From an uncultured Porphyromonadaceae bacterium (GTDB lineage Bacteria > Bacteroidota > Bacteroidia > Bacteroidales > Muribaculaceae): a stretch of 64,000 nucleotides of DNA. Both the position numbers and the translations under genes were made by a program. Under the pieces are notes generated by a model. It was not told where the DNA came from. It did no database searches and saw only the letters and a program-made list of their open reading frames with translations. Positions within the stretch are counted from its first letter, which is position 1; the number at the start of each line of letters is the position of its first letter. Shown piece by piece: positions 1-64,000 of the stretch. The stretch covers positions 1-64,000 of the forward strand of contig CAMWID010000003.1 in assembly GCA_947174235.1 (NCBI GenBank), in the 5' to 3' direction.

Positions 1-769
1 TAAATAATGCAAGGAGTATTGAATAAAGTTTTGTTGCGGTAGTGTAGTATCCAACTTGTGTTTCATCAGTTGTAAATCCTAAATAGGCAACATTAAAGGT
101 TGTACACATGGATGTAATCAACATGTATGAACCCAATGTAAAGAAAGGTCTGAAAACGGATTTGAATGAAACTAAGCAGAACTTGAATTTGGCAAACCTA
201 CGAGCATGGATGAAATTGATTACAGCATTGCCGGTAACCATCAAACAAGTAAGAAGATAATATATTGGATAGTCATCAGATTCTTTAATAAAAAGAAATA
301 CCGAAAGAACATATATACACTTTACTACTATGGTTCTCATTGTGATATATTTAAAATCTTCCATCCCTTTATAGAACCACTCAATAAGGAGGAAGTTGCT
401 TAATAACTTGACACCTCCATAAAACATCATATGTCTATTATCCCATAGTTGAGGTATGGTTATTGTTGCAATGGCTAATGCAATTAACGCAATAAATGTT
501 GTTATTGCGTTAAGAGCAATAATACTACTGAATTTGCTATCAAGAGAAGACGAATTGGCTTTGCTTGCGGCTATTTCTCGTGTACCCATTATTGTTACTC
601 CCATCATAGAGAAAAGAATAAAATAATGGATGATACTGTCAACGAAGTTGCATATGCCGATATTTGTGACTCCCAATACTCTTGAAACGTAAGGATAGAC
701 CAGTAATGGGAATATATAATTGGCAGTAGTTAAAATGCTGCTATATAATATGTTCTTTTTTAATCCCAT
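1..769 (-). CDS. wzx: Wzx-type polysaccharide flippase, N-terminal part (runs off left edge)
   Basis: Reading the minus strand from the ATG at 769 gives an uninterrupted frame of about 256 codons to the window edge. It is a very hydrophobic protein starting MGLKKNILYSSIL with the FPLLVYPYVSRVLG segment typical of the RfbX/Wzx family, followed by several membrane segments; the last visible stretch contains VGYYTTATKLYSI, also a family hallmark. Wzx proteins flip undecaprenyl-linked repeat units across the inner membrane in Wzx/Wzy-dependent capsule or O-antigen synthesis. It is the first biosynthetic gene downstream of the upxY regulator visible here. The C-terminal half is outside the window. 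Base composition is AT-rich compared with the rest of the window, as is common for flippases in exchanged capsule loci. Confidence 0.85.
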   Translation of the reverse strand, partial: MGLKKNILYSSILTTANYIFPLLVYPYVSRVLGVTNIGICNFVDSIIHYFILFSMMGVTIMGTREIAASKANSSSLDSKFSSIIALNAITTFIALIALAIATITIPQLWDNRHMMFYGGVKLLSNFLLIEWFYKGMEDFKYITMRTIVVKCIYVLSVFLFIKESDDYPIYYLLTCLMVTGNAVINFIHARRFAKFKFCLVSFKSVFRPFFTLGSYMLITSMCTTFNVAYLGFTTDETQVGYYTTATKLYSILLALF

Positions 770-999
770 AATTTTTTCGCAGGACTGTTGAAGAGAATAT
801 TTTGAGATATATTGAAAATTTGAATTGGAACTTTAGTAAGCGTCCAAAGGGGGTACATCGGACTTTTTAACGGGAAAGAGTCATGATCCTGTCAATCTTA
901 TCCTACAGGGCAACACTGTACTCCTCAGATCTTATCTCGGCTGCCATGGCACGCTCCTCCCATCAGAAGGAAGCATCGTGGGACTTCCTTGATTACCTG

Positions 1000-1100
1000 T
1001 TCAGCTCCTCGATCTCAAATCCCTGTCCTGCAAGTTTCGACTTACCCCGTCATTATTGGCAAACAAAAGATCTGTGACCTTTCATTTTCCATTTCGGTCA
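1000..1100 (-). pseudogene. Degenerate fragment, copy A, of an unrecognised gene
   Basis: The bases around 1049-1075 match those around 2342-2367 almost exactly, and weaker similarity extends on both sides with small indels. In the minus strand the shared part reads DLLFANND, against DLLFVNND in the other copy. Stops and frameshifts interrupt copy A, so it is a remnant. I do not recognise the parent family. Confidence 0.45.
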
Positions 1101-1117
1101 GGTCAGAGCAGCATCCA

Positions 1118-1153
1118 GCTGGAGTTGTGGGAGGATCCTCCCACAACTCCAGC
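1118..1153. repeat. 36-nt perfect palindrome
   Basis: Two 18-base arms meet with no spacer, centred on GGATCC between 1135 and 1136. There is no U-tract on either side, so a simple intrinsic terminator is unlikely. It interrupts the degenerate fragment region. Confidence 0.85.
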
Positions 1154-1509
1154 CGCGCATGTTTTCTTTCAGATATTATCTTTACAAGTCTTCCATGAAG
1201 TGCCATTTTGGATATGCAAGGATAAAAAACGTGTTTCTCCGGCTCGCGGTAAAACTGCTCGCGGATGATTGATAACACTCGGTCATACTTGAATTGCATG
1301 TCGTGGAAATTGCGCACATAGCAAAATCGCTAGAGATCATTGATTGTTAACATAGCCTCTCCATCTTCTCCACGAGCTTCTTCAGATAACCAAGGCATAG
1401 ATGCTTATGACCGGTTCTCTGAAAGATTTTTTTAATACTGGATCCTCATAATAAGGCTATGAGCTTTTAAGCATGAAATTAAAATGCAGTTCGACATTGC
1501 ATCAAACAC

Positions 1510-1968
1510 TTACATATTAGCTTTCTGGTAGTGGAGGATTCGGGTTTTGCCTTGTGTGGAGATAGTGCAGCGGGTCAAGGTGTTGGAAAGGCGACTCCCA
1601 CGATCGTAGGTGATACCGTGTTTCTCGAAACCGTTTTCTTTGAGGATTTTGTCGATTGTCCGGAGGGTATCTTTGGTGCGTACCTCGATCAATTTACCGT
1701 TGACTCCCTCTTCAGTATTGTCAGTCTTTTTGAATCGGACTGTGTTTCCGACATTGTCTTCGAAAACTGTGTAACCCTCTTCCGATGCTGTTTCTGTAAG
1801 GTTGTGGAATCGGCAGTTCTGAACCATGCGGTCTATAGAGACATCATCTACAAGAAGATTGGCTACAGAGATAGCATTTACATATTGTCTGGTCTGTGAG
1901 AAGGAAATATTATTTACAGATACCGAGACAAGAAGAATCAATAATAATCTTAAACAATGTTGTTTCAT
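1510..1968 (-). CDS. Small secreted protein of unknown function
   Basis: A 152-residue protein with a clear signal peptide: basic start (MKQHCLR), hydrophobic core LLLILLVSVSV and a likely cleavage after SFSQ. The mature part is hydrophilic and mixed alpha/beta in appearance, without a motif I recognise. It has no lipobox, so a periplasmic or secreted location is inferred. It sits alone between two degenerate stretches inside the capsule locus, on the same strand as the flippase. The signal peptide is the main argument that it is a real gene. Confidence 0.6.
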   Translation of the reverse strand: MKQHCLRLLLILLVSVSVNNISFSQTRQYVNAISVANLLVDDVSIDRMVQNCRFHNLTETASEEGYTVFEDNVGNTVRFKKTDNTEEGVNGKLIEVRTKDTLRTIDKILKENGFEKHGITYDRGSRLSNTLTRCTISTQGKTRILHYQKANM

Positions 1969-2660
1969 ACGTTATGAGCATAGATATTATCAAGCAATGT
2001 GCAGAAGAGTATAAGTGTCAATGAGCATCGGATGTATTATTTCGGTGAGCGCGATGTGCTGAATGTTTAACATTATCGGGGTTCTACTCGCTAATGTTAA
2101 AATTTCGGATTGTCTTTTAGATATTGTTGATGGAGAGATACATTTTTACTTCTTGAAAATGCATAATGCAAAATTCATAAAGCATTATCGTATTGTGTGT
2201 TGAGTCTGAGAATTACTTACTTTGGCTTTTGGAGCCGTATGCCTGACCTATCATTGTTTTGCTTTAGACAATGAGGTCCACCACCAACTTCTCCGCCATT
2301 TCAGCACGGAACGCCATTACGGCAAGTTCTGATATCAGCCAGTCATTATTGACAAACAACAGATCTATTAGCTTTTCCTTTTCCACTACGTGTGTCTTGA
2401 TACCACTTGGCTCATTAATGTAGATTCTATAGGAATTCTCCGATTGCCTTGCAATTGTCGAAGAGATTACAAGGAACCTTGTTTTTGATGCACCATGACT
2501 TGATGCTGATGTTTAGGGGCAAACCCTACACCTTATAGCGGACGTAGAAGTTTTCAATTGAAAATCGGTGAAGACCTATGAAAACAACTCAATCTGAACC
2601 AAGTTATCTATTTTTGGTCCATATCGAACTTGGACGCTTACCTATTTTGTTCGAACAAAA
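1969..2660. other. Gene-poor stretch with one decayed fragment
   Basis: No intact gene is visible. Apart from the truncated minus-strand frame at 2264-2517, I see only AT-rich sequence without clear promoters, repeats or hairpins. Confidence 0.5.
2264..2517 (-). pseudogene. 5'-truncated fragment, copy B, of an unrecognised gene
   Basis: An open minus-strand frame of about 82 codons ends at a TAA (2264-2266) but follows an in-frame stop and has no credible start. The sense part includes RIYINEPSGIKTHVVEKEK and DLLFVNNDWLISELA, which looks like genuine protein with a helical C-terminus. Copy A near 1.05 kb is a more decayed relative. It is probably the C-terminal end of a gene lost by rearrangement; the family is not recognised. 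Confidence 0.45.
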
Positions 2661-3947
2661 TTATTCAACGGAATCTTCTTCATCCGGAACAATTGGAGTG
2701 TAAGAAGAGAGTCCCCAGTGACGCCAAAGGAAAGCGTATGGACATAGTTTTGCGTCTTTCACTTTTTTCCATGGAGCGAAGGTGCAATAATAATCAGGTG
2801 TTGAATCAGGGGATTGTTTACACCATTTATACATTCCACAACTGTCTATCCCTTTTGAAAACAGACCAATTATTTCTGCCACAGCTGAAAAATATTGTAG
2901 GAAAGACGCATCGCCCAAAGTTGAAGGGAATAAGAAATGTTCATCCCGATTGTTTTTCAGGATAGGGAATCCTAAGGTTGCAACAATCATCCGGAAAGTC
3001 TTATTTTGAATACAATGTCCTTCCCTTGCCAGTCTTATTACAAAATATGGATCTTTTTCTCTTAATTCAAAAACTTTTCTATATAAGTCGTTGAAATAAT
3101 TCTCTATATCTTTTGCCAATTCAATCTCTTTAATATACGAGGTGATTGAATTGAGTGAAACTTTATGTAGCACTTTGAAGTGATCGAGAAGAGATTTAGG
3201 ATTTTGATCCCAACTTTGATATTCTTGAGAATAGAACCAGTCAACTATATCTTCGGCTTTAGATATTTTGATTCTTCTCTTTTTAGTTAAATCAAGAAAA
3301 CTGACGAATACGCTTGCCGGATTCGAACACATGAGTGACATATCGCATAATGCAATCAGTTTTACCGGATCGCTGGCAATTTCATGTGAATACCGTCGAG
3401 CTATTATTCTTGCAATATCATAAGGATAATCAGGAGATTTGATACGATTGCCGCATGTCTCTTCAAGAAGATATGCCATACTCTCTTTTATCGCAATCAC
3501 CCCGAATATCCGTTTTTCTCCAGTCCTGGAAGTAATAGTTATTCTTTTGACCTCCGGAATCTGATAAATGGAACAGATGTCTGTTCCTATATATTTTATT
3601 TCAAATTTCAACATTGAACCAGCATCCCCATTCACAATTCTTTGGAGCGAGATATTTGCAAGGACATTGTCGCTGTTGTCCCCGATTATGAATGGAATCT
3701 GAAATTTCTTTTCAGGAATCTTATAAATACGATTGAGTACTGACCGAACATATTCATTAATCGTATATAGATTTTGATATCCTATTGCTGTGGTAACATC
3801 TTGCAAGTAATGAATATACTCATGAAAGAATACATCAAGGGTATTTTTATCCATCTCCTTCACAGGAGGGATTTGGTTTTTCGTATCAAGTTTCAGAACG
3901 AAAAAACCCGGTATATAAGATCCTGTATTTGTATTCAAAGAAATCAT
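2661..3947 (-). CDS. Predicted zinc-metallopeptidase-like protein (HExxH), family not recognised
   Basis: A 428-residue protein without signal peptide or membrane segment, so probably cytoplasmic. Residues 42-46 are HEYIH in the context FFHEYIHYLQD, the HExxH zinc-binding helix of zincin peptidases. A second helix with KESMAYLLEE places Glu155 as a plausible third ligand. The C-terminal 60 residues carry four cysteines (about 370, 376, 388, 402) and several tryptophans, which could be a second metal site. It does not match any peptidase family I can name. It is AT-rich, stands alone downstream of the mntA-hepT pair in the capsule locus, and is read in the same direction. Proteolytic activity is inferred from the motif only. 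Confidence 0.65.
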   Translation of the reverse strand: MISLNTNTGSYIPGFFVLKLDTKNQIPPVKEMDKNTLDVFFHEYIHYLQDVTTAIGYQNLYTINEYVRSVLNRIYKIPEKKFQIPFIIGDNSDNVLANISLQRIVNGDAGSMLKFEIKYIGTDICSIYQIPEVKRITITSRTGEKRIFGVIAIKESMAYLLEETCGNRIKSPDYPYDIARIIARRYSHEIASDPVKLIALCDMSLMCSNPASVFVSFLDLTKKRRIKISKAEDIVDWFYSQEYQSWDQNPKSLLDHFKVLHKVSLNSITSYIKEIELAKDIENYFNDLYRKVFELREKDPYFVIRLAREGHCIQNKTFRMIVATLGFPILKNNRDEHFLFPSTLGDASFLQYFSAVAEIIGLFSKGIDSCGMYKWCKQSPDSTPDYYCTFAPWKKVKDAKLCPYAFLWRHWGLSSYTPIVPDEEDSVE

Positions 3948-4119
3948 TAATAATGATTATGTATTACCACTTGACAATATGGATATTTAAAACTTTAAGA
4001 TAGATAGAACGTTCCGCACATAGAATAGGCAACAATTCAATCGTTTTTTATTCCAATGAGGGGGAGCAGGAGGTGTGGAGGTATGTCGACACTGTGGCTC
4101 CGGGTGAGGAGGTGTTGGG

Positions 4120-4467
4120 TTATTTGAATTCGAGGAGGTAGGTTGCGATCTGGGCTTGAAGTGGAGGGAGATCGTTTTCAATTATCTCCTTGACGATCCT
4201 GGGACTTACATGATAATAACCATGAACCAATAAATGACGCATGGCTATTATCGGTTGCCAATCAGTCATTGGTTTAGAATCTCGGAATTCTTTTGTAAGC
4301 ATGTATGATGCTTCTCCTATTATTTCAAGATTTTTAACCAGTCCGAAAAATTCTAATGATTTTTCATTGAGGATTGGGATTTCTCCATCCGGATAATAGG
4401 ATTTGAGCCTTTCACATGCCTCAAGAATGTGTTTCAATCGCAAACTATCTCTAATAACCTCTCTCAT
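4120..4467 (-). CDS. hepT: HepT-like HEPN-domain ribonuclease toxin (DUF86)
   Basis: A 115-residue all-helical protein. Near residue 78 it has MRHLLVHGYY, which contains the R-x4-H catalytic motif of HEPN ribonucleases and the following Tyr that is adenylylated in HepT/MntA systems. Such toxins cleave RNA and are silenced by the partner nucleotidyltransferase. The start overlaps the end of mntA by 17 nt, so the two are translationally coupled. The order antitoxin-then-toxin and the small sizes fit the family. It sits between upxY and the flippase, probably as a stabilising or defence element in the capsule locus. Confidence 0.85.
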   Translation of the reverse strand: MREVIRDSLRLKHILEACERLKSYYPDGEIPILNEKSLEFFGLVKNLEIIGEASYMLTKEFRDSKPMTDWQPIIAMRHLLVHGYYHVSPRIVKEIIENDLPPLQAQIATYLLEFK

Positions 4468-4744
4468 ATATCAAAATGCGATCGCTGTTTACATATTTCT
4501 GGACTCTAACATCAAGCATGTCTTCTTCTACAAGATCCACTCTAGTGCTACATAAATTCTCAAGCTCAGATACCATTCTGAAATATTTCATTCCCAGAGG
4601 GATATCTTTTGCAAATTTTACGAGGATGTCGATGTCGGAGTTTTCAGTTTCTTCGCCCCGGGAGTATGACCCGAAGAGCCACGCTTTCTCTACCGGTTGG
4701 GTGGAGAAGAATTCGCGAAGCTTGTTTATGAGTGTCTGGGTCAT
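4451..4744 (-). CDS. mntA: MntA-like minimal nucleotidyltransferase antitoxin
   Basis: A 97-residue minimal nucleotidyltransferase. Residues 22-42 include WLFGSYSRGEETENSDIDI, matching the GSxxxGxxxxxSDxD signature that binds Mg-ATP. In studied pairs the enzyme adds AMP to a tyrosine of HepT and so neutralises it. A promoter of the Bacteroidetes form lies directly upstream (4782-4813), and the gene overlaps hepT, so the pair is a self-contained two-gene unit independent of the capsule promoter. Confidence 0.88.
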   Translation of the reverse strand: MTQTLINKLREFFSTQPVEKAWLFGSYSRGEETENSDIDILVKFAKDIPLGMKYFRMVSELENLCSTRVDLVEEDMLDVRVQKYVNSDRILIYERGY

Positions 4745-4781
4745 GTGTTTTTGTTTTTATTAGTTAAGTAGCTACTTATTC

Positions 4782-4813
4782 GCAAATTTATAGCTATTTT
4801 ATTTAATAACAAA
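4782..4813 (-). promoter_or_regulatory. Bacteroidetes-type promoter of mntA-hepT
   Basis: On the minus strand TTTG (4810-4813) and TAAATTTGC (4782-4790) are separated by 19 nt, matching the -33/-7 consensus. Transcription would begin about 30 nt upstream of the mntA start. Confidence 0.7.
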
Positions 4814-4841
4814 ATTTTTTGGGGGTTCGTTTGGCAATTTT

Positions 4842-4893
4842 TTAATGCATTATGCTTGATTAATGCATAATTTATAATGCATTATGCTTAATT
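4842..4893. repeat. AT-rich direct and inverted repeats upstream of mntA
   Basis: Two near-identical 20-bp copies (4842-4861 and 4874-4893) of TAATGCATTATGCTT with flanking bases are separated by an inverted AATGCATAATT. The core ATGCAT is itself palindromic. They lie just upstream of the mntA promoter and may be a regulator-binding site or a remnant of repeat expansion. Confidence 0.6.
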
Positions 4894-4960
4894 GCTGCGC
4901 GGATGACCCGCTCCAAGGCGCGGGTAACGGAACAAATCGGGGTGATTGAAAGGCTAATGA

Positions 4961-5104
4961 CTGACTACTATAGACTGACTACTATAGTCTGACTACTATA
5001 GACTGACTACTATAGACTGACTACTATAGACTGATTACTATAGACTGATTACTATAGACTGACTACTAAAGACTGATTACTATAGACTGATTACTATAGA
5101 CTGA
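4961..5104. repeat. 14-bp tandem repeat array (10 copies)
   Basis: The unit CTGACTACTATAGA is repeated head to tail ten times with a partial eleventh; variants differ at one base (ATTACT for ACTACT, AAAGA for ATAGA, one TAGT). The array has no spacers and is not CRISPR. Its right edge supplies the last codons and the TAG stop of upxY, so copy-number change could alter the protein's end or the spacing to mntA. Confidence 0.95.
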
Positions 5105-6200
5105 ACGCCGGGCGGTAGTGGTCGTATTCGGAGAGGAGGAGTTTGGTGCTGTCGGTTGTCCGTTTTCCGTTGTCGGTTGTCCGTTTTCCGTTGTCGGTTC
5201 CTTCCGGGATCGGGGAAGCGGATGTTTCGGAACCGGTGAGGAGGGTAAGTCCCCGGCGGAAGTCGGCAGCGCTGTTTCGGGTTACTGCCGTCAGGAGGAG
5301 AAGGAGGGCTTGGGTCAAGGGGGAGGTGATGTGTTTTTGACGGCGGGCAAAGCGTCCGGAGGCTGATGCGTAGCCTTCGGTGTTGCCGAGGATGTGGTTT
5401 GCCGCCATCAGAAGCGCGGCGAGTTTTGCCTCTATCTTCGGGTTGTCGAGCTTCACCGCCTCCATTCGCCGGCAGAATATTGTCAAGGCGTTGACGTTTC
5501 TTTCCGGCAACGGCAGGTTCCGGCTGTAGATGCGCAAGGCGTCGAAAAGTTTCGGGATGAAAGCGTCGATCTGGTCGTATCCTCTCTTTGATTTTTTTGA
5601 AAATTCAAGAACCCGCACATATTTCGCCTTTACATCGTAGACTACCGTGCCAAGACTCTGGGTGACTGCGAGAACCACATTTCCGGATGTGCTTTTGGGT
5701 TTCGGCATGTAGTAGCCCACGAGTCCGGGGAATGTGCCTTCCACGATCTCGACCTTGTCTCCAAATTCGAGGTCTATGTCTTCTATCGAAAAGAACGGCA
5801 ACTCGTTGCGGTATGCCATGGCGATACGGCGGAAAGCGTACATCTTCGCGTCTGGAACGATAGCGTAACGCCCTTCCGATCCGTGGTTGAATACGAATGA
5901 GAATCCGTTCTGCATGCCGCAAAGTTTCTTGACCGACGCGAAATCCCCTTTTACAAACACATATTGATAAACAAGGGGAGTCTCCATCTTTATGAATTTC
6001 CCTTCACGATGCACCATTTTGATTATCGAGGGGGCAAAGAGGTCAAGTTCCGCGTTTTCAAGAGTATTGAACCGGTCGACAACATTGTCGGCGGAGCGTT
6101 TGATTCCGACGGACGCAGATCTGACATATCTGAGGATATACCATTCCTTCTGCTGTCCGTTATGGATGTTTTCAGACGTAAGGGGATGATTGGAAGACAT
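5094..6200 (-). CDS. upxY: UpxY-type NusG-like capsule transcription antiterminator with C-terminal extension
   Basis: The N-terminal 170 residues form a NusG-like NGN domain (WYILRYVRS near residue 18, YVFVKGDF further on) and a KOW-type segment (EFGDKVEIVEGTFPG). UpxY proteins travel with RNA polymerase and prevent early termination in the 5' region of their own capsule operon. Typical members have about 170-190 residues; this one has about 368, with an extra, mainly helical, C-terminal region and a repeated TDNGKRT tail. I chose the ATG at 6200 because homologues begin shortly before the WY motif; 6245 is an alternative. The gene follows the recombinase and precedes the capsule genes, the standard first-gene position. 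Confidence 0.85.
   Translation of the reverse strand: MSSNHPLTSENIHNGQQKEWYILRYVRSASVGIKRSADNVVDRFNTLENAELDLFAPSIIKMVHREGKFIKMETPLVYQYVFVKGDFASVKKLCGMQNGFSFVFNHGSEGRYAIVPDAKMYAFRRIAMAYRNELPFFSIEDIDLEFGDKVEIVEGTFPGLVGYYMPKPKSTSGNVVLAVTQSLGTVVYDVKAKYVRVLEFSKKSKRGYDQIDAFIPKLFDALRIYSRNLPLPERNVNALTIFCRRMEAVKLDNPKIEAKLAALLMAANHILGNTEGYASASGRFARRQKHITSPLTQALLLLLTAVTRNSAADFRRGLTLLTGSETSASPIPEGTDNGKRTTDNGKRTTDSTKLLLSEYDHYRPAFSL
5151..5198. repeat. 21-bp in-frame repeat within upxY
   Basis: A 21-bp unit (GTCGGTTGTCCGTTTTCCGT plus T) occurs twice and begins a third time. It encodes the heptad TDNGKRT twice near the UpxY C-terminus. The length keeps the frame, so copy number can vary without a frameshift. 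Confidence 0.85.
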
Positions 6201-6278
6201 AACTCTATTTGGTCTGAAATGAGACTCACATCTGTGATACAACAACTTAGCAAGAGTCTCAAGTCAAACTTCCGAAAA

Positions 6279-6315
6279 CTCCGCAGTCTTTGGCGGAGCG
6301 GCGGATGAATCCGCC
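6279..6315. promoter_or_regulatory. Two hairpins in the upxY leader
   Basis: CTCCGC/GCGGAG (6279-6298) and GGCGGAT/ATCCGCC (6300-6315) form adjacent stem-loops in the RNA between the promoter and the upxY start. UpxY-class regulators act on the 5' leader of their own operon, so these are candidate recognition or pause structures. Confidence 0.4.
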
Positions 6316-6342
6316 TACAGGTGTCGGGTGTCTAATACGGGT

Positions 6343-6351
6343 GCAAAGATA
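6343..6351 (-). promoter_or_regulatory. -7 element of the upxY/capsule promoter
   Basis: The minus strand reads TATCTTTGC in a classical setting, about 140 nt upstream of the upxY ATG and downstream of the recombinase stop. The -33 part is weak. No flanking inverted repeats that would mark an invertible promoter were seen. Confidence 0.5.
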
Positions 6352-6449
6352 CGATTTTTTTTTCACATTCATTGATTCTCAGAATATTTTTTTGGATTTT
6401 TTGAAAAAACGAGGTGATAAGGTGTAGAATGTTTGTACGGAGACAGGGG

Positions 6450-7652
6450 TCAGATGGATGAGATGATCAGGGAATTGGCTTGATCCACAACCGATGCCTC
6501 GAGAGAGGCGAGATAAATGCGGGTCGTTGATTCGGAATCATGCCCCATCCCTTCACTGATCACCCCTAAGGGTATCCCCTTCGACCTTGCCGCCGAAGCC
6601 CAGCTGTGACGCGCCACATACATAGAGATATTTCCCGGCGATTGTATCCTCTCCCCTATTTTCTTGAGATTCTTATTGATAATGTACGCCGCGTTGCGGT
6701 ATGCATGTCGTTCGTCCGATTCCGGATTACGCAGTATCGGCAGGAGATAGCCGCTCTTGTTCTCCGGATATTTGTCGAGAATGCATTGCATCTCATCCGT
6801 CCAGGCTATTATAAGGATACGTCCGGTCTTGCGCCGGCGGTAAGCCACATATCCCTCCCGCAGGTCAGACTTTCGGAGAAAAGCCATGTCGACAAAGCTC
6901 ATGCCGCGCAGATAAAAGCTCAGCATAAACATGTCGCGGGCATAGTCGAGCGATGGATACGCCTCAAGATCCATCGTCTTTATCCTTCCTATCTCAGCAA
7001 GTGGGAGCGCCCTCTTCACGGTCTTGTCAACACCGGTGTAGACATGCCGGAAGGGGCGTCGGTCTTCTATGACATCCTCGTCTACGGCACGGTTGTAGAC
7101 CGCGCGAAGTATGCGCATATAAAACGAGGAGGTGTTGGGCACCACCCCTTCCCTATCCAGCCACGTCTCATAACCCTCCATCGTGTCGGAAGAAACACTG
7201 TCGAGGAGGATATCCTCCCCATCGTTATATTTCTTGAAACTGTTGAGCGCCGAACGGTAATTGGCGGCAGTGCCGTTCTTTCCGTTACCTTTCAACCGCG
7301 CTATCACGTTTTCCATATAGTTAAAGAGAGTGTAAAGGCGTGAATACGCCTCATACTCAGCCACCACATCTTCCACCTCGTATGATCCTTTCCCGCTGTC
7401 GAACATACGGATTATCCTGTTGATACGCGCCATGTCCCAGCGGAGTTTCTCCCTGAGCGACATGAGAAAGGCGACACGCGGAGAATTGTTGCGGACAGAA
7501 AGCGCCGACTTTTCCGCGTCCCATTCCTCCGGCATGACACGGTATGTGGTATAGACCTGCCGCACCTTGCGGTTGTGTATGATCTGAAAGAAGAGCGTGC
7601 CCTCGCGCCCCTGTACCAAAGATGGACGGAATTTGATTTTAACAGTTGCCAT
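6450..7652 (-). CDS. Tyrosine-type site-specific recombinase (integrase family)
   Basis: A 400-residue recombinase: N-terminal arm-binding part (MATVKIKFRPSLV), a SAM-like core-binding domain and a C-terminal catalytic domain. Catalytic residues are visible in order: Arg in FYLRGMSFVDMAFL, Arg-His in YVARHSW, GMGH, and the nucleophile Tyr in TTRIYLAS. I chose the ATG at 7652; upstream codons lack family similarity. Recombinases of this type commonly head Bacteroidales capsule loci directly upstream of upxY, where relatives invert promoter segments; whether this one does so is not shown by the sequence. Confidence 0.88.
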   Translation of the reverse strand: MATVKIKFRPSLVQGREGTLFFQIIHNRKVRQVYTTYRVMPEEWDAEKSALSVRNNSPRVAFLMSLREKLRWDMARINRIIRMFDSGKGSYEVEDVVAEYEAYSRLYTLFNYMENVIARLKGNGKNGTAANYRSALNSFKKYNDGEDILLDSVSSDTMEGYETWLDREGVVPNTSSFYMRILRAVYNRAVDEDVIEDRRPFRHVYTGVDKTVKRALPLAEIGRIKTMDLEAYPSLDYARDMFMLSFYLRGMSFVDMAFLRKSDLREGYVAYRRRKTGRILIIAWTDEMQCILDKYPENKSGYLLPILRNPESDERHAYRNAAYIINKNLKKIGERIQSPGNISMYVARHSWASAARSKGIPLGVISEGMGHDSESTTRIYLASLEASVVDQANSLIISSI

Positions 7653-7795
7653 AGGTGTTTTTTCCACAAATTTAGACCCTGCCGATTTACTGAAAAAGCA
7701 ACAAATCAGGATTCTTTTCCGTTGGAAAATATAAGGGTATATCCCCCTTGGGAACCACATTTATCCGGAATCTAAAACACAATAAACATACCGAT

Positions 7796-8308
7796 ATGAC
7801 AGAGAAATTGATTTATCTCGCCGGAGGATGCTTCTGGGGCACGGAGCATTTCCTCAAACTCGTGCCGGGGGTGACGGACACGGAGGTGGGATTCGCCAAC
7901 AGTCTTGTGCCGGAGCCGAGCTATAAAGAAGTGTGTACAGGCGCGACAAACGCGGCGGAGACCGTGAAGGTGGCATACGACGCCGACAGGGTAAGGCTCC
8001 CTTTTCTTCTTGATCTCTTTTTCAAGACCATCAACCCCACCAGCCTCAACCGTCAGGGAAACGACCGCGGCACCCAATACCGCACCGGAGTATATTATAC
8101 CGACCCTGCGGACCGGGAGGTTATCGAAGACTCCATCCGCGAGTTAAGGGGGAGATACAGCGACCCTATCGTCGTGGAGGTGAAGCCTCTTGAAAATTTT
8201 TATAAGGCGGAAGACTATCATCAGGATTATCTGGAAAACAATCCCGGAGGATATTGCCACCTCGACCCTTCGCTCTTCGAGCTGGCACGCAACGCGGGGA
8301 AGGAGTGA
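7796..8308 (+). CDS. msrA: Peptide methionine-(S)-S-oxide reductase MsrA
   Basis: A 170-residue enzyme that reduces S-methionine sulfoxide in oxidised proteins with thioredoxin. The catalytic GCFWGTEH motif is at residues 10-17, the substrate-site segment RGTQYRTGVYY is present, and a resolving Cys lies in GGYCHLDP near the C-terminus. No MsrB domain is fused. The ATG at 7796 puts the motif at the usual distance from the N-terminus. It is divergent from the recombinase and convergent with the peptidase gene, sharing a bidirectional terminator. Confidence 0.95.
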   Translation: MTEKLIYLAGGCFWGTEHFLKLVPGVTDTEVGFANSLVPEPSYKEVCTGATNAAETVKVAYDADRVRLPFLLDLFFKTINPTSLNRQGNDRGTQYRTGVYYTDPADREVIEDSIRELRGRYSDPIVVEVKPLENFYKAEDYHQDYLENNPGGYCHLDPSLFELARNAGKE

Positions 8309-8330
8309 GACATATCCCGCGAGAATATTG

Positions 8331-8395
8331 CAACCGCGCAAACAAAGGGGGATGCACCTGACGGTCAGGTGTATCCCCCTTTGTTTGCGCGGTTG
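8331..8395. terminator. Long bidirectional terminator between msrA and the DPP-IV gene
   Basis: A nearly perfect 65-nt inverted repeat (32-bp arms, one G/T pair, single-base loop at 8363) with GGGGG/CCCCC and AAAC/GTTT segments separates two convergent genes. Symmetry suits termination from both sides. Confidence 0.8.
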
Positions 8396-8416
8396 TTTAC
8401 AATACGGATTCCGGTA

Positions 8417-10669
8417 TCAATATGTGATCTCGTCCCATGCCGGGGGATTAACCCCGAGAAGATGACGCACGAAGAAATCGTAACGCTTGTGCTCTCCGAA
8501 GCTTTCACCGAGAGTGTGCGCCACTCCGGGAAGCACCACAAGCTCAAAGTCTTTGTTAGCCTTGATGAGGGCGTCAGCCACCTGCATTGTCGACGCAGGA
8601 TCCACATTGTCGTCGAGCTCACCCACCACCAGCATCAGCGGACGCGTGAGGAGGTGCGCGTTCTCGACGTTGGAAGCCTCTATATAGCTTTCATCTATCG
8701 GATAGCCGAGCCACTGCTCGTTCCACCAGATCTTGTCCATACGGTTGTCCTGGCATCCGCATGCCGAATACGCAGCCTTGTAGAACTCCGGATGACGCAA
8801 CACCGCGGTGGTAGATTCCTGACCACCCGCCGAGGCGCCGTATATACCCACCCTGTCGATGTCGAGATAAGGATACTTCTCTGCCGCCGCCTTTATCCAC
8901 GCGATGTGATCAGGCAATCCGGCGTCCACGAGATTCTTATAGCAGACGTTCTCAAACTCGCGCGTGCGGAAAGAAGTTCCCATTCCATCCACCATCACTA
9001 CCACGAATCCAAGTTCGGCGAGGGCGCTCATGTTGCGGTTGAAGCTTATGAACGACTTCGGCACATACTGGTCGCCGGGACCCTGGTAGATATATTCCAC
9101 AACAGGATATTTCTTCGACTCATCGAAATTCGAAGGGCGATAGATCACGCCCCACATCGGGGTCTTGCCGTCGCGGCCCGGAGCCACGAACACCTCGGGG
9201 GCTTTCCATCCCGCCGCGAGAAGCGACGATATGTCAGCCTGAGCCACCTTCATGAGTTCCTTTCCGTCGGAAGCGTCGCGGAGCACGGTCACAGGCGCGT
9301 CATTGACAGTGGAATATGTATCCACGAGATACTTGAAATCCGGAGAGAACACGGCGTTATGCGTGCCAGGCGCGGGAGTCAGGTCGGTCATTCCGCTGCC
9401 GTCGAAATTTATGACGTAATAGCGGATGAAATATGGATCCTCATCCTTGCTGACACCGTTGGCGGTGAAATATATCTTCCCGTTGTCTTCATCCACCTTG
9501 AGTATGCGGCGCACATACCAGTCACCTTTTGTGATCTGGTGGGTAGGTTTGCCGGAAGCGCGGTCATACATATACAGATGGTTGTAGTTATCGCGTTCGC
9601 TGCTCCATATTATACGTTTGCCGTCGCCGAGTTTGTGTCGGAATATCCGGCTGTAGTTCACATATTTGTCATGGCTTTCCTCCACGAGGGGGCGCACAGA
9701 CGCGTCTTCAGCCGACATCTCAAGGATACGGTAGTTCTTATGTCCGCGCTCGTTGTATTCAAACGTCACCCCTTTGCTGTCGGCATTCCATTCGGGGCCA
9801 TAGAGGTCGTATTGCCTGTCGAAAAGGCGCGTGTCGGGCACAAGCTTCTCCCCGCTTTCCACATCTATTATTACCGGAAGCTTTGAACGCAGCTCATCGC
9901 CCGGCTTCGCATACTCCTGCTTGTGAAGTATCGGCTGGCTGCCGCGTGCCGGAGAAGATTCCACATAATATACATACCTCTTCTCCACGGGACGGATCTT
10001 GTTGAGCGCCACTTTTTTGCTGTCGGGCGACCAATAGATATAGGAAGAATAATAATTTGCAAGCGTTCCGTCTTTGGTCATCTGGCGTTCCTTGCGGGAT
10101 GAGTTGTCTTTTATCCAAAGGTTGTTGTCGCGGACAAAAGCGGTATATTTTCCATCAGGCGACACCATCGGTTCGGCATCCTTCTCCTCGTCTACCACCA
10201 TCCAGTGGGGATATTCCGGCGGAGGAGGGACAGCCCCGCGGTTCTCGAGTCTCCCTTTTTTCTTGTTGACATAGGTCCACATCTTCCCGTCGCGGTTGAA
10301 CCACAGGGTGTCAAGCCCCGGCGACACCTGCAGGCGCTCAAGACGCAGATCCTCAGGCTTCACATCCGCCACTCCCTGCGCGGAAAGAGCGTCGGCGAGG
10401 GCTTTTCTGTCGAACAGTGAATGCGGTTTCCGCTTACCGGCATCCACCACGGTATATTCCTTGGATCCGTCTTCCTTGTCTGCCACATACCAGAAAGAGT
10501 CGGTCCCTTTGATCCACTGCGGGTTGATGCGGGCGTTCGGGACTTGTCCGTAATTGTATTTTTTTGCAAGACCATAAGCGCGGTTATAGTCTTCGAGGGT
10601 GCCCTGCGCCATAGCGCCGAGCCCTGACGCCAACATTATGGCGGAAAGAATCAGTTTCGAATGTTTCAT
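8417..10669 (-). CDS. Secreted S9-family prolyl oligopeptidase (DPP-IV type)
   Basis: A 750-residue enzyme with a signal peptide (cleavage probable after AMAQ), an N-terminal beta-propeller (DPPIV_N) and a C-terminal alpha/beta hydrolase. The nucleophile is Ser in YGASAGGQ, the acid is in VVGELDDNVDP and the His in LPGVAHTLGE, giving the expected Ser-Asp-His order. DPP-IV-like enzymes release dipeptides from N-termini, mainly after proline, in the periplasm of Bacteroidales. The EamA exporter gene is 31 bp upstream on the same strand, so both may be co-transcribed. Confidence 0.9.
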   Translation of the reverse strand: MKHSKLILSAIMLASGLGAMAQGTLEDYNRAYGLAKKYNYGQVPNARINPQWIKGTDSFWYVADKEDGSKEYTVVDAGKRKPHSLFDRKALADALSAQGVADVKPEDLRLERLQVSPGLDTLWFNRDGKMWTYVNKKKGRLENRGAVPPPPEYPHWMVVDEEKDAEPMVSPDGKYTAFVRDNNLWIKDNSSRKERQMTKDGTLANYYSSYIYWSPDSKKVALNKIRPVEKRYVYYVESSPARGSQPILHKQEYAKPGDELRSKLPVIIDVESGEKLVPDTRLFDRQYDLYGPEWNADSKGVTFEYNERGHKNYRILEMSAEDASVRPLVEESHDKYVNYSRIFRHKLGDGKRIIWSSERDNYNHLYMYDRASGKPTHQITKGDWYVRRILKVDEDNGKIYFTANGVSKDEDPYFIRYYVINFDGSGMTDLTPAPGTHNAVFSPDFKYLVDTYSTVNDAPVTVLRDASDGKELMKVAQADISSLLAAGWKAPEVFVAPGRDGKTPMWGVIYRPSNFDESKKYPVVEYIYQGPGDQYVPKSFISFNRNMSALAELGFVVVMVDGMGTSFRTREFENVCYKNLVDAGLPDHIAWIKAAAEKYPYLDIDRVGIYGASAGGQESTTAVLRHPEFYKAAYSACGCQDNRMDKIWWNEQWLGYPIDESYIEASNVENAHLLTRPLMLVVGELDDNVDPASTMQVADALIKANKDFELVVLPGVAHTLGESFGEHKRYDFFVRHLLGVNPPAWDEITY

Positions 10670-10700
10670 GGAGTTGGGGTTAGTTTTTCGTTATTCGTTG

Positions 10701-11615
10701 TCAGCTGTCGGATGTCAGTCGCCTTGCGCCCGATTTACGTCCGGCGAAATATTGGTTGTAGACAAGTCCACCAACTATAAGGCACAGACCCGCGTATGTG
10801 GTAGGCACGATTGTCTCTCCAAGTATTATGGATATGAAGAAGAGCGACAGGAAAGGGGAGAGATAGCACATCTGGTTGATGAGGGCGGGGTTGTCGGTGT
10901 GGCGGATAGCCAGACCGAAACAAATGAAGGGCACTCCCATCTCAAACGCCCCTATGTACGCACCGGAAAGAACAGCCTCCGACGACAATGAGGGAAGCGG
11001 ATAGAAGATGGTGCCGACCGATAGATATATCATTCCGAAAAGGAATGTGAGAAAAAGGGAAGCCCCCTCGCTGATCTTGTCCTTAAGACTGTCGTTGATG
11101 ATCCAGTAAAGCGCCCATAGAAACGCGCTTCCGAAAGCAAGAAGTATCCCGGCAACAGACACGCTCCCCTCTATGGCGCTTCCCCCCAATGATATGAGGG
11201 CGACACCAAGCAGCGACACCACCATCCCGAGGTATTTCGCCCGGGGGATCGGCTTGCCGCCGAACATGGCGAGAAGCACGGCGAGCACTATTGGCCACAG
11301 ATAATTTATGGGCTGCGCCACCTGCGCCGGAAGATAATCATACGCGGAGAAAAGCACAAGATAGTACGCCACCGGGGCTACGAGACCGAGGAGCGCGAAT
11401 CTGCCCCAGAGCGGGGCGTCGAGCTTTTTAAGCTCCCCCCAAGAACGGGTGAGCGTCATCCATACTGTAAATATCAGCAACGCGCTCGCGCATGCCACGA
11501 AAAGCATCTCAAAAACAGTCATGTGGCTCAAAGCCACCTTGAAAGCCGTCGCCACCGTTGACCAGCTTAAAACAGCCACGCCACCGAGCACGACAGACCG
11601 TGCAGAAGTTTTCAT
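10701..11615 (-). CDS. EamA/DMT-superfamily transporter
   Basis: A 304-residue inner-membrane protein with about ten hydrophobic segments in two repeated EamA halves. It begins SVVLGGVAVLSWSTVATAFK, a typical EamA first helix, and the second half starts VAGILLAFGSAFLWALYW. Members export amino acids or other metabolites; the substrate cannot be told from sequence. Its stop is 31 bp before the DPP-IV gene on the same strand, which would fit handling of peptide-derived amino acids, but this link is inference. Confidence 0.85.
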   Translation of the reverse strand: MKTSARSVVLGGVAVLSWSTVATAFKVALSHMTVFEMLFVACASALLIFTVWMTLTRSWGELKKLDAPLWGRFALLGLVAPVAYYLVLFSAYDYLPAQVAQPINYLWPIVLAVLLAMFGGKPIPRAKYLGMVVSLLGVALISLGGSAIEGSVSVAGILLAFGSAFLWALYWIINDSLKDKISEGASLFLTFLFGMIYLSVGTIFYPLPSLSSEAVLSGAYIGAFEMGVPFICFGLAIRHTDNPALINQMCYLSPFLSLFFISIILGETIVPTTYAGLCLIVGGLVYNQYFAGRKSGARRLTSDS

Positions 11616-11736
11616 ATCGTCAGTTAGGTTAATAATTCACAAATTTACTATATTTTATGATAAAACACCAAGTAGCGGTGATTAAAAACGCATAAGCATT
11701 CGATTTATTTAAAATTCATCAAAAATTCATGCGGTA

Positions 11737-13881
11737 TCATATCCCGGAAAGGGAAAGCCCTATCCTCTTCCGGGCATGGTCGATCTCAATGACCGTGACC
11801 TCTACCCGTTGCCCGAGTTTAAGCACCTCCCCCACCGAATTTATACGTCTGCGCGACATCCGGGAGATGTGGACAAGTCCGTTCTCTTTGATTCCGAGAT
11901 TTACAAACGCGCCGAAAGCGGTGATGTTGTTCACGATCCCCGGAAGCGTCATACCCTCGCGCAATTCGCTGAAATCCGCCACTCCCGGCACAAACTCCTC
12001 GTTGTCTCCGTCTGTGCGCGGATCGCGCCCAGGCTTACGCAGCTCCATGACGATATCCCTTATGGTCTCCACTCCCGCCACACCCGTGGAGGCAAGCCTT
12101 TCAGCGTCAATCCTGCCGAGCAGATCTCCATTGGCGGCAAGATCGCCGGGGGCGACACCGAGAGACTCCGCCATGGCATTGACCACGTGATAACTCTCCG
12201 GATGTATCCCGGTATTGTCGAGAGGCTCCTTTCCTCCCGGCACCCTCAGGAAACCTGCCGCCAGCTCAAACGCCTTGTCGCCGAGCCTCGGCACTTTCCG
12301 GAGGTCACGGCGAGTTTTGAAATCCCCGTTCGCAGCCCTGTATGCCACTATGTTGGAGGCGAGGGAGGGTCCGATACCCGACACATACGACAACAGTTTT
12401 TCCGACGCTGTGTTGACATCCACCCCCACGGCGTTAACGCAGCTCATGACGGTGAAATCAAGAGCGTTCCTCAGATTGTTCTGGTCCACGTCATGCTGAT
12501 ATTGCCCTACCCCGATAGATTTAGGATCTATCTTCACCAGTTCGGCGAGGGGGTCGATCAGCCGTCTCCCAATGGAGACCGCTCCCCTGACCGTGACATC
12601 CTTGTCGGGAAATTCCTGACGTGCGATCTCGGAAGCGGAATATACGGAGGCTCCGTTTTCTGATACTATATATATGGACTCGGGAGGTATCAGTCCGCTA
12701 CCTTTCAGAAATCTTTCCGTCTCACGCGACGCCGTGCCGTTGCCGAGCGCCACGGCGTCAAGACGGTATGTGGTGATGAGCCGGCGCAGTATGCGTGTAG
12801 CCCCTGCGATGTCCTCTCGCGGAGGAGCCGCATATATCACGTCGTCCTCCAGAAGATTGCCCTGCGCGTCAAGGGCTGCCACCTTACATCCGGTCCTGTA
12901 GCCGGGATCAAGGGCAAGTATCCTCTTTCCCTTGAGGGGAGCGGCGAGAAGAAGCTGACGCAGATTGTCGGAAAAGATATCTATCGCCACCTTGTCCGCC
13001 TCCTCTTTAAGTCCGGCGGATACCTCGTTCTCCACTGAAGGGCGCAACAGACGTTTCGAGGCATCAGCCACCGCATCCCCTATTAGCCGCGCGCATTCCC
13101 TTCCGGCGTCACGCGGCACGAACGCCCTGCCGAGCGCATCGTCAAGCGCGTCTCCCCCGTCGTCAAACACATATCTCACCTTTATCAACCCTTCTCTCTC
13201 GGCACGGCGCAGGGCAAGATACTGATGGGAAGGCACATTCCTCACGGAACGGGAAAAATCGCCATAAGTCGCGAGAGGGGATCCCGCCAGGTCATTTTCT
13301 TTCCCTTTAGCCACCGCACATACCAGCGAGGCTCCGCGCCGATAGGCATTTCTGGTGATATTGCGCAGACGCGTAGACTCGGAAGCCCATTCCGCGATTA
13401 TATCCGACGCCCCGGCGAGTGCATCCTCCTCACCGGCGACACCATTTTTGCCGGCAAACTTCCTTGCGGCAGCCCCGCAGTCGGCTGTCCTGCCCGACAT
13501 TATCATCTTTGCGAGAGGCTCAAGACCTTTCTCCCGCGCCACTGTGGCGCGCGTGCGTTTTTTAGGTTTATACGGGGCATAGATATCTTCCACCCCAGTC
13601 ATGGATTCCGCCTTTTCAAGAGCGTCGGCAATCTGCGGAGTGAGCCCACCCGCCGCGGATATCGCGTCTTTCACAAACTCCTTTCTCGCTTCAAGCTCCC
13701 GCTCGGATTTCAAGGCGTTCTCCACCGCCCTCACCCCGACCTCGTCGAGAGATCCCGTGCGTTCCTTCCGGTAACGGCTTATAAAAGGCACGGTGGCTCC
13801 TCCGTCAAGAAGTTCCGCAGTCGCCTCCACAGATTTTAGCGGGAGAGATAGTTTCGCTGCAATTTTCTGATATATAGACAT
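11737..13881 (-). CDS. tex: Tex-family transcription accessory protein with S1 domain
   Basis: A 714-residue cytoplasmic RNA-binding protein of standard Tex length. It shows the N-terminal helical Tex region (GGATVPFISRYRKERTG), a YqgF/RNase-H-like domain (LALDPGYRTGCKVAALD), helix-hairpin-helix repeats (ASEKLLSYVSGIGPSLA) and a C-terminal S1 domain (NITAFGAFVNLGIKENGLVH). Tex proteins influence transcription and RNA handling; the exact role in Bacteroidetes is unsettled. The gene is divergent from the first SusC gene. Confidence 0.95.
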   Translation of the reverse strand: MSIYQKIAAKLSLPLKSVEATAELLDGGATVPFISRYRKERTGSLDEVGVRAVENALKSERELEARKEFVKDAISAAGGLTPQIADALEKAESMTGVEDIYAPYKPKKRTRATVAREKGLEPLAKMIMSGRTADCGAAARKFAGKNGVAGEEDALAGASDIIAEWASESTRLRNITRNAYRRGASLVCAVAKGKENDLAGSPLATYGDFSRSVRNVPSHQYLALRRAEREGLIKVRYVFDDGGDALDDALGRAFVPRDAGRECARLIGDAVADASKRLLRPSVENEVSAGLKEEADKVAIDIFSDNLRQLLLAAPLKGKRILALDPGYRTGCKVAALDAQGNLLEDDVIYAAPPREDIAGATRILRRLITTYRLDAVALGNGTASRETERFLKGSGLIPPESIYIVSENGASVYSASEIARQEFPDKDVTVRGAVSIGRRLIDPLAELVKIDPKSIGVGQYQHDVDQNNLRNALDFTVMSCVNAVGVDVNTASEKLLSYVSGIGPSLASNIVAYRAANGDFKTRRDLRKVPRLGDKAFELAAGFLRVPGGKEPLDNTGIHPESYHVVNAMAESLGVAPGDLAANGDLLGRIDAERLASTGVAGVETIRDIVMELRKPGRDPRTDGDNEEFVPGVADFSELREGMTLPGIVNNITAFGAFVNLGIKENGLVHISRMSRRRINSVGEVLKLGQRVEVTVIEIDHARKRIGLSLSGI

Positions 13882-13931
13882 ATTCAGATTATTAAATTTT
13901 CATTCAAATATGCCGCCCTCCACACAGGCAG

Positions 13932-13985
13932 CCGCCAACGGCTTCCCTCGGCACGGCGATTAGCCTCGAGGGAAGCCGTTGGCGG
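13932..13985. repeat. 19-bp inverted repeat in a divergent intergenic region
   Basis: Arms 13932-13950 and 13967-13985 are perfectly complementary with a 16-nt loop. The neighbours tex and susC are transcribed away from it, so it is not the terminator of either. Confidence 0.85.
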
Positions 13986-14057
13986 GTGCAAAATGAATAA
14001 AAATATTCCGTTCGCCAAAATTTTTACCAAAATTTTATGATTTTAAAATAATTTTTC

Positions 14058-14066
14058 TAATTTTGC
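14058..14066 (+). promoter_or_regulatory. -7 element of the first SusC/SusD operon
   Basis: TAATTTTGC lies about 115 nt upstream of the SusC start in a strongly AT-rich context, matching the TAnnTTTGC consensus. A clear TTTG at -33 is not seen. Confidence 0.55.
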
Positions 14067-14181
14067 GATTGACTCACTTATACAGTATACATCATGCTCG
14101 ATGTCTCCGACGATATATTTGAGAGCTATGTTAACTTAAAGTTTGTACCATTTTATTTATTAATCATTAACCTGTTCATCA

Positions 14182-17100
14182 ATGAGAATGAAGCTGCTTA
14201 TGGCGTTGCTCATACTACTGACAGCAAACGCCTCCGCTCAACTGAAGAGCGTCTCCGGCACGGTCTATTCCGCAGGAGAAGACGAGCCCCTCATCGGCGC
14301 CACGGTGAAAGTGAAAGGCTCGAAGCTTGCCACCTCCACCGACATTGACGGCCGATTCAAACTCCAGGGTCTGCAACCATCCGACAAATATCTGGAGGTG
14401 ACTTATGTAGGCTACCGTCCCGCCACGGTGGAGATAAAGCCGGATCTTAAGATTTATCTTGACATCGAGACTGAAATGCTTGACGAAATGATAGTCGTGG
14501 CTTTCGGAAAACAGAAACGTGAATCATTCACAGGTTCAGCCAGCGTGGTTGACGCCGACCAGATCGCCCGCGCCCAGGTCACAAACCCTATAGACGCACT
14601 GAACGGCACGGTGACAGGTCTGAATATGGTGGAAAGCAACTCTTTCGGCACAGATGCGACAATAACCATCCGAGGCATCGGCTCGCTCAACGCCGGCACC
14701 GACCCTCTGATCGTGCTTGACGGCATGCCCTACAACGGCTATTGGAACGACCTCAACCCCGCCGACATAGCCAGCATGACAGTGCTTAAAGACGCCGCGT
14801 CAAACGCACTCTACGGAGCGAGAGGTGCGAACGGAGTGATCCTTATCACATCAAAATCAGCAAAAAGAGGGAAGACATCCGTCAATTTCACCGCAAAATG
14901 GGGCGCGAATCATGACGGCAGGATAAAATATGACGTAATCGACAATCCGGGACAATATTACGAAGCGTACTACCTTGCCCAGAAAAATTATTTCCTCAAC
15001 AGCAAAAAACAGACAGACGCACAGGCGCACCTCAACGCCAACGCCGCATTGGGAATGCCATACACGTCGGGAGGTCTCGGCTATATGGTCTACAGCGTGC
15101 CGGAAGGACAGCAGCTTATCGGCACCAACGGCAAACTCAATCCCAACGCCACTCTCGGCAACAGGATATCCAACAACGGAGAGATCTACACCCTCTATCC
15201 CGACAACTGGCTGAAAGCCGGTCTGCGCGACGGATTCCGGCAGGAATACAACCTGACAGTATCAAGCGGAAGCGACAAATACACCATGTATGGAAGTCTC
15301 GGCTACCTGAAAGACAACGGCATAGCCTATAACAATGATATCGAACGATATACCGCACGTCTCAAATCGGATGCCCAGATATATCCGTTCCTTAAAGTCG
15401 GAGGTTCCGCTTCATTCAACCATACCACCACCAACCTTGAGAGCGGGGTCTTCGACGTGCTCACCACGATCGCCCCGATATTCCCGTTGTATATCCGCGA
15501 CCAATACGGCAACATAATGACCGATTCCAATGGTAAGGTATACGACTATGGCGACGGAAATATCCTGGGACTTGTACGCGCACAGGACGCATCAGCCAAT
15601 AATATACAGGCTGACCTTCTCGACCTCAACCGCAACACCAGCAACTCATTCAATATCCAGGGATACGCCACCCTCGATTTCCTTGACGGATTCCATTTCA
15701 CAGTCAACGGAAGCGCCTATATCACCGAAAACCGGATGGAATTCGGCTACAATCCGTATTATGGATTCCTTGAGGGGAGAGGATATGTAGAAACTTCCCA
15801 TTACCGCACCCATGACTTCAATACCCAGCAGCTCCTCAATTACTCCAAGACATTCGGAGCACATTCCGTTGACGCGCTGCTCGGACATGAATACACCATG
15901 AATGGACAGACCTATCTTTTCGCCAGCCGCAACAATGTGGTGCTTTGGGAAAGCAACAAGGAGCTTTCCGGAGCGATCTCCGACGCCGATATGGACGGAT
16001 ACACCACCGCATACAATGTGGAAGGATGGTTCCTTCGTGCCCAATATGACTACGACAGCAAATATTTCGCCTCCGCATCGTTCCGCCGTGACGGATCATC
16101 CCGTTTCCATCCGAAACACAGATGGGGCAATTTCTGGAGCGCAGGCGCCGCATGGATCATGTCGAAAGAGGAATGGTTCCCCACCACATCGTTTGTCAAT
16201 ATGCTCAAGATAAAAGCATCGTATGGAGAGCAGGGTAATGACAACATCGGCAATTTCCTATATACAAACACATATAGCATATCCAGCTCAAACGGGGAAC
16301 CGGCTTTCGTGTTCAATTCCAAAGGTAATGAGTCAATCACATGGGAGACCGTGGGTAGTTTCAACGCCGGCGTAGAATTCGAGCTTTTCAACAGCCGTCT
16401 TTCGGGTGGTGTGGAATTTTATGTGCGCAACACCCGCGACATGCTTATGTACTTCTCGACACCTCTCTCGCTTGGCTACACCGGATATTATGACAATGTC
16501 GGCGACATGCGCAATACGGGCGTGGAGGTTTCTCTCAACGCCGACGTAGTGTCGTCGGAGGCATTCACCTGGAATGTCGGTCTCAACTTGTCATGGGAGC
16601 GCAACCGGGTCACATACCTTCCGGAAGACAAAAAAATCGCCACATGCGACGGATACAACGGCTACCTTAGCGGATACCTGTTCTATGGAGAGGGACTTCC
16701 GGTCAATACATGGAGACTTCCGAAATATGCAGGGGTAAACGATGAAGGTGTGGCGATGTTCTACAAGACAGGCTCGGACGGAGAACTCACCACCACAACG
16801 TCGATAGACGGTGCTGATTATTACCTGTGCGGGTCCGCGCTTCCCGATGTGTTCGGCGGATTCAACACCTCGTTCAAAATATATGGAGTGGATCTGAGCG
16901 CGCAATTCAACTATTCTATCGGAGGAAGAAAATATGACACGGTCTACGCTTCTTTCATGACTCCCCCATATGAGACCATGACAGGAATGCCGATCCACAA
17001 AGACGCATTCAACGCATGGACTCCCGAAAACACCTCTTCCAACATTCCCCGCTGGCAGTATGGAGAATACACCAGCACCAACATGTCTGACAGGTTTCTT

Positions 17101-17343
17101 ACAGACGCATCTTATCTCGGTTTGCGAAACATTACTCTTGGCTACACATTCCCCGAGTCGGTGACCCGGAGACTGCATATGAGCAACCTGAGAGTGTTCT
17201 GCCAGGCTGAAAACATATATTACTGGACTAAACGCAAAGGATTCGACCCGCGTATGGGCAGCCTATACGGCAACTACAACTCCTCTTCAGGATATTCATT
17301 CCCGATGCGCACCATTTCCGGAGGACTTTCGGTAGAATTCTAA
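14182..17343 (+). CDS. SusC/RagA-type TonB-dependent outer-membrane transporter (locus 1)
   Basis: A 1053-residue outer-membrane protein with a signal peptide ending ANASAQ, an N-terminal carboxypeptidase-D-like domain (GTVYSAGEDEPLIGATVKVK), a TonB-box region near DEMIVVAFGKQKRE, a plug with the SusC signature (DPLIVLDGMPYNG; VLKDAASNALYGARGANG) and a beta-barrel ending in SVEF. It imports oligosaccharides or peptides with its SusD partner, which starts 16 bp downstream. No glycosidase is present in this operon, so the substrate is open. MKL at 14188 is a possible alternative start. Confidence 0.93.
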   Translation: MRMKLLMALLILLTANASAQLKSVSGTVYSAGEDEPLIGATVKVKGSKLATSTDIDGRFKLQGLQPSDKYLEVTYVGYRPATVEIKPDLKIYLDIETEMLDEMIVVAFGKQKRESFTGSASVVDADQIARAQVTNPIDALNGTVTGLNMVESNSFGTDATITIRGIGSLNAGTDPLIVLDGMPYNGYWNDLNPADIASMTVLKDAASNALYGARGANGVILITSKSAKRGKTSVNFTAKWGANHDGRIKYDVIDNPGQYYEAYYLAQKNYFLNSKKQTDAQAHLNANAALGMPYTSGGLGYMVYSVPEGQQLIGTNGKLNPNATLGNRISNNGEIYTLYPDNWLKAGLRDGFRQEYNLTVSSGSDKYTMYGSLGYLKDNGIAYNNDIERYTARLKSDAQIYPFLKVGGSASFNHTTTNLESGVFDVLTTIAPIFPLYIRDQYGNIMTDSNGKVYDYGDGNILGLVRAQDASANNIQADLLDLNRNTSNSFNIQGYATLDFLDGFHFTVNGSAYITENRMEFGYNPYYGFLEGRGYVETSHYRTHDFNTQQLLNYSKTFGAHSVDALLGHEYTMNGQTYLFASRNNVVLWESNKELSGAISDADMDGYTTAYNVEGWFLRAQYDYDSKYFASASFRRDGSSRFHPKHRWGNFWSAGAAWIMSKEEWFPTTSFVNMLKIKASYGEQGNDNIGNFLYTNTYSISSSNGEPAFVFNSKGNESITWETVGSFNAGVEFELFNSRLSGGVEFYVRNTRDMLMYFSTPLSLGYTGYYDNVGDMRNTGVEVSLNADVVSSEAFTWNVGLNLSWERNRVTYLPEDKKIATCDGYNGYLSGYLFYGEGLPVNTWRLPKYAGVNDEGVAMFYKTGSDGELTTTTSIDGADYYLCGSALPDVFGGFNTSFKIYGVDLSAQFNYSIGGRKYDTVYASFMTPPYETMTGMPIHKDAFNAWTPENTSSNIPRWQYGEYTSTNMSDRFLTDASYLGLRNITLGYTFPESVTRRLHMSNLRVFCQAENIYYWTKRKGFDPRMGSLYGNYNSSSGYSFPMRTISGGLSVEF

Positions 17344-17358
17344 TCTTTTGACAACATT

Positions 17359-19104
17359 ATGAAAGCAATACACAGATATATAAAACCGGCACTCGCCGGT
17401 CTCGTCGCCGCCTTTATGTTTCCGGGATGTCTCCAGGAGATAGAGCCTACGTCAAACGCAACACAGGAAGAGGTGGACAAGGGAGACAAGACAGGACTCA
17501 TGACGGCTGTAGCCGCATACCTCAACACCTATAACTCCTCTTACTCGTACGACATAGGATTCATGGGGTTCAACATATGGCGTGACGCGTCGACCAGCGA
17601 CATGCCTGTCTACAGCACAGCCTATGACTATTTCACATATGTCGAGATGTGTACATATCTCGGTAGCGAATGGGCAATGCAATACACTATCTGGCAAAGG
17701 TATTATTTCCTTATCCAGAAAGCGAATCTTGTGCTGAACGCCATTGACGTGGAAACTTATCCGGAAGATGCCGTCCCCGCCGTGACAGCGCTTGCATACC
17801 GCGCCAACGCATATATGGAGCTGGCGCAATGGTATGAATATAAGAAAACCGGTGTGGCTGCATTCGACAGCCAGGCGGAAGCTGACGGTATCATGGGTCT
17901 GACAGTACCTATCGTGACCGAAAGCACGACTGAGGAAGATTCCAGGCACAATCCGCGCGTACCGTTCTATACTATCTACCGTTTCATTCTTACCGACCTC
18001 AACAAAGGTGAGAAATACGGTGCAGGAGCGACACAACCCGATTCCAAGACATATCCCGGCATCGGTGTGGTCTACGGACTCCAGGCACGTCTGTGGCAAC
18101 TGATAGGGACACGCTTCGAGCTTCATCCTGAAGACCTGGCAGCCGCCCTGAGTCATGAGAACGATGCCGACATCCCTTACGACGCGCTGGGAGTCACCAC
18201 CTCCCGTGAATGTTTCGTAAAGGCGGCGGAATATGCGCGAAAGGCAATCAACTGCGGTTATACCCCGGTGACAGAGACCCAATGGTTTGATCCTACAACC
18301 GGATTCAACTCTGTCAACAATTCATGGATGTGGGCAAATATCATAACTACAAACAATGGTCTTGCCACCACCCTGACATGGCAGTCATGGGTTTCCTTCA
18401 TGTCTCCGGAGGCAACTTACGGCGTGGCTACTACCGGATACGGCGCTTACCGCATGATCGACGCCCGTCTTTTCGGCACAATTCCTGACAGCGACTGGAG
18501 AAAACCGACATGGATAGCTCCGGAAGACGCGTCAGACCAACAGGCATTCAATTCAAAATATGCGCGCGGCACATCTCTGAGCTATTCGGAATGGAAAGAT
18601 TTCGCTCCCTATACGGCATTTAAATTCCATCCCGCCAACGGCGACAGAAACACCTCGACCATAGGAAATGCGGTAAGCATGCCGCTTATGCGCGTGGAAG
18701 AGATGTATCTCATCGAAGCGGAAGCTGTGGGCCGTTCACAGGGTGACGCGGCGGGAAGAGCCCTGCTTGAATCATTCGTCAACACTTACAGATATACCGA
18801 CGCTTCTTACAAAAGCACCGGTGCCGGCCTTGACGGATTTATCGATGATGTCTTCAACCAGAAACGTATCGAGCTATGGGGTGAAGGTCAGATACTCTGG
18901 GATTTCAAACGTCTTGAGAAAGCTATCGAGAAAGGCTATCCCGGCACCAACCATTCTGACCTGACACGCTTCAACTGGGCGCCCAACCTCAACGCTCCAT
19001 GGACCACCCTGACGATCCCCAAGGCAGAGGTTGACTTCAATGACGCCGTTTTGCCGAATCCGGATCCATCCCACACAGGATATTACGATCTCTGGAGTGA
19101 ATAG
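17359..19104 (+). CDS. SusD/RagB-type surface lipoprotein (locus 1)
   Basis: A 581-residue lipoprotein with lipobox FPGC (Cys about residue 23). The helical TPR-like SusD architecture shows in ALAYRANAYMELAQWYEYKK, and the C-terminal family segment in FNQKRIELWGEGQILWDFKR. SusD proteins cap the SusC barrel and bind its substrate at the cell surface. It follows SusC by 15 nt, so translation is tightly linked. Confidence 0.93.
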   Translation: MKAIHRYIKPALAGLVAAFMFPGCLQEIEPTSNATQEEVDKGDKTGLMTAVAAYLNTYNSSYSYDIGFMGFNIWRDASTSDMPVYSTAYDYFTYVEMCTYLGSEWAMQYTIWQRYYFLIQKANLVLNAIDVETYPEDAVPAVTALAYRANAYMELAQWYEYKKTGVAAFDSQAEADGIMGLTVPIVTESTTEEDSRHNPRVPFYTIYRFILTDLNKGEKYGAGATQPDSKTYPGIGVVYGLQARLWQLIGTRFELHPEDLAAALSHENDADIPYDALGVTTSRECFVKAAEYARKAINCGYTPVTETQWFDPTTGFNSVNNSWMWANIITTNNGLATTLTWQSWVSFMSPEATYGVATTGYGAYRMIDARLFGTIPDSDWRKPTWIAPEDASDQQAFNSKYARGTSLSYSEWKDFAPYTAFKFHPANGDRNTSTIGNAVSMPLMRVEEMYLIEAEAVGRSQGDAAGRALLESFVNTYRYTDASYKSTGAGLDGFIDDVFNQKRIELWGEGQILWDFKRLEKAIEKGYPGTNHSDLTRFNWAPNLNAPWTTLTIPKAEVDFNDAVLPNPDPSHTGYYDLWSE

Positions 19105-19143
19105 TCCCAGTTTTTATAATTCATATAATAAAGCTTATTCATA

Positions 19144-20064
19144 ATGAAACTATATAATCTCACAATTGCCGCCGGTGCCCTCCTGACGCTCTTCTCAGCT
19201 GCGGGATGTTCAGGATCCGACGACTGGAAACCGGGTCCTGAGGATACCGAGAAAGGGGTCTCCGCATACTTCCCGGTACCCGCAAAGACATCATATATAT
19301 TTGATTCGGAAGCCGACCCGGATGATATGAAGATCGAGGTCAATGTTTCCAGACAAAACATAGCCGACGCCATAGCCGTTCCGCTGTCGCTCTCTTCCGG
19401 AGCGGAAGGCTGCGGCATTCCATCCGCTGTAAATTTCGAGGCGGGAGAAGCCGAAGCTTCCTTCATTCTTGACTGCGCCGGAATTCCCGACGGAAAGATG
19501 CAGGAGGTCACAATATCACTTGACCCTTCTCAGACCGATATCTACGGAATCGGTCTTGACGCCGTGACTTTCTCAGTGATAAAAGCCGAGTGGACCCTTA
19601 TATCCGACAACTTGCGCTACAGCCTGCAATACGGAAATTATCCGGACGTATTTTCCAATATGTATCATCTGCAGGGCACTACCCAGCTGAAACTCGAAAA
19701 CTTCTTCGGATCAGGTCTTGACATCATCTTTGACTGTCCCTCACAATATATCACTCCATTCATCCCCACCGTCAATGCACTGGTAGAGGATGAGGCTCTG
19801 TTGGAATGGGAGCTTTATGATGAGGCGAACCAGACATATCCGGAATGGAATCCCGGAAACGACAGCGCCAACCCCTACATCACATATCTCTATGCCTATG
19901 GTGCGGACGATGGTTATGACTGGACATATGGCGACATGTATTATAACGCATCAACCGGCTACGGCTACTTCTACATGTGCTTCTATCTGGAGACTGACGA
20001 CGGCAACTGGGGATATGCATATCCTTATTTGGACTTCAATCTGAAATACAATCCTTTCGAATAA
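19144..20064 (+). CDS. Surface-type lipoprotein of unknown function, SusC/D operon
   Basis: A 306-residue predicted lipoprotein (lipobox AAGC, Cys about residue 21). The first 140 residues look like a beta-sandwich with patterns such as KIEVNVSRQNIADAI and ALPLS-like strands; the C-terminal part is rich in Tyr, Trp and Asp (GADDGYDWTYGDMYYNAST), typical of ligand-binding lipoproteins in utilisation loci. I cannot name the family. Position directly after susD suggests a substrate-binding or SusE-like role. Confidence 0.75.
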   Translation: MKLYNLTIAAGALLTLFSAAGCSGSDDWKPGPEDTEKGVSAYFPVPAKTSYIFDSEADPDDMKIEVNVSRQNIADAIAVPLSLSSGAEGCGIPSAVNFEAGEAEASFILDCAGIPDGKMQEVTISLDPSQTDIYGIGLDAVTFSVIKAEWTLISDNLRYSLQYGNYPDVFSNMYHLQGTTQLKLENFFGSGLDIIFDCPSQYITPFIPTVNALVEDEALLEWELYDEANQTYPEWNPGNDSANPYITYLYAYGADDGYDWTYGDMYYNASTGYGYFYMCFYLETDDGNWGYAYPYLDFNLKYNPFE

Positions 20065-20076
20065 AGACTGACAGAC

Positions 20077-21540
20077 ATGAAAAAGACTAATATTTTCGCC
20101 ATGCTGCTCAGCCTGGCATGTGCCGCCGGAATGACGGCGTGTGATGAAGACGCCGTGAAACAGGAACTGCAGGCGCCCGAGGTCTCCGAGACCGCAGGAA
20201 ATTATCAATCGCTCGATTTCGAATGGACTCCTGTAGCCAACACGACCCAATACGGATACAAGCTTTATGATCCGGAAGGAATCGTGGTAGACGCCGGTGT
20301 CACACAAGACACAAAAGCGCATTTCTCGGAGTTGCTCCCCTCCACCACCTACAAGTTGCTTGTGTGGGCGTTCGCCGGTCCTGACACCGATTATACCACA
20401 TCCCCGGCAGCTGAACTGACCGCAACCACCGGGGCGCTCATAAAGCTCGAGACTCCGTCCGGACTGACAGTGACTGACGCCAACGGAGCCGTGACAGCCA
20501 CATGGAACGCGGTGCAGGGCGCGGAGTCATACTCTTATGCGCTATCATCGTCCGCCGGAACGATATCTTCCGGAACCTCAGTAAAGACTTCTGTGAAAAT
20601 ATCCGGACTTGAGGAAGGCGACTATACATTCTCCGTGTCGGCACTCACCACCGCAGGGGGATACCTTCCAAGCGACGCGGCGACAGCCGAATTATATTTA
20701 GCCTCCACCGTGACCGAATCATGGCGCGCGAACGGCACCTATTACAGTGAAATAATGGGAAGAAGCTGGAACGCCACCATCATAGCCTACAGCGACGGCA
20801 CATACTCCATACCCGCGTTCTATGGTGTGGAGGGATATGATTTCAATTTCACCGTCGAATCAAACGGCATGATAACCATTCTGTCAGGCACACCCAACGG
20901 AGATTATTACCGCACGGTTCCCACCGGAGTGGAATCTGTGGGAGACCTGTTTGTATATCCTTCGGAGTATCAATACACAGGTTTTGACGGATCTGCAAGC
21001 GGTGGCGATATATGGATCGGTTATTACGACCAATACTGGAATGAGACATTTTATACCGATTCATTCAACTGGAACGGGATGTCCTCATCCATTACAATCG
21101 ATGATCTCGTAGGCACCTATAACAACCACAGCTGGGGCTCGACATGGATCACGGATGATTGGTCAGAACTTGTTTTCGATGACAGTGACTGGACCGCCAC
21201 TGTCGAGAAGATCGATGCAGACACCATTTCCCTTGACGGGCTGTATTACACCGAATGCCCGATCATCGGCACCTTCAACGCGTCGGCAATGACAATTACG
21301 TTCCAGCCTCAGACCTACGCCGAATGGTATGTCTTCGCAGCCACGTCTGATCCCGGAGATCCTGTTGTGGCGAAAGTAAGCTCCGACGGGACGATTTCCT
21401 TCCCTGAATATAAATTATTTTATGACACATATTATTACCTGATAGCGGAATCGGTATTGACCCCTGAACGCGCGACCAAAGCATCCTCCGCGCCGAAAAA
21501 GACGCGTCCGGCACATGCCGCCCGACCTCAAAGGAGATGA
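20077..21540 (+). CDS. Lipoprotein with fibronectin-III-like modules, SusC/D operon
   Basis: A 487-residue lipoprotein (lipobox MTAC) with two fibronectin-III-like domains: one about residues 30-115 (LDFEWTPVANTTQYGYKLY) and one about 125-205 (ATWNAVQGAESYSYALSSS). The remaining C-terminal 270 residues are rich in aromatic residues and of unknown fold; the end is basic (KKTRPAHAARPQRR), which is unusual. It is the last gene before a strong terminator. A role in presenting a ligand-binding domain away from the membrane is likely but inferred. Confidence 0.75.
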   Translation: MKKTNIFAMLLSLACAAGMTACDEDAVKQELQAPEVSETAGNYQSLDFEWTPVANTTQYGYKLYDPEGIVVDAGVTQDTKAHFSELLPSTTYKLLVWAFAGPDTDYTTSPAAELTATTGALIKLETPSGLTVTDANGAVTATWNAVQGAESYSYALSSSAGTISSGTSVKTSVKISGLEEGDYTFSVSALTTAGGYLPSDAATAELYLASTVTESWRANGTYYSEIMGRSWNATIIAYSDGTYSIPAFYGVEGYDFNFTVESNGMITILSGTPNGDYYRTVPTGVESVGDLFVYPSEYQYTGFDGSASGGDIWIGYYDQYWNETFYTDSFNWNGMSSSITIDDLVGTYNNHSWGSTWITDDWSELVFDDSDWTATVEKIDADTISLDGLYYTECPIIGTFNASAMTITFQPQTYAEWYVFAATSDPGDPVVAKVSSDGTISFPEYKLFYDTYYYLIAESVLTPERATKASSAPKKTRPAHAARPQRR

Positions 21541-21556
21541 CATGACCGATACAGGC

Positions 21557-21602
21557 ACAATAATGCCGGGAACCCCACAACGGAGTTCCCGGCATTTATT
21601 GT
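21557..21602. terminator. Terminator after locus 1
   Basis: AATGCCGGGAAC (21562-21573) pairs with GTTCCCGGCATT (21585-21596); CACAATAA and TTATTGTG extend the stem with a one-base bulge. It lies between the convergent lipoprotein and GH5 genes and could serve both. Confidence 0.75.
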
Positions 21603-21775
21603 GTATCCCCGATGTCTCACGACATCCTCCGGAATACGTTTTACAACCATAAACGTGGAGTGACGCCACTCCAGATCTTGACATCGGCAGCCATAACAGA
21701 CGGCTGCCAAAAAAGAATTAATGTAGCAAGAGAATTAATGTGTATTTTGATTAAAAGAGCCTGATATATCGCATG

Positions 21776-23038
21776 TCACGGAACTTTCAGTCCCATTGAT
21801 GCTATGTAACCTTCCTGAGGGATGCAATTCTGATGCTTGCATCGCTCAATAAACTTGTCGAGAGCCACCTGCGCCTTTGCCCTGTCGGGTTTGGCTTCAC
21901 GGATCTCCGCGAAAGTATGGTGAGGTCCTTCGGCGAACCTTATCACCTCCTCCCACTCTTCGGGCATTGAAATACCCATCATGCAACTGTCATCTTTCTT
22001 CTTATAGGGCCAGAATGTATAACCGATATTGTTATCCTTCATAACTTTCACGAAATCCGCCTGCCATTCATCCGTATTGTGCCCTATCTCCCCCATATAC
22101 ATCGGGCGGTTGCTTTTGTCGCGGAAATCGATATACGACTGTATAGCCGGAGCGGTGGCGGGGCCTCCGTAGCGATGGCATGTGAACATGAGCTGCGGAT
22201 CATAACCGGTATCTTTCAACGGATCAAAATTACTGTTCCACTGGGGCGCCCCTATCAAGATCACATGGTTGGGATCCACTTCCCTGATAGCCGCCACACA
22301 ACGTTTATGCAGCGGTTCGAGACGTGCGTTCAATTCCTCCTGATTATCGAAATAGGTAGCCACCGGCTCATTGATAAGCTCATAACCGAGAATTACCGGC
22401 TCATTCTTATAATAATCGGCTATCCTGCGCCATATCTCACAGAATTGCTGCTGGCATTTCTCACTTTCAAGGAGCCATGGATAACCATAGGAGTCATCAA
22501 TATTGTCTCCGGTCTGACCTCCCGGTGCGTCATGCATGTCGAGAATCAGATAAAGATTGTCGGCACGGCACCAGCTGACCACACTGTCGATCCTCGCGAA
22601 TCCGTCTTGTCCGGATGTCAGCCCCATGTAATCTTCGTCAGTAAAGAGTTTGTAATGAAACGGAAGACGTATGGTATTCGCGCCTGTGGCGGCAATGAAA
22701 TCGATATCGGCTTTCGTAATATAGTTGTCTTTGAACTGACGCCAGAATTCAGCGGTCTTTTCCGGACCTACAAGATGGCAGAAAAGGTCATTTATCTGGC
22801 GCGGAGCGTTCATTCGCTGGAATCCGAACATATAGCCCTCCGGATTCAGCCAGTTTCCGAGATTCGTGCCCACGATATAAAATTTGTTGCCGTCCGGAGT
22901 CACGAGATCCGTCCCGCTCACCTGAATGAAACCGGTGGTTTCGGCGGCAGCGTCGGCGTCCTGCGCGCAACCTGCGGCTCCCGATGCTGCAAGCAAAGCC
23001 GACACACCGCAGACAATAGATATGAAAGTCTTCTTCAT
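21776..23038 (-). CDS. GH5-family glycoside hydrolase lipoprotein
   Basis: A 420-residue lipoprotein (lipobox AAGC). The (beta/alpha)8 GH5 features are present: N-terminal GTNLGNWLNPEGYMF, ANTIRLPFHYKLF, the acid/base Glu in LGYELINEPVATYF and the nucleophile Glu in YMGEIGHN. GH5 enzymes cleave beta-linked glucans or mannans; with the GH16 gene and the glycan-binding protein upstream, a beta-glucanase or exo-glucosidase role is inferred. The subfamily is not determined. It is the last gene of the second utilisation locus, separated from it by a strong hairpin. Confidence 0.85.
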   Translation of the reverse strand: MKKTFISIVCGVSALLAASGAAGCAQDADAAAETTGFIQVSGTDLVTPDGNKFYIVGTNLGNWLNPEGYMFGFQRMNAPRQINDLFCHLVGPEKTAEFWRQFKDNYITKADIDFIAATGANTIRLPFHYKLFTDEDYMGLTSGQDGFARIDSVVSWCRADNLYLILDMHDAPGGQTGDNIDDSYGYPWLLESEKCQQQFCEIWRRIADYYKNEPVILGYELINEPVATYFDNQEELNARLEPLHKRCVAAIREVDPNHVILIGAPQWNSNFDPLKDTGYDPQLMFTCHRYGGPATAPAIQSYIDFRDKSNRPMYMGEIGHNTDEWQADFVKVMKDNNIGYTFWPYKKKDDSCMMGISMPEEWEEVIRFAEGPHHTFAEIREAKPDRAKAQVALDKFIERCKHQNCIPQEGYIASMGLKVP

Positions 23039-23062
23039 AATGAAAATCTTATTGAGAAATAA

Positions 23063-23099
23063 AACGCGGTCTCCGCCTCCTGCCGGCGGAGACCGCGTT
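23063..23099 (-). terminator. Intra-operon hairpin before the GH5 gene
   Basis: AACGCGGTCTCCGCC (23063-23077) pairs perfectly with 23085-23099 (15 bp, 7-nt loop). Read in the operon direction it is followed by TTTTATTTC, as in an intrinsic terminator. It lies between the glycan-binding gene and the GH5 gene, so it may lower expression of the enzyme relative to the transport genes. Confidence 0.75.
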
Positions 23100-23142
23100 C
23101 AAACCTAAAACCTAAAATCCAAAAATATTTACCGGAAACTTA

Positions 23143-25059
23143 TCAATCCCTGTGTTCCTGGATAATGATATCCTTCACTGTCACCTCGGTTCCGGCAGGG
23201 TTTCCTCCGAAATCAAGCACGATGTTCATCGGATTGATATCCTGACCGGGAAGATTGACCCAACTGAAAGTGACGTCATCATATGCCTCCACCGCCTTGC
23301 GGTCAGCCATATAGAAAACATTGTCGTTGTCGCCGCCTCCGGCAAGAACACATTTGAATGTGACGCCGGGAAGATCCTGCGTGGAATAGAAGGTGACACG
23401 GAAATCATAGCTTTTACCCGCCTCGGTGGCTATATCTGTCACAAAAGCGAATTGCGCCTGCCACTGGTCGGTGGTCGCCTCAGGCAACGAGAGAGTCCAC
23501 GAATTGCCGTTGACTGTCATTTCCGGATCCGCTATCTGCGCCCATCCCGGAGCATACCAGAAAGTATTGGTATATGTGCAGCCGTTAAACAGGTTGTCGC
23601 CGCTGTCGACCGCCACCCATGTTACGGGTGATTCCGGTTCAGGATCCGCCGGCGACGGCAAAACGGTACCGTCATCGTCAGAGTGCTTCTTAATAACGAT
23701 GTTGGTGATTTCAAACGCTACGCCGGGGTAGCCCGCCACGTCAAGTGTAAGCACGAGATTGCCGTCGAAACCCGGAAGATCGGAGAAATAATAGCAAGAT
23801 CCGTCGGCACTGAAGTTCTGTTTGTCCGCCACAAAGAATGTGTCGTCATCACCTTCCGGATGAGGCTTGACTGTGATCTGAGTGTCGACCGGGGCATTCA
23901 CGAACATAGAGAAGTCATATGTCTCCGCCGCCGAGATCATGATATCTGTGGCGATATGCACCTGACCCTGCCATTGGTCGCCTCCCATTCCGTCGGGGGT
24001 TGTAAACGATATTTTCTCGTTGGAAAGCTCGATATCCGGAGCCGCTATCTCACCCCAGCTGCCGTCGGCAAACCATGTGGACAGACTCAAAGCCGCATTT
24101 TTCCACATATTGAACTCGCTGTCATACTTGAATCCCTCAAACACAGGTTCGGGAGCCTCGAACGGCGCGAGGATATAATGCCATGCTATCGATCCGTTGT
24201 CGCAGGTCAGCTCCACCTTGTTTTTGGATATTGAGTTGACCTTGAACTTCGGTTCGTTGTAGAACTCCATGTTGGGGACATATCCGAACAGTGTGCCTGC
24301 CGGCAAAGAGAGGACAAGGTCAGCCCCGTCAGCCGAAAGCTGGAAAGGGAGATTCTCCTGAACTGAAGCCGGTGCGCAATAGTCCTGACCGTCGTTCGTG
24401 TTATAATCCGAATACGGAGGGAGATCGGTGATACCGGTGTTGACATATATAGTGCCGCTATCACCGGGATCATACGTATATAGACCTCCGTTCTGGTTCC
24501 CGTTGTCGGCGAAAATCATCTTGTTGGCATATACGCCCACACTCTCTTTGTCTCCCGGATTCGCGCTCCACCAGTTAAGACCGTCCGATCCGCTTTCCCC
24601 GCAACCGAGGTGGGCGGCGAGATCCCCGGCGATATGCCATTCCTTTGACGCCCCGTCCGTAAGGTTGCGTATATAGGGTGTGAAATCGATCTTGGTGTTT
24701 TCGATATGGATGGTCGCGGTCTTTACCCCTTCCGAGATACCGTTGCGGTTGCCGACCTGCATCTCCACTTCATAATCACCGGCGGCGACAATTATACCGC
24801 TGTAGCCGTTGCGGGTGGAAATCGTGGGTGTGTCTTTGAGATATATCCTCCATACCGGGAATACCCCCACCGGATTGTCGATATTAAGGGTATATTGGTT
24901 TGTCTCCTGGTCCACAGTGACCACGATATTATAATCACCTGCCTGCGGCAGACCCGCCTTGCTCACTCCGTCGATGGAATCTTCCGAGCAGGCAGCCGCC
25001 ATAAGGAAAGCGCCTGTCAGAGCAGCCGATTTTAAGATATATGATGTTATTGCTTTCAT
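23143..25059 (-). CDS. Surface glycan-binding lipoprotein with duplicated binding module
   Basis: A 638-residue lipoprotein (lipobox AAAC, Cys about residue 24). After a SusE-like N-terminal region come two similar modules of about 150 residues at roughly 320-465 and 490-638. Both contain a Trp-rich entry (WFADGSWGEIA; WYAPGWAQIA), DQWQGQ or DQWQAQ, and an ending NIVIKKH or DIIIQEH, a pattern like family-4/9 carbohydrate-binding modules. It is encoded just after SusD, the usual site of a surface glycan-binding protein. Binding of beta-glucan is inferred from the adjacent GH16 and GH5 genes. Confidence 0.8.
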   Translation of the reverse strand: MKAITSYILKSAALTGAFLMAAACSEDSIDGVSKAGLPQAGDYNIVVTVDQETNQYTLNIDNPVGVFPVWRIYLKDTPTISTRNGYSGIIVAAGDYEVEMQVGNRNGISEGVKTATIHIENTKIDFTPYIRNLTDGASKEWHIAGDLAAHLGCGESGSDGLNWWSANPGDKESVGVYANKMIFADNGNQNGGLYTYDPGDSGTIYVNTGITDLPPYSDYNTNDGQDYCAPASVQENLPFQLSADGADLVLSLPAGTLFGYVPNMEFYNEPKFKVNSISKNKVELTCDNGSIAWHYILAPFEAPEPVFEGFKYDSEFNMWKNAALSLSTWFADGSWGEIAAPDIELSNEKISFTTPDGMGGDQWQGQVHIATDIMISAAETYDFSMFVNAPVDTQITVKPHPEGDDDTFFVADKQNFSADGSCYYFSDLPGFDGNLVLTLDVAGYPGVAFEITNIVIKKHSDDDGTVLPSPADPEPESPVTWVAVDSGDNLFNGCTYTNTFWYAPGWAQIADPEMTVNGNSWTLSLPEATTDQWQAQFAFVTDIATEAGKSYDFRVTFYSTQDLPGVTFKCVLAGGGDNDNVFYMADRKAVEAYDDVTFSWVNLPGQDINPMNIVLDFGGNPAGTEVTVKDIIIQEHRD

Positions 25060-25081
25060 TTCGATTTAATTTGGGAGATGA

Positions 25082-26602
25082 TCAATAAGGATTCTGTTTG
25101 ATTGTACCGTGAGCCTGGTCAACCTCGCCCTGCGGGAAGGGGATATACTTTTTGTTGGGGGTATATGTGCCCTGACGGCCGTTGGGGACCTCGTCGTCAG
25201 GCACGAGCACACTTTCCGCAAGCCCGGAACGGATAAGATCCCAATAACGTTTCCCTTCTCCGAGGAACTCCAGTTTACGCTCATCCAGAATATTCTCGAG
25301 GGTAGCGGTCTTTGAGCCGAGTCCCGCACGCGCCCGCACCTGGTCGAGCCATCCCTGCGCGTCGCCGGAACCTGCACCGCGCACGGCGAGTTCCGCCGCG
25401 TTGAGGAGCACTTCCGAATATCTGTACAGACGCAGGTTATTGTTGTAGTTCAGGATAGCGTCGGCTATCTGTCCGGCATTCGCTCCGATGATCGGTGCAT
25501 ATTTGCCGATAAAATGCCCTGTATCCTGATAGCCGATCTGATATGAACCGGGTTCCGGAGTCCAGATAGACACATCTCTTCTCACGTCGCCCTCCTCATA
25601 TGAATCGTATGCTGACTGACGCACCGTGCAGAAGCCCCAGCCTGTATTGTCATGGATGCCGTCAGCGCCATTGTAGCCACGCGCTCCCACCATACCGGGC
25701 ACTACAGTTCCACCTGCAGTTCCACCCCAGCTCCAGTTGCGACCGCCGAGATAGTCGGAATAATTGATCTCATATATTGATTCGTCACACCATTCTCCCG
25801 TCACGTCCCAGATCGCCGCGAAATCAGGATTCAGACTGTAATCAGGAGAATCTATTATCTCTTTCATATAATTGAGGGCAGCCGGAAAACGGGACTGGTC
25901 GTTCTGATACATCACGATCTCCGTGTAAAGCATATATACGAAAGGAATGGTCACGCGTCCCACCTCGCTTTTGTCTGCCTTCCATTTGAGTTTCCTGTCG
26001 GCTATGACCTTTTCAAGATCAGAGATCATAAATTCGTATACCTCATCGGCAGTATACTGAGTGCCAAGGAAATCACCTGAAAGGTTCTCGGTGTAATACA
26101 CGATGTTGCCCCACCATTTCCATAGCTGATTGTAGAAGAACACCCGCAGCGCGAGACACTGCGCCTCATAATACGCCCTGTTCTCCTCAGTCATGTCGGT
26201 GACATTGAAATCATTCATATAATGGAGGGCGTCGTTGCAACGCTTCACGCCGGAATAGGCGTTGGAATAGTTGGTGTCGAGCACGTCGGTCGCCGGTATG
26301 TTGAAATCAAACATCTTCTTCCACATTGCCATGTCTCCCGCGTCTCCCCCTCCGGGATAGAACTGATCCGTCATCATGTCGGCATAAAGATTGATGGCTG
26401 TATAATTGTTGGCGTAGTCAAACCAGCACATCGGGTCGTAAGCCGCCACCACGGCTTCCTGAATAGCCGCGTCTTTGGTATAGTACACCTCTATTGTCTC
26501 CTGAGTATTGGGGAGTGTGTTGAGCCAGTCGGATCCGCACGAAGCCAGTCCCGCTCCGGACGCCGCCATAGCCCCATATATGAAAATCTTATTTAGTTTC
26601 AT
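25082..26602 (-). CDS. SusD/RagB-type surface lipoprotein (locus 2)
   Basis: A 506-residue lipoprotein (lipobox LASC). Family features include the helical segment ALRVFFYNQLWKWWGNIVYY and the C-terminal RKLEFLGEGKRYWDLIRSG and KYIPFPQGEVDQ. It is the partner of the SusC protein encoded 26 bp upstream and binds the incoming oligosaccharide at the cell surface. Confidence 0.95.
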   Translation of the reverse strand: MKLNKIFIYGAMAASGAGLASCGSDWLNTLPNTQETIEVYYTKDAAIQEAVVAAYDPMCWFDYANNYTAINLYADMMTDQFYPGGGDAGDMAMWKKMFDFNIPATDVLDTNYSNAYSGVKRCNDALHYMNDFNVTDMTEENRAYYEAQCLALRVFFYNQLWKWWGNIVYYTENLSGDFLGTQYTADEVYEFMISDLEKVIADRKLKWKADKSEVGRVTIPFVYMLYTEIVMYQNDQSRFPAALNYMKEIIDSPDYSLNPDFAAIWDVTGEWCDESIYEINYSDYLGGRNWSWGGTAGGTVVPGMVGARGYNGADGIHDNTGWGFCTVRQSAYDSYEEGDVRRDVSIWTPEPGSYQIGYQDTGHFIGKYAPIIGANAGQIADAILNYNNNLRLYRYSEVLLNAAELAVRGAGSGDAQGWLDQVRARAGLGSKTATLENILDERKLEFLGEGKRYWDLIRSGLAESVLVPDDEVPNGRQGTYTPNKKYIPFPQGEVDQAHGTIKQNPY

Positions 26603-26627
26603 GTTTGTAAAGTCTTTTTGTTACAGA

Positions 26628-29600
26628 TTAGATTGATACGTTGAAACCTACTGTCCAGGTACGCGCCATCGGATATACGCCATAGTCGATACCGATTCCC
26701 GTACCGCTTCCCACCTCTGGAGAGAAACCTCTGTATTTAGTGGCGGTAAACAGGTTTTCAGCCATCACGAACACGCGGAAATTGTTGAATCCTATCTTCC
26801 TGATCACGTCATAAGGAAGCGTATACGACAACGTGAGGTTGGAGCAGCGCAGATATGCTCCGTCGCTGAGGAAGATATCCGACGACTGCCAGTTGCGGCT
26901 GTCGTTCATCATGAACTTGGGCAACGAGTTGGTGGTTCCCTCTCCGGTCCAGCGGTTGAGAAGCCATGCGGGCATATTCTTTGCCGGAGTGTCCCCGCGT
27001 AAAGAGGCGTCGTATATCTTGTTGCCCCATACGCCCTGGAAATAGGCTGTCAGCTGGAATCCTTTCCATCCGAGACCCAGATTGAATCCGTAGGTCCAGT
27101 CAGGCAGACCTTTGCCCAGTTTCGTGCGGTCGTCAGTCGTAAGCTGTCCGTCGCCGTTGGTATCAAGGAAAATAAGATCGCCCGGAGTGGCGTAGAACTG
27201 ATTGTCTGCGGCGAGACCGTACTTCGTGTTAAATGCGTCTGCCTCGGCTTGTGTCTGGAGCACACCGCCGGTCTTATATCCGTAGAAATAAGGGAACACT
27301 TCCCCGTTCTTGGAGCGGGCGATGTCACCGGCGGTTCCGTTCGACACCTCTGTACGCCAGCCGTCGGAGTTGCCGAGATCGATAAGTCTGTTCTTAAGGT
27401 AAGAGAGGTTGCCTCCGAGATTCACTGTCCAGTCTCCGAACGTATAGTTCCAGCGGAGTTCCATCTCCACACCCTGGTTTTCCATCTTTCCTACATTGCC
27501 GAGCGGTTTTGATTCACCCACGTATGTCGGGATCATCATCGTCATAAGCATGCCGTCGGTCTTCTTCATGTAATAATCGACGGTAAACTGGAGGGAGTTG
27601 TTGAAGAATCCGAAATCAAGACCGACGTCAGTCTGTGTAGACTCCTCCCAGCGGAGATCGGCATTGGCGAGACCGGACGCCTTTGAACCGTAAGACTGGC
27701 TCGAGCCTTCAGGACCGAAGTAGAAATTGTTACCGCCGCTTGTCAGCACGGTATATGCGAAATCACCGATCGACTCATTACCGTTCTTACCCCACGACAC
27801 GCGCACTTTGGTATTGCTCCACCATTCAGGACGGCTTTCAAGGAATTTCTCCGATGTCGGGTTCCAGCCCACTGAGAAGGAGGGGAAATTCGCCCATTTG
27901 TTGTTTGATCCGAATCTTGACGACCCGTCCCTGCGGAATGTGAGCTGAGCCATATAGCGTCCGTCGTAATCATATGACAGACGTCCGAAATAAGACAGGA
28001 GCCGGGGCCATGCGTTGTTGATGGCGCCCCATCCTGTACGGTTGCCGCCGTCTTCCTCTCCGGGCTGTCCCTGCGCCACATCCACGTATGGCTTGTCGTA
28101 ATTGTAAAGCTTGTTGGCAGAAGCCCCGAGATACCATCCTGTGCCCTCTTTGGCAGACTGACCGAGCACAACGTTCACATGGTGGTCGCCGAAGTTCTTA
28201 TCATACGTGAGAAGATTCTCAATCTGCCATGTCCATCCGCGGTTCCATGAAGAGGATGCGGAAGCATGAATGGCGTCGGTATTGTTAAGATTGCTGTAAT
28301 ACGCTGCTTCGGAATGGCTCTCGCTTCCCCAGAAACCGAAATCTCCGCCGAAGCTGATACGATATTTCAATGCGTCCCAAAGCTGTAGCTCGGCGTTGAA
28401 GTTGGTCACGAACTTATGGCTCCAGTTCTTTCCTGCCGGGAAGGAGAATCCGTAAAGCGGGTTGGTAAGTTCCTGATAACCGCCGCCGAACGCCTCGGGC
28501 ACCGTGTAAAGATTGCCGTCGGCATCATAGCGGGGTACATATTTGTCGTTGCCGGCATAGAAATTCATTTGCTGTTCATATTCCGCGCTGCCCGGCACGA
28601 GAGTCGGGGTGAGCAACGGAGACATGCCGAGGGCGTTGGTAAGAGCGCCGCCGTAATAGCTTCCGTCAGGGTTGGCGACACCTGTGGAATGTATGCGTGC
28701 GTAAGAGATGTTGGCGGTGAGTACAAGTTTGTTGAGAAAATTCCTTTTCCCGGAATCATCAAACAACGTGTACACATTATTTGAACGCAGCGACAGACGG
28801 TTGTAATTTGAATGTCCGTAATTGCCCCCCACGATACCTTCCTGGTCATAATAACCGAGCGAAAGGAAATAGCTCAGCTTCTCGGTTCCGCCCGACACCG
28901 ACACCTGATGGCTCTGCACCGGGGCGTTGTCATTGAATATGGCGTCCTGCCAGTCGAATCCCTTTCCATAGCTGTAGGGATCCAGATAAGGGGCAGGCTG
29001 TCCGGCGTTGAGATACCCTTCGTTTTTCATGAGGGCATATTCGGTGCCGTTCATCATTTTTATCTTCTTGCTTGTGCTCTGCCACCCGTAAGAGAAATCG
29101 TATGTCACTTTGGCACGTCCCTGCTGACCGTTTTTTGTGGTGACGAGGATCACACCGTTAGCCGCGCGCGCTCCATAGACCGCACCGGAAGCAGCATCCT
29201 TAAGCACCTCTATAGATTTGATATCCGAGGGATTGAGGTAATCGATACCGCCGTCGATAGGCATACCGTCCACGATATACAGCGGATCGGAATTGTTGAT
29301 TGTGCCGACGCCTCTCACTCGTATCTGTGCGCCGGTTCCCGGCTGACCGTTGGGAGAGGTGACAGTCACACCTGACGTAAGTCCCTTCAGAGCGTTGTCC
29401 ACACGCACGGGAGCCGTCTGGGCAAGCTGCTCTTCGCCGATCTTGGAGATAGCCGCCGTCACGACGCTCTTCTTCTGCGTGCCGTAGCCTACCACAATCA
29501 CATCGTCAAGCACTTCTGAGTCTTCCATGAGTTTGATTTCGATGCCTGACATCGCGCCCTGCACTTTGACTTCCTGTGTGGTATAACCCACATAAGAAAC

Positions 29601-29810
29601 CACTATTACAGAGCCGTCTTTCGCCTGGATAGTGAATTTACCGTCTACATCGGTTGAAGTTCCCGCAGTGGAACCTTTCACCATCACCGTCGCCCCGATC
29701 AGAGGCTCGCCGTCGGTTGCCGAGACAACCGTACCGGTCACTTTGACATCCTGGGCATATATGCCGAGACATGTCATGATCGCGATGAGAAACAGGGTTA
29801 ACTTTTTCAT
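26628..29810 (-). CDS. SusC/RagA-type TonB-dependent transporter (locus 2)
   Basis: A 1060-residue outer-membrane transporter. Signal peptide ending GIYAQ, carboxypeptidase-D-like domain (GTVVSATDGEPLIGATVMVK), TonB-box region DDVIVVGYGTQKKS, plug signature DPLYIVDGMPIDGG and VLKDAASGAVYGARAANG, and a C-terminal barrel ending FNVSI. It imports oligosaccharides released by the GH16 enzyme encoded just upstream. It begins a tight run SusC-SusD-binding protein. Confidence 0.95.
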   Translation of the reverse strand: MKKLTLFLIAIMTCLGIYAQDVKVTGTVVSATDGEPLIGATVMVKGSTAGTSTDVDGKFTIQAKDGSVIVVSYVGYTTQEVKVQGAMSGIEIKLMEDSEVLDDVIVVGYGTQKKSVVTAAISKIGEEQLAQTAPVRVDNALKGLTSGVTVTSPNGQPGTGAQIRVRGVGTINNSDPLYIVDGMPIDGGIDYLNPSDIKSIEVLKDAASGAVYGARAANGVILVTTKNGQQGRAKVTYDFSYGWQSTSKKIKMMNGTEYALMKNEGYLNAGQPAPYLDPYSYGKGFDWQDAIFNDNAPVQSHQVSVSGGTEKLSYFLSLGYYDQEGIVGGNYGHSNYNRLSLRSNNVYTLFDDSGKRNFLNKLVLTANISYARIHSTGVANPDGSYYGGALTNALGMSPLLTPTLVPGSAEYEQQMNFYAGNDKYVPRYDADGNLYTVPEAFGGGYQELTNPLYGFSFPAGKNWSHKFVTNFNAELQLWDALKYRISFGGDFGFWGSESHSEAAYYSNLNNTDAIHASASSSWNRGWTWQIENLLTYDKNFGDHHVNVVLGQSAKEGTGWYLGASANKLYNYDKPYVDVAQGQPGEEDGGNRTGWGAINNAWPRLLSYFGRLSYDYDGRYMAQLTFRRDGSSRFGSNNKWANFPSFSVGWNPTSEKFLESRPEWWSNTKVRVSWGKNGNESIGDFAYTVLTSGGNNFYFGPEGSSQSYGSKASGLANADLRWEESTQTDVGLDFGFFNNSLQFTVDYYMKKTDGMLMTMMIPTYVGESKPLGNVGKMENQGVEMELRWNYTFGDWTVNLGGNLSYLKNRLIDLGNSDGWRTEVSNGTAGDIARSKNGEVFPYFYGYKTGGVLQTQAEADAFNTKYGLAADNQFYATPGDLIFLDTNGDGQLTTDDRTKLGKGLPDWTYGFNLGLGWKGFQLTAYFQGVWGNKIYDASLRGDTPAKNMPAWLLNRWTGEGTTNSLPKFMMNDSRNWQSSDIFLSDGAYLRCSNLTLSYTLPYDVIRKIGFNNFRVFVMAENLFTATKYRGFSPEVGSGTGIGIDYGVYPMARTWTVGFNVSI

Positions 29811-29911
29811 CTGTTCTTTGGTTAAGTTAGTATTTATTATGAGTTTATCAAATCAATGAGTTTATCAGGTCAATCTGATAGAGTCATCAGCGGGGATTCA
29901 GGCTGCGACTG

Positions 29912-31303
29912 TCAATTCTTCTGGAAGATCCTTACATAATCCACCTTCATCGTCACGGGAAGCGCGCTCTCGTCCACACCGTTCCATCCGCCCCAGTCGC
30001 CTCCCCAGGCAAGGTTAAGTATCGGATGGAAAGCGTAATGGAAAGGCCAGCTGTCATGATCAGAACCCATTGACGATCTGAGAGCGCGGAGCTGCACTTT
30101 GCCATCCACATATGTGGTGATCTCATCTTCTGTCCATTCAAGGGCATAGGTATGGAAATCTCCCTCCGCGCCCTGACATTTCATTTCGTGGGTGATCTGG
30201 GTATTCTTTGTATGATTGTATTTTTCCGTATGGAGGGATGAGGAGACATAATCCGGATTCACACCGACCTCCTCCATGATATCGATCTCGCCGCATTTCG
30301 GCCAGGGGTTTGTGCCCCAGTCCACATTACATGGCATCATCCAGAACGCGGGCCACGTCCCTTTACCCTTCGGCAGACATATGCGCGCCTCAAAATATCC
30401 ATATAGCCACCCTGTTGACGGACGGGCGTTGATCCTTCCTGAATATATCTTGCCGTCGCTGCCTTTGAAACAATTTATATGAAGGAATCCGTCCTTGACC
30501 TCCGTGGTACGTTTCCCGTCGATCTCCTTGTCGGTATATGTCTGCAGTTCGTTGTTGACGTATCCCGCCGCCCAGTTTTCATGAACCCAGTCGCTTCCGG
30601 GACGGGTTCCCTCGTTAAACTCATCGCTCCATACGAGAGAATACCCCTCAGGCGCCTCGACGGCATCACTGAGCTGGCTTACCTTTATCTCTGAACTTTC
30701 GCCTCCGAAAGTGAGGGTCAGCACAGCCTCGCGGCGTGCATCCGTGTCATTGACACCAGCCGTCAATACGACATCCGTGTCACCCTTTCCACCTTTCGCC
30801 GGATTCACACTCAGCCATGAATCGGAAGAGGAAAGTTCCCACTCTGAATTGGATGTGACCGTCATTACCGCTGAAGATTCCTGTCCGCCGAAAGTCATGG
30901 ATGAGAACGACGTCATAGCCTTTGCCACATATCCCTGCGACAACGTGACTGTCTTCACCTGATTCCCTCCCGATATAATGTTGATAGCCGCACTGCGTGC
31001 GTCGAATCCGGTATTGGCGGAGACCGACACCCTGACCACGGTGGATTCATTCCTGACCCCGCCCGAGGGACGGAGCGTGACCCAGTCGGCATCTGTCCTC
31101 ACCGCCCAGTCAGCGTCTGCCGTGACCGCGAGATCAAGTGTGGCAGCCGCTGCATCCGTCTGAAGGATCTCCGGCGCTACCGAGACTTTCACAGATGTTC
31201 CGGAAGGGGCGGGATCATCATTCCCGTCGCCGCCGCATGCCGCCAAAGCCGGCGTAATAAAAGCGATGCTGAAGATTGCTGCTGTCAATGTGGATTTCTT
31301 CAT
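29912..31303 (-). CDS. GH16 endo-beta-glucanase lipoprotein with two BACON domains
   Basis: A lipoprotein of 463 residues (lipobox LAAC). Two BACON-type beta-sandwich domains fill roughly residues 25-205 (ADADWAVRTDADWVTLRPSG; SNSEWELSSSDSWLSVNPA). The GH16 domain follows, with catalytic GEIDIMEEVG containing nucleophile and acid/base glutamates; the extra Met in EIDIME is the laminarinase-type form. GH16 enzymes of this kind cut beta-1,3 or mixed beta-1,3/1,4-glucans internally. I chose the ATG at 31303 over 31336 because it starts the signal peptide directly. It lies between the regulator and SusC. Confidence 0.92.
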   Translation of the reverse strand: MKKSTLTAAIFSIAFITPALAACGGDGNDDPAPSGTSVKVSVAPEILQTDAAAATLDLAVTADADWAVRTDADWVTLRPSGGVRNESTVVRVSVSANTGFDARSAAINIISGGNQVKTVTLSQGYVAKAMTSFSSMTFGGQESSAVMTVTSNSEWELSSSDSWLSVNPAKGGKGDTDVVLTAGVNDTDARREAVLTLTFGGESSEIKVSQLSDAVEAPEGYSLVWSDEFNEGTRPGSDWVHENWAAGYVNNELQTYTDKEIDGKRTTEVKDGFLHINCFKGSDGKIYSGRINARPSTGWLYGYFEARICLPKGKGTWPAFWMMPCNVDWGTNPWPKCGEIDIMEEVGVNPDYVSSSLHTEKYNHTKNTQITHEMKCQGAEGDFHTYALEWTEDEITTYVDGKVQLRALRSSMGSDHDSWPFHYAFHPILNLAWGGDWGGWNGVDESALPVTMKVDYVRIFQKN

Positions 31304-31521
31304 ATGTAATGATTTTAAAGTCTTCTCCGTTTTCATGCCGCCTTAACGGATATGAAATCGTTTTCGGTTGCAAATGTAGCGTGTATGAACCCTTTCCGGC
31401 AAGTCTTTGACCTATTCTTAACTACGTCAATTTAAAAATTTTAATACGTCACCAATACACCAAATAAAATCATAAATCTATAATACAACACTTTAGCAAT
31501 ACGTCTAAAAAGTGAAAATTT

Positions 31522-34422
31522 TTATTCTTTTCTTAAAAAATCGGTAAGACTGTCTTCCCTCCCCAGATTGAATTTCTTGCGGATGCGATAACGCATCGTC
31601 TCCACTCCGCGCACAGAGATACTGAGAAGCGGCGCGATCTCTTTGGTGGAAAGGTTCATCTTGAGATATGCGCACATGAGCACTTCATTGTTTGTCAGGT
31701 CGGGATAATCTGCACGCAATTTCTTTATGAAATCATTGTGGACAAGATCAAACTCCTCCTCCACCCTTTTCAACACCTGGTCGCTCTTTATATCCACAGT
31801 CACCTTCCCCTGTAGTTCCTGAATGGCTTTTCTGGCATCGGAAGATGACCTGGGAATAAGCTGGAGAATATTCTGCAGCTCCCTTTTCACGGTCTGCAAT
31901 GTCTCGTTTTTATTTGCCAGACTGATCATGACGTTAGCCATTTCCTGTGCCTTATGACGCAATTCCTTGTCAAGCTGTTCTTTCTCAAGCTGTACGATCT
32001 TATGATCCTTAAGTTTCGATTCCCATTCGAAATCCGCCTGACGTCTCGCCATCTCGGCATCTTTTTCCCTCATGAGGTCAAGCTGTTTGAGACGCACCCT
32101 TCTTTTCTCAAGCACGACACATCCCCAGACTGCAACCGCCGCAAGAGCAACATACAGACCAAGCGCCCACACCGAACGCCACCAGGGAGGAGACACTCTG
32201 AAGCTTATGGAGTCGATACTTTCAGAACCGTCTGCCGCCACCGCCCTCACCTCGAAGGTGTATTCCCCCTCCTTGAGATTGGTAAATTCCTTCATCCCGG
32301 AAGACACGGGCGCGCTCCACTTGTCATCTTTAAACCTGGTATGATACAATACTCCCTGGGCAAGCTCCGCAGGACTTCCGAACTCTATCCTGATAGAATT
32401 TTCGGAATATTTCAACACGATATCATCCTTCAGACCCTGGAAATTACCTTGATATACAATGGAGTCTTTCATGGTGGTGACTGACATGCGGTTGATCCTT
32501 GAAAGAGGCTTGCCCCACTCATCAGGCACGGAATCTCCGGACTCGGAGAAATCAAAGAACGCATATCCGTTGCGAGTAGGATACGCAATATAATCAGGCG
32601 CGACAGGAAACATCACTTCGCCGTCGTGCATAGGTTTTGTGTCGGACACCGGCAACGGAATGCGGCGCATCCCTAAAATCCCCGCAGGATCAGCCTGAAG
32701 AATCTCCTTGTCGGTCAAAGCATAGATCCACCCTCCCGTTTTGCCGACGCGCGAGACCTTATGCGGCGAACCTAAAAGCAGTGACATCCTCCGATCCGGA
32801 ACGATCGATTCGGCGTTTGAATCATAGCGGTATATACCCGATCGTGTTGAAAAATAGACATCGTTGTCTATCCTGCTTATAGAGATACCCGAAGTGAGTG
32901 ACAGACCGTCGGACGTCTCTTTAAAGTTAAATATTTTCTCCACCCTCATCGTTGCCGTGTCAACCGCCAGCCTGTACACTCCCTCTTCACCATCGTCGCT
33001 CCAAAGATGTGTGGCGGATTCCTGAACGAAATTATAACAGCTTCCGGTATATCCTCCGACAGTACCGTCAAGCAGCCATCTGCCTTTCCCTTTCCTTATC
33101 ACCATGAATCCGAAGTATGTACCCACATACGCGCGGTCAGGGTCGTTCCGGAAACGCTCTACATTCCACGCCGACTTCACACCCTCGATACGTTCAACCC
33201 GGTTCCCGTTTATCAGAAAAAGCCCCCTGTCATGACAGCAGAACAGATCGTTCCCTATTTTTGACAATCCCCATACCTGACCTTTCAGACCTTCAATCTG
33301 CCTGAAAGTGGAGCGGGAAAGATCCGCCCCCGGAAAATAATCCACATAAAAGAGACCACGGTTGGTGCCGAGATACATCTTGTCGCCGACCGTGGCGAGC
33401 ACATATCCCGACCCGATCGGAAGCGCATTGTTCGTGAAGGTCTCCACAGGCATTGTCAGCAATATCTTTGCCACGCCTACGTCCAGCCCCGCCCACAGGT
33501 CCCCCTTGCCGTCAAACTTCAGCGACAGCACGGTATTGTTGGGCAACCCCGTCGATTCATTATACAGCTTCATGGCTCCCGAAGTAAGATCTATGACCCC
33601 TACCCCGTTGTCGATACTGCCGAGAGCCAATGTATTGGCGCATACATCCGCACTGAACACCTCTCCGAGCGCCAATGCCGCCGAAGAAGCCGCCTCAAGC
33701 CTTGTGAGGGTATTTCTGTCATACCTGTATACCCCCTTGTCAGCCGTGACCACAAGCATGGATCCTCCATACGGGAGCACACCCCTTATCCGCACCCCCT
33801 TCAAAGATTCAGCTCCGTGCGCGTCGACCACCGACTTCCCCATAAGGAACTTCAATCCGTCGTCAGTACCGAGCCACAAGACCCCGTCATCCATCTCTGA
33901 ACAATCTATTTTGTATCCCGCGTCAATTAGTGTGTGCGCCCCGGATTCCTCGTCATACAGAATTACACTGACATCCCCCTGCGCCACGACAGTATTGCCA
34001 TGACTGTATACATTCCATATATTGCCGATATGCCTGTCGTTGCCCACGCTGTCGCTCAGGCATATATACTCTAAAGATTTTTCCGGATCAGAAATATAAT
34101 ATCCGAATTCGTTTATACCCCCGACATAAAGGCGCTTCTTCTTTTCGTCCATAAAAACTCCACGAGAAGAGTAACGGTTGTTCAGCGGAAACATCCTCAC
34201 CATGGAATTATCGAATTGCAGCAAACCGTCCTGGGTTGCAAAAAACACCCAGCCGTCATCAAAAGTGGCGATTTTCCATGCTTTTGCCGTGGCGAGCGGA
34301 GTCCCGGGGAAAGACTGGATCATTTTCTGACCCAACGGGAAAACCGGCACAGACATGACAAGCCACACCACCACCATGATAATACGGAAGGAGATTGCCC
34401 GGAGATGCCTCGGGACGGTCAT
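31522..34422 (-). CDS. Propeller-type sensor regulator with Y_Y_Y and LuxR-like HTH
   Basis: A transmembrane one-component regulator of about 966 residues. The N-terminal signal/anchor is followed by a large periplasmic two-component-regulator-type propeller (repeats such as DLWAGLDVGVAKI and MYLGTNRGLFYVDY), a Y_Y_Y domain (GEYTFEVRAVAADGSES), a membrane helix (VWALGLYVALAAVAVWG), a coiled coil, and a C-terminal LuxR-type helix-turn-helix (LSTKEIAPLLSISVRGVETM). It has no histidine kinase or receiver, unlike classical hybrid systems. It heads the beta-glucan locus and probably senses its oligosaccharides. The ATG at 34422 gives the best signal sequence; 34491 is possible. Confidence 0.85.
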   Translation of the reverse strand: MTVPRHLRAISFRIIMVVVWLVMSVPVFPLGQKMIQSFPGTPLATAKAWKIATFDDGWVFFATQDGLLQFDNSMVRMFPLNNRYSSRGVFMDEKKKRLYVGGINEFGYYISDPEKSLEYICLSDSVGNDRHIGNIWNVYSHGNTVVAQGDVSVILYDEESGAHTLIDAGYKIDCSEMDDGVLWLGTDDGLKFLMGKSVVDAHGAESLKGVRIRGVLPYGGSMLVVTADKGVYRYDRNTLTRLEAASSAALALGEVFSADVCANTLALGSIDNGVGVIDLTSGAMKLYNESTGLPNNTVLSLKFDGKGDLWAGLDVGVAKILLTMPVETFTNNALPIGSGYVLATVGDKMYLGTNRGLFYVDYFPGADLSRSTFRQIEGLKGQVWGLSKIGNDLFCCHDRGLFLINGNRVERIEGVKSAWNVERFRNDPDRAYVGTYFGFMVIRKGKGRWLLDGTVGGYTGSCYNFVQESATHLWSDDGEEGVYRLAVDTATMRVEKIFNFKETSDGLSLTSGISISRIDNDVYFSTRSGIYRYDSNAESIVPDRRMSLLLGSPHKVSRVGKTGGWIYALTDKEILQADPAGILGMRRIPLPVSDTKPMHDGEVMFPVAPDYIAYPTRNGYAFFDFSESGDSVPDEWGKPLSRINRMSVTTMKDSIVYQGNFQGLKDDIVLKYSENSIRIEFGSPAELAQGVLYHTRFKDDKWSAPVSSGMKEFTNLKEGEYTFEVRAVAADGSESIDSISFRVSPPWWRSVWALGLYVALAAVAVWGCVVLEKRRVRLKQLDLMREKDAEMARRQADFEWESKLKDHKIVQLEKEQLDKELRHKAQEMANVMISLANKNETLQTVKRELQNILQLIPRSSSDARKAIQELQGKVTVDIKSDQVLKRVEEEFDLVHNDFIKKLRADYPDLTNNEVLMCAYLKMNLSTKEIAPLLSISVRGVETMRYRIRKKFNLGREDSLTDFLRKE

Positions 34423-34540
34423 ATCGTTCGTTTTATGAGTCAGTTTGTCAGCAGCAAGATACATCCCTGTCAGATAATATATATGCAACACATTTATTAC
34501 CAGCCATTATCTTATATGACCGACAATATCATATGTTTTG

Positions 34541-34572
34541 TCAAAATTAGAAAAATTTTTCCAATTCTCAAA
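34541..34572 (-). promoter_or_regulatory. Promoter of the propeller regulator
   Basis: On the minus strand TTTG (34569-34572) and TAATTTTGA (34541-34549) are 19 nt apart, close to the -33/-7 consensus. Confidence 0.6.
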
Positions 34573-34686
34573 AAAATATAGCAAACCGTTTACCTTTGAT
34601 TCTGATTTTACCTTATCCGATTTTTATGATTTATAATTATTTCAGCCAGACAAACAAAAAAATCCTCAAAATTATTTACAAAATTC

Positions 34687-34717
34687 TTGTATTTTAAAAA
34701 AGTTTGATTAATTTTGC
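34687..34717 (+). promoter_or_regulatory. Promoter of the metX-upstream RNA
   Basis: TTG (34687-34689), 19 nt, then TAATTTTGC (34709-34717): an exact match to the Bacteroidetes form. It is divergent from the regulator promoter and points into the structured stretch ending at 35060. Confidence 0.75.
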
Positions 34718-34721
34718 GTCA

Positions 34722-35060
34722 TATATCCCACAGCGCATAGGTTTTGTCACATAAGCCTGATAAGGGAATCCACATTTCTGTGAAGATCCGGAAGTCCTTA
34801 TGCTTGGGATGGATGATTCTAACGCCGCAAAACCGGCGGAGTGATTCCGCTTGTTTTGCCATCGGTCTGATATTTCTTCATAAGGGTTTTGTCAATATGA
34901 CCGATGCATGTTTGGTTGAATAATGGTACATTGGAATCCGACGGCTTTTTAGCCGAACAGATTCAAAGATTCCGGTTACATCTATTTCTGAATCACATCG
35001 ACATGAAACCTGACTCTTTAAAGCAGTAACGAATCCGTGAGGATCCGTTATTGTTTTTTT
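34722..35060 (+). ncRNA. Candidate structured non-coding RNA (about 340 nt)
   Basis: No coding frame explains this stretch, but it can fold into a series of local helices: CCCA/TGGG plus GCATA/TATGC closing a 5' domain (about 34727-34807); GCAAAAC 34827-34833 with GTTTTGC 34853-34859, enclosing GCGGA/TCCGC (34836-34850); an 8-bp perfect helix 34860-34867/34899-34906; GAATC 34933-34937/GATTC 34960-34964 enclosing CGGC/GCCG; and a terminal hairpin with U-tract. It has a promoter in front and a second promoter behind its terminator, so it appears to be its own transcription unit. It could instead be an attenuator for metX. No match to tmRNA, RNase P, SRP or SAM/cobalamin riboswitch motifs was seen. 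Confidence 0.6.
35027..35060 (+). terminator. Intrinsic terminator of the metX-upstream RNA
   Basis: TAACGAATCC (35027-35036) pairs with GGATCCGTTA (35041-35050) with one mismatch and a GTGA tetraloop, followed by TTGTTTTTTT. It is a textbook rho-independent terminator located 140 nt before metX. Confidence 0.85.
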
Positions 35061-35082
35061 ACGGACGGTTAACCATATTTTG

Positions 35083-35114
35083 TTGCGGCTGTGCAATTTT
35101 TTGACTAATTTTGC
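35083..35114 (+). promoter_or_regulatory. Promoter of metX
   Basis: TTG (35083-35085), 20 nt, then TAATTTTGC (35106-35114). It lies downstream of the terminator at 35060, so metX can be transcribed independently of the leader RNA. Confidence 0.7.
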
Positions 35115-35201
35115 AACGGTTTGACCACCCTCCGGCTTTCCATCCTTTTCCACAGGCACACACCCGATTGCCGGACCAACCGATTAGACCCTGTTAATGA
35201 C

Positions 35202-36248
35202 ATGAAACAATTTTTCGAAAGCAGAGAGCCGTTCTCCCTCGAATCAGGAGAAACATTGCCCTCCCTCACTGTGGCTTACCATACTTATGGCAAGCTCTCT
35301 CCCAGACGCGACAACGTGATCTGGGTAATGCACGGGCTGACCGCAAACTCCGACGTGGCAGACTGGTGGCCGGGCACCGTAGGCGACGGCTTGTTTCTCG
35401 ATCCCGGAAAATATTTCATCGTCTGCGCCAACATGCTCGGCTCATGCTATGGCACCACAGGACCCTCTTCTATAAATCCGGCGACAGGCTCACCCTGGTG
35501 CGGATCGTTCCCTAAGGTCACCATACGCGACATGGTACAAGCCCACAAACTCCTCGCGAAACATCTCGGCATCACCAGAATACATGAGATGATCGGTGTG
35601 TCGCTCGGCGGATTCCAAGCCATCGAATGGATGGTCTCGGATCCAGACATCGCTGAAAACGTCATGTTCTGCGCCACCGACTCCTCTTGCAGCCCGTGGC
35701 TCGCGGCATTCAACCAGTCGATGTATATGGCGATAAAGACTGACCCCACATGGGGCACGCCAAGTCTTGACGCGGCAAGACAGGGACTCGCCACAGCCCG
35801 CTCGATAGCCCTCATCAGCTACCGGGGACCTTTCGCCTACAACATGAGCCAGAAAGACAGCGAAGAGAAAGAGGATCCTTTCTTCCACCGCGTACAGACA
35901 TATCAGGAGTATCAGGGGAAAAAACTGTGCGACCGTTTCGATGTCTATTCATATGTAAGGATCTGCCAGAGCGGCGACTCCCACGATGTGGGGCGCGGAA
36001 GAGGCGGCATCAAAAACGCGCTCGCGCGGATCAAAGCCGAAACCCTTGTCATCGGTATCACTTCCGACATATTGTTCCCCCCGGCGTGCCTTGAGGAACT
36101 TGCCGCCAACATCCCCGGCTCCCGTCTGGAGGTGATGCATTCCGATTTCGCACATGACGGATTCCTCATAGAGCACCTGCAGCTCAACGAGATCATGCAC
36201 CGCTGGAGAAAGGAAAGAAAACCCGACAGCGGAGTCAATTGTTTTTAA
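35202..36248 (+). CDS. metX: Homoserine O-acetyltransferase MetX
   Basis: A 348-residue cytoplasmic alpha/beta hydrolase-fold enzyme that acetylates L-homoserine using acetyl-CoA, the first committed step to methionine. The nucleophile elbow is GVSLGGFQAIEW, the acid lies in ITSDILFPP and the His in DFAHDGFLIEH; HGLTANSDVADWW is the N-terminal family motif. The ATG at 35202 matches the usual start before the first strand; upstream codons to 35121 lack similarity. cysE and cysK are 4-6 kb downstream, so sulfur amino-acid genes are loosely grouped. Confidence 0.93.
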   Translation: MKQFFESREPFSLESGETLPSLTVAYHTYGKLSPRRDNVIWVMHGLTANSDVADWWPGTVGDGLFLDPGKYFIVCANMLGSCYGTTGPSSINPATGSPWCGSFPKVTIRDMVQAHKLLAKHLGITRIHEMIGVSLGGFQAIEWMVSDPDIAENVMFCATDSSCSPWLAAFNQSMYMAIKTDPTWGTPSLDAARQGLATARSIALISYRGPFAYNMSQKDSEEKEDPFFHRVQTYQEYQGKKLCDRFDVYSYVRICQSGDSHDVGRGRGGIKNALARIKAETLVIGITSDILFPPACLEELAANIPGSRLEVMHSDFAHDGFLIEHLQLNEIMHRWRKERKPDSGVNCF

Positions 36249-36263
36249 TTCAAGGACTATACG

Positions 36264-36282
36264 TATTGCCGCAACGGCAATA
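36264..36282 (+). terminator. Small hairpin after metX
   Basis: TATTGCCG and CGGCAATA form a perfect 8-bp stem with a CAA loop, 16 nt after the metX stop. No U-tract follows, so its role as terminator is uncertain. Confidence 0.35.
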
Positions 36283-36332
36283 TCTACATACGGCATAACA
36301 CCCGTTTTTTTATGAACCCAAAATCAAAGATT

Positions 36333-37202
36333 ATGAAATTCAAGACATTGTTACTCGGGATCGCGGCTATAGGACTTGTATCCACAAGCTGCGTGTCAAA
36401 CAAGAAGTATTCGGAACTCCAAGGGAAGTATGACGAACTTCAGACCACTTACGGAAGCACCCGCGAGGAGCTTATAAACTGCAATGCCGACTCACGCAAC
36501 CTGCAATCGCAGCTTCAGGCAGCCAACCAGAGCAACGCGGAACTGAAGAAAGGGATGCAGGAGCTGAAGCACACCCTCGACAAAAGTATGGAGGCAAACA
36601 ACCAGGGAAGCGTGAACATCTCCAAACTCGTGGACGAGATCAACGCCTCCAACAAGTATATAAAGCAGCTTGTCGACGCCAAGTCGAAATCCGATTCACT
36701 CAATATCGCCCTCACCAACAAGCTGACGCGTTCGCTGAGCAACGACGAGCTTAAGGACGTAGACGTGAAGGTGCTCAAGGGAGTGGTCTACATATCGCTC
36801 GCCGACAACATGCTGTTCAAGACAGGCAGCTATGAAGTCAACAGCCGTGCGATGGAGACCTTATCCAAGATTGCCAAGATACTGAAAGACTATAAGGATT
36901 TCGATGTGCTCGTGGAAGGAAACACCGACAACGTGCCCATCTCAAGGACAAACATCCGCAACAACTGGGATCTATCCGCCCTCAGGGCGTCTTCGATCGT
37001 ACAGGTGCTTCAGAATGATTTCGGCATCAATCCCCAGCGTCTTTCCGCCGCCGGACGTGGAGAATACAATCCCATCGCGGACAATACTTCCGAAGTCGGC
37101 AAGCAACGCAACCGCCGCACGGAAATCATAATCACCCCGAAGCTTGACGATTTCATGGACCTCATTGACAAGGCTCCCGAATCAGACCAGAATGATCTCT
37201 AA
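36333..37202 (+). CDS. OmpA-family outer-membrane lipoprotein with coiled coil
   Basis: A 289-residue lipoprotein (lipobox STSC). Residues about 25-140 form a long coiled coil (KYSELQGKYDELQTTYGS and onward), followed by an OmpA/MotB-type peptidoglycan-binding domain (MLFKTGSYEVNSRAMETLSK; EGNTDNVPI; NWDLSALRASSIVQVL; NRRTEIIITP). Such proteins tether the outer membrane to the cell wall. I chose 36333 because it begins the lipoprotein signal; 36312 is an alternative. A strong palindrome follows the stop. Confidence 0.9.
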   Translation: MKFKTLLLGIAAIGLVSTSCVSNKKYSELQGKYDELQTTYGSTREELINCNADSRNLQSQLQAANQSNAELKKGMQELKHTLDKSMEANNQGSVNISKLVDEINASNKYIKQLVDAKSKSDSLNIALTNKLTRSLSNDELKDVDVKVLKGVVYISLADNMLFKTGSYEVNSRAMETLSKIAKILKDYKDFDVLVEGNTDNVPISRTNIRNNWDLSALRASSIVQVLQNDFGINPQRLSAAGRGEYNPIADNTSEVGKQRNRRTEIIITPKLDDFMDLIDKAPESDQNDL

Positions 37203-37208
37203 TGAATG

Positions 37209-37270
37209 ATCACAGTATTAAAAAAGGCGCGTATACGCGCCTTTTTTAATACTGTTTTTAATACTGTGAT
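37209..37270. terminator. 44-nt perfect palindrome with a competing third arm
   Basis: 37212-37255 is a perfect inverted repeat (22-bp arms) with T-runs, suitable as a terminator for the OmpA-like gene. A further segment, 37255-37270, is again the complement of the left arm 37209-37224, so two mutually exclusive hairpins are possible. The third arm ends at the next gene's candidate ATG (37269). Confidence 0.8.
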
Positions 37271-37883
37271 GCAAAAGCGGTTATTTACAATGGATATAAA
37301 CGCCATATTTTCAAGATTTTTCATATCGGTATCGATCTGCCTGACCACAACGGCTTGCATAACCGAAAATGAACCGGCAAATACCGGACTTGCCGTCGGC
37401 GACCCACTTCCACAATTCAACTTGACCCTTGACGACGGGAACTACGTCTCCACGACATCATTACGGGGAAAAACAGTCGTGATTGAATTTTTCAACACCT
37501 CCTGCGGGGATTGCCGTGACGGGTTACCCGCCATAAACCGCCTGTATGCGGAATATAAAGACCACCCTGACATCTTCATTTTCGCAGTGTCGCGTGAAGA
37601 GGATACCGTATCTGTCGAGAATTATTGGACGGAACACAATTTCTCATTACCGTATTCCGCCCAATCTGACCGTTTGATCTATAATCTTTTCGCCTCGTCA
37701 GGAATTCCGCGCACATTTATCGCCGACGCTTCCGGCAGAATAGTGGCGACTTTCGGAGATTCCGACATCCCGGATTTTCATACACTCAAAAGTGTGGTCG
37801 ATTCTCTGACACGCCTCTCGTCTGACTCCGATCCGGGACAATACCCTTACGGCGGCACAATGATGCCGGCAAGCGGTTTATAA
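37269..37883 (+). CDS. TlpA-like thiol-disulfide oxidoreductase lipoprotein
   Basis: A 204-residue predicted lipoprotein (lipobox TTAC) with a thioredoxin-like fold: LRGKTVVIEFFNTSCGDCRD carries the redox pair CGDC, and SSGIPRTFIADASGRIVATF is the cis-Pro strand region. It would face the periplasm and reduce or exchange disulfides. The start could be 37269 or 37290; both give a signal peptide. Its last 6 nt overlap the end of the convergent serpin gene, so each stop lies within the other transcript. Confidence 0.8.
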   Translation: MQKRLFTMDINAIFSRFFISVSICLTTTACITENEPANTGLAVGDPLPQFNLTLDDGNYVSTTSLRGKTVVIEFFNTSCGDCRDGLPAINRLYAEYKDHPDIFIFAVSREEDTVSVENYWTEHNFSLPYSAQSDRLIYNLFASSGIPRTFIADASGRIVATFGDSDIPDFHTLKSVVDSLTRLSSDSDPGQYPYGGTMMPASGL

Positions 37884-39134
37884 ATCCGCTATGCGTCCGG
37901 ACAACAGGCAGGCACCTGTACTTTTTTCTTTCAAGAAGAAATAGAACGGTCTGTCAACCTTCACAGTATATGTTTCTCCGGGGACGATTTCCGGTGATGT
38001 GATTTTAATCTCTCCCGTTGAGACTGAAGCAGCCTTTGCCCCATTCTCATCAATCTCAAGACGCGCCGATTGTCTGAATAGCACCACTCCCTCGCAAGCA
38101 GGTTCAAACATATCAAAAGAAAGATTGTCTTTTATATCCGGCAACTTCACAGATGCAAGCACGTCACTCACATCCAGTCCCGTCTCGACCTTGAATCTGG
38201 GTAGATATACGGCAAGTCGGCACTTCACAGCCTCTTCCTCCAATTTGGTAAATTCAGCAGCGGTAAGCAGCCTGTTCGCGTCCGTCAGTGACAAAGTCTC
38301 TTTAGGAAGTACAACCATAAAAGAAAACGCTGAATTGCCAAAGTCAAGATAAAAAGCATCGAAACTATCGTCAGAGGCATATTTCCTGTCTGTATGATAT
38401 GAAAACATCATATCCACATCCTTAGTCCCACCGGCGCCATGGAAAGACATTTTTTCCGTATTTTCCACAAGAAACGCCTTATCTTTCCATATGCCTTTAA
38501 AATACAACGTATTCAACAATAACGCAAGAGAGGAGGGCGACAGCTTCTCTATCATGTTAGTGATCATTCCTCCTGTATTGTCAGAACACCATTTGTTGAT
38601 ATTCTTGACAGCCCGGGCATTATCGCCTGAGAAATCCTCATTCCTTAAATCCGCAAGATATTCGGACATCATACGCGAAGCAAATTCGCTTGTAAGCTCA
38701 TATGGTCTGTTAACCCATATTGAATTTGCAAGACTTAGATCCGTCTGGTTGTCAGCTTTTGGAAGCTCCTTCAGTAGTATATTTGCCAATGAATTCACAG
38801 CTTCCACATCTGCGACCCCAAGATAATTGGCAATCTCTTTACTGATGTCCCCTTCCACACCATTCGCCACCATAGCCAATACCATAGATGCTGACAGCGG
38901 TGAGACAACCACGTTTTTCCCACTTATGTCAGAGTCTGAATCAACATGACCAATGGCATCTGTTGTAAAATCAACATAGAAGCTCTTCAGATTCTCTGCG
39001 GCAGATCTTGTAGCGCCGTCAAGCACAATATCCACCCTATCATTGGGAATAATCTCACCCGGCTCATTCCCGGATGTACATCCGGATGCTATCATCAAGA
39101 GCATCGTTCCAAATGTCAAGATAAGTTTTTTCAT
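37878..39134 (-). CDS. Serpin-family protease inhibitor lipoprotein
   Basis: A 418-residue protein with lipobox ASGC and a full-length serpin domain: NVVVSPLSASMVLAMVANG, LANSIWVNRPY, LLLNTLYFKGIWKDKAF, and the C-terminal VDRPFYFFLKEKSTGACLLSGR. The hinge before the reactive loop reads ENGAKAASVSTG, small residues as in inhibitory serpins. It would sit on the outer membrane or cell surface and trap host or competitor serine proteases; the target is not predictable. It overlaps the TlpA-like gene by 6 nt tail to tail. Confidence 0.92.
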   Translation of the reverse strand: MKKLILTFGTMLLMIASGCTSGNEPGEIIPNDRVDIVLDGATRSAAENLKSFYVDFTTDAIGHVDSDSDISGKNVVVSPLSASMVLAMVANGVEGDISKEIANYLGVADVEAVNSLANILLKELPKADNQTDLSLANSIWVNRPYELTSEFASRMMSEYLADLRNEDFSGDNARAVKNINKWCSDNTGGMITNMIEKLSPSSLALLLNTLYFKGIWKDKAFLVENTEKMSFHGAGGTKDVDMMFSYHTDRKYASDDSFDAFYLDFGNSAFSFMVVLPKETLSLTDANRLLTAAEFTKLEEEAVKCRLAVYLPRFKVETGLDVSDVLASVKLPDIKDNLSFDMFEPACEGVVLFRQSARLEIDENGAKAASVSTGEIKITSPEIVPGETYTVKVDRPFYFFLKEKSTGACLLSGRIADL

Positions 39135-39520
39135 TGTGGTACATTCCTAAGACTCATCGGTGATTCCGGAAATGAAGCTGAGTCTTTCATAACCTCATTT
39201 CGGCAATTTGGCATATCTCAAATATAAAGGGACCATAATATAATACTGATTCACCTTTACGTATCACAACTGAAAATGTAGAGCGCTCTTTAGAATTCGA
39301 TCAAACTTTTCAGAGAATTTCCTTATTCACTGCGCAAATATAATGAAATTTTTATTAAATATTATATATTTTATTGTATTTTTTCAAAAAAAATTATTTT
39401 ATAGGGATAACATATCTTCTTTTCCAATATCCATAAATATCAAATACTCTTAATTATCAACATATTGCAGTTTATATTCTTTTTTAAGTCAGTAAGTCGC
39501 CGCCAAGGGAAAAATCCGTT
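39135..39520. other. AT-rich intergenic region with a possible serpin promoter
   Basis: On the minus strand TATATTTGC (39334-39342) matches a -7 element about 200 nt before the serpin start; its -33 partner is not clear. The remaining 39350-39480 is extremely AT-rich (long A and T runs) with no gene or clear hairpin. Confidence 0.4.
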
Positions 39521-40174
39521 TCATATATAGTACTCAAGCATTTCCACAAGCCCCGCACGCAGGGCATATTTGGTAGCCTCATAGACATTGTTCACTCCAA
39601 GCTTGCGGAATATATTCTTCTTATGCGTTATTACCGTATGGACACTTGAAACCCTCTCCAACGCCATCTCCTTTACGCTCAAACCTTTCGCTATCAATTT
39701 AAGAATCTCTATCTCTGTCGGGGTCAAAACATTCTCCACATCATTCCTCTCTCTTGCCGTGAGAAGCATGTTGGAAACCTGATGACAAAGGAAACGCTCT
39801 CCGGCAGCGGCACACAGAAGCGCCGAACGGATCTCTTCTCCGGAATTATCCTTCAGCACGACACCCACATTATCCTCCGCGCTCACCCTGCGGATAAAGT
39901 CCTCACTCAGTTCGGTGGAAAACATCAACCACACAACTGTAGGAAACCTCCTGTGAAGGATAAGGAAATCCTCTATCCCCCGCAAGTCAAAAAGAGTATA
40001 ATCGATTATTACAACACCATCCCCGCATTTATCCAGCTCTGTGATCAGGTCACGTTTGCATGCCACCTCAACCACATGGCTCACTTTGAATATACGGGTG
40101 ATATAAGCGCGGAGTCCTGCTCGGGTGATATCCTGATTGTCTGCAATGATAAATGTCGGGGATGATGCCATCAT
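39521..40174 (-). CDS. NarL/LuxR-family response regulator
   Basis: A 217-residue protein with an N-terminal receiver domain (FIIADNQDITRAGLRAYI; phosphoacceptor Asp in GVVIIDYTLFDLRG; Lys in VVLKDNSG) and a C-terminal LuxR-type HTH (LTPTEIEILKLIAKGLSVKEMA; VITHKKNIFRKLGVNN). It would be activated by a histidine kinase and bind DNA. No kinase gene is adjacent, so it is an orphan here. Confidence 0.9.
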   Translation of the reverse strand: MMASSPTFIIADNQDITRAGLRAYITRIFKVSHVVEVACKRDLITELDKCGDGVVIIDYTLFDLRGIEDFLILHRRFPTVVWLMFSTELSEDFIRRVSAEDNVGVVLKDNSGEEIRSALLCAAAGERFLCHQVSNMLLTARERNDVENVLTPTEIEILKLIAKGLSVKEMALERVSSVHTVITHKKNIFRKLGVNNVYEATKYALRAGLVEMLEYYI

Positions 40175-40264
40175 ATAGGGAATCTGTATTTATTGCCGTT
40201 TAAACTTTCAGCCAATCCGAGAGCTTAACGACATTCCTTTCCGTAATTAACCGGCTTCATTTAT

Positions 40265-41212
40265 TCATACCGGATATTCGTCGAATGCATACAGCACGGT
40301 AGAGAGATAACGTTCCCCCGTGTCCGGCAGCAGCGCGACAATGGTCTTTCCGGCGTTCTCCGGTTTCCTTGCCTCCCGCAGGGCTGCGGCAAACGCGGCT
40401 CCTGAAGATATGCCTACGAGAAGACCCTCCTTCTCGGCAAGCAGACGTGACGCCTTGATAGCCTCGTTGTCCGGAATAGGAATCACCTCATCCACCACTT
40501 CGCGGTTGAAATTTCCAGGCACGAAACCCGCCCCGATACCTTGTATCTTGTGCGCCCCGGGATTTCCACCCGAAAGCACCGGAGAGGTGGCAGGCTCAAC
40601 CGCCACAGTCTTTATCGAAGGATTGTGGCGCTTGAGTGTTTCCGAACTGCCGCTCAGCGTGCCGCCCGTGCCTACACCCGCTACAAATATATCCACTTCC
40701 CCGTCAGTATCTCTCCAGATCTCCTCTCCCGTCGTGCGCCTGTGGACATCCGGATTCGCAGGATTCTCAAACTGCTGGAGAATCACCGATCCGGGGTTCT
40801 CTCCCTGAAGTTCCTTTGCTTTCGCGATAGCACCCTTCATTCCCTCGCTTCCCGGCGTCAGCACAAGGGTGGCGCCGAGAGCCTTCAGAAGATTCTGACG
40901 CTCTACGCTCATGGTCTCAGGCATGGTCAGTATGAGACGATAACCTTTTACCGATGACACCCATGCCAGTCCTATACCGGTGTTGCCGCTCGTAGGTTCT
41001 ATTATTAACGAACCCGGTGTGAGTTCTCCGTTTTTCTCCGCCGCCTCTATCATGGCGAGCGCGATGCGGTCTTTAACACTGCCGCCCGGATTGAAATATT
41101 CAATCTTTACAATGACCTTAGCATTGAGAGATTCCGACTTTTCTATATTTTTAACCTCAAGAAGAGGGGTGCCTCCGATGAGCTCCGTAAGATTGTTGTA
41201 AATTTTTGCCAT
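40265..41212 (-). CDS. cysK: Cysteine synthase A (O-acetylserine sulfhydrylase)
   Basis: A 315-residue PLP enzyme that forms cysteine from O-acetylserine and sulfide. The Schiff-base Lys is in [16 protein letters not shown]; the substrate-binding [11 protein letters not shown] and glycine-rich [11 protein letters not shown] loops are present. The ATG at 41212 ([18 protein letters not shown]) is the normal N-terminus; the longer open frame upstream has no similarity. cysE lies 146 bp upstream on the same strand and supplies O-acetylserine; the two proteins normally form the cysteine synthase complex. Confidence 0.95.
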
Positions 41213-41358
41213 AATCGTGATTAATTTTTTTGATGATGCAAAATTACTCACACGCTCCGGCGGCGGCAATACCATTGATGTGGTATATCGCATACCATAC
41301 AGGCGTTTCCCCATACCATACCCGATCTCGAGGGCGCGACAAAACATGTGGAAACGGC

Positions 41359-42267
41359 TCAGATGCCGAGACCGTCTGTAAATGTAGTCGCCACCGCGCG
41401 CCGCTGAAGTATTCTCGAGCCCGGGGGCACAGAATGCGTAAGCCATATGTTGCCACCTATTATGGAATCCCTCCCTACAGTTATCCTTCCGAGTATGGAG
41501 GAATTGGAATAAATCGTCACGTTGTCTTCTATTATAGGATGGCGCGGCACGTTGACAGGGTGTCCGTTGCTGTCAAGCGAGAAATTTTTCGCGCCCAGTG
41601 TCACCCCCTGGTAGAGGGTGACATGATTTCCGATAATACATGTCTCCCCTATCACCACTCCGGTGCCGTGGTCTATGGCGAAATATTCACCGATCCTCGC
41701 CCCGGGATTGATATCTATCCCGGTATCGGAATGGGCGAGTTCCGTTATCACCCTCGGTATCACAGGTATGCCCAACTTCAGCAACGCATGCGCCGCCCGG
41801 TAATGGACCATGGCATGAATCACGGGATAGCTGAGTATCACCTCTGCATAATTGTCGACAGCCGGATCATTGTTATACATTGCCTCGACATCGGTATAGA
41901 GCAGACGCTTTATCTCTGGAAGCCCGTCAATAAACCGCAAAGAGAGCGCGGATGCTTCCGCCGCCACTTCTTCCTCTCCATATGTATTGTCGAACCTGAG
42001 GGCGCGACGCGTCTCCGTGGAAAGCAGCGAATATAATTTCTCCAGATTAACTCCAAGATAGCACGACCTGATTGCCTCATTATTTCTGCGGCAGTCAAAA
42101 AAATCAGGAAAGACTATAGCCTTGACCAGCGACACTATCTCCTTGAGCGACACGACCGACGGGAATGACCCGTCTCCCCTCGGAACCATCCGATCTTCCT
42201 GCTGAGAGGAAGACGACAGGATCCTGACGTTCTTAAGCAATACGTCTTCAATGGGCGACCTATTCAT
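41359..42267 (-). CDS. cysE: Serine O-acetyltransferase
   Basis: A 302-residue enzyme that acetylates L-serine with acetyl-CoA. It has the helical N-terminal domain and the left-handed beta-helix of hexapeptide repeats: [40 protein letters not shown] with the active-site His in IDHGTG. It ends in DGLGI; a C-terminal Ile is what CysK recognises in other species. The longer N-terminal part is typical of the EpsC-like Bacteroidetes form. Confidence 0.93.
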
Positions 42268-42385
42268 ATGGCATGCAATTTATTTGAAACCTTAATAGTC
42301 CGCATCCTGAAACTTCCTGACCGGTCACACAGCCTACTTTCGCCAAAGACTGCTGTCCCCGGACACAGACATTGTAAATTCTTAT

Positions 42386-42422
42386 GCAAATTTAACCACA
42401 TTTTCTCATATTTCTGCAAAAA
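42386..42422 (-). promoter_or_regulatory. Candidate promoter of cysE-cysK
   Basis: The minus strand has TTTTTG near 42417-42422 and TAAATTTGC at 42386-42394, separated by about 22 nt, slightly longer than usual. It would give a leader of roughly 110 nt. Confidence 0.5.
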
Positions 42423-42570
42423 TATACACATTTTTTGTGTATACAGTATGTTGTGACTTTCGGTAATGTTGGATCGTATACTATGGAACTACACAAATAT
42501 TTCTATGGGACTGTACAAATATTTTGTGCGCGGACTGTGAGTTCCAACAAAAAATCCAAAGAAAAACCAT

Positions 42571-42579
42571 TATCTTTGC
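42571..42579 (+). promoter_or_regulatory. -7 element of the SDR gene
   Basis: TATCTTTGC lies about 68 nt before the SDR start; a -33 TTTG at the right distance is not evident. Confidence 0.4.
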
Positions 42580-42646
42580 ATCCGGTGAAGAACCGGTCAC
42601 TTAAGAAACCGTTTAATTTTATCTCACATCGAGCATATCCAACTAT

Positions 42647-43495
42647 ATGGCAGACAATTATCTTGAAAGGAGAATGGAAGATCTGCGGAGCGGACGTCTC
42701 CGCAATGCAGCGGCACCTGCGGCATCCCCGGCACGCAAAGGAGAAATCCGGGTCTCGTTCCCCGCCCGACGCGTGCTTGTGACAGGAGGCGCCGGGGGGA
42801 TCGGACTGGCTGTCACCCGGGCATATCTCAAAGCGGGATGTAAAGTGGCGGTGATGGATATCGACAGGGAAGCCGGGGAAAGACTCGCACATGACGAGGG
42901 CGTGCGCTTCTATAATACGGACATATCAGACCGCGACGCACTTGAAAACGCACTTGACAATCTCCTCACGGCATGGAAAGACATCGACATCGTGGTGAGC
43001 AATGCCGGAATATCTCTTTTCCAGCCTCTCGTGGAAAGCGATCCGCAAACATTTGACCACATCATCGCCACAAATCTACGTCCCACATATATCATAGCGC
43101 GTGTCTGGGCGAGACACCGACGCAGATACCCGTTGCCCAACTCCTTCGGCGGACGGATGATCACCATATCCTCCACAAGACACATGCAAAGCGAACCGGG
43201 CACGGAAGGATATTCCGCGTCGAAAGGGGGAATCGCCTCCCTCACACATTCCCTCATGATGTCGCTGTCGGAATTCGGAATCACGGTAAACTGCATATCC
43301 CCGGGGTGGATACATACCGGCGACCCCTCCATATTGACAGAGTCCGACCGCAACCAGCATCCGTCGCGGCGCGTGGGCACCCCTGACGATATAGCCCGCG
43401 TCTGCTTGTTCCTGTCGCTACCCGACAATGATTTCATAAACGGCGCGGACATACCCGTAGATGGAGGAATGACCCGGAAAATGATATACATCTGA
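42647..43495 (+). CDS. Short-chain dehydrogenase/reductase
   Basis: A 282-residue Rossmann-fold oxidoreductase. The cofactor motif TGGAGGIG begins near residue 47 after an unusual 40-residue N-terminal extension (two basic Arg-rich stretches). NAG and the catalytic Tyr/Lys pair in YSASKGG are intact, with Ser in ITISSTRH. The acidic residue in MDIDREAGE suggests NAD rather than NADP. The substrate is unknown. Its stop is one base from the stop of the convergent amidase gene. Confidence 0.85.
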   Translation: MADNYLERRMEDLRSGRLRNAAAPAASPARKGEIRVSFPARRVLVTGGAGGIGLAVTRAYLKAGCKVAVMDIDREAGERLAHDEGVRFYNTDISDRDALENALDNLLTAWKDIDIVVSNAGISLFQPLVESDPQTFDHIIATNLRPTYIIARVWARHRRRYPLPNSFGGRMITISSTRHMQSEPGTEGYSASKGGIASLTHSLMMSLSEFGITVNCISPGWIHTGDPSILTESDRNQHPSRRVGTPDDIARVCLFLSLPDNDFINGADIPVDGGMTRKMIYI

Positions 43496-43496
43496 G

Positions 43497-44198
43497 TCAG
43501 GACCGGAACGAAGGGAACAGTTCCGCCCTCATACGCTGGCGCAAAGCCTTCATAAATCGGGTGTGCTCTTCAGGCGTGACATCCACCTTTGAATGCGCCT
43601 TCACTTTGGGGTGCGCCTCCTTGAAATCATTCCTTATCTGTTCGTGGGTGACGATGTTTTTCAGCGGGATGTTATAATGGTGTATCAGGGGGATCACATA
43701 ATCTATCGCGCTCTGTATCTGGTCTTCCGTCAGAGGTTCTTCCACAGTGTTGCCCTGAAACTCTATCCCGATCGTGAAATCGTTGCACCCGTCCCTGCCG
43801 TTGAGACGCGATTTCCCGGCGTGCCACGTTATGGCTGTCGGGGGAGCGAGAACGTAGCGTGTGCCATCTGTGTCGATAAGCACGTGACAGCTGACCTTCC
43901 CCGCAGGAGTGGTCAGGGTCTTCAATGCATGTTCGGCATTGTCGGTGGCGGTATGATGAAGGATGATACCCTCCACATCATTCATCCCTTCGGTTATATT
44001 GGGGGTCGGGACGTCCACTTCCCAATATTCCCCTTTCTTCTCTATATGCTCACCTTCGGTCACCGGCGACTTGGGTTTCATCGTGCCGAACCATACCGCC
44101 AGCCCTACAGCCAGCACAGCCGCCACAATCAGAAAAACACCCGACAGGCGCGATCCGTCCTTATCCTTTCCCCTCTTCCGTATCTTCTCATCCGTCAT
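43497..44198 (-). CDS. N-acetylmuramoyl-L-alanine amidase (amidase_2/PGRP-like), membrane anchored
   Basis: A 233-residue protein with a basic N-terminus, one membrane segment (GVFLIVAAVLAVGLAVWFG) and an outward-facing amidase_2 domain. IILHHTATD supplies the first zinc His, VTHEQIRNDFK the second region, and FTIGIEFQGN the central strand. It should cleave the amide between muramic acid and the peptide stem in peptidoglycan. The C-terminal region ends with a basic helix. Confidence 0.85.
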   Translation of the reverse strand: MTDEKIRKRGKDKDGSRLSGVFLIVAAVLAVGLAVWFGTMKPKSPVTEGEHIEKKGEYWEVDVPTPNITEGMNDVEGIILHHTATDNAEHALKTLTTPAGKVSCHVLIDTDGTRYVLAPPTAITWHAGKSRLNGRDGCNDFTIGIEFQGNTVEEPLTEDQIQSAIDYVIPLIHHYNIPLKNIVTHEQIRNDFKEAHPKVKAHSKVDVTPEEHTRFMKALRQRMRAELFPSFRS

Positions 44199-44331
44199 AA
44201 TTTTCTTTTTTCTAAAAAACGCCCGTCAAACCACATTCTCCCGAACAGATAACAATAATTAACCTCATGAAATATTTCTTTCCCAAAGATTGTTATATAG
44301 TCATAGATAACCAACCAATTCCGCTATAACT

Positions 44332-45537
44332 ATGAAAAAAGCTCAAATCTACATCTGGCTCGCCGCCCTCGCAGTGGGTGTCGGCATAGGTCTGCTGAAA
44401 ATAGAGACCGTAGACACCGTCATGAACTTCATCGCCGCGATATATACTCGTCTGTTCAGACTGCTTGCCGTCCCTACAATCGTGCTTGCAGTCATCACAA
44501 CCCTTGCCTCTTTAGGGGGCGGAAAAGAGATGGGGCGCATGTTCAAGACAGCCCTCACATATACGCTGCTGACCACATTCGCAGCAGCAGGCATCGCCCT
44601 TGCCTATTATCTTATAATAGCCCCCGGCAACCTGCCGCCGTCCGCCATCGGGGCGGAGACAGCAGCCGACGCCGGAACCGGAGGGGAATCGTATGTAGAC
44701 CATATAATGTCGGTAATTCCCGACAATATCGTGAAACCGGTCCTCGAAGGGAACGTGCTCGCCCTTCTCCTTCTCTGTTTCGCCACGGGAATTGCCATAT
44801 CCAAATTGCCGGATTCCAGACCCAAAGAGGTGGTGATGAACGGTCTTCTCGGTCTGCAGGACATATTGTTCATGCTCATACACTGGCTTATAGCCATCCT
44901 TCCTATCGGTATAGTGGCATTCGCCGCGCAGCTCACCGCAGAGGTCGGCGCGGGAGTAATGTTTGATTCACTTGGCAAATATGTGGCAGTGATCATAGCC
45001 GGCAACTGCACGCAGTTCTTTATCGTGCTCCCATTGTTTCTCCTTCTGTCGGGGATCAATCCGGTGAAGACCCTCGGCAAGATGATGCCGGCGGTCCTTA
45101 TGGCGCTGTTCACGAAAAGCTCAGCCGCCACACTCCCGGTGACTATGGAAAACGCCGAGCAAAGACTTGGCGTAAATCCAAAGGTATCAAGGTTTGTTCT
45201 CCCCATATGCACCACAATCAACATGAACGGATGCGCGGCATTCATACTCGCGACATCCCTCTTCGTGATGCAGAACAACGGCATGCAACTCGACATCCCG
45301 ACCATGCTGCTGTGGATATTGATTTCAGTCATTTCAGCGGTCGGGAACGCGGGAGTGCCTATGGGTTGTTATTTCCTCACCCTCTCCCTCATGTCCGGCA
45401 TAGGCGCGAACATAGGGATAATGGGGATCATACTCCCGATTTATACCATCATAGACATGGTGGAGACTGCGGAAAACGTATGGTCAGACTCCTGTGTCTG
45501 CGCCATCACAGACCGCAGGCTCTCGGCAAAAGAGTGA
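44332..45537 (+). CDS. Dicarboxylate/amino acid:cation symporter (DAACS family)
   Basis: A 401-residue inner-membrane transporter with eight or more hydrophobic segments. Family motifs: re-entrant loop KSSAATLPVTM (usually SSSxxTLP, here Lys at the first position), TTINMNGCAAF in helix 7 and GNAGVPMGCYF in the second hairpin. Members import glutamate, aspartate or C4-dicarboxylates with Na+ or H+. The hydrophilic insert AIGAETAADAGTGGESY lies between helices 3 and 4. The substrate is not certain. Confidence 0.9.
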   Translation: MKKAQIYIWLAALAVGVGIGLLKIETVDTVMNFIAAIYTRLFRLLAVPTIVLAVITTLASLGGGKEMGRMFKTALTYTLLTTFAAAGIALAYYLIIAPGNLPPSAIGAETAADAGTGGESYVDHIMSVIPDNIVKPVLEGNVLALLLLCFATGIAISKLPDSRPKEVVMNGLLGLQDILFMLIHWLIAILPIGIVAFAAQLTAEVGAGVMFDSLGKYVAVIIAGNCTQFFIVLPLFLLLSGINPVKTLGKMMPAVLMALFTKSSAATLPVTMENAEQRLGVNPKVSRFVLPICTTINMNGCAAFILATSLFVMQNNGMQLDIPTMLLWILISVISAVGNAGVPMGCYFLTLSLMSGIGANIGIMGIILPIYTIIDMVETAENVWSDSCVCAITDRRLSAKE

Positions 45538-45565
45538 TCTCTTTTTTCAGAAAATACACTGACTG

Positions 45566-46612
45566 TCAGGGGCGGTCTCCTTTGATATACTCAATCGCCT
45601 CCTGAGGGGTGGAAACTATCTTGACCGGAAGTTCTCCACCCCTCATAAATCCTTCCCGGCATATTTTCCCGAACATATCAACCAACGGATCGAAAAAACC
45701 GTCGATGTTTACAAGCACTACTTTGCCGGAGAAAAGTTTCAACTGTCTCCACGCCATTATCTCACACAGCTCGTCAAGAGTTCCGATCCCCCCCGGCAGG
45801 GCTACCGCCGCCACCGAAAGATCTGCCATCGTCTGCTTGCGGACGTGCATGGAAGGGGTGTCGAGACACGTGGTCAGTCCGGTGTGCGCCCATCCGCGTT
45901 CTATCATGAAGTGAGGCAAAACACCGGAGACCTTACCTCCCGCCTCAAGCGCCCCGTCGATTGTGGACGCCATCAGCCCGCGATAGCCTCCACCCGTCAC
46001 AAGCGTATATCCGGCTTCCGCTATAAGCCTTCCGGTCTCGCGGGCGGCTTCAAGATATTTTTCAGGCACCTCCGATGATGACGCGCAATATACCACCACA
46101 CCGTTCCTTTCGGAGTCTTTTCCCATTCCGGAAGACAACGACGCGCCGAATATCTCCATCGCTTTCCCGAGCCATAAAGCGTCGGTATCGTCAAAAGTCG
46201 CAAGGCTTTCACTGTCAATATCCAACACCCCCGCCACGGCGCCGTCCTGAAAAAACGGCACCACTATTTCTGACCGTGAAGACGAACTGCATGCTATGTG
46301 ACCGGGGAAAGCGTCCACATCAGGCACCACAAGCGTGCGGGACTCCGCCCACGCCGTTCCGCACACCCCCTTGCCGTAGGCTATACGGGTACATGCCAGC
46401 GGGCCCTGGAACGGTCCCAGCACCAGTCTGTCACCGTCAACACTATAAAATCCGACCCAAAGAAACCTGAAAGTCTCCATCAGAGCCGCAGAGATGTTTG
46501 CCATTACAGCTACCTTATCTCGCTCATATTTCACGATCCCCTCGATCTGAGGGATGAGAGCCTTGTATTTTTCTTCCTTGCTTCCTTGAGCCACAATCAA
46601 TTCTTCTGCCAT
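45566..46612 (-). CDS. Fusion of free methionine-(R)-sulfoxide reductase (GAF) and LOG-family phosphoribohydrolase
   Basis: A 348-residue two-domain protein. Residues about 1-160 are a GAF domain with the three Cys of free-Met-R-sulfoxide reductases: Cys74 and Cys84 in CTRIAYGKGVCGTAW, Cys108 in GHIACSSSSRSEIVVPF; the spacings of 10 and 24 equal those of characterised enzymes. Residues about 170-348 are a LOG (TIGR00730) domain with PGGIGTLDELCE and a glycine-rich GGGYRGLM, typical of nucleoside 5'-monophosphate phosphoribohydrolases. I chose ATG 46612. The combination is unusual; both catalytic motifs look intact. Confidence 0.85.
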   Translation of the reverse strand: MAEELIVAQGSKEEKYKALIPQIEGIVKYERDKVAVMANISAALMETFRFLWVGFYSVDGDRLVLGPFQGPLACTRIAYGKGVCGTAWAESRTLVVPDVDAFPGHIACSSSSRSEIVVPFFQDGAVAGVLDIDSESLATFDDTDALWLGKAMEIFGASLSSGMGKDSERNGVVVYCASSSEVPEKYLEAARETGRLIAEAGYTLVTGGGYRGLMASTIDGALEAGGKVSGVLPHFMIERGWAHTGLTTCLDTPSMHVRKQTMADLSVAAVALPGGIGTLDELCEIMAWRQLKLFSGKVVLVNIDGFFDPLVDMFGKICREGFMRGGELPVKIVSTPQEAIEYIKGDRP

Positions 46613-46668
46613 ATACGTTTTAAGGTTTCTGATTACCTCCCGCAGCAAAAGCTACGGAATAAAAAACA

Positions 46669-46700
46669 GAGGAGCTGAAGACCGATACCTTCAACTCCTC
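46669..46700 (-). terminator. Terminator of tRNA-Gln
   Basis: GAGGAGCTGAAG (46669-46680) pairs with CTTCAACTCCTC (46689-46700) with one mismatch. On the minus strand it is followed by TGTTTTTTATT, as expected after the tRNA. Confidence 0.75.
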
Positions 46701-46708
46701 GAATTACG

Positions 46709-46779
46709 TTGTCTTACCAGGATTCGAACCTGGACAGGCAGAACCAAAAACTGCAGTGCTACCATTACACCATAAGACA
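46709..46779 (-). tRNA. tRNA-Gln (anticodon TTG)
   Basis: The minus strand folds as a tRNA: acceptor stem TGTCTTA/TAAGACA with discriminator A, D-arm with GGTGTAATGGTAGCA, T-arm CCAGGTTCGAATCCTGG, and anticodon loop TTTTGGT with anticodon TTG. The innermost anticodon-stem pair (T-T) is a mismatch. CCA is not encoded. Confidence 0.9.
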
Positions 46780-47246
46780 ATCCAAAAACTCCAGACCGCG
46801 CGTGGCAGTCTCAAAGTCAGTGCAAAGTTAAACAATCTTGTCCGTTTTTACAATACCCCCGCTGTTTTTTAAGTCTCCTGAAATAATTAAAAAACACATA
46901 ATTCAGATGTCATTTTCAGGAATTTTTTCATTCCTGCAATGAACTCCACAGACATAACCAACTGAATTAAAGCACAAATCATATCAGACAACCATTCTCT
47001 TGAGGATTCTCATGAAAGAGCAAAAAAATTTTATAAAATTTTCATGAAGACAGCAGTATGAATAACATTTCCCGCTATCAGACGTTATATTTTTACGGGC
47101 CGGCAGATTCCGGCGGCTGTCACTGTATCCTGACTGATACCTAACAAGGGTCATTTCCGGCTACAGTTATCATAAACCCGAAATTAAGATTATAAATCAA
47201 ATCCGGAACGGCAATCCCTTTCCGGCTTATTAAAACAAAGAAAAGA
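46780..47246. other. Intergenic region upstream of the FKBP operon
   Basis: No gene or canonical TAnnTTTGC promoter was recognised here. A short hairpin GCCGG/CCGGC lies at 47099-47114. The promoter of the FKBP operon should be in this region but is not identifiable by eye. Confidence 0.4.
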
Positions 47247-47837
47247 ATGGATAAATTAAGTTATGCCTGGGGCATGGCGCTCGGCCAGCAGCTCCGCGCC
47301 ATGGGTGTCAGCAATATTGACTCTGCTGATTTTGACGAAGGCGTCCACGCCGCTTTTGATGGGAAAGAAACCAAAATCACACCTGAAGAGGCAAATAAAC
47401 TGATCCAGGAATTCCTACAGGAGCTTACAGAGAAGAAAGCTTCCGAAATCAAATCTATCGGCGAGAAATTCCTTGAGGAAAACAAGAAAAACGACAATGT
47501 GAAAGTGACCGCATCTGGTCTGCAGTATGTTGTCGATAAGGAAGGAACCGGCGAACAACCCTCCGCCACCGACGAAGTGACGGTTCACTACACCGGCAAG
47601 CTCCTTGACGGAACCGTATTCGACAGCTCCGTGAGCCGCGGCGAACCGGCGACATTCCCGCTCAACCGCGTGATCCCGGGATGGACCGAGGGCGTGCAGC
47701 TCATGAAAGAGGGTGCGAAATACACTTTCTTCATCCCCTCTGACCTTGCGTACGGTCCTCAGGGCGTGCCCAATGCCATTCCTCCCCACTCGACTCTGAT
47801 TTTTGATGTCGAGCTTATCAAAGTCATCAAAAAATAA
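47247..47837 (+). CDS. FKBP-type peptidyl-prolyl isomerase, Mip/FkpA-like
   Basis: A 196-residue protein with an N-terminal helical dimerisation part (about 1-95) and a C-terminal FKBP domain: [17 protein letters not shown], the hydrophobic-pocket segment [23 protein letters not shown], and LAYGPQGVPNAIPPHSTLIFDVELI. No signal peptide is apparent, so it may be cytoplasmic, unlike the next gene. It catalyses cis/trans isomerisation of prolyl bonds and assists folding. First of four clustered genes. Confidence 0.9.
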   Translation: MDKLSYAWGMALGQQLRAMGVSNIDSADFDEGVHAAFDGKETKITPEEANKLIQEFLQELTEKKASEIKSIGEKFLEENKKNDNVKVTASGLQYVVDKEGTGEQPSATDEVTVHYTGKLLDGTVFDSSVSRGEPATFPLNRVIPGWTEGVQLMKEGAKYTFFIPSDLAYGPQGVPNAIPPHSTLIFDVELIKVIKK

Positions 47838-47849
47838 TATTCCGTCATT

Positions 47850-48410
47850 ATGAAAAAATCTTTAATCCCCGCCGCTATAGCGGCAGTGGCAATAATATCC
47901 GCCGGAAGTCTCGTGTCGTGCAACGGCAACAAGTCTGAAAAAGAAGACTCCACAAAGGCAATCGAAGAAATGGTGACAGCCGTAGAAGACGCCACCGCTA
48001 AGGCAGACACCGCCAAATATGGCGCAGCTTTCTTCAACAATCCTGAAAAGAAAGCCGACTCACCTTCCGACTCCACTTATATGACGACCCCCTCCGGTCT
48101 CAAGTATGTGGTAGTGAAAGAAGGAACCGGCAAGAGCCCTTCCGCCACTGACGCCGTGACAGTGCATTACACCGGCATGCTTACTGACGGAACAGTATTC
48201 GACAGCTCTATAAACCGCGGAGAACCTGCCACTTTCCCGCTCAACCGCGTGATTCCAGGATGGACAGAAGGTCTGCAGCTTATGAAAGAGGGCGGCACCA
48301 CCATCTTCTATATCCCTTCCAATCTCGCATACGGCGAGCAGGGCGCTCCCGGAGCCATCCCTCCTAATTCCGATCTTATATTTGAAGTTCAGCTCATTGG
48401 CGTGAACTGA
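47850..48410 (+). CDS. FKBP-type peptidyl-prolyl isomerase lipoprotein
   Basis: A 186-residue lipoprotein (lipobox LVSC) whose C-terminal FKBP domain is very close to that of the preceding gene ([32 protein letters not shown]), suggesting duplication. It lacks the helical dimerisation arm; a charged linker takes its place. It should act at the outer membrane facing the periplasm. It starts 12 bp after the first FKBP gene and its stop overlaps the next start (TGATG). Confidence 0.9.
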
Positions 48411-48631
48411 TGACATACGGCATGAGACATATCATCTCCAATAAACCGCGTACCGCCATATTTCTGGCGGTCGCGGTTTTGTCTGTTTCCCTATGCGCTT
48501 GCAAAGGAAGACGGGCATCCGACATGGTGCCTGACGGAGACACTGTCGAAGTAGTGATCGAACCCGCCTCCGTCCAAGGCTCTGACGCTGACACTATAAA
48601 TTCAAATTACTCTATCAACAATGAAATTTAA
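48410..48631 (+). CDS. Small lipoprotein of unknown function in the FKBP operon
   Basis: A 73-residue predicted lipoprotein (signal core AIFLAVAVLSVSLCAC, with the lipid Cys in CAC). The mature part is short, acidic and without known domain. Its ATG overlaps the stop of the previous gene and its end overlaps the next start by 11 bp, so translation is coupled on both sides; that is the main support for it being real. Confidence 0.65.
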   Translation: MTYGMRHIISNKPRTAIFLAVAVLSVSLCACKGRRASDMVPDGDTVEVVIEPASVQGSDADTINSNYSINNEI

Positions 48632-49490
48632 ATCTTACTTAGCCATGGCGGCGTGCGGCATTATCTTCGCAGCCTGCTCAAATCCTGAGGCAAAGCCTCT
48701 TTCTGAAATATCTGACGCCACAAAAGCCGACTCCCTCATATATTATTTCGCACAGATGAGAGGCGCTGAATATGACCGGGAGGCTCAGCGCGACACTACG
48801 CTTGCCACGGATGAAGCAAAAAAGGCATACGTCATGGGCGTGCAGGCAGGTCTAAATGCCGCAAAAGCCGACAATGAAGCCTACAACCGCGGTCTTTTCC
48901 TCGGAATGCAGATGGCAATGAATTTCCAGCAGTTCAGCAAAGATTACGGCATCACCCTCAACAAGAAGGTTTTTATTGAAAGCCTTGCCGAAGCTTTGTC
49001 GACCGATTCCCTCGCGAATCCTTCAGAGATGCAACGGGAGTTCTACCGCATAATGGGTGAATTCAACTCCAGCAAAGAGGAACGCGACAACCTGGCTGCC
49101 ACCGAAAGCCTTGAGAAAGCAGCTTCCGGAATGAACCTGAAAAAGATAGCCGACAACCTCTGGGGCGAGATCACCCAAAAGACTGAAGGGGAAGCCATCA
49201 AGGACGGCGACAATGTCGAGACATCGATCGTGCTGACAAACGCTGACGGAAAATCTATTGAGGCGCCTATGCCGTCAAAGATCAAAGTCGGTGCCCGCAA
49301 TATCCCCGCACCTATAGGCGATGCCCTGAAAGCCCTTAAAAACGGAGAGACAGGCAAATTCGCCACAAGTGCCAAAGCCCTCTTCGGTCAACGCGCGTCG
49401 CAGATGGGACTTGAACCCTCAGATGTGGTGGTGATGACAGTGAAAGCCACTATCGCCCCCGCTGACGATACCGCGAAAGATAAGAAATGA
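48621..49490 (+). CDS. FKBP-related lipoprotein with divergent isomerase domain
   Basis: A 289-residue lipoprotein (lipobox FAAC). The N-terminal helical region resembles the Mip/FkpA dimerisation arm (KKAYVMGVQAGLNAAKADNE). The C-terminal part aligns loosely with FKBP (IGDALKALKNGETGKFATSAKALFG) but lacks the VIPGW pocket and the DGTVFDSS strand, so isomerase activity is doubtful; a chaperone role is possible. Last gene before a strong terminator. Confidence 0.75.
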   Translation: MKFKSYLAMAACGIIFAACSNPEAKPLSEISDATKADSLIYYFAQMRGAEYDREAQRDTTLATDEAKKAYVMGVQAGLNAAKADNEAYNRGLFLGMQMAMNFQQFSKDYGITLNKKVFIESLAEALSTDSLANPSEMQREFYRIMGEFNSSKEERDNLAATESLEKAASGMNLKKIADNLWGEITQKTEGEAIKDGDNVETSIVLTNADGKSIEAPMPSKIKVGARNIPAPIGDALKALKNGETGKFATSAKALFGQRASQMGLEPSDVVVMTVKATIAPADDTAKDKK

Positions 49491-49521
49491 CTTGATTACC
49501 CCGGTAAATCAGTTTCATAAA

Positions 49522-49567
49522 TCAGGGTGCGGACAAAGATTTTCAAAAGTCTTTGTCCGCACCCTGA
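49522..49567. terminator. Terminator after the FKBP operon
   Basis: A perfect 18-bp stem (49522-49539 with 49550-49567) with a 10-nt loop lies between the convergent FKBP operon and the TonB-like gene. Confidence 0.85.
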
Positions 49568-49660
49568 AATTTTAGCAGACGCGCCCTTAACTGTCAACCG
49601 GCGTCAAAATACGACATCTACAGAGATGCCCCGTATCAATCTTCTATCAGAACTTATTGA

Positions 49661-50035
49661 TCAATCCTCTCCGGAATCAAGAACAAAGGGTACGGCGACC
49701 TCTGCTGTAGACTCCACGGGAGAGCCGTCTTTGTCGGCAGGTATCCACGCCGGCATTTTCTTCACTATGCGTATTGCCTCCTGTTCAAGATCCGGATCGA
49801 CCATCCTTACTATCTTTATACTTCCGATCGAACCATCTGTATTGACAGTGAACTGCACAGTCACCACCCCTTCGACTCCAAGTGCCTTAGACGTCTGCGG
49901 ATAGACAAGATTTGCTGCTATAAACTTGTCTAACGCTTCTTTTCCTCCCGGGAAAGATGGTGTGTCGGCGGCGTGTGCGCCTAAAAAAATACCGGTCACC
50001 GCCATGAATGCCAAAATCAATTTCTTCATATTCAC
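49661..50035 (-). CDS. TonB C-terminal-domain protein, signal-peptide form
   Basis: A 124-residue protein: signal peptide ending GAHAA and one TonB C-terminal domain (YPQTSKALGVEGVVTVQFTVN; IVKKMPAWIPADKDG; VAVPFVL). It lacks the proline-rich linker and the inner-membrane anchor of normal TonB, so it is probably a free periplasmic protein rather than an energy transducer. Such short forms are common in Bacteroidetes and their role is unclear. Confidence 0.85.
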   Translation of the reverse strand: MNMKKLILAFMAVTGIFLGAHAADTPSFPGGKEALDKFIAANLVYPQTSKALGVEGVVTVQFTVNTDGSIGSIKIVRMVDPDLEQEAIRIVKKMPAWIPADKDGSPVESTAEVAVPFVLDSGED

Positions 50036-50129
50036 AAATTTCTTATATATATTAAGACAATCGCAATGACCTAAAGATTACAGAAGCCTTAATTTTTATC
50101 TATATTCTTAGCAAACGGCATTCCGCACA

Positions 50130-50618
50130 CTATCGGACATCCCTTTCCGTCAATAATCCAAGCATGTTGCGGCAGCCGTCTTCAAGGAGGTCAAGAACCA
50201 GCTCAAACCCTTCAGCTCCGTCATAATACGGATCGGGGACACAATCGCACTGCAGAAATCCTGATACAAAATCTATCATCCTTACCACCTTACTCTCATC
50301 TTCCAGTGTCGGCGCCATTCCCCGCAGACGGTCATAATTGCTGTGATCCATCGCCACGATAAGATCAAAACGGTCAAAATCCGATGGTCTCACAGGACGG
50401 CTACGATGATCAAGGCTATAGCCGCGCTGAAAGGCATGTATCCTCATACGGCGGTCTGGCAACTCCCCTGCATGTCCGCCATACAACCCGGCGGAATCTA
50501 TCTCAAACCTTTTGTCCATGCCCGCCTCCTCCACCATCCGGCGCATCACACCTTCCGCCGCCGGAGAGCGGCAGATGTTGCCGAGGCAAACGAAAAGTAT
50601 TCTCACCTTATCCCTCAT
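50130..50618 (-). CDS. Low-molecular-weight protein tyrosine phosphatase
   Basis: A 162-residue cytoplasmic phosphatase. The P-loop CLGNICRS near the N-terminus (Cys nucleophile, Arg) and the general acid in PDPYYDG are intact. I chose the ATG at 50618 (MRDKVRILFVCLGN) because the family starts directly before the P-loop strand; 50672 would add 18 unrelated residues. In capsule producers such enzymes often oppose Wzc-type kinases, but no such kinase is visible here. Confidence 0.9.
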   Translation of the reverse strand: MRDKVRILFVCLGNICRSPAAEGVMRRMVEEAGMDKRFEIDSAGLYGGHAGELPDRRMRIHAFQRGYSLDHRSRPVRPSDFDRFDLIVAMDHSNYDRLRGMAPTLEDESKVVRMIDFVSGFLQCDCVPDPYYDGAEGFELVLDLLEDGCRNMLGLLTERDVR

Positions 50619-50887
50619 CGCGAGAGCTTCCACAATCTCCGGAATCTCACGTCCGTTGTTTCTCTGTTTCATTCAATGCGTTTTATTTTAGGGCAATCGC
50701 CATATACATCGCTGACGGACAATTGCCGGATACAATAATATCCGGCGAACTCTATTCCCGGTCTATTATCATTTTTCCGATTACAAATTTAATGAAACGT
50801 CTCAATATCTTCGACAAAATTGACTAATTTTGCATAGTTTTTGGAATTAATCCCCGAAAATCAAGTCGTTTGGAACTTTTATTACAT

Positions 50888-51592
50888 ATGAAGTTTTTAT
50901 TTACACCTATTCTGTTATCTCTTATTCTATCTGCGGCACTGGCTGCATGTGGTGACAGTGAAAACAAATCCTCCTCAGATTCCACACCTCATGCCATGCC
51001 TGCCCCTATGGCAAGTAATGACCAAAACAGATCCAAACGGATTCGTGTCAGAAATATCGGCAGACTCCCGGAACTGTTTAACGACAGCAACCTCGTCCAG
51101 CTCCGGGCAGCCCGGCGTCTGGGCATAGACCCGGTGACCTCCCTCTCTTCCTCCTATTTCACAAAACGTCCTATAATACATATAAGAAGCAACGATTTTT
51201 ATACCGTGGATTCGCTGTCTCACTCGGTGCCATTTCTTGTGCCGGAAGCAGCTGCCCTGCTTCATGACATAGGAAGCAACTTCATCGACTCCCTTTCCAA
51301 CCGGGGAGCCGACGGATACCGGATAAGGGTGACAAGCCTGCTTCGAACGCCCGAAACTGTAAGAAGTCTCAGAAAGGTCAATATCAACGCCACAGACTCT
51401 TCCACTCATCAGTTCGCTACCACTTTTGACATATCATATGTAAAATTTCATCCTTCGTCACCTTCCAGAGAAATTGAACAGGAGGATTTGAAGAACCTTC
51501 TCGCCGAAGTGCTTCTTGACCTGCGTCAAGCCGGCAGATGCTATGTGAAATATGAGAAGAAGACCGGATGTTTCCACGTGACTGTACGCTGA
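50888..51592 (+). CDS. DUF5715-like lipoprotein, M15-peptidase-like
   Basis: A 234-residue lipoprotein (lipobox LAAC). The C-terminal half contains RIRVTSLLRTPETVRSL and SSTHQFATTFDISY, resembling the SxHxxxxxxD zinc-site motif of VanY/D-Ala-D-Ala carboxypeptidases (M15). This suggests a peptidoglycan peptidase at the outer membrane. The ATG at 50888 starts the signal peptide directly. A TAATTTTGC (50825-50833) about 55 nt upstream is a likely -7 element. Confidence 0.75.
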   Translation: MKFLFTPILLSLILSAALAACGDSENKSSSDSTPHAMPAPMASNDQNRSKRIRVRNIGRLPELFNDSNLVQLRAARRLGIDPVTSLSSSYFTKRPIIHIRSNDFYTVDSLSHSVPFLVPEAAALLHDIGSNFIDSLSNRGADGYRIRVTSLLRTPETVRSLRKVNINATDSSTHQFATTFDISYVKFHPSSPSREIEQEDLKNLLAEVLLDLRQAGRCYVKYEKKTGCFHVTVR

Positions 51593-51819
51593 CCGAAGTC
51601 TCCCCCGCACATCAAGGTGACTCATTCCTCCGTATGCTATCTGACCCGATCCTATAAAAAAAGAGAACCCGGGGGCGGGAGACACGTACCCTCTCTAACC
51701 ATTTCATTCCCGGAAACGTTATAAGTCAGAAGGTTTTCCTTTCAACGATATTGACAGACTGCTATCAATATCCTGAAGACGAAAATCTTCGCTATATAAC
51801 ACTATAAACCGGGAACCAT

Positions 51820-54800
51820 ATGTCAGAACCATCCGCCACCCCTGCCCCAGCGGCACCGCACAACTTCAGGAAAATACTCAAGGCTATCGGCTGGACAGCG
51901 GCATGCGTCCTCGCGCTTATAGTCATTGCCGCCGTCGGCATCACCCTTTATCTCACACCCGCACGCCTTACCGCCATTGTAAACCGCGAGGCGGGGAACT
52001 ATCTCAAAGCCGACGTGAAGGCATCGAATGTGGATTTCTCATTATGGTCCACATTTCCTTATCTGCATATATCAGCGGATTCAATACGCATTGATTCCCG
52101 CACTCTTAACGGCATTCCTAAAGAAATCAGGAAATCACTTCCACATAATTGCGACTTCCTCGTCTCCACCGGCAAGATAGGGGGTGCCGTCAACATCCTG
52201 AAGGCAATAACCGGAGAGATCATATTGAAACATGTCGTGGTCTCGTCTCCGACATTGAATCTCGTGGCATATGACGATAAACTGAACAATTATGATATCT
52301 TTCGTAAAAAACCGGACGTAAAAAAGATACCCCACATATCAATCGACACCATAAGCATCCCGGCGCCGGTCAGACTGTCCTATTTCGATGCATCAGCCCG
52401 GACATCAGCCCGAGTCAAGGTGGATGCCATGTCGCTTGCAAACCATGGGACGGAAGATACTTACCGACTTCTCATATCCGGCACTGCCGACGGCACCATC
52501 AAAGATTTCCATATGTCTGAAGAGATTCCGGTGACCGCAGACGGGATCATCAAACTGAAATTCAATCCTCTTTCCGCGACATTCTCTAAGTTTGCCGTGA
52601 ATCTCGCCGGGATAAAGAGTGTGACAGATGCCGAGATCTCTGCCGGAGAAAAAACAGCCGTAAATTTATTCTCCTCGGCAATCAGGATTTCCGACGCGAT
52701 CGCTACCGTCAAATCGTTCGCCGGTATCCTGCCATGGCGATCTGTAGACCTCAAAAATATAAAGGGGAACATACCTTTGGACTTACGGATAAAGCTTTCC
52801 TCTCCCTATATTATATCCTCGGGCAACGGCAAGAATACAGGACAACCATCCCTTCCCGCGTTCTATTCCGAAATGAATATCCCGGAAGGATGGATGGAAT
52901 GGAGCGCGGCAGGCAAAAAGCCTCTCGAGCTGCGTGACCTTAGCCTGTCGGCATCAGTCAACATTGATCCGGGTTCGGACGAATCCAACATGATAGACAT
53001 CAAAAAATGTTCTCTGACCGCCGACGGCGCCGAGCTGTCGGCGCAATGCAAAGCCACAGAAATTCTTTCCGAAAATCCGATGGTTTCAGCCGACCTGAAA
53101 TACAAGGCGGACCTTACGAAACTATACGCGATATTTTTTCCAAAGAATCCCTTGAGAATAGAGGGCGACATAAACGGCAATTCCGAAATTTCTTGCAGAA
53201 TGGCATCCGGGTCGCTGACAAAAGCAAATGATGTCGATATAAAAAGCGTTTTCAAGTCGGGATGTATCAGCATAACTGACCGTGTAAAAAAATTTACTGC
53301 CAGTCTGTCGGGACTTCACGTCATCCTTGACGCCGCCTTCCCCTCGCTGTCAAGAGATTCCTTGACTGATGGAAAAATAAGTCTTATAACTTCGGCAGGG
53401 AAAGGTATTTTCAACAGCATGTCTGACTCGACAACCGTTTCTTTGGAAAATTCCGGGATTAAAATCGTGATCGGGGCGGCAGGAAGTGTATCCAAGCCAG
53501 TCGCCGCCGGCAAAGCATCATTCAACGCGGAAAGGATGATTGCCGTCTCTCCGGGGATGCGGTCAGAGACTTCCGACATAGACGTTGACATCGACGCTTC
53601 ACTGAGACATTCTCCCTGGTCATATTCCGGAAGGGTTCCATCCTATGCTTCCGACGAAGATTCAATAATTTGCCGCCGCGCGAAACACACTCCGCTATAC
53701 CTGATGGCGGAAGTGCCATCCATGCTGCAGACAGCTATGACTCTATCCGACATAAAAGCCAAAGTATCAGCCAAGAAAGGATCTCTCTTCTCGGAAGCGT
53801 TCCCCGCAGAAAATTCGTTCTCCTCCCTGAGCATGGCAACCGATCTCGACACATTGACTCTCAACAATATCCACATCACCACAGGCTCATCAGCAGCCGA
53901 TATATCCGGCAGAGTGAAAGGATTGCGCGGATTCCTGTCTTCGTCATCCCCCTCACTGCTCGAAATAGATTTGGACGCGTTTTTTTCTGATGTCAATATC
54001 AATGAACTTGCAGCCGCCTACTACGAAGGCGTGGCGGCAACGACCGGACAACCTGTAAAATTCAACGGGGTGGACTCCGGACCTTATACTGCCGGGGATT
54101 CACTATGCATAGCCATCCCAAGAAATATATCCGCCGACATCAGACTTCGTTCCCTCTCAGCCGAGTATCGGGGATGGAAGTTCCGTCCTCTATCTACGGA
54201 AATAACATTGCGTGACGGCATAGCTGAAATCGGAGATCTCAATATCGGTTCGGATTTCTGTTCCGCATCCATAGACTGGATATATTCCACAGAAAACCTT
54301 GACAGTATTTTCATGTCGGTATCGGTGGATCTTAATGATTTTGATTTCGATAATTTTTTCACGACATTCCCCACCCTCCCTGCAGCCCATCCGGAACTCG
54401 GAAATCTTTCCGGGAATCTCTGCGCAAAAGCGGAAGGGAAATTCCTCATGTTTCCCGACATGTTTCTCAACACCCCCTCTCTTGAAGGGGAAATCACCAT
54501 GGCATTTGACAGTATCCGGTATGCAAGAGACTCAAAGACAGCCCGCATCACCCATCTTATGTTCCTTAAAGGGGACGGTCCCCTTGATGTGAAGGATTTC
54601 AAGATTCACGGATTCTTCCATGACAATCTACTTCAGGTGGATCCATTCACTATGAAATGCGGCGGATATGAAGTGATGGCGGCGGGGGTAAACAACCTTC
54701 AAGGCGACATGTATTATCACCTCGGACTTATGCGTTCTCCGTTTCATTTCCCTTTCGGGATCAACATCGTGGGTGATATACACCATCCGCTTATAAGGTT

Positions 54801-54972
54801 TGGAGGAAACGGTATAAACGACGGCAGGGAACGCCAGATCTCGGCGGAACTTATGGATTCGGCAGATGTCAACATCATGCGCAGACTTCGCGAAGGATGG
54901 CTTCTTTTTATACAAAATGCCGCCAAATATGGAGAATTGGACAATCACGGATATGTTTCCGACGTTCCTTAA
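51820..54972 (+). CDS. AsmA-like inner-membrane-anchored protein
   Basis: A 1050-residue protein with one N-terminal membrane helix (GWTAACVLALIVIAAVGITLYL) and a very long periplasmic part. The AsmA N-terminal pattern (LTAIVNREAGNYLKADVKAS, LWSTFPYLHISADSI) and the AsmA_2-like C-terminal region (SLEGEITMAFDSIRYARDS) are visible. AsmA-family proteins are thought to span the periplasm and move phospholipids to the outer membrane. It ends 38 nt before the fused aroB gene. Confidence 0.85.
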   Translation: MSEPSATPAPAAPHNFRKILKAIGWTAACVLALIVIAAVGITLYLTPARLTAIVNREAGNYLKADVKASNVDFSLWSTFPYLHISADSIRIDSRTLNGIPKEIRKSLPHNCDFLVSTGKIGGAVNILKAITGEIILKHVVVSSPTLNLVAYDDKLNNYDIFRKKPDVKKIPHISIDTISIPAPVRLSYFDASARTSARVKVDAMSLANHGTEDTYRLLISGTADGTIKDFHMSEEIPVTADGIIKLKFNPLSATFSKFAVNLAGIKSVTDAEISAGEKTAVNLFSSAIRISDAIATVKSFAGILPWRSVDLKNIKGNIPLDLRIKLSSPYIISSGNGKNTGQPSLPAFYSEMNIPEGWMEWSAAGKKPLELRDLSLSASVNIDPGSDESNMIDIKKCSLTADGAELSAQCKATEILSENPMVSADLKYKADLTKLYAIFFPKNPLRIEGDINGNSEISCRMASGSLTKANDVDIKSVFKSGCISITDRVKKFTASLSGLHVILDAAFPSLSRDSLTDGKISLITSAGKGIFNSMSDSTTVSLENSGIKIVIGAAGSVSKPVAAGKASFNAERMIAVSPGMRSETSDIDVDIDASLRHSPWSYSGRVPSYASDEDSIICRRAKHTPLYLMAEVPSMLQTAMTLSDIKAKVSAKKGSLFSEAFPAENSFSSLSMATDLDTLTLNNIHITTGSSAADISGRVKGLRGFLSSSSPSLLEIDLDAFFSDVNINELAAAYYEGVAATTGQPVKFNGVDSGPYTAGDSLCIAIPRNISADIRLRSLSAEYRGWKFRPLSTEITLRDGIAEIGDLNIGSDFCSASIDWIYSTENLDSIFMSVSVDLNDFDFDNFFTTFPTLPAAHPELGNLSGNLCAKAEGKFLMFPDMFLNTPSLEGEITMAFDSIRYARDSKTARITHLMFLKGDGPLDVKDFKIHGFFHDNLLQVDPFTMKCGGYEVMAAGVNNLQGDMYYHLGLMRSPFHFPFGINIVGDIHHPLIRFGGNGINDGRERQISAELMDSADVNIMRRLREGWLLFIQNAAKYGELDNHGYVSDVP

Positions 54973-55010
54973 TAGATCCCGCCAAAAATCCGGGATTCCT
55001 GACTTTGAAT

Positions 55011-56729
55011 ATGGACACATCTTTTCCCCAAGGGATACGTGCCGCCCTTATCGACATGGACGGCGTGCTTTATGATTCCATGCCCCACCATGCCCGCGCA
55101 TGGCACAGCATGATGACCGAACAAGGCATCCACACCACCCCCGAAGAGTTTTTCCTTTATGAAGGGATGACCGGGGCGGCGACCATAGACCTTATTTTTC
55201 AGCGTGAATTTAACAGGCAGGCAACAGACAGGGAGAAAAAAGATCTCTACCACCGCAAGACTCAGCTGTTTGTGGAAGGCGGCAGGAAGACTCCCATGCC
55301 AGGAGCATCCGGAATGCTGAAGGCTTTCATGCTTGCCTCCATCCCGACGGTATTGGTGACCGGATCCGGACAGAACAGTCTTCTTGACAGCCTTGACGCC
55401 GACTATCCCGGCGCGTTCCCCGAACGTATGCGTGTCACTGCACATGACGTGTCGCACGGCAAACCGGATCCGGAGCCTTATATTAAAGGCGCGCAAAAAG
55501 CCGGTGTCGCCCCCGGGGAGGCGATCGTGGTGGAAAACGCCCCTCTCGGGGTGAGGGCAGGCAAAGCCGCAGGATGTTTCACCGTAGCCGTCACCACAGG
55601 ACCTATCCCCAGAGAGGAATTTGAAAAAGAAGGCGCCGACATGATCTTTTCTTCCATGCATGAATTTGCGGAATGGCTCGAGTCGCAGCTTCCCAATAAG
55701 CTTTCATCCCGTCTTGACGATGCAGTGGGAAAACTGGATCCGGCGACAGTGACAGTGGTGACCGACAGCAATGTGGACATGGCTGTCATACCTTTGTTCA
55801 AAGGCTCGGAAACATTGTCAAAAGCAAACAAGGTGGTGATACCTCCGGGCGAGGATCACAAGAATCTTGAATCTGTCACAAAAATATGGAACGCCCTTGA
55901 AGAGAAAGGAGCGACAAGGAAAAGCATTGTCGTCAACATCGGGGGAGGTCTTGTGACCGACATCGGTGGATTCGCAGCCGCCACGTTCAAAAGAGGTGTG
56001 AGATTCATCAACGTGCCCACCACCCTCCTCGGTGCGGTGGACGCCGCCACAGGAGGGAAGACCGGCATCAACTTCAACGGTCTTAAAAACGAGATCGGGG
56101 CATTCCATCTCCCATCGGAGGTGATCATTTCCGCCATTCCGCTTTCAACTCTGTCGCACAATGAAAAGATCTCAGGATATGCAGAGATGCTGAAGACCGC
56201 GCTCATCGCTGACGCCGGTCTCTACCGATCGCTTATAGACGTTGAAGATGTTCTCTCTGATCCGCACCGTCTTGAGGCGGCGATGAAAAGATGCGTGGAG
56301 ATAAAGGAAGACGTTGTCGCCCAGGATCCGACAGAGAAAGGATTGCGGAAGATCCTTAATTTCGGACATACCGCCGGTCACGCGTTTGAAAGCCTCGCCA
56401 TAAGCCGGCACAAACCTCTCGCCCACGGTGAGGCGGTGGCACACGGAATGCTCGTGGAACTTATCCTCAGCCATATGTTGAAAGGATTCGACTCAATGGA
56501 AGTACACAGATATGCCGGAGAGATACTCAAACCTGTCTATCCGCGCACAGGCGTGACATGCGACGACATCCCTCTGCTTATCGAACTTATGGCACACGAC
56601 AAGAAAAACGCCACTGCGGGCAAACCGAATTTCACGCTTCTTCTGGAGCCGGGAGTGCCGGAAATAGACTGCCTTCCTGCAATCGAAGACATAAAGGCGG
56701 CTCTCGACATATACATCGATATGGCGTAG
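55011..56729 (+). CDS. aroB: Fusion of HAD-superfamily phosphatase and 3-dehydroquinate synthase
   Basis: A 572-residue protein. Residues about 1-220 are a HAD subfamily-IA phosphatase (nucleophile pair in LIDMDGVLYDSM, VTGSGQ, HGKPDPEPYIKGAQKAG, VVENAPLGVRAGKAAG). Residues about 225-572 are full-length AroB: PPGEDHKNLESV, VNIGGGLVTDIGGFAA, ATGGKTGINF, and the zinc-site His in NFGHTAGHAFE and LAHGEAVAHGM. AroB converts DAHP to 3-dehydroquinate in the shikimate pathway. Both halves keep their catalytic motifs. ATG 55011 is chosen because it puts the HAD motif near residue 15; the longer frame overlaps the upstream gene. Confidence 0.9.
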   Translation: MDTSFPQGIRAALIDMDGVLYDSMPHHARAWHSMMTEQGIHTTPEEFFLYEGMTGAATIDLIFQREFNRQATDREKKDLYHRKTQLFVEGGRKTPMPGASGMLKAFMLASIPTVLVTGSGQNSLLDSLDADYPGAFPERMRVTAHDVSHGKPDPEPYIKGAQKAGVAPGEAIVVENAPLGVRAGKAAGCFTVAVTTGPIPREEFEKEGADMIFSSMHEFAEWLESQLPNKLSSRLDDAVGKLDPATVTVVTDSNVDMAVIPLFKGSETLSKANKVVIPPGEDHKNLESVTKIWNALEEKGATRKSIVVNIGGGLVTDIGGFAAATFKRGVRFINVPTTLLGAVDAATGGKTGINFNGLKNEIGAFHLPSEVIISAIPLSTLSHNEKISGYAEMLKTALIADAGLYRSLIDVEDVLSDPHRLEAAMKRCVEIKEDVVAQDPTEKGLRKILNFGHTAGHAFESLAISRHKPLAHGEAVAHGMLVELILSHMLKGFDSMEVHRYAGEILKPVYPRTGVTCDDIPLLIELMAHDKKNATAGKPNFTLLLEPGVPEIDCLPAIEDIKAALDIYIDMA

Positions 56730-56855
56730 CAGAGACATCGCCGCGCCAACCCAATTGCACAGAGACCAGCCGGCATTTGAGAAAAAAATACCTTACACAA
56801 ACTCTTGAATGACAGCCTTTATAAATATTATTTAAAGATTTTTATAAAAAATATC

Positions 56856-57050
56856 CAAGGGCACCGAACCAACAGCGAGGTGCCCTTGTTATATTATCGT
56901 GAAGCGGCTGATACAGCAGCTCAATGATGGAAACAGAAAAAAAGAATCCTCCGGGATTCAAAAGATATACTGCTATAAGCGTTCTGAAAAAAGTTGTTAT
57001 TGTTGTTTTAATTGAAGGAAATTTGGCTGACGTGAGTCAGCCTTTTTCTT
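56856..57050 (+). terminator. Cluster of three hairpins with final U-tract
   Basis: Hairpins: CAAGGGCACC/GGTGCCCTTG (56856-56888), GAATCC/GGATTC (56944-56959) and GGCTGAC/GTCAGCC with GTGA tetraloop (57025-57042) followed by TTTTTCTTTTT. The last is an intrinsic terminator. One terminator would be enough for aroB, so a small RNA between the first and last hairpin is possible; no promoter was recognised for it. Confidence 0.55.
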
Positions 57051-57118
57051 TTTATCCACATAGGAGTACTTTCATATTCTTTTCAAGATAAAAATCAGAT
57101 AAAAAAGGGATTTAATTC

Positions 57119-57150
57119 TTGATTATATGAATAATGTTTTATAATTTTGC
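57119..57150 (+). promoter_or_regulatory. Promoter of the WecA-like gene
   Basis: TTG (57119-57121), 20 nt, TAATTTTGC (57142-57150). Transcription would start about 300 nt before the next plus-strand gene, giving an unusually long leader. Confidence 0.7.
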
Positions 57151-57168
57151 AACATCACTCTCAAAACA

Positions 57169-57369
57169 TCACTCTAATATCTTGCCGAGTGGTTCTGTAA
57201 TCTGCATGAAAGTTGTCTTAACTTGTTCTTTTGTATGATTCCGCCTAATTTTTGAGATGATTTTATATCCGACACGGAACAAAGCGTCTTCAGGCGTTTC
57301 CCCTTGACGGTATAAATCCAGCACGAAGAATACTGGAGGCACGCCAGAGAGCTGCGCGTATCTTTCCAT
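57169..57369 (-). CDS. Possible small protein, opposite to the wecA leader
   Basis: A 66-residue frame, MERYAQLSGVPPVFFVLDL..., with balanced composition that reads like protein, but without domain, signal or recognised promoter. It lies entirely antisense to the long leader of the WecA-like gene. It may be a real small gene or chance; I give it low weight. Confidence 0.35.
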   Translation of the reverse strand: MERYAQLSGVPPVFFVLDLYRQGETPEDALFRVGYKIISKIRRNHTKEQVKTTFMQITEPLGKILE

Positions 57370-57457
57370 ATATATTTCTTCAACTTAAAGTTTTTTACTT
57401 CATTGTCTGATTCTTAACAAATACCCTACACACCACGGGTAAATTAATATTAAAATC

Positions 57458-58603
57458 ATGTTTGCTCAAGATACGATGTTATATTGGCTCGAAAATGATC
57501 TTTTCGGCTTCGCTATATCCCTGCTTGTGTCAGGAATCCTTATTCCAAAGATCATTCTCATAGCGTTCCGCCGCAAGCTGTTCGACGATATTGATGAACG
57601 CAAGATACACCGAGGCGTCGTGCCAAGACTGGGCGGCATAGCCTTTTTCCCGGCATTCCTGTTTTCGGTGTCGCTGGTTGTCGCGCTCAACATGCGGTTC
57701 GGCTCCACGATAATGTCCGATGCACTGTCCCTGACAATCGTACCGATTTATTTCGAGATATGCGCCATAATACTTCTGTATCTTGTTGGCATTGCCGACG
57801 ACCTTATCGGTGTCAGATACATTGCCAAGTTTGTGGTCCAGATCATATGCGCCATTCTTCTCGCTTGCTCCGGCATGTACATCCATAACTTTTATGGCAT
57901 GCTTTGGCTCCATGAACTTCCAGTATGGCTCGCCTGGATTTTCTCAATACTTGTAACAGTGTATGTGGTCAACGCTATCAATCTGATCGACGGCATCGAC
58001 GGACTCGCATCAGGTCTGAGTTCCATAGCACTGATCTTCTATGCAGTGGTATTTTTCAACGGCTGCGAGTTTATCTATTCGCTCCTCGCCGCCGCGTGCG
58101 CCGGCACTCTGTTCCCCTTCTTTTACTACAACGTGTTTGGCGACGCGACAAAACAGAAGAAAATATTCATGGGCGACACAGGCGCCCTCACCACAGGAAT
58201 GGTGCTCGTGTTCTGTGCCATAGCAGTTATGTGCGCGCGTCCTGATTTTCTTACCGTAGACTATAATCCCGCAATGGTAGCGCTCTCCCCCCTGATAGTT
58301 CCATGCTTTGACGTATTCCGGGTATATTTCCACAGGGTAAAGAAGGGACGCAACCCGTTCCTGCCCGACAAATGCCACATTCATCATAAACTTCTCGCTC
58401 TCGGAATGAATCAGGCAAGCGCCCTCCTCTCTATTCTCGGAGTCTCCGTAGCATTTATCGGCATAAATGTTCTCGTCTCACCATATGCAAACCCCAACCT
58501 TATCTTTGCAGGCGACGTAGTGGTATGGACTGCGGCAAACATTTTCCTGACCCGTGCCATACGCAGGAGAGAAAAACTTCTTGGGAAGGAACTATACGAC
58601 TGA
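57458..58603 (+). CDS. wecA: WecA/MraY-family polyprenyl-phosphate sugar-1-phosphate transferase
   Basis: A 381-residue inner-membrane protein with about ten hydrophobic segments. Family motifs: FDDIDERKIHRG (Mg-binding Asp pair), NAINLIDGIDGLASG, and KIFMGDTGALTTG, plus a late HIHH pair (CHIHHKLLALG). The enzyme transfers GlcNAc-1-P or a similar sugar phosphate to undecaprenyl phosphate and so starts repeat-unit assembly of a surface polysaccharide. The following genes encode export and chain-length proteins, which supports that role. Confidence 0.9.
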   Translation: MFAQDTMLYWLENDLFGFAISLLVSGILIPKIILIAFRRKLFDDIDERKIHRGVVPRLGGIAFFPAFLFSVSLVVALNMRFGSTIMSDALSLTIVPIYFEICAIILLYLVGIADDLIGVRYIAKFVVQIICAILLACSGMYIHNFYGMLWLHELPVWLAWIFSILVTVYVVNAINLIDGIDGLASGLSSIALIFYAVVFFNGCEFIYSLLAAACAGTLFPFFYYNVFGDATKQKKIFMGDTGALTTGMVLVFCAIAVMCARPDFLTVDYNPAMVALSPLIVPCFDVFRVYFHRVKKGRNPFLPDKCHIHHKLLALGMNQASALLSILGVSVAFIGINVLVSPYANPNLIFAGDVVVWTAANIFLTRAIRRREKLLGKELYD

Positions 58604-58637
58604 TCCGGAAGCCCCTGTCAATCTACATAAGATCTAT

Positions 58638-59447
58638 TCATTCTGCCGGCACAGGCTCGAAGGAGACAAGTTTTTTGATAAGGTCTCCGGGCAATGGAGT
58701 GTTGAGCGGACCGTCTTTCACACTATTCTCATCAAATGAAGATGTTTCATACGGAAGATCGTCATTGAAATACACCACTGCGGGAACTTCTCCCCGCACA
58801 TTTTCACGCAGTCTCCATGAAGCTATGCAATCGCTGACAACAACCATATTCATTTGCTCCTTGGCGCCCCAGACATAATCGGCAATAGGCGAGATTATTT
58901 CCCTGTCTATACGTTCAATCGCCTCTATTTTCCCTTTTACATCACCTTTTCGAGACATGGCTGCGGCACATTCCACATGCACAAGCACAAACTCATTGTT
59001 TCCGATAGCTTCAATGGCAGTGTTTGCTATCGCGCCAAGGACGCTCTCATCATCCCCGGTAGTCCGCGCCACCTCCAACGGACGCAAAAGCGCCATTTTC
59101 CCGACCCCCCTGACATATGGATGCAAAGAAACGACGACCCCATGCCCCGAAAATCCGGGAAGCACAAAATATCCCGGAGAATGCTCTTGCCCATAGGAAC
59201 TTCCGAAGCGTTCCAGCTCTTCTTTTCCGGGCATAACCTTGTCAGGATCATAACCCAGGATGGAGAGGAGGGCATTCCCCCGCGACAATGGTTTGTCGTC
59301 GGAAAGGGGAAGAATGCTTCCGCACCTGCCGCATCTTGCAAGGGCATCAAGAGCCGGAGTGCGAGCAATCATCAAAGGAGTTTTACCATCAAGTTCCTGA
59401 TCCGGCAGATCCGCGATCCCGGATGCCACTACAAAAAATGTTTTCAT
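58638..59447 (-). CDS. Short ApgM-like (archaeal-type phosphoglycerate mutase) protein, probably inactive
   Basis: A 269-residue cytoplasmic protein aligned by eye with the ApgM family: GKTPLMIARTPALDALARCG and LLSILGYDPDKVMPGK are family segments. Normal members have about 400 residues and keep DGMxD, SDxA, DExGH and DH metal or catalytic sites. Here they read SGIAD, GNAL, AAMSR and DC, so metal ligands and catalytic Ser seem lost, and the protein is shorter. A regulatory or unrelated role is possible. The ATG at 59447 fits the first strand. It is convergent with the WecA-like gene. Confidence 0.6.
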   Translation of the reverse strand: MKTFFVVASGIADLPDQELDGKTPLMIARTPALDALARCGRCGSILPLSDDKPLSRGNALLSILGYDPDKVMPGKEELERFGSSYGQEHSPGYFVLPGFSGHGVVVSLHPYVRGVGKMALLRPLEVARTTGDDESVLGAIANTAIEAIGNNEFVLVHVECAAAMSRKGDVKGKIEAIERIDREIISPIADYVWGAKEQMNMVVVSDCIASWRLRENVRGEVPAVVYFNDDLPYETSSFDENSVKDGPLNTPLPGDLIKKLVSFEPVPAE

Positions 59448-59571
59448 ATGCTGGATAATCGAATTTCCTGATTCTTCACAAAAGTAATCATTTTTATCCA
59501 TACGACCAATATCACTATTTCTTCCGCTTTTGTTCCACATTGTTTAGTCTTTGTTTAGTCTTAAAAATACA

Positions 59572-59604
59572 TTTGGTTTTCAGCCTCATTTTTATTAATT
59601 TTGC
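59572..59604 (+). promoter_or_regulatory. Promoter of the polysaccharide export operon
   Basis: TTTG (59572-59575), 20 nt, TAATTTTGC (59596-59604): a near-ideal Bacteroidetes promoter with a leader of about 110 nt before the SLBB export gene. Confidence 0.75.
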
Positions 59605-59720
59605 AAGAAATTTCAGCCAACGCCATACGGATGTCCCATTTGCCGGGGCAACCATCCGGATAAACGCTGAAAAATCCATACGTGATTCTTATCGTAACCG
59701 CAAACAATCTTTTTCTTAAA

Positions 59721-62132
59721 ATGACAATAAGGCGTATTTTATTATCCTTTCTGATGTTTTGCACATTGTCGGCGTTTGCCATGACCGACGATGAAGTGAT
59801 CGCTTATATCAAGCAACAGTCAGCGGCAGGAAAGACTGAGCAACAAATCGGTAAAGAACTGCTGGCAAAAGGCGTGACCCCGGATCAGGCAAAGCGTATA
59901 AAAGCTAAATTTGAGGCTCAGCAGGGCAGTGAGACCCAGGTAGTGAACCAGAACGCGGCATCTCTTTCAAAGGAACGCACCCATGATTCTTCGGAGGAAC
60001 TCTCCGCCGCTTCGTTCGACGACATGAACAGAGAGATAGACAAAGGTCTTGACGGCTCTGTCTCGGTAAGAGATATCTACGGGCATAAGGTATTCAACAC
60101 AAGGTCGCTTTCTTTTGAGCCAAGCGAGAACCTCGCCACTCCGCAGAACTATCGTCTCGGCCCGGGCGATGAAGTGATCATCGACATCTGGGGAACATCC
60201 GAAGACCACCTCAGACAGACCATCTCTCCCGAAGGAAGCATCATGATAGCACAGATCGGTCCGGTATACCTCAACGGGATGACCATAACCGAAGCCAACA
60301 AGCATATCAAAAACGCCTTCTCAAAGAAATATGCCGGCATGACTGATTCCGAAACTGACATTCAGGTCACTCTCGGACAGGTTCGCACAATTCAGGTCGA
60401 CATTATGGGTGAGGTGGCGACTCCCGGAACATTCCGGCTTTCTCCCTTCTCATCAGTATTCCACGCTCTATACCGCGCGGGCGGTATCAACGACATCGGT
60501 TCTCTCCGAAACATCCAGGTGCTCCGCAACGGTAAAAAAGTTGCCGGAGTGGATATTTACCAATATCTTTTTGACGGGAAGACCGCAGGCAATATACGTC
60601 TTCAGGAAGGAGACGTCATAATCGTGCCTCCATATGAGCAGCTTGTAAATATCGACGGAAATGTAAAACGCCCGATGTATTACGAGATCAAACCCGGCGA
60701 AACGATAAAGAACATCATCGATTATGCAGGCGGCTTCACCGGTGATGCCTATTCCGGAATGGTAAGACTTGCAAGGCAGGCAGGCACTGAAAACGAACTT
60801 TACAACGTGGATCAGGAAGAGTTTAATTCTTACAGACTCAAGGACGGAGACCTTATCACCGTAGGAACCATTCTCGACAGATACGCAAACCGTGTTGAAT
60901 TGAAAGGAGCGGTATACCGCCCCGGAATGTTCGCTATTGGCAAGGATATAACCTCAGTCAAAGATCTAATCAAAAAAGCGGACGGACTCACAGACGATGC
61001 CTATACCAAACGCGCCATACTTTACCGCGAAGGTCCGGAGCTACAGCTGGAGGTCATGTCGTTTGACCTCGGGGCATTGCTTGCCGGATCGATTCCAGAT
61101 ATCAAATTGAAAAGGAATGACCTTCTTGTGGTGTCAAGCCTGTCGGAGATAGAAGACCGCGGCACGCTTTCGATACAAGGTCAGGTGGCAAGGCCCGGCA
61201 CATATCCCTTTGCGGACAACATGAGCCTTGAAGACCTAATTCTCCAGGCAGGAGGATTGCTTGACGGGGCATCCACAGCTCGTGTAGACATATCCAGAAG
61301 AATTGTTGACCCATCTTCCGCCACACCTACGGAAATGCTTTCAGAAAACTTCACACTATCTATAGCAGGAGGTCTTGGAAGTTCTAAAGAGAAAGAGTTC
61401 ATCCTTCATCCTTACGATCTTGTAATCATCCGCAAAAGCCCCGGATACGCCGAGCAGGAGGTTGTGGAACTCAAGGGGGAAATTCTCTTTACCGGCAATT
61501 ACACGATAGAGAAACGCAACGAACGCATATCAAGCATGCTTGCCCGCGCCGGAGGTCTGATTGAAGGAGCTTATATAAAAGGGGCGCAGCTGACTCGCAA
61601 ACTGTCGGAAGAAGAATACAAGGTACGTCAGGAGACTCTCCGCATGGCTATGTCAAACAGTCAGGCAGGACAGGGAGACTCTATCGCCCTTAGCAAAATA
61701 GAAGTGGCTGACCATTACAACGTGGGTATAGATCTTGAGAAAGCGCTCGCATATCCCGGCAGCACTTATGATGTTGTAGTGAAACCCGGAGACGTTCTCT
61801 TTGTTCCCGAACAGCAGAGCACTGTCAAGATCGCGGGCGACGTGATGTTCCCCAATACTGTGGTATATGTCCCGGGCAAGAAATTGAGTTACTACGTGGA
61901 TCAGGCAGGAGGATACGGTCAACGCGCGAAAAAAGGAAAAGCCTTTATCGTCTATATGAACGGATCTGTAGCCAAGGCAAAAAGAAACACCCCGATCGAA
62001 CCCGGATGTCAGATCATAGTTCCGTCCAAACCTACCACCGGCGGCACAGACTGGACAAAGATTCTCGCTTTTGCCACAAGTTTCAGCTCCGTGGCTACAA
62101 TGGCGGCAACAATCACCAATATCTTTAAATAA
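59721..62132 (+). CDS. Wza-like polysaccharide export outer-membrane protein with multiple SLBB domains
   Basis: An 803-residue secreted protein (signal ending AFAM). After a short helical segment (ITPDQAKRIKAKF-like, about 40-60) comes the polysaccharide-export domain (LGPGDEVIIDIWGTSEDH) and then about five SLBB modules, each starting with patterns such as VDIMGEVATPGTFRL, VNIDGNVKRPMYYEI, ELKGAVYRPGMFAIG, IQGQVARPGTYPF and IAGDVMFPNTVVY. Wza relatives form the export channel in the outer membrane. Classical Wza has two to three SLBB modules; this long form is typical of Bacteroidales. ATG 59721 starts the signal peptide. Confidence 0.9.
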   Translation: MTIRRILLSFLMFCTLSAFAMTDDEVIAYIKQQSAAGKTEQQIGKELLAKGVTPDQAKRIKAKFEAQQGSETQVVNQNAASLSKERTHDSSEELSAASFDDMNREIDKGLDGSVSVRDIYGHKVFNTRSLSFEPSENLATPQNYRLGPGDEVIIDIWGTSEDHLRQTISPEGSIMIAQIGPVYLNGMTITEANKHIKNAFSKKYAGMTDSETDIQVTLGQVRTIQVDIMGEVATPGTFRLSPFSSVFHALYRAGGINDIGSLRNIQVLRNGKKVAGVDIYQYLFDGKTAGNIRLQEGDVIIVPPYEQLVNIDGNVKRPMYYEIKPGETIKNIIDYAGGFTGDAYSGMVRLARQAGTENELYNVDQEEFNSYRLKDGDLITVGTILDRYANRVELKGAVYRPGMFAIGKDITSVKDLIKKADGLTDDAYTKRAILYREGPELQLEVMSFDLGALLAGSIPDIKLKRNDLLVVSSLSEIEDRGTLSIQGQVARPGTYPFADNMSLEDLILQAGGLLDGASTARVDISRRIVDPSSATPTEMLSENFTLSIAGGLGSSKEKEFILHPYDLVIIRKSPGYAEQEVVELKGEILFTGNYTIEKRNERISSMLARAGGLIEGAYIKGAQLTRKLSEEEYKVRQETLRMAMSNSQAGQGDSIALSKIEVADHYNVGIDLEKALAYPGSTYDVVVKPGDVLFVPEQQSTVKIAGDVMFPNTVVYVPGKKLSYYVDQAGGYGQRAKKGKAFIVYMNGSVAKAKRNTPIEPGCQIIVPSKPTTGGTDWTKILAFATSFSSVATMAATITNIFK

Positions 62133-62180
62133 CAACAACCAGCGGCATCACCGCATTTAAATCAGGCTTCTCAGCTTAGT

Positions 62181-63314
62181 ATGAATATGCAGGAAGAACA
62201 AAATTTTAGAGATGACCCCAACGACGAGAAAGAGATAGATCTTCTCGAACTTGCATCCAAACTATGGGCGCAACGCAAAAAACTTGCCATCTGGAGTATT
62301 TGTGGAGCTGTCGTTGGTCTGGTGGTCGCCTTCAGCATTCCAAAGGAATATAACACGACCGTGAAGCTCGCGCCCGAGGCGACTGACGCAAAGGCTGCGA
62401 GCGGCGGATTAAGCTCTCTCGCGGCAATGGCGGGCCTCGGCTCCGCAGCTACAGGAGTGGATGCCGTATATCCGCAGCTTTATCCTGACGTGGTAAGCTC
62501 TGTCCCTTTCACCACAAGTCTTTTCGACGTGCAGGTGGAGACTAAAGAAGACGGTCAGAAATTCACCGTAAAGCAATATCTTGAGGAAGAGACCAGATCT
62601 CCCTGGTGGAGCGCCATAATCGGGGCTCCGTTCAAGCTGTTGGGAATGATCCTCTCGCCGGACGAGGAGGAAGGCGAAGGCAAGAAACTTGACAATTTCT
62701 GTCTCACAAAAGATGAAAGCATGCTTGTAGAAGCTCTGAATCAAAGGGTTTCCGCAAGCGTGGACCAGAAGACCAATGTAGTAACCATCAGTGTCGACAT
62801 GCAGGATCCTCTCGTATCTGCGGTGCTGGCGGATACTGTAGTGTCGCGTCTTCAGGAATATGTGACCCAATACCGCACCAACAAAGCCCGCAAGGATCTC
62901 GATTATGCGGAGACTCTCAACGAAGAGGCGAAGTCAGATTATTACAAGGCTCAGCAACGCTATGCCGAGTATCTTGACCGTAATCAGGGTCTGGCGTTCC
63001 AAAGCGCGCAGATCACTCGTGACCGTCTTGCCAACGAGGCTTCTCTCGCTTTCAATCTATATAACCAGACCGCGCAACAGGTGCAGAAGGCAAAAGCGAA
63101 AGTGCAGGAAAACACACCCGTCTACGCTATCATCACTCCCGCCACGGTGCCGGTAAAGGCATCAAGTCCGAAGAAAGCTATGATCCTTATTGGATTCACG
63201 TTCCTTGCTTTCGTAGCTTGCGCGGCATGGATTCTCTTCATCTCGCCTATGATTCAGGAGCAAAAGATGAAAGGAACGGAAACAAAGGCTGATAATGATA
63301 ATAAGGAATCTTAA
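62181..63314 (+). CDS. Wzz-type chain-length determinant protein
   Basis: A 377-residue inner-membrane protein with two membrane segments: LAIWSICGAVVGLVVAFSI near residue 38 and AMILIGFTFLAFVACAAWILF near 345. Between them is a periplasmic alpha/coiled-coil region (DLDYAETLNEEAKSDYYKAQ). The N-terminal DLLELASKLWAQRKK is the usual Wzz start. It lacks a tyrosine-kinase (Wzc) domain. It sets the length of the exported polysaccharide and lies 48 bp after the Wza-like gene. Confidence 0.92.
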   Translation: MNMQEEQNFRDDPNDEKEIDLLELASKLWAQRKKLAIWSICGAVVGLVVAFSIPKEYNTTVKLAPEATDAKAASGGLSSLAAMAGLGSAATGVDAVYPQLYPDVVSSVPFTTSLFDVQVETKEDGQKFTVKQYLEEETRSPWWSAIIGAPFKLLGMILSPDEEEGEGKKLDNFCLTKDESMLVEALNQRVSASVDQKTNVVTISVDMQDPLVSAVLADTVVSRLQEYVTQYRTNKARKDLDYAETLNEEAKSDYYKAQQRYAEYLDRNQGLAFQSAQITRDRLANEASLAFNLYNQTAQQVQKAKAKVQENTPVYAIITPATVPVKASSPKKAMILIGFTFLAFVACAAWILFISPMIQEQKMKGTETKADNDNKES

Positions 63315-63317
63315 ATA

Positions 63318-64000
63318 ATGAATAGCAGGATAGGGAGGATAGTTCTTATTATCATCGCATTATTATCGGAAGCCCCGGATTTCTCCGGGGCTTTCGCTCA
63401 ATCTGTGAATCCCGATGTGCTGACCGGGCTTGTCAGAAGTGTGAAGGATACCAAAGTGATCTCACCCGATTCCATAGAAAATCCGGGCGCGACAGATCGC
63501 GATATCTCCGACATATTGTCATTTCTCGGGGAATATGACACGGACTCTGTGGCATCGCCCCTTTCAGGAACCGGACAGATACTTGAAAATATCATTTCAT
63601 ATGAATTAAGTCCGGAAAAAGCGTCGTCATCCTCTTTGACGGTTCTTGATTTCATGACAAAGGTATACCATCAGCATGATTTTTACCAATCAGGGAGCTG
63701 GGACGAGGCTGAAGATTTTTCATATATAACCGACAACGTAGTTCTTCCTCCATATGATCCTGAAGACTTCCATCGTCCGGTCTGGGGCAGGATAACATCC
63801 ACCTTCGGCTATCGTCCGTCGTTCAAAAGAGTACACAAGGGAATTGATCTCGCGCTAAATGTGGGAGACACCGTAAAGGCAGCCCTTCCGGGTGTAGTGG
63901 CTCGTGTAGGATACGATGCGGGAGGGTACGGACATTTTGTGGTGATGGTCCACAATAACGGCATGGAGACCCGTTATGCCCATTTACAGAAAGCGGTTTC
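63318..64000 (+). CDS. M23-family metallopeptidase, N-terminal part (runs off right edge)
   Basis: The frame opens at ATG 63318, 3 bp after the wzz stop, and runs past the window. It starts with a signal peptide (IVLIIIALLSEAPDFSGAFAQ), then an unassigned 140-residue region and an M23 domain: STFGYRPSFKRVHKGIDL with the first zinc His/Asp, and YAHLQKAV at the end. M23 peptidases cut peptidoglycan cross-links; in this operon it may open the wall for the export complex. Its C-terminus is not visible. Confidence 0.88.
   Translation, partial: MNSRIGRIVLIIIALLSEAPDFSGAFAQSVNPDVLTGLVRSVKDTKVISPDSIENPGATDRDISDILSFLGEYDTDSVASPLSGTGQILENIISYELSPEKASSSSLTVLDFMTKVYHQHDFYQSGSWDEAEDFSYITDNVVLPPYDPEDFHRPVWGRITSTFGYRPSFKRVHKGIDLALNVGDTVKAALPGVVARVGYDAGGYGHFVVMVHNNGMETRYAHLQKAV

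Follow-up and report, generated by a model that had tools for sequence, protein, structure and literature searches.

In the present study, an intergenic locus in the window (the whole stretch of 64,000 nucleotides that was analyzed) was found to contain a putative RNA of about 340 nucleotides, which is shorter in many relatives. In the sequences compared, a predicted promoter, a hairpin (P1), an invariant linker of 19 nucleotides, a second hairpin (P2) and a predicted terminator recur across most of the family; the invariance of the linker within the search pattern is by construction, as the homologs were fetched with that pattern. Judged across species, the linker core is far better kept than the rest of the RNA. 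We give about equal weight for and against the reading that this is an independently transcribed, trans-acting small RNA (sRNA), the linker being a contact site that pairs with translation starts. The features of the locus are given in Table 1.

Table 1. Features of the RNA locus and of the adjacent gene, with window positions.
Feature	Position	Strand	Basis
Bacteroidota-type promoter, TTG ... TAATTTTG	34687..34716	+	sequence; TAnnTTTG upstream in homologs
5′ domain, predicted closed multi-helix	34720..34815	+	fold
Hairpin GCAAAAC...GTTTTGC	34827..34859	+	fold
P1 hairpin, CATCGGTC (34860–34867) pairing with GACCGATG (34899–34906), GGGTTTTGTC (34884–34893) in the loop	34860..34906	+	covariation, hairpin scores
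Linker GUUUGGUURAAUAWUGGUA, proposed contact site	34910..34928	+	comparison
P2 hairpin 3′ of the linker, inner stem CGGCT/AGCCG	34930..34976	+	fold with the linker core held unpaired
GAATC	34934..34938	+	sequence comparison
Intrinsic terminator, GUGA tetraloop and U-run	35025..35061 (about)	+	two folding-based scans
Separate promoter of the metX-like gene, TAATTTTG at 35106–35113	35083..35113	+	sequence
metX-like gene, neighbor outside the RNA, ATG at 35202	35202..36248	+	best NCBIfam match MetX TIGR01392, 329 bits, under the cut-off of 500; Pfam Abhydrolase_1

Promoter, Fold, and Terminator

The original prediction placed a promoter ahead of a structured RNA, an intrinsic terminator with a GNRA-like loop behind it, and a second promoter for metX after the terminator, and all of these elements were recovered. 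The first promoter, as read from the sequence, contained TTG at 34687–34689, followed by a gap of 19 nucleotides and TAATTTTG at 34709–34716; the second contained TAATTTTG as well. The terminator hairpin was AGTAACGAATCC-GUGA-GGATCCGTTATT followed by a T-run, and its GUGA was the GNRA-like loop. A sigma-70 scan listed neither promoter, as expected because the host belongs to the Bacteroidota; the terminator of the RNA was also missing from that scan but was listed by the folding-based scans. The region 34720–35062 was predicted to fold at −107.9 kcal/mol, compared with −83.5 ± 4.9 kcal/mol in dinucleotide shuffles (n = 100), none of which was equally low (z = −5.0), so that the predicted structured RNA does fold more stably than its shuffles. 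The predicted fold was composed of several separate helices and not of a single rod. Only one blastn relative (G022) was found to align with the 5′ domain.

A large gene, by eye encoding a sensor-like regulator, was present at 31522–34491 on the minus strand, divergent from the RNA, and L050 and L054 each had a homolog in the corresponding position.

Homologs and Conserved Elements of the Family

A blastn search with a query of 526 nucleotides against 61 genomes gave 10 non-self places, nine of which spanned nucleotides 231–249 of the query, corresponding to the linker in the window; this result preceded any choice of motif. The 21-mer ATGTTTGGTTGAATAATGGTA was found at up to three mismatches in 43 of the 101 genus genomes, mostly as a single match, although the reversed 21-mer gave 5 matches and some of the 43 were chance matches within genes. 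The RNA itself was usually present in one copy per genome. An exact scan for GTTTGGTTRAATAWTGGTA, with one genome per species in 84,980 species, returned 45 stretches, of which 33 were distinct homologs, two were duplicates identical over 120 nucleotides (L070 to L045, and L078 to L071), and the other ten (L044, L053, L056, L059, L062, L066, L068, L074, L079, and L083), each lying in an open frame of at least 130 codons in an unrelated taxon, were discarded as chance hits. Together with the window copy, the set contained 34 homologs. The records were labeled as Muribaculaceae (many), Porphyromonadaceae, Bacteroides sp., Prevotella sp., Bacteroidales and similar.

Outside the linker, the subfamilies had little in common. 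P1 of the window's subfamily contained CCATCGG...GGGTTTTGTC...CCGATG, and two other subfamilies were marked upstream of the linker by AAAACTGTG and GCGTGAGC, respectively. In 27 of the 34 homologs, a TAnnTTTG motif preceded the linker by 90–300 nucleotides (mean 3.9 and maximum 8 in base-shuffled flanks). A terminator-like hairpin with a T-run was present downstream in 24 of the 34 when two folding-based scans were joined; taken separately, the scans gave 16 (without a shuffled control) and 15 (0–2 in shuffled sequences). Of these 24 structures, 22 had by eye CGNGA at the loop, and in several of them a further U was present (CGUGAUG).

The pairing of 8 bp between 34860–34867 and 34899–34906 that the original prediction had described was present in the window and mostly kept in 10 relatives. 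Within the window's subfamily (10 sequences), 90.9% of the cells of P1 were standard pairs. The covariation of P1 was 0.180 vs. 0.121 in shuffled alignments, and none of 500 shuffles reached it; three pairs were changed on both sides, which 13 of the 500 shuffles also achieved. Coming from 10 related sequences, this covariation is modest support for P1, and not proof. Across the 34 homologs, the hairpins 5′ and 3′ of the linker scored above base shuffles with p = 2e-9 and p = 2e-4, respectively, relatedness being ignored. The GAATC sequence followed the linker in 12 of the 34 homologs, at a distance of 5 nucleotides in nine, 4 in two, and 6 in one. In free local folds the mean unpaired probability of the linker core was 0.47 (0.19–0.68), and in the whole-RNA fold of the window copy the core was partly paired; therefore, to call the linker single-stranded is a model only.

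Distribution

The exact 16-nucleotide core was found in 13 of 42 genomes of the host's own genus vs. 8 of 205 other genomes (247 genomes of the family); the reversed control had 7 matches in the same 205 genomes, and the match in G007 looks like chance. An order-wide scan of 294 genomes found the linker at up to two mismatches in 119, the reversed control being of the same order (16 linker and 15 reversed matches in the first 26 rows), and the host's own genome contained the sole exact linker among the matches listed. A wider spread across the order had no support in this comparison. Viral contigs contained no exact linker match, and a phage or virus origin was rejected on that count. The RNA thus appears to be confined to one Muribaculaceae-type genus, and it would be missing, or too diverged for the patterns used, in over half of that genus. 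Muribaculaceae are major gut bacteria.

Linker Complements at Translation Starts

If the linker were a seed, its complements would be expected at translation starts, and this hypothesis was tested in 15 linker-bearing genomes, on complements with at most one mismatch in 14 nucleotides, with one automatic rule that defined the start region as −65 to +12. The pattern TTATTCAACCAAAC gave 18 non-self sites, 15 of which were read, and the pattern TACCATTATTCAAC gave 12, all of which were read. Sites in start regions numbered 5 of 15 and 6 of 12, respectively, or 11 of 27 jointly, the 27 sites being 26 places since a site of G034:C4 belonged to both patterns. The reversed form of TTATTCAACCAAAC had 0 of 13 sites at starts (Fisher p = 0.007 against 11 of 27); the bias was first noticed by eye and the rule was set afterwards, so that the second pattern alone is a repeat. 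The reversed form of TACCATTATTCAAC matched at 8 sites and a search of linker-free species gave 9, both sets being left out of the count.

The larger tests stand against this bias. When 1.9 Mb of sequence from linker-bearing genomes was searched with up to two mismatches allowed, a single one of 17 linker sites was at a start, which was not above the shuffled patterns (10.3 and 6.2% at starts, at the same mismatch limit and sequence length with a slightly stricter gene rule). Start-region tests on stretches of G000 (622 genes) and G033 (261 genes) gave no enrichment, nor did a fresh test of a fixed seed in G004 (304 genes; 1 vs. 1.6). In G061 (318 genes), one of four seeds was enriched (8 vs. 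1.5, 0 of 600 shuffles) and exact 8–10-mers were weakly enriched, where many seed–genome pairs had been tried; none of the eight seed-bearing genes met a crude signal-peptide rule. The duplex energies had no clear shift. Because these negative larger tests, including the fresh one, stand against the start-site bias, we put the chance that the linker pairs with mRNA at about even.

The candidate mRNA targets are to be taken as a lead and not as a result. By eye, 9 of the 11 start-site proteins contained a signal-like N-terminus. Two from different species were C10 peptidases, one in G033 by Pfam and one in G004, 48% identical to it. Further start-site genes encoded, by Pfam, a C69 dipeptidase, a serpin, a patatin, a GH127 protein, a DUF3078 protein, and ribosomal protein S20. 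In the window's own genome the complement site began 40 nucleotides ahead of the ATG of a catalase gene (identified by Pfam), and two more start-site proteins were exported-looking, named by eye only. Two additional sites were start-proximal by eye and outside the rule: one in G034, complementary at 18 of 19 positions and beginning 6 nucleotides past the first ATG, and one in G004 ahead of an M13 peptidase gene. The leader of the serpin gene in G061 contained a linker complement. In the window, a gene that looks serpin-like by eye lies 3 kb from the RNA, at 37878–39134 on the minus strand, and its own leader gave only a weak duplex of −12.7 kcal/mol.

Possible Function of the Linker

In the reading that we favor, the sRNA gene would be transcribed from its own promoter and ended at its own terminator, and the RNA would act in trans. 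The linker, which P1 and P2 would flank and present, may then be the contact site and would base-pair with mRNAs around their translation starts; the set of these mRNAs would be modest and might consist chiefly of those for exported proteins. Such pairing would resemble that of the GibS and FopS sRNAs of Bacteroides. As described in PMC7366714 and PMC11697453, both sRNAs of Bacteroides thetaiotaomicron have a Rho-independent terminator and carry in their 5′ part a conserved seed that is mainly single-stranded, GibS being 145 nucleotides long and FopS about 65–70 nucleotides with 14 copies. Like them, the putative sRNA of the window belongs to the Bacteroidota and has a conserved putative contact stretch and a predicted terminator, whereas it is about 340 nucleotides long, is usually present in one copy, and carries the linker in the middle between two hairpins. 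The FopS seed piece TTTAAGGTTAACAAA (15 nucleotides, up to three mismatches) was absent from the RNA and had two chance-level matches elsewhere in the window; by the R1 seed sequence, the RNA did not group with GibS and FopS.

It is a rather improbable extension that the RNA, while its hairpins are free to change, uses a fixed linker of 19 nucleotides to control a set of enzymes that are exported and of proteins of the envelope, namely C10, C69, and M13 peptidases, a serpin, a glycosidase, and phospholipase-like and other exported proteins. Among the literature matches listed, no such regulatory RNA, nor any of Muribaculaceae, was described, and the letters of the linker did not occur in the literature text searched. 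One survey of human microbiomes reportedly lists structured-RNA candidates in the thousands, and the linker RNA family could be among them. A family with one fixed stretch of 19 nucleotides would be a direct experimental handle, and would reveal the extent to which an sRNA may diverge around a constant contact site.

The linker may instead be a protein-binding site, the RNA being a scaffold or sponge for an RNA-binding protein (e.g., of the RRM-1 type) and mRNA pairing being secondary or absent; we regard this as possible but clearly less probable than the sRNA reading. It would account for a linker that is kept though the larger tests gave no enrichment at mRNA starts. It would also suit the second half-linker, GTTTGGTT, that was found 73–80 nucleotides upstream of the linker in all three members of one subfamily (−73 in L051, −74 in L073, and −80 in L076) and in none of the others among the 34 homologs; this half-linker was counted in favor of the sRNA reading as well. 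In PMC11697453, the RRM-1 protein RbpB of B. thetaiotaomicron is described as preferring single-stranded regions in noncoding RNAs. However, the full motif is present just once per RNA, and the closest complements of the linker are biased to start sites.

Coding Potential

The locus had been predicted to lack coding potential. Two open reading frames overlap the RNA, one of 93 amino acids on the reverse strand (34878–35159) and one of 41 codons on the forward strand that starts in the hairpin; the forward frame was not kept among the relatives.

A conserved small peptide, M-x-V-W-L-N-[N/I]-G..., encoded by the linker region of a small-protein gene or dual-function RNA, is a very unlikely explanation. 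One frame is open across the linker, with NTG exactly two codons upstream in 22 of the 34 homologs, and the TTG/TTA variation is synonymous. However, 5 of the 34 had no start in frame, three of which contained a stop 2–3 codons before the linker, and an upstream ATG did not occur more often in this frame than in the two others (23 vs. 25 and 17 of 34). The A/T variation would also swap Asn for Ile, the GAATC past the linker shifts by single bases, and agreement of the peptide beyond the linker was confined to subfamilies. As is usual for intergenic trans-encoded sRNAs, the locus combines its own promoter and intrinsic terminator with conservation across species and no conserved open reading frame, all read from sequence.

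Comparison with Known RNA Families

The original prediction had seen no tmRNA, RNase P, SRP, SAM, or cobalamin motif, and had proposed an Rfam scan including Bacteroidales-1. At gathering scores, the 4227 families of Rfam 15, which include models of all of these, of Bacteroidales-1 (RF01693), and of 6S-Flavo, gave one tRNA in the whole window and no match at the RNA locus, as predicted. At E-values up to 10, the region 34480–35210 gave four matches (a snoRNA, two microRNAs, and RT-3), all far under their gathering scores. ARAGORN found tRNA-Gln at 46708–46779 alone among tRNA and tmRNA folds in the window, and nothing at the RNA locus. Bacteroidales-1 is likewise a structured RNA of Bacteroidales but had no match to the window RNA even at E-values up to 10. 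The linker RNA thus looks like a family absent from the RNA databases searched, and the tmRNA and riboswitch readings had no support.

Still less probable than a peptide is a housekeeping role of the RNA in the genus, 6S-like or otherwise. The usual single copy and the own promoter would agree with it, as would the lack of any 6S model match in the genus (RF00013 in 0 of 1 genome; RF01685 in 0 of 10, namely G000, G022, G027, G033, G061, G004, G030, G034, G109, and G018), although the silence of RF01685 says little because its control detected 1 of 14 known genomes, none above the cut-off. The 6S RNA (RF00013) and 6S-Flavo (RF01685) are also noncoding RNAs with their own gene, but neither model matched in the window, the predicted fold of separate helices is unlike their single rod, and the linker is present in part of the genus only; the 6S reading had no support. 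It may be that the 6S RNA of the genus has diverged beyond the reach of the 6S models.

Neighboring Genes

The least probable of the readings, that the RNA controls metX in cis as an attenuator or riboswitch, would fit the position of the RNA upstream of a metX-like gene in 8 of the 34 homologs (one subgroup only) and the terminator between the two, but it was ruled out by synteny. A metX match was found in 38 of 61 genus genomes. Of the 30 metX loci that were read, six contained the linker, each with metX of at least 80% identity, whereas 24 had no linker within about 1.5 kb on each side or to the end of the contig. Conversely, six genomes (G004, G028, G030, G034, G065, and G069; 86–100% complete) contained the linker at up to one mismatch and no metX match. 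The RNA did not regularly precede the pathway gene across the 34 homologs and the 30 metX loci, and the terminator with a separate promoter past it speaks against read-through control of metX.

The original prediction had left the choice between a trans-acting sRNA and a methionine-pathway attenuator. The attenuator falls on synteny, whereas an independent, probably trans-acting RNA is supported, since homologs with their own predicted promoter and terminator lie in differing gene contexts and keep a helix and a well-kept core. Among these contexts, a GAPDH gene (identified by an NCBIfam match for the L041 copy) was found near the RNA in 10 of the 34 homologs, nine times upstream on the same strand at 0.3–1.2 kb and once downstream on the other strand.
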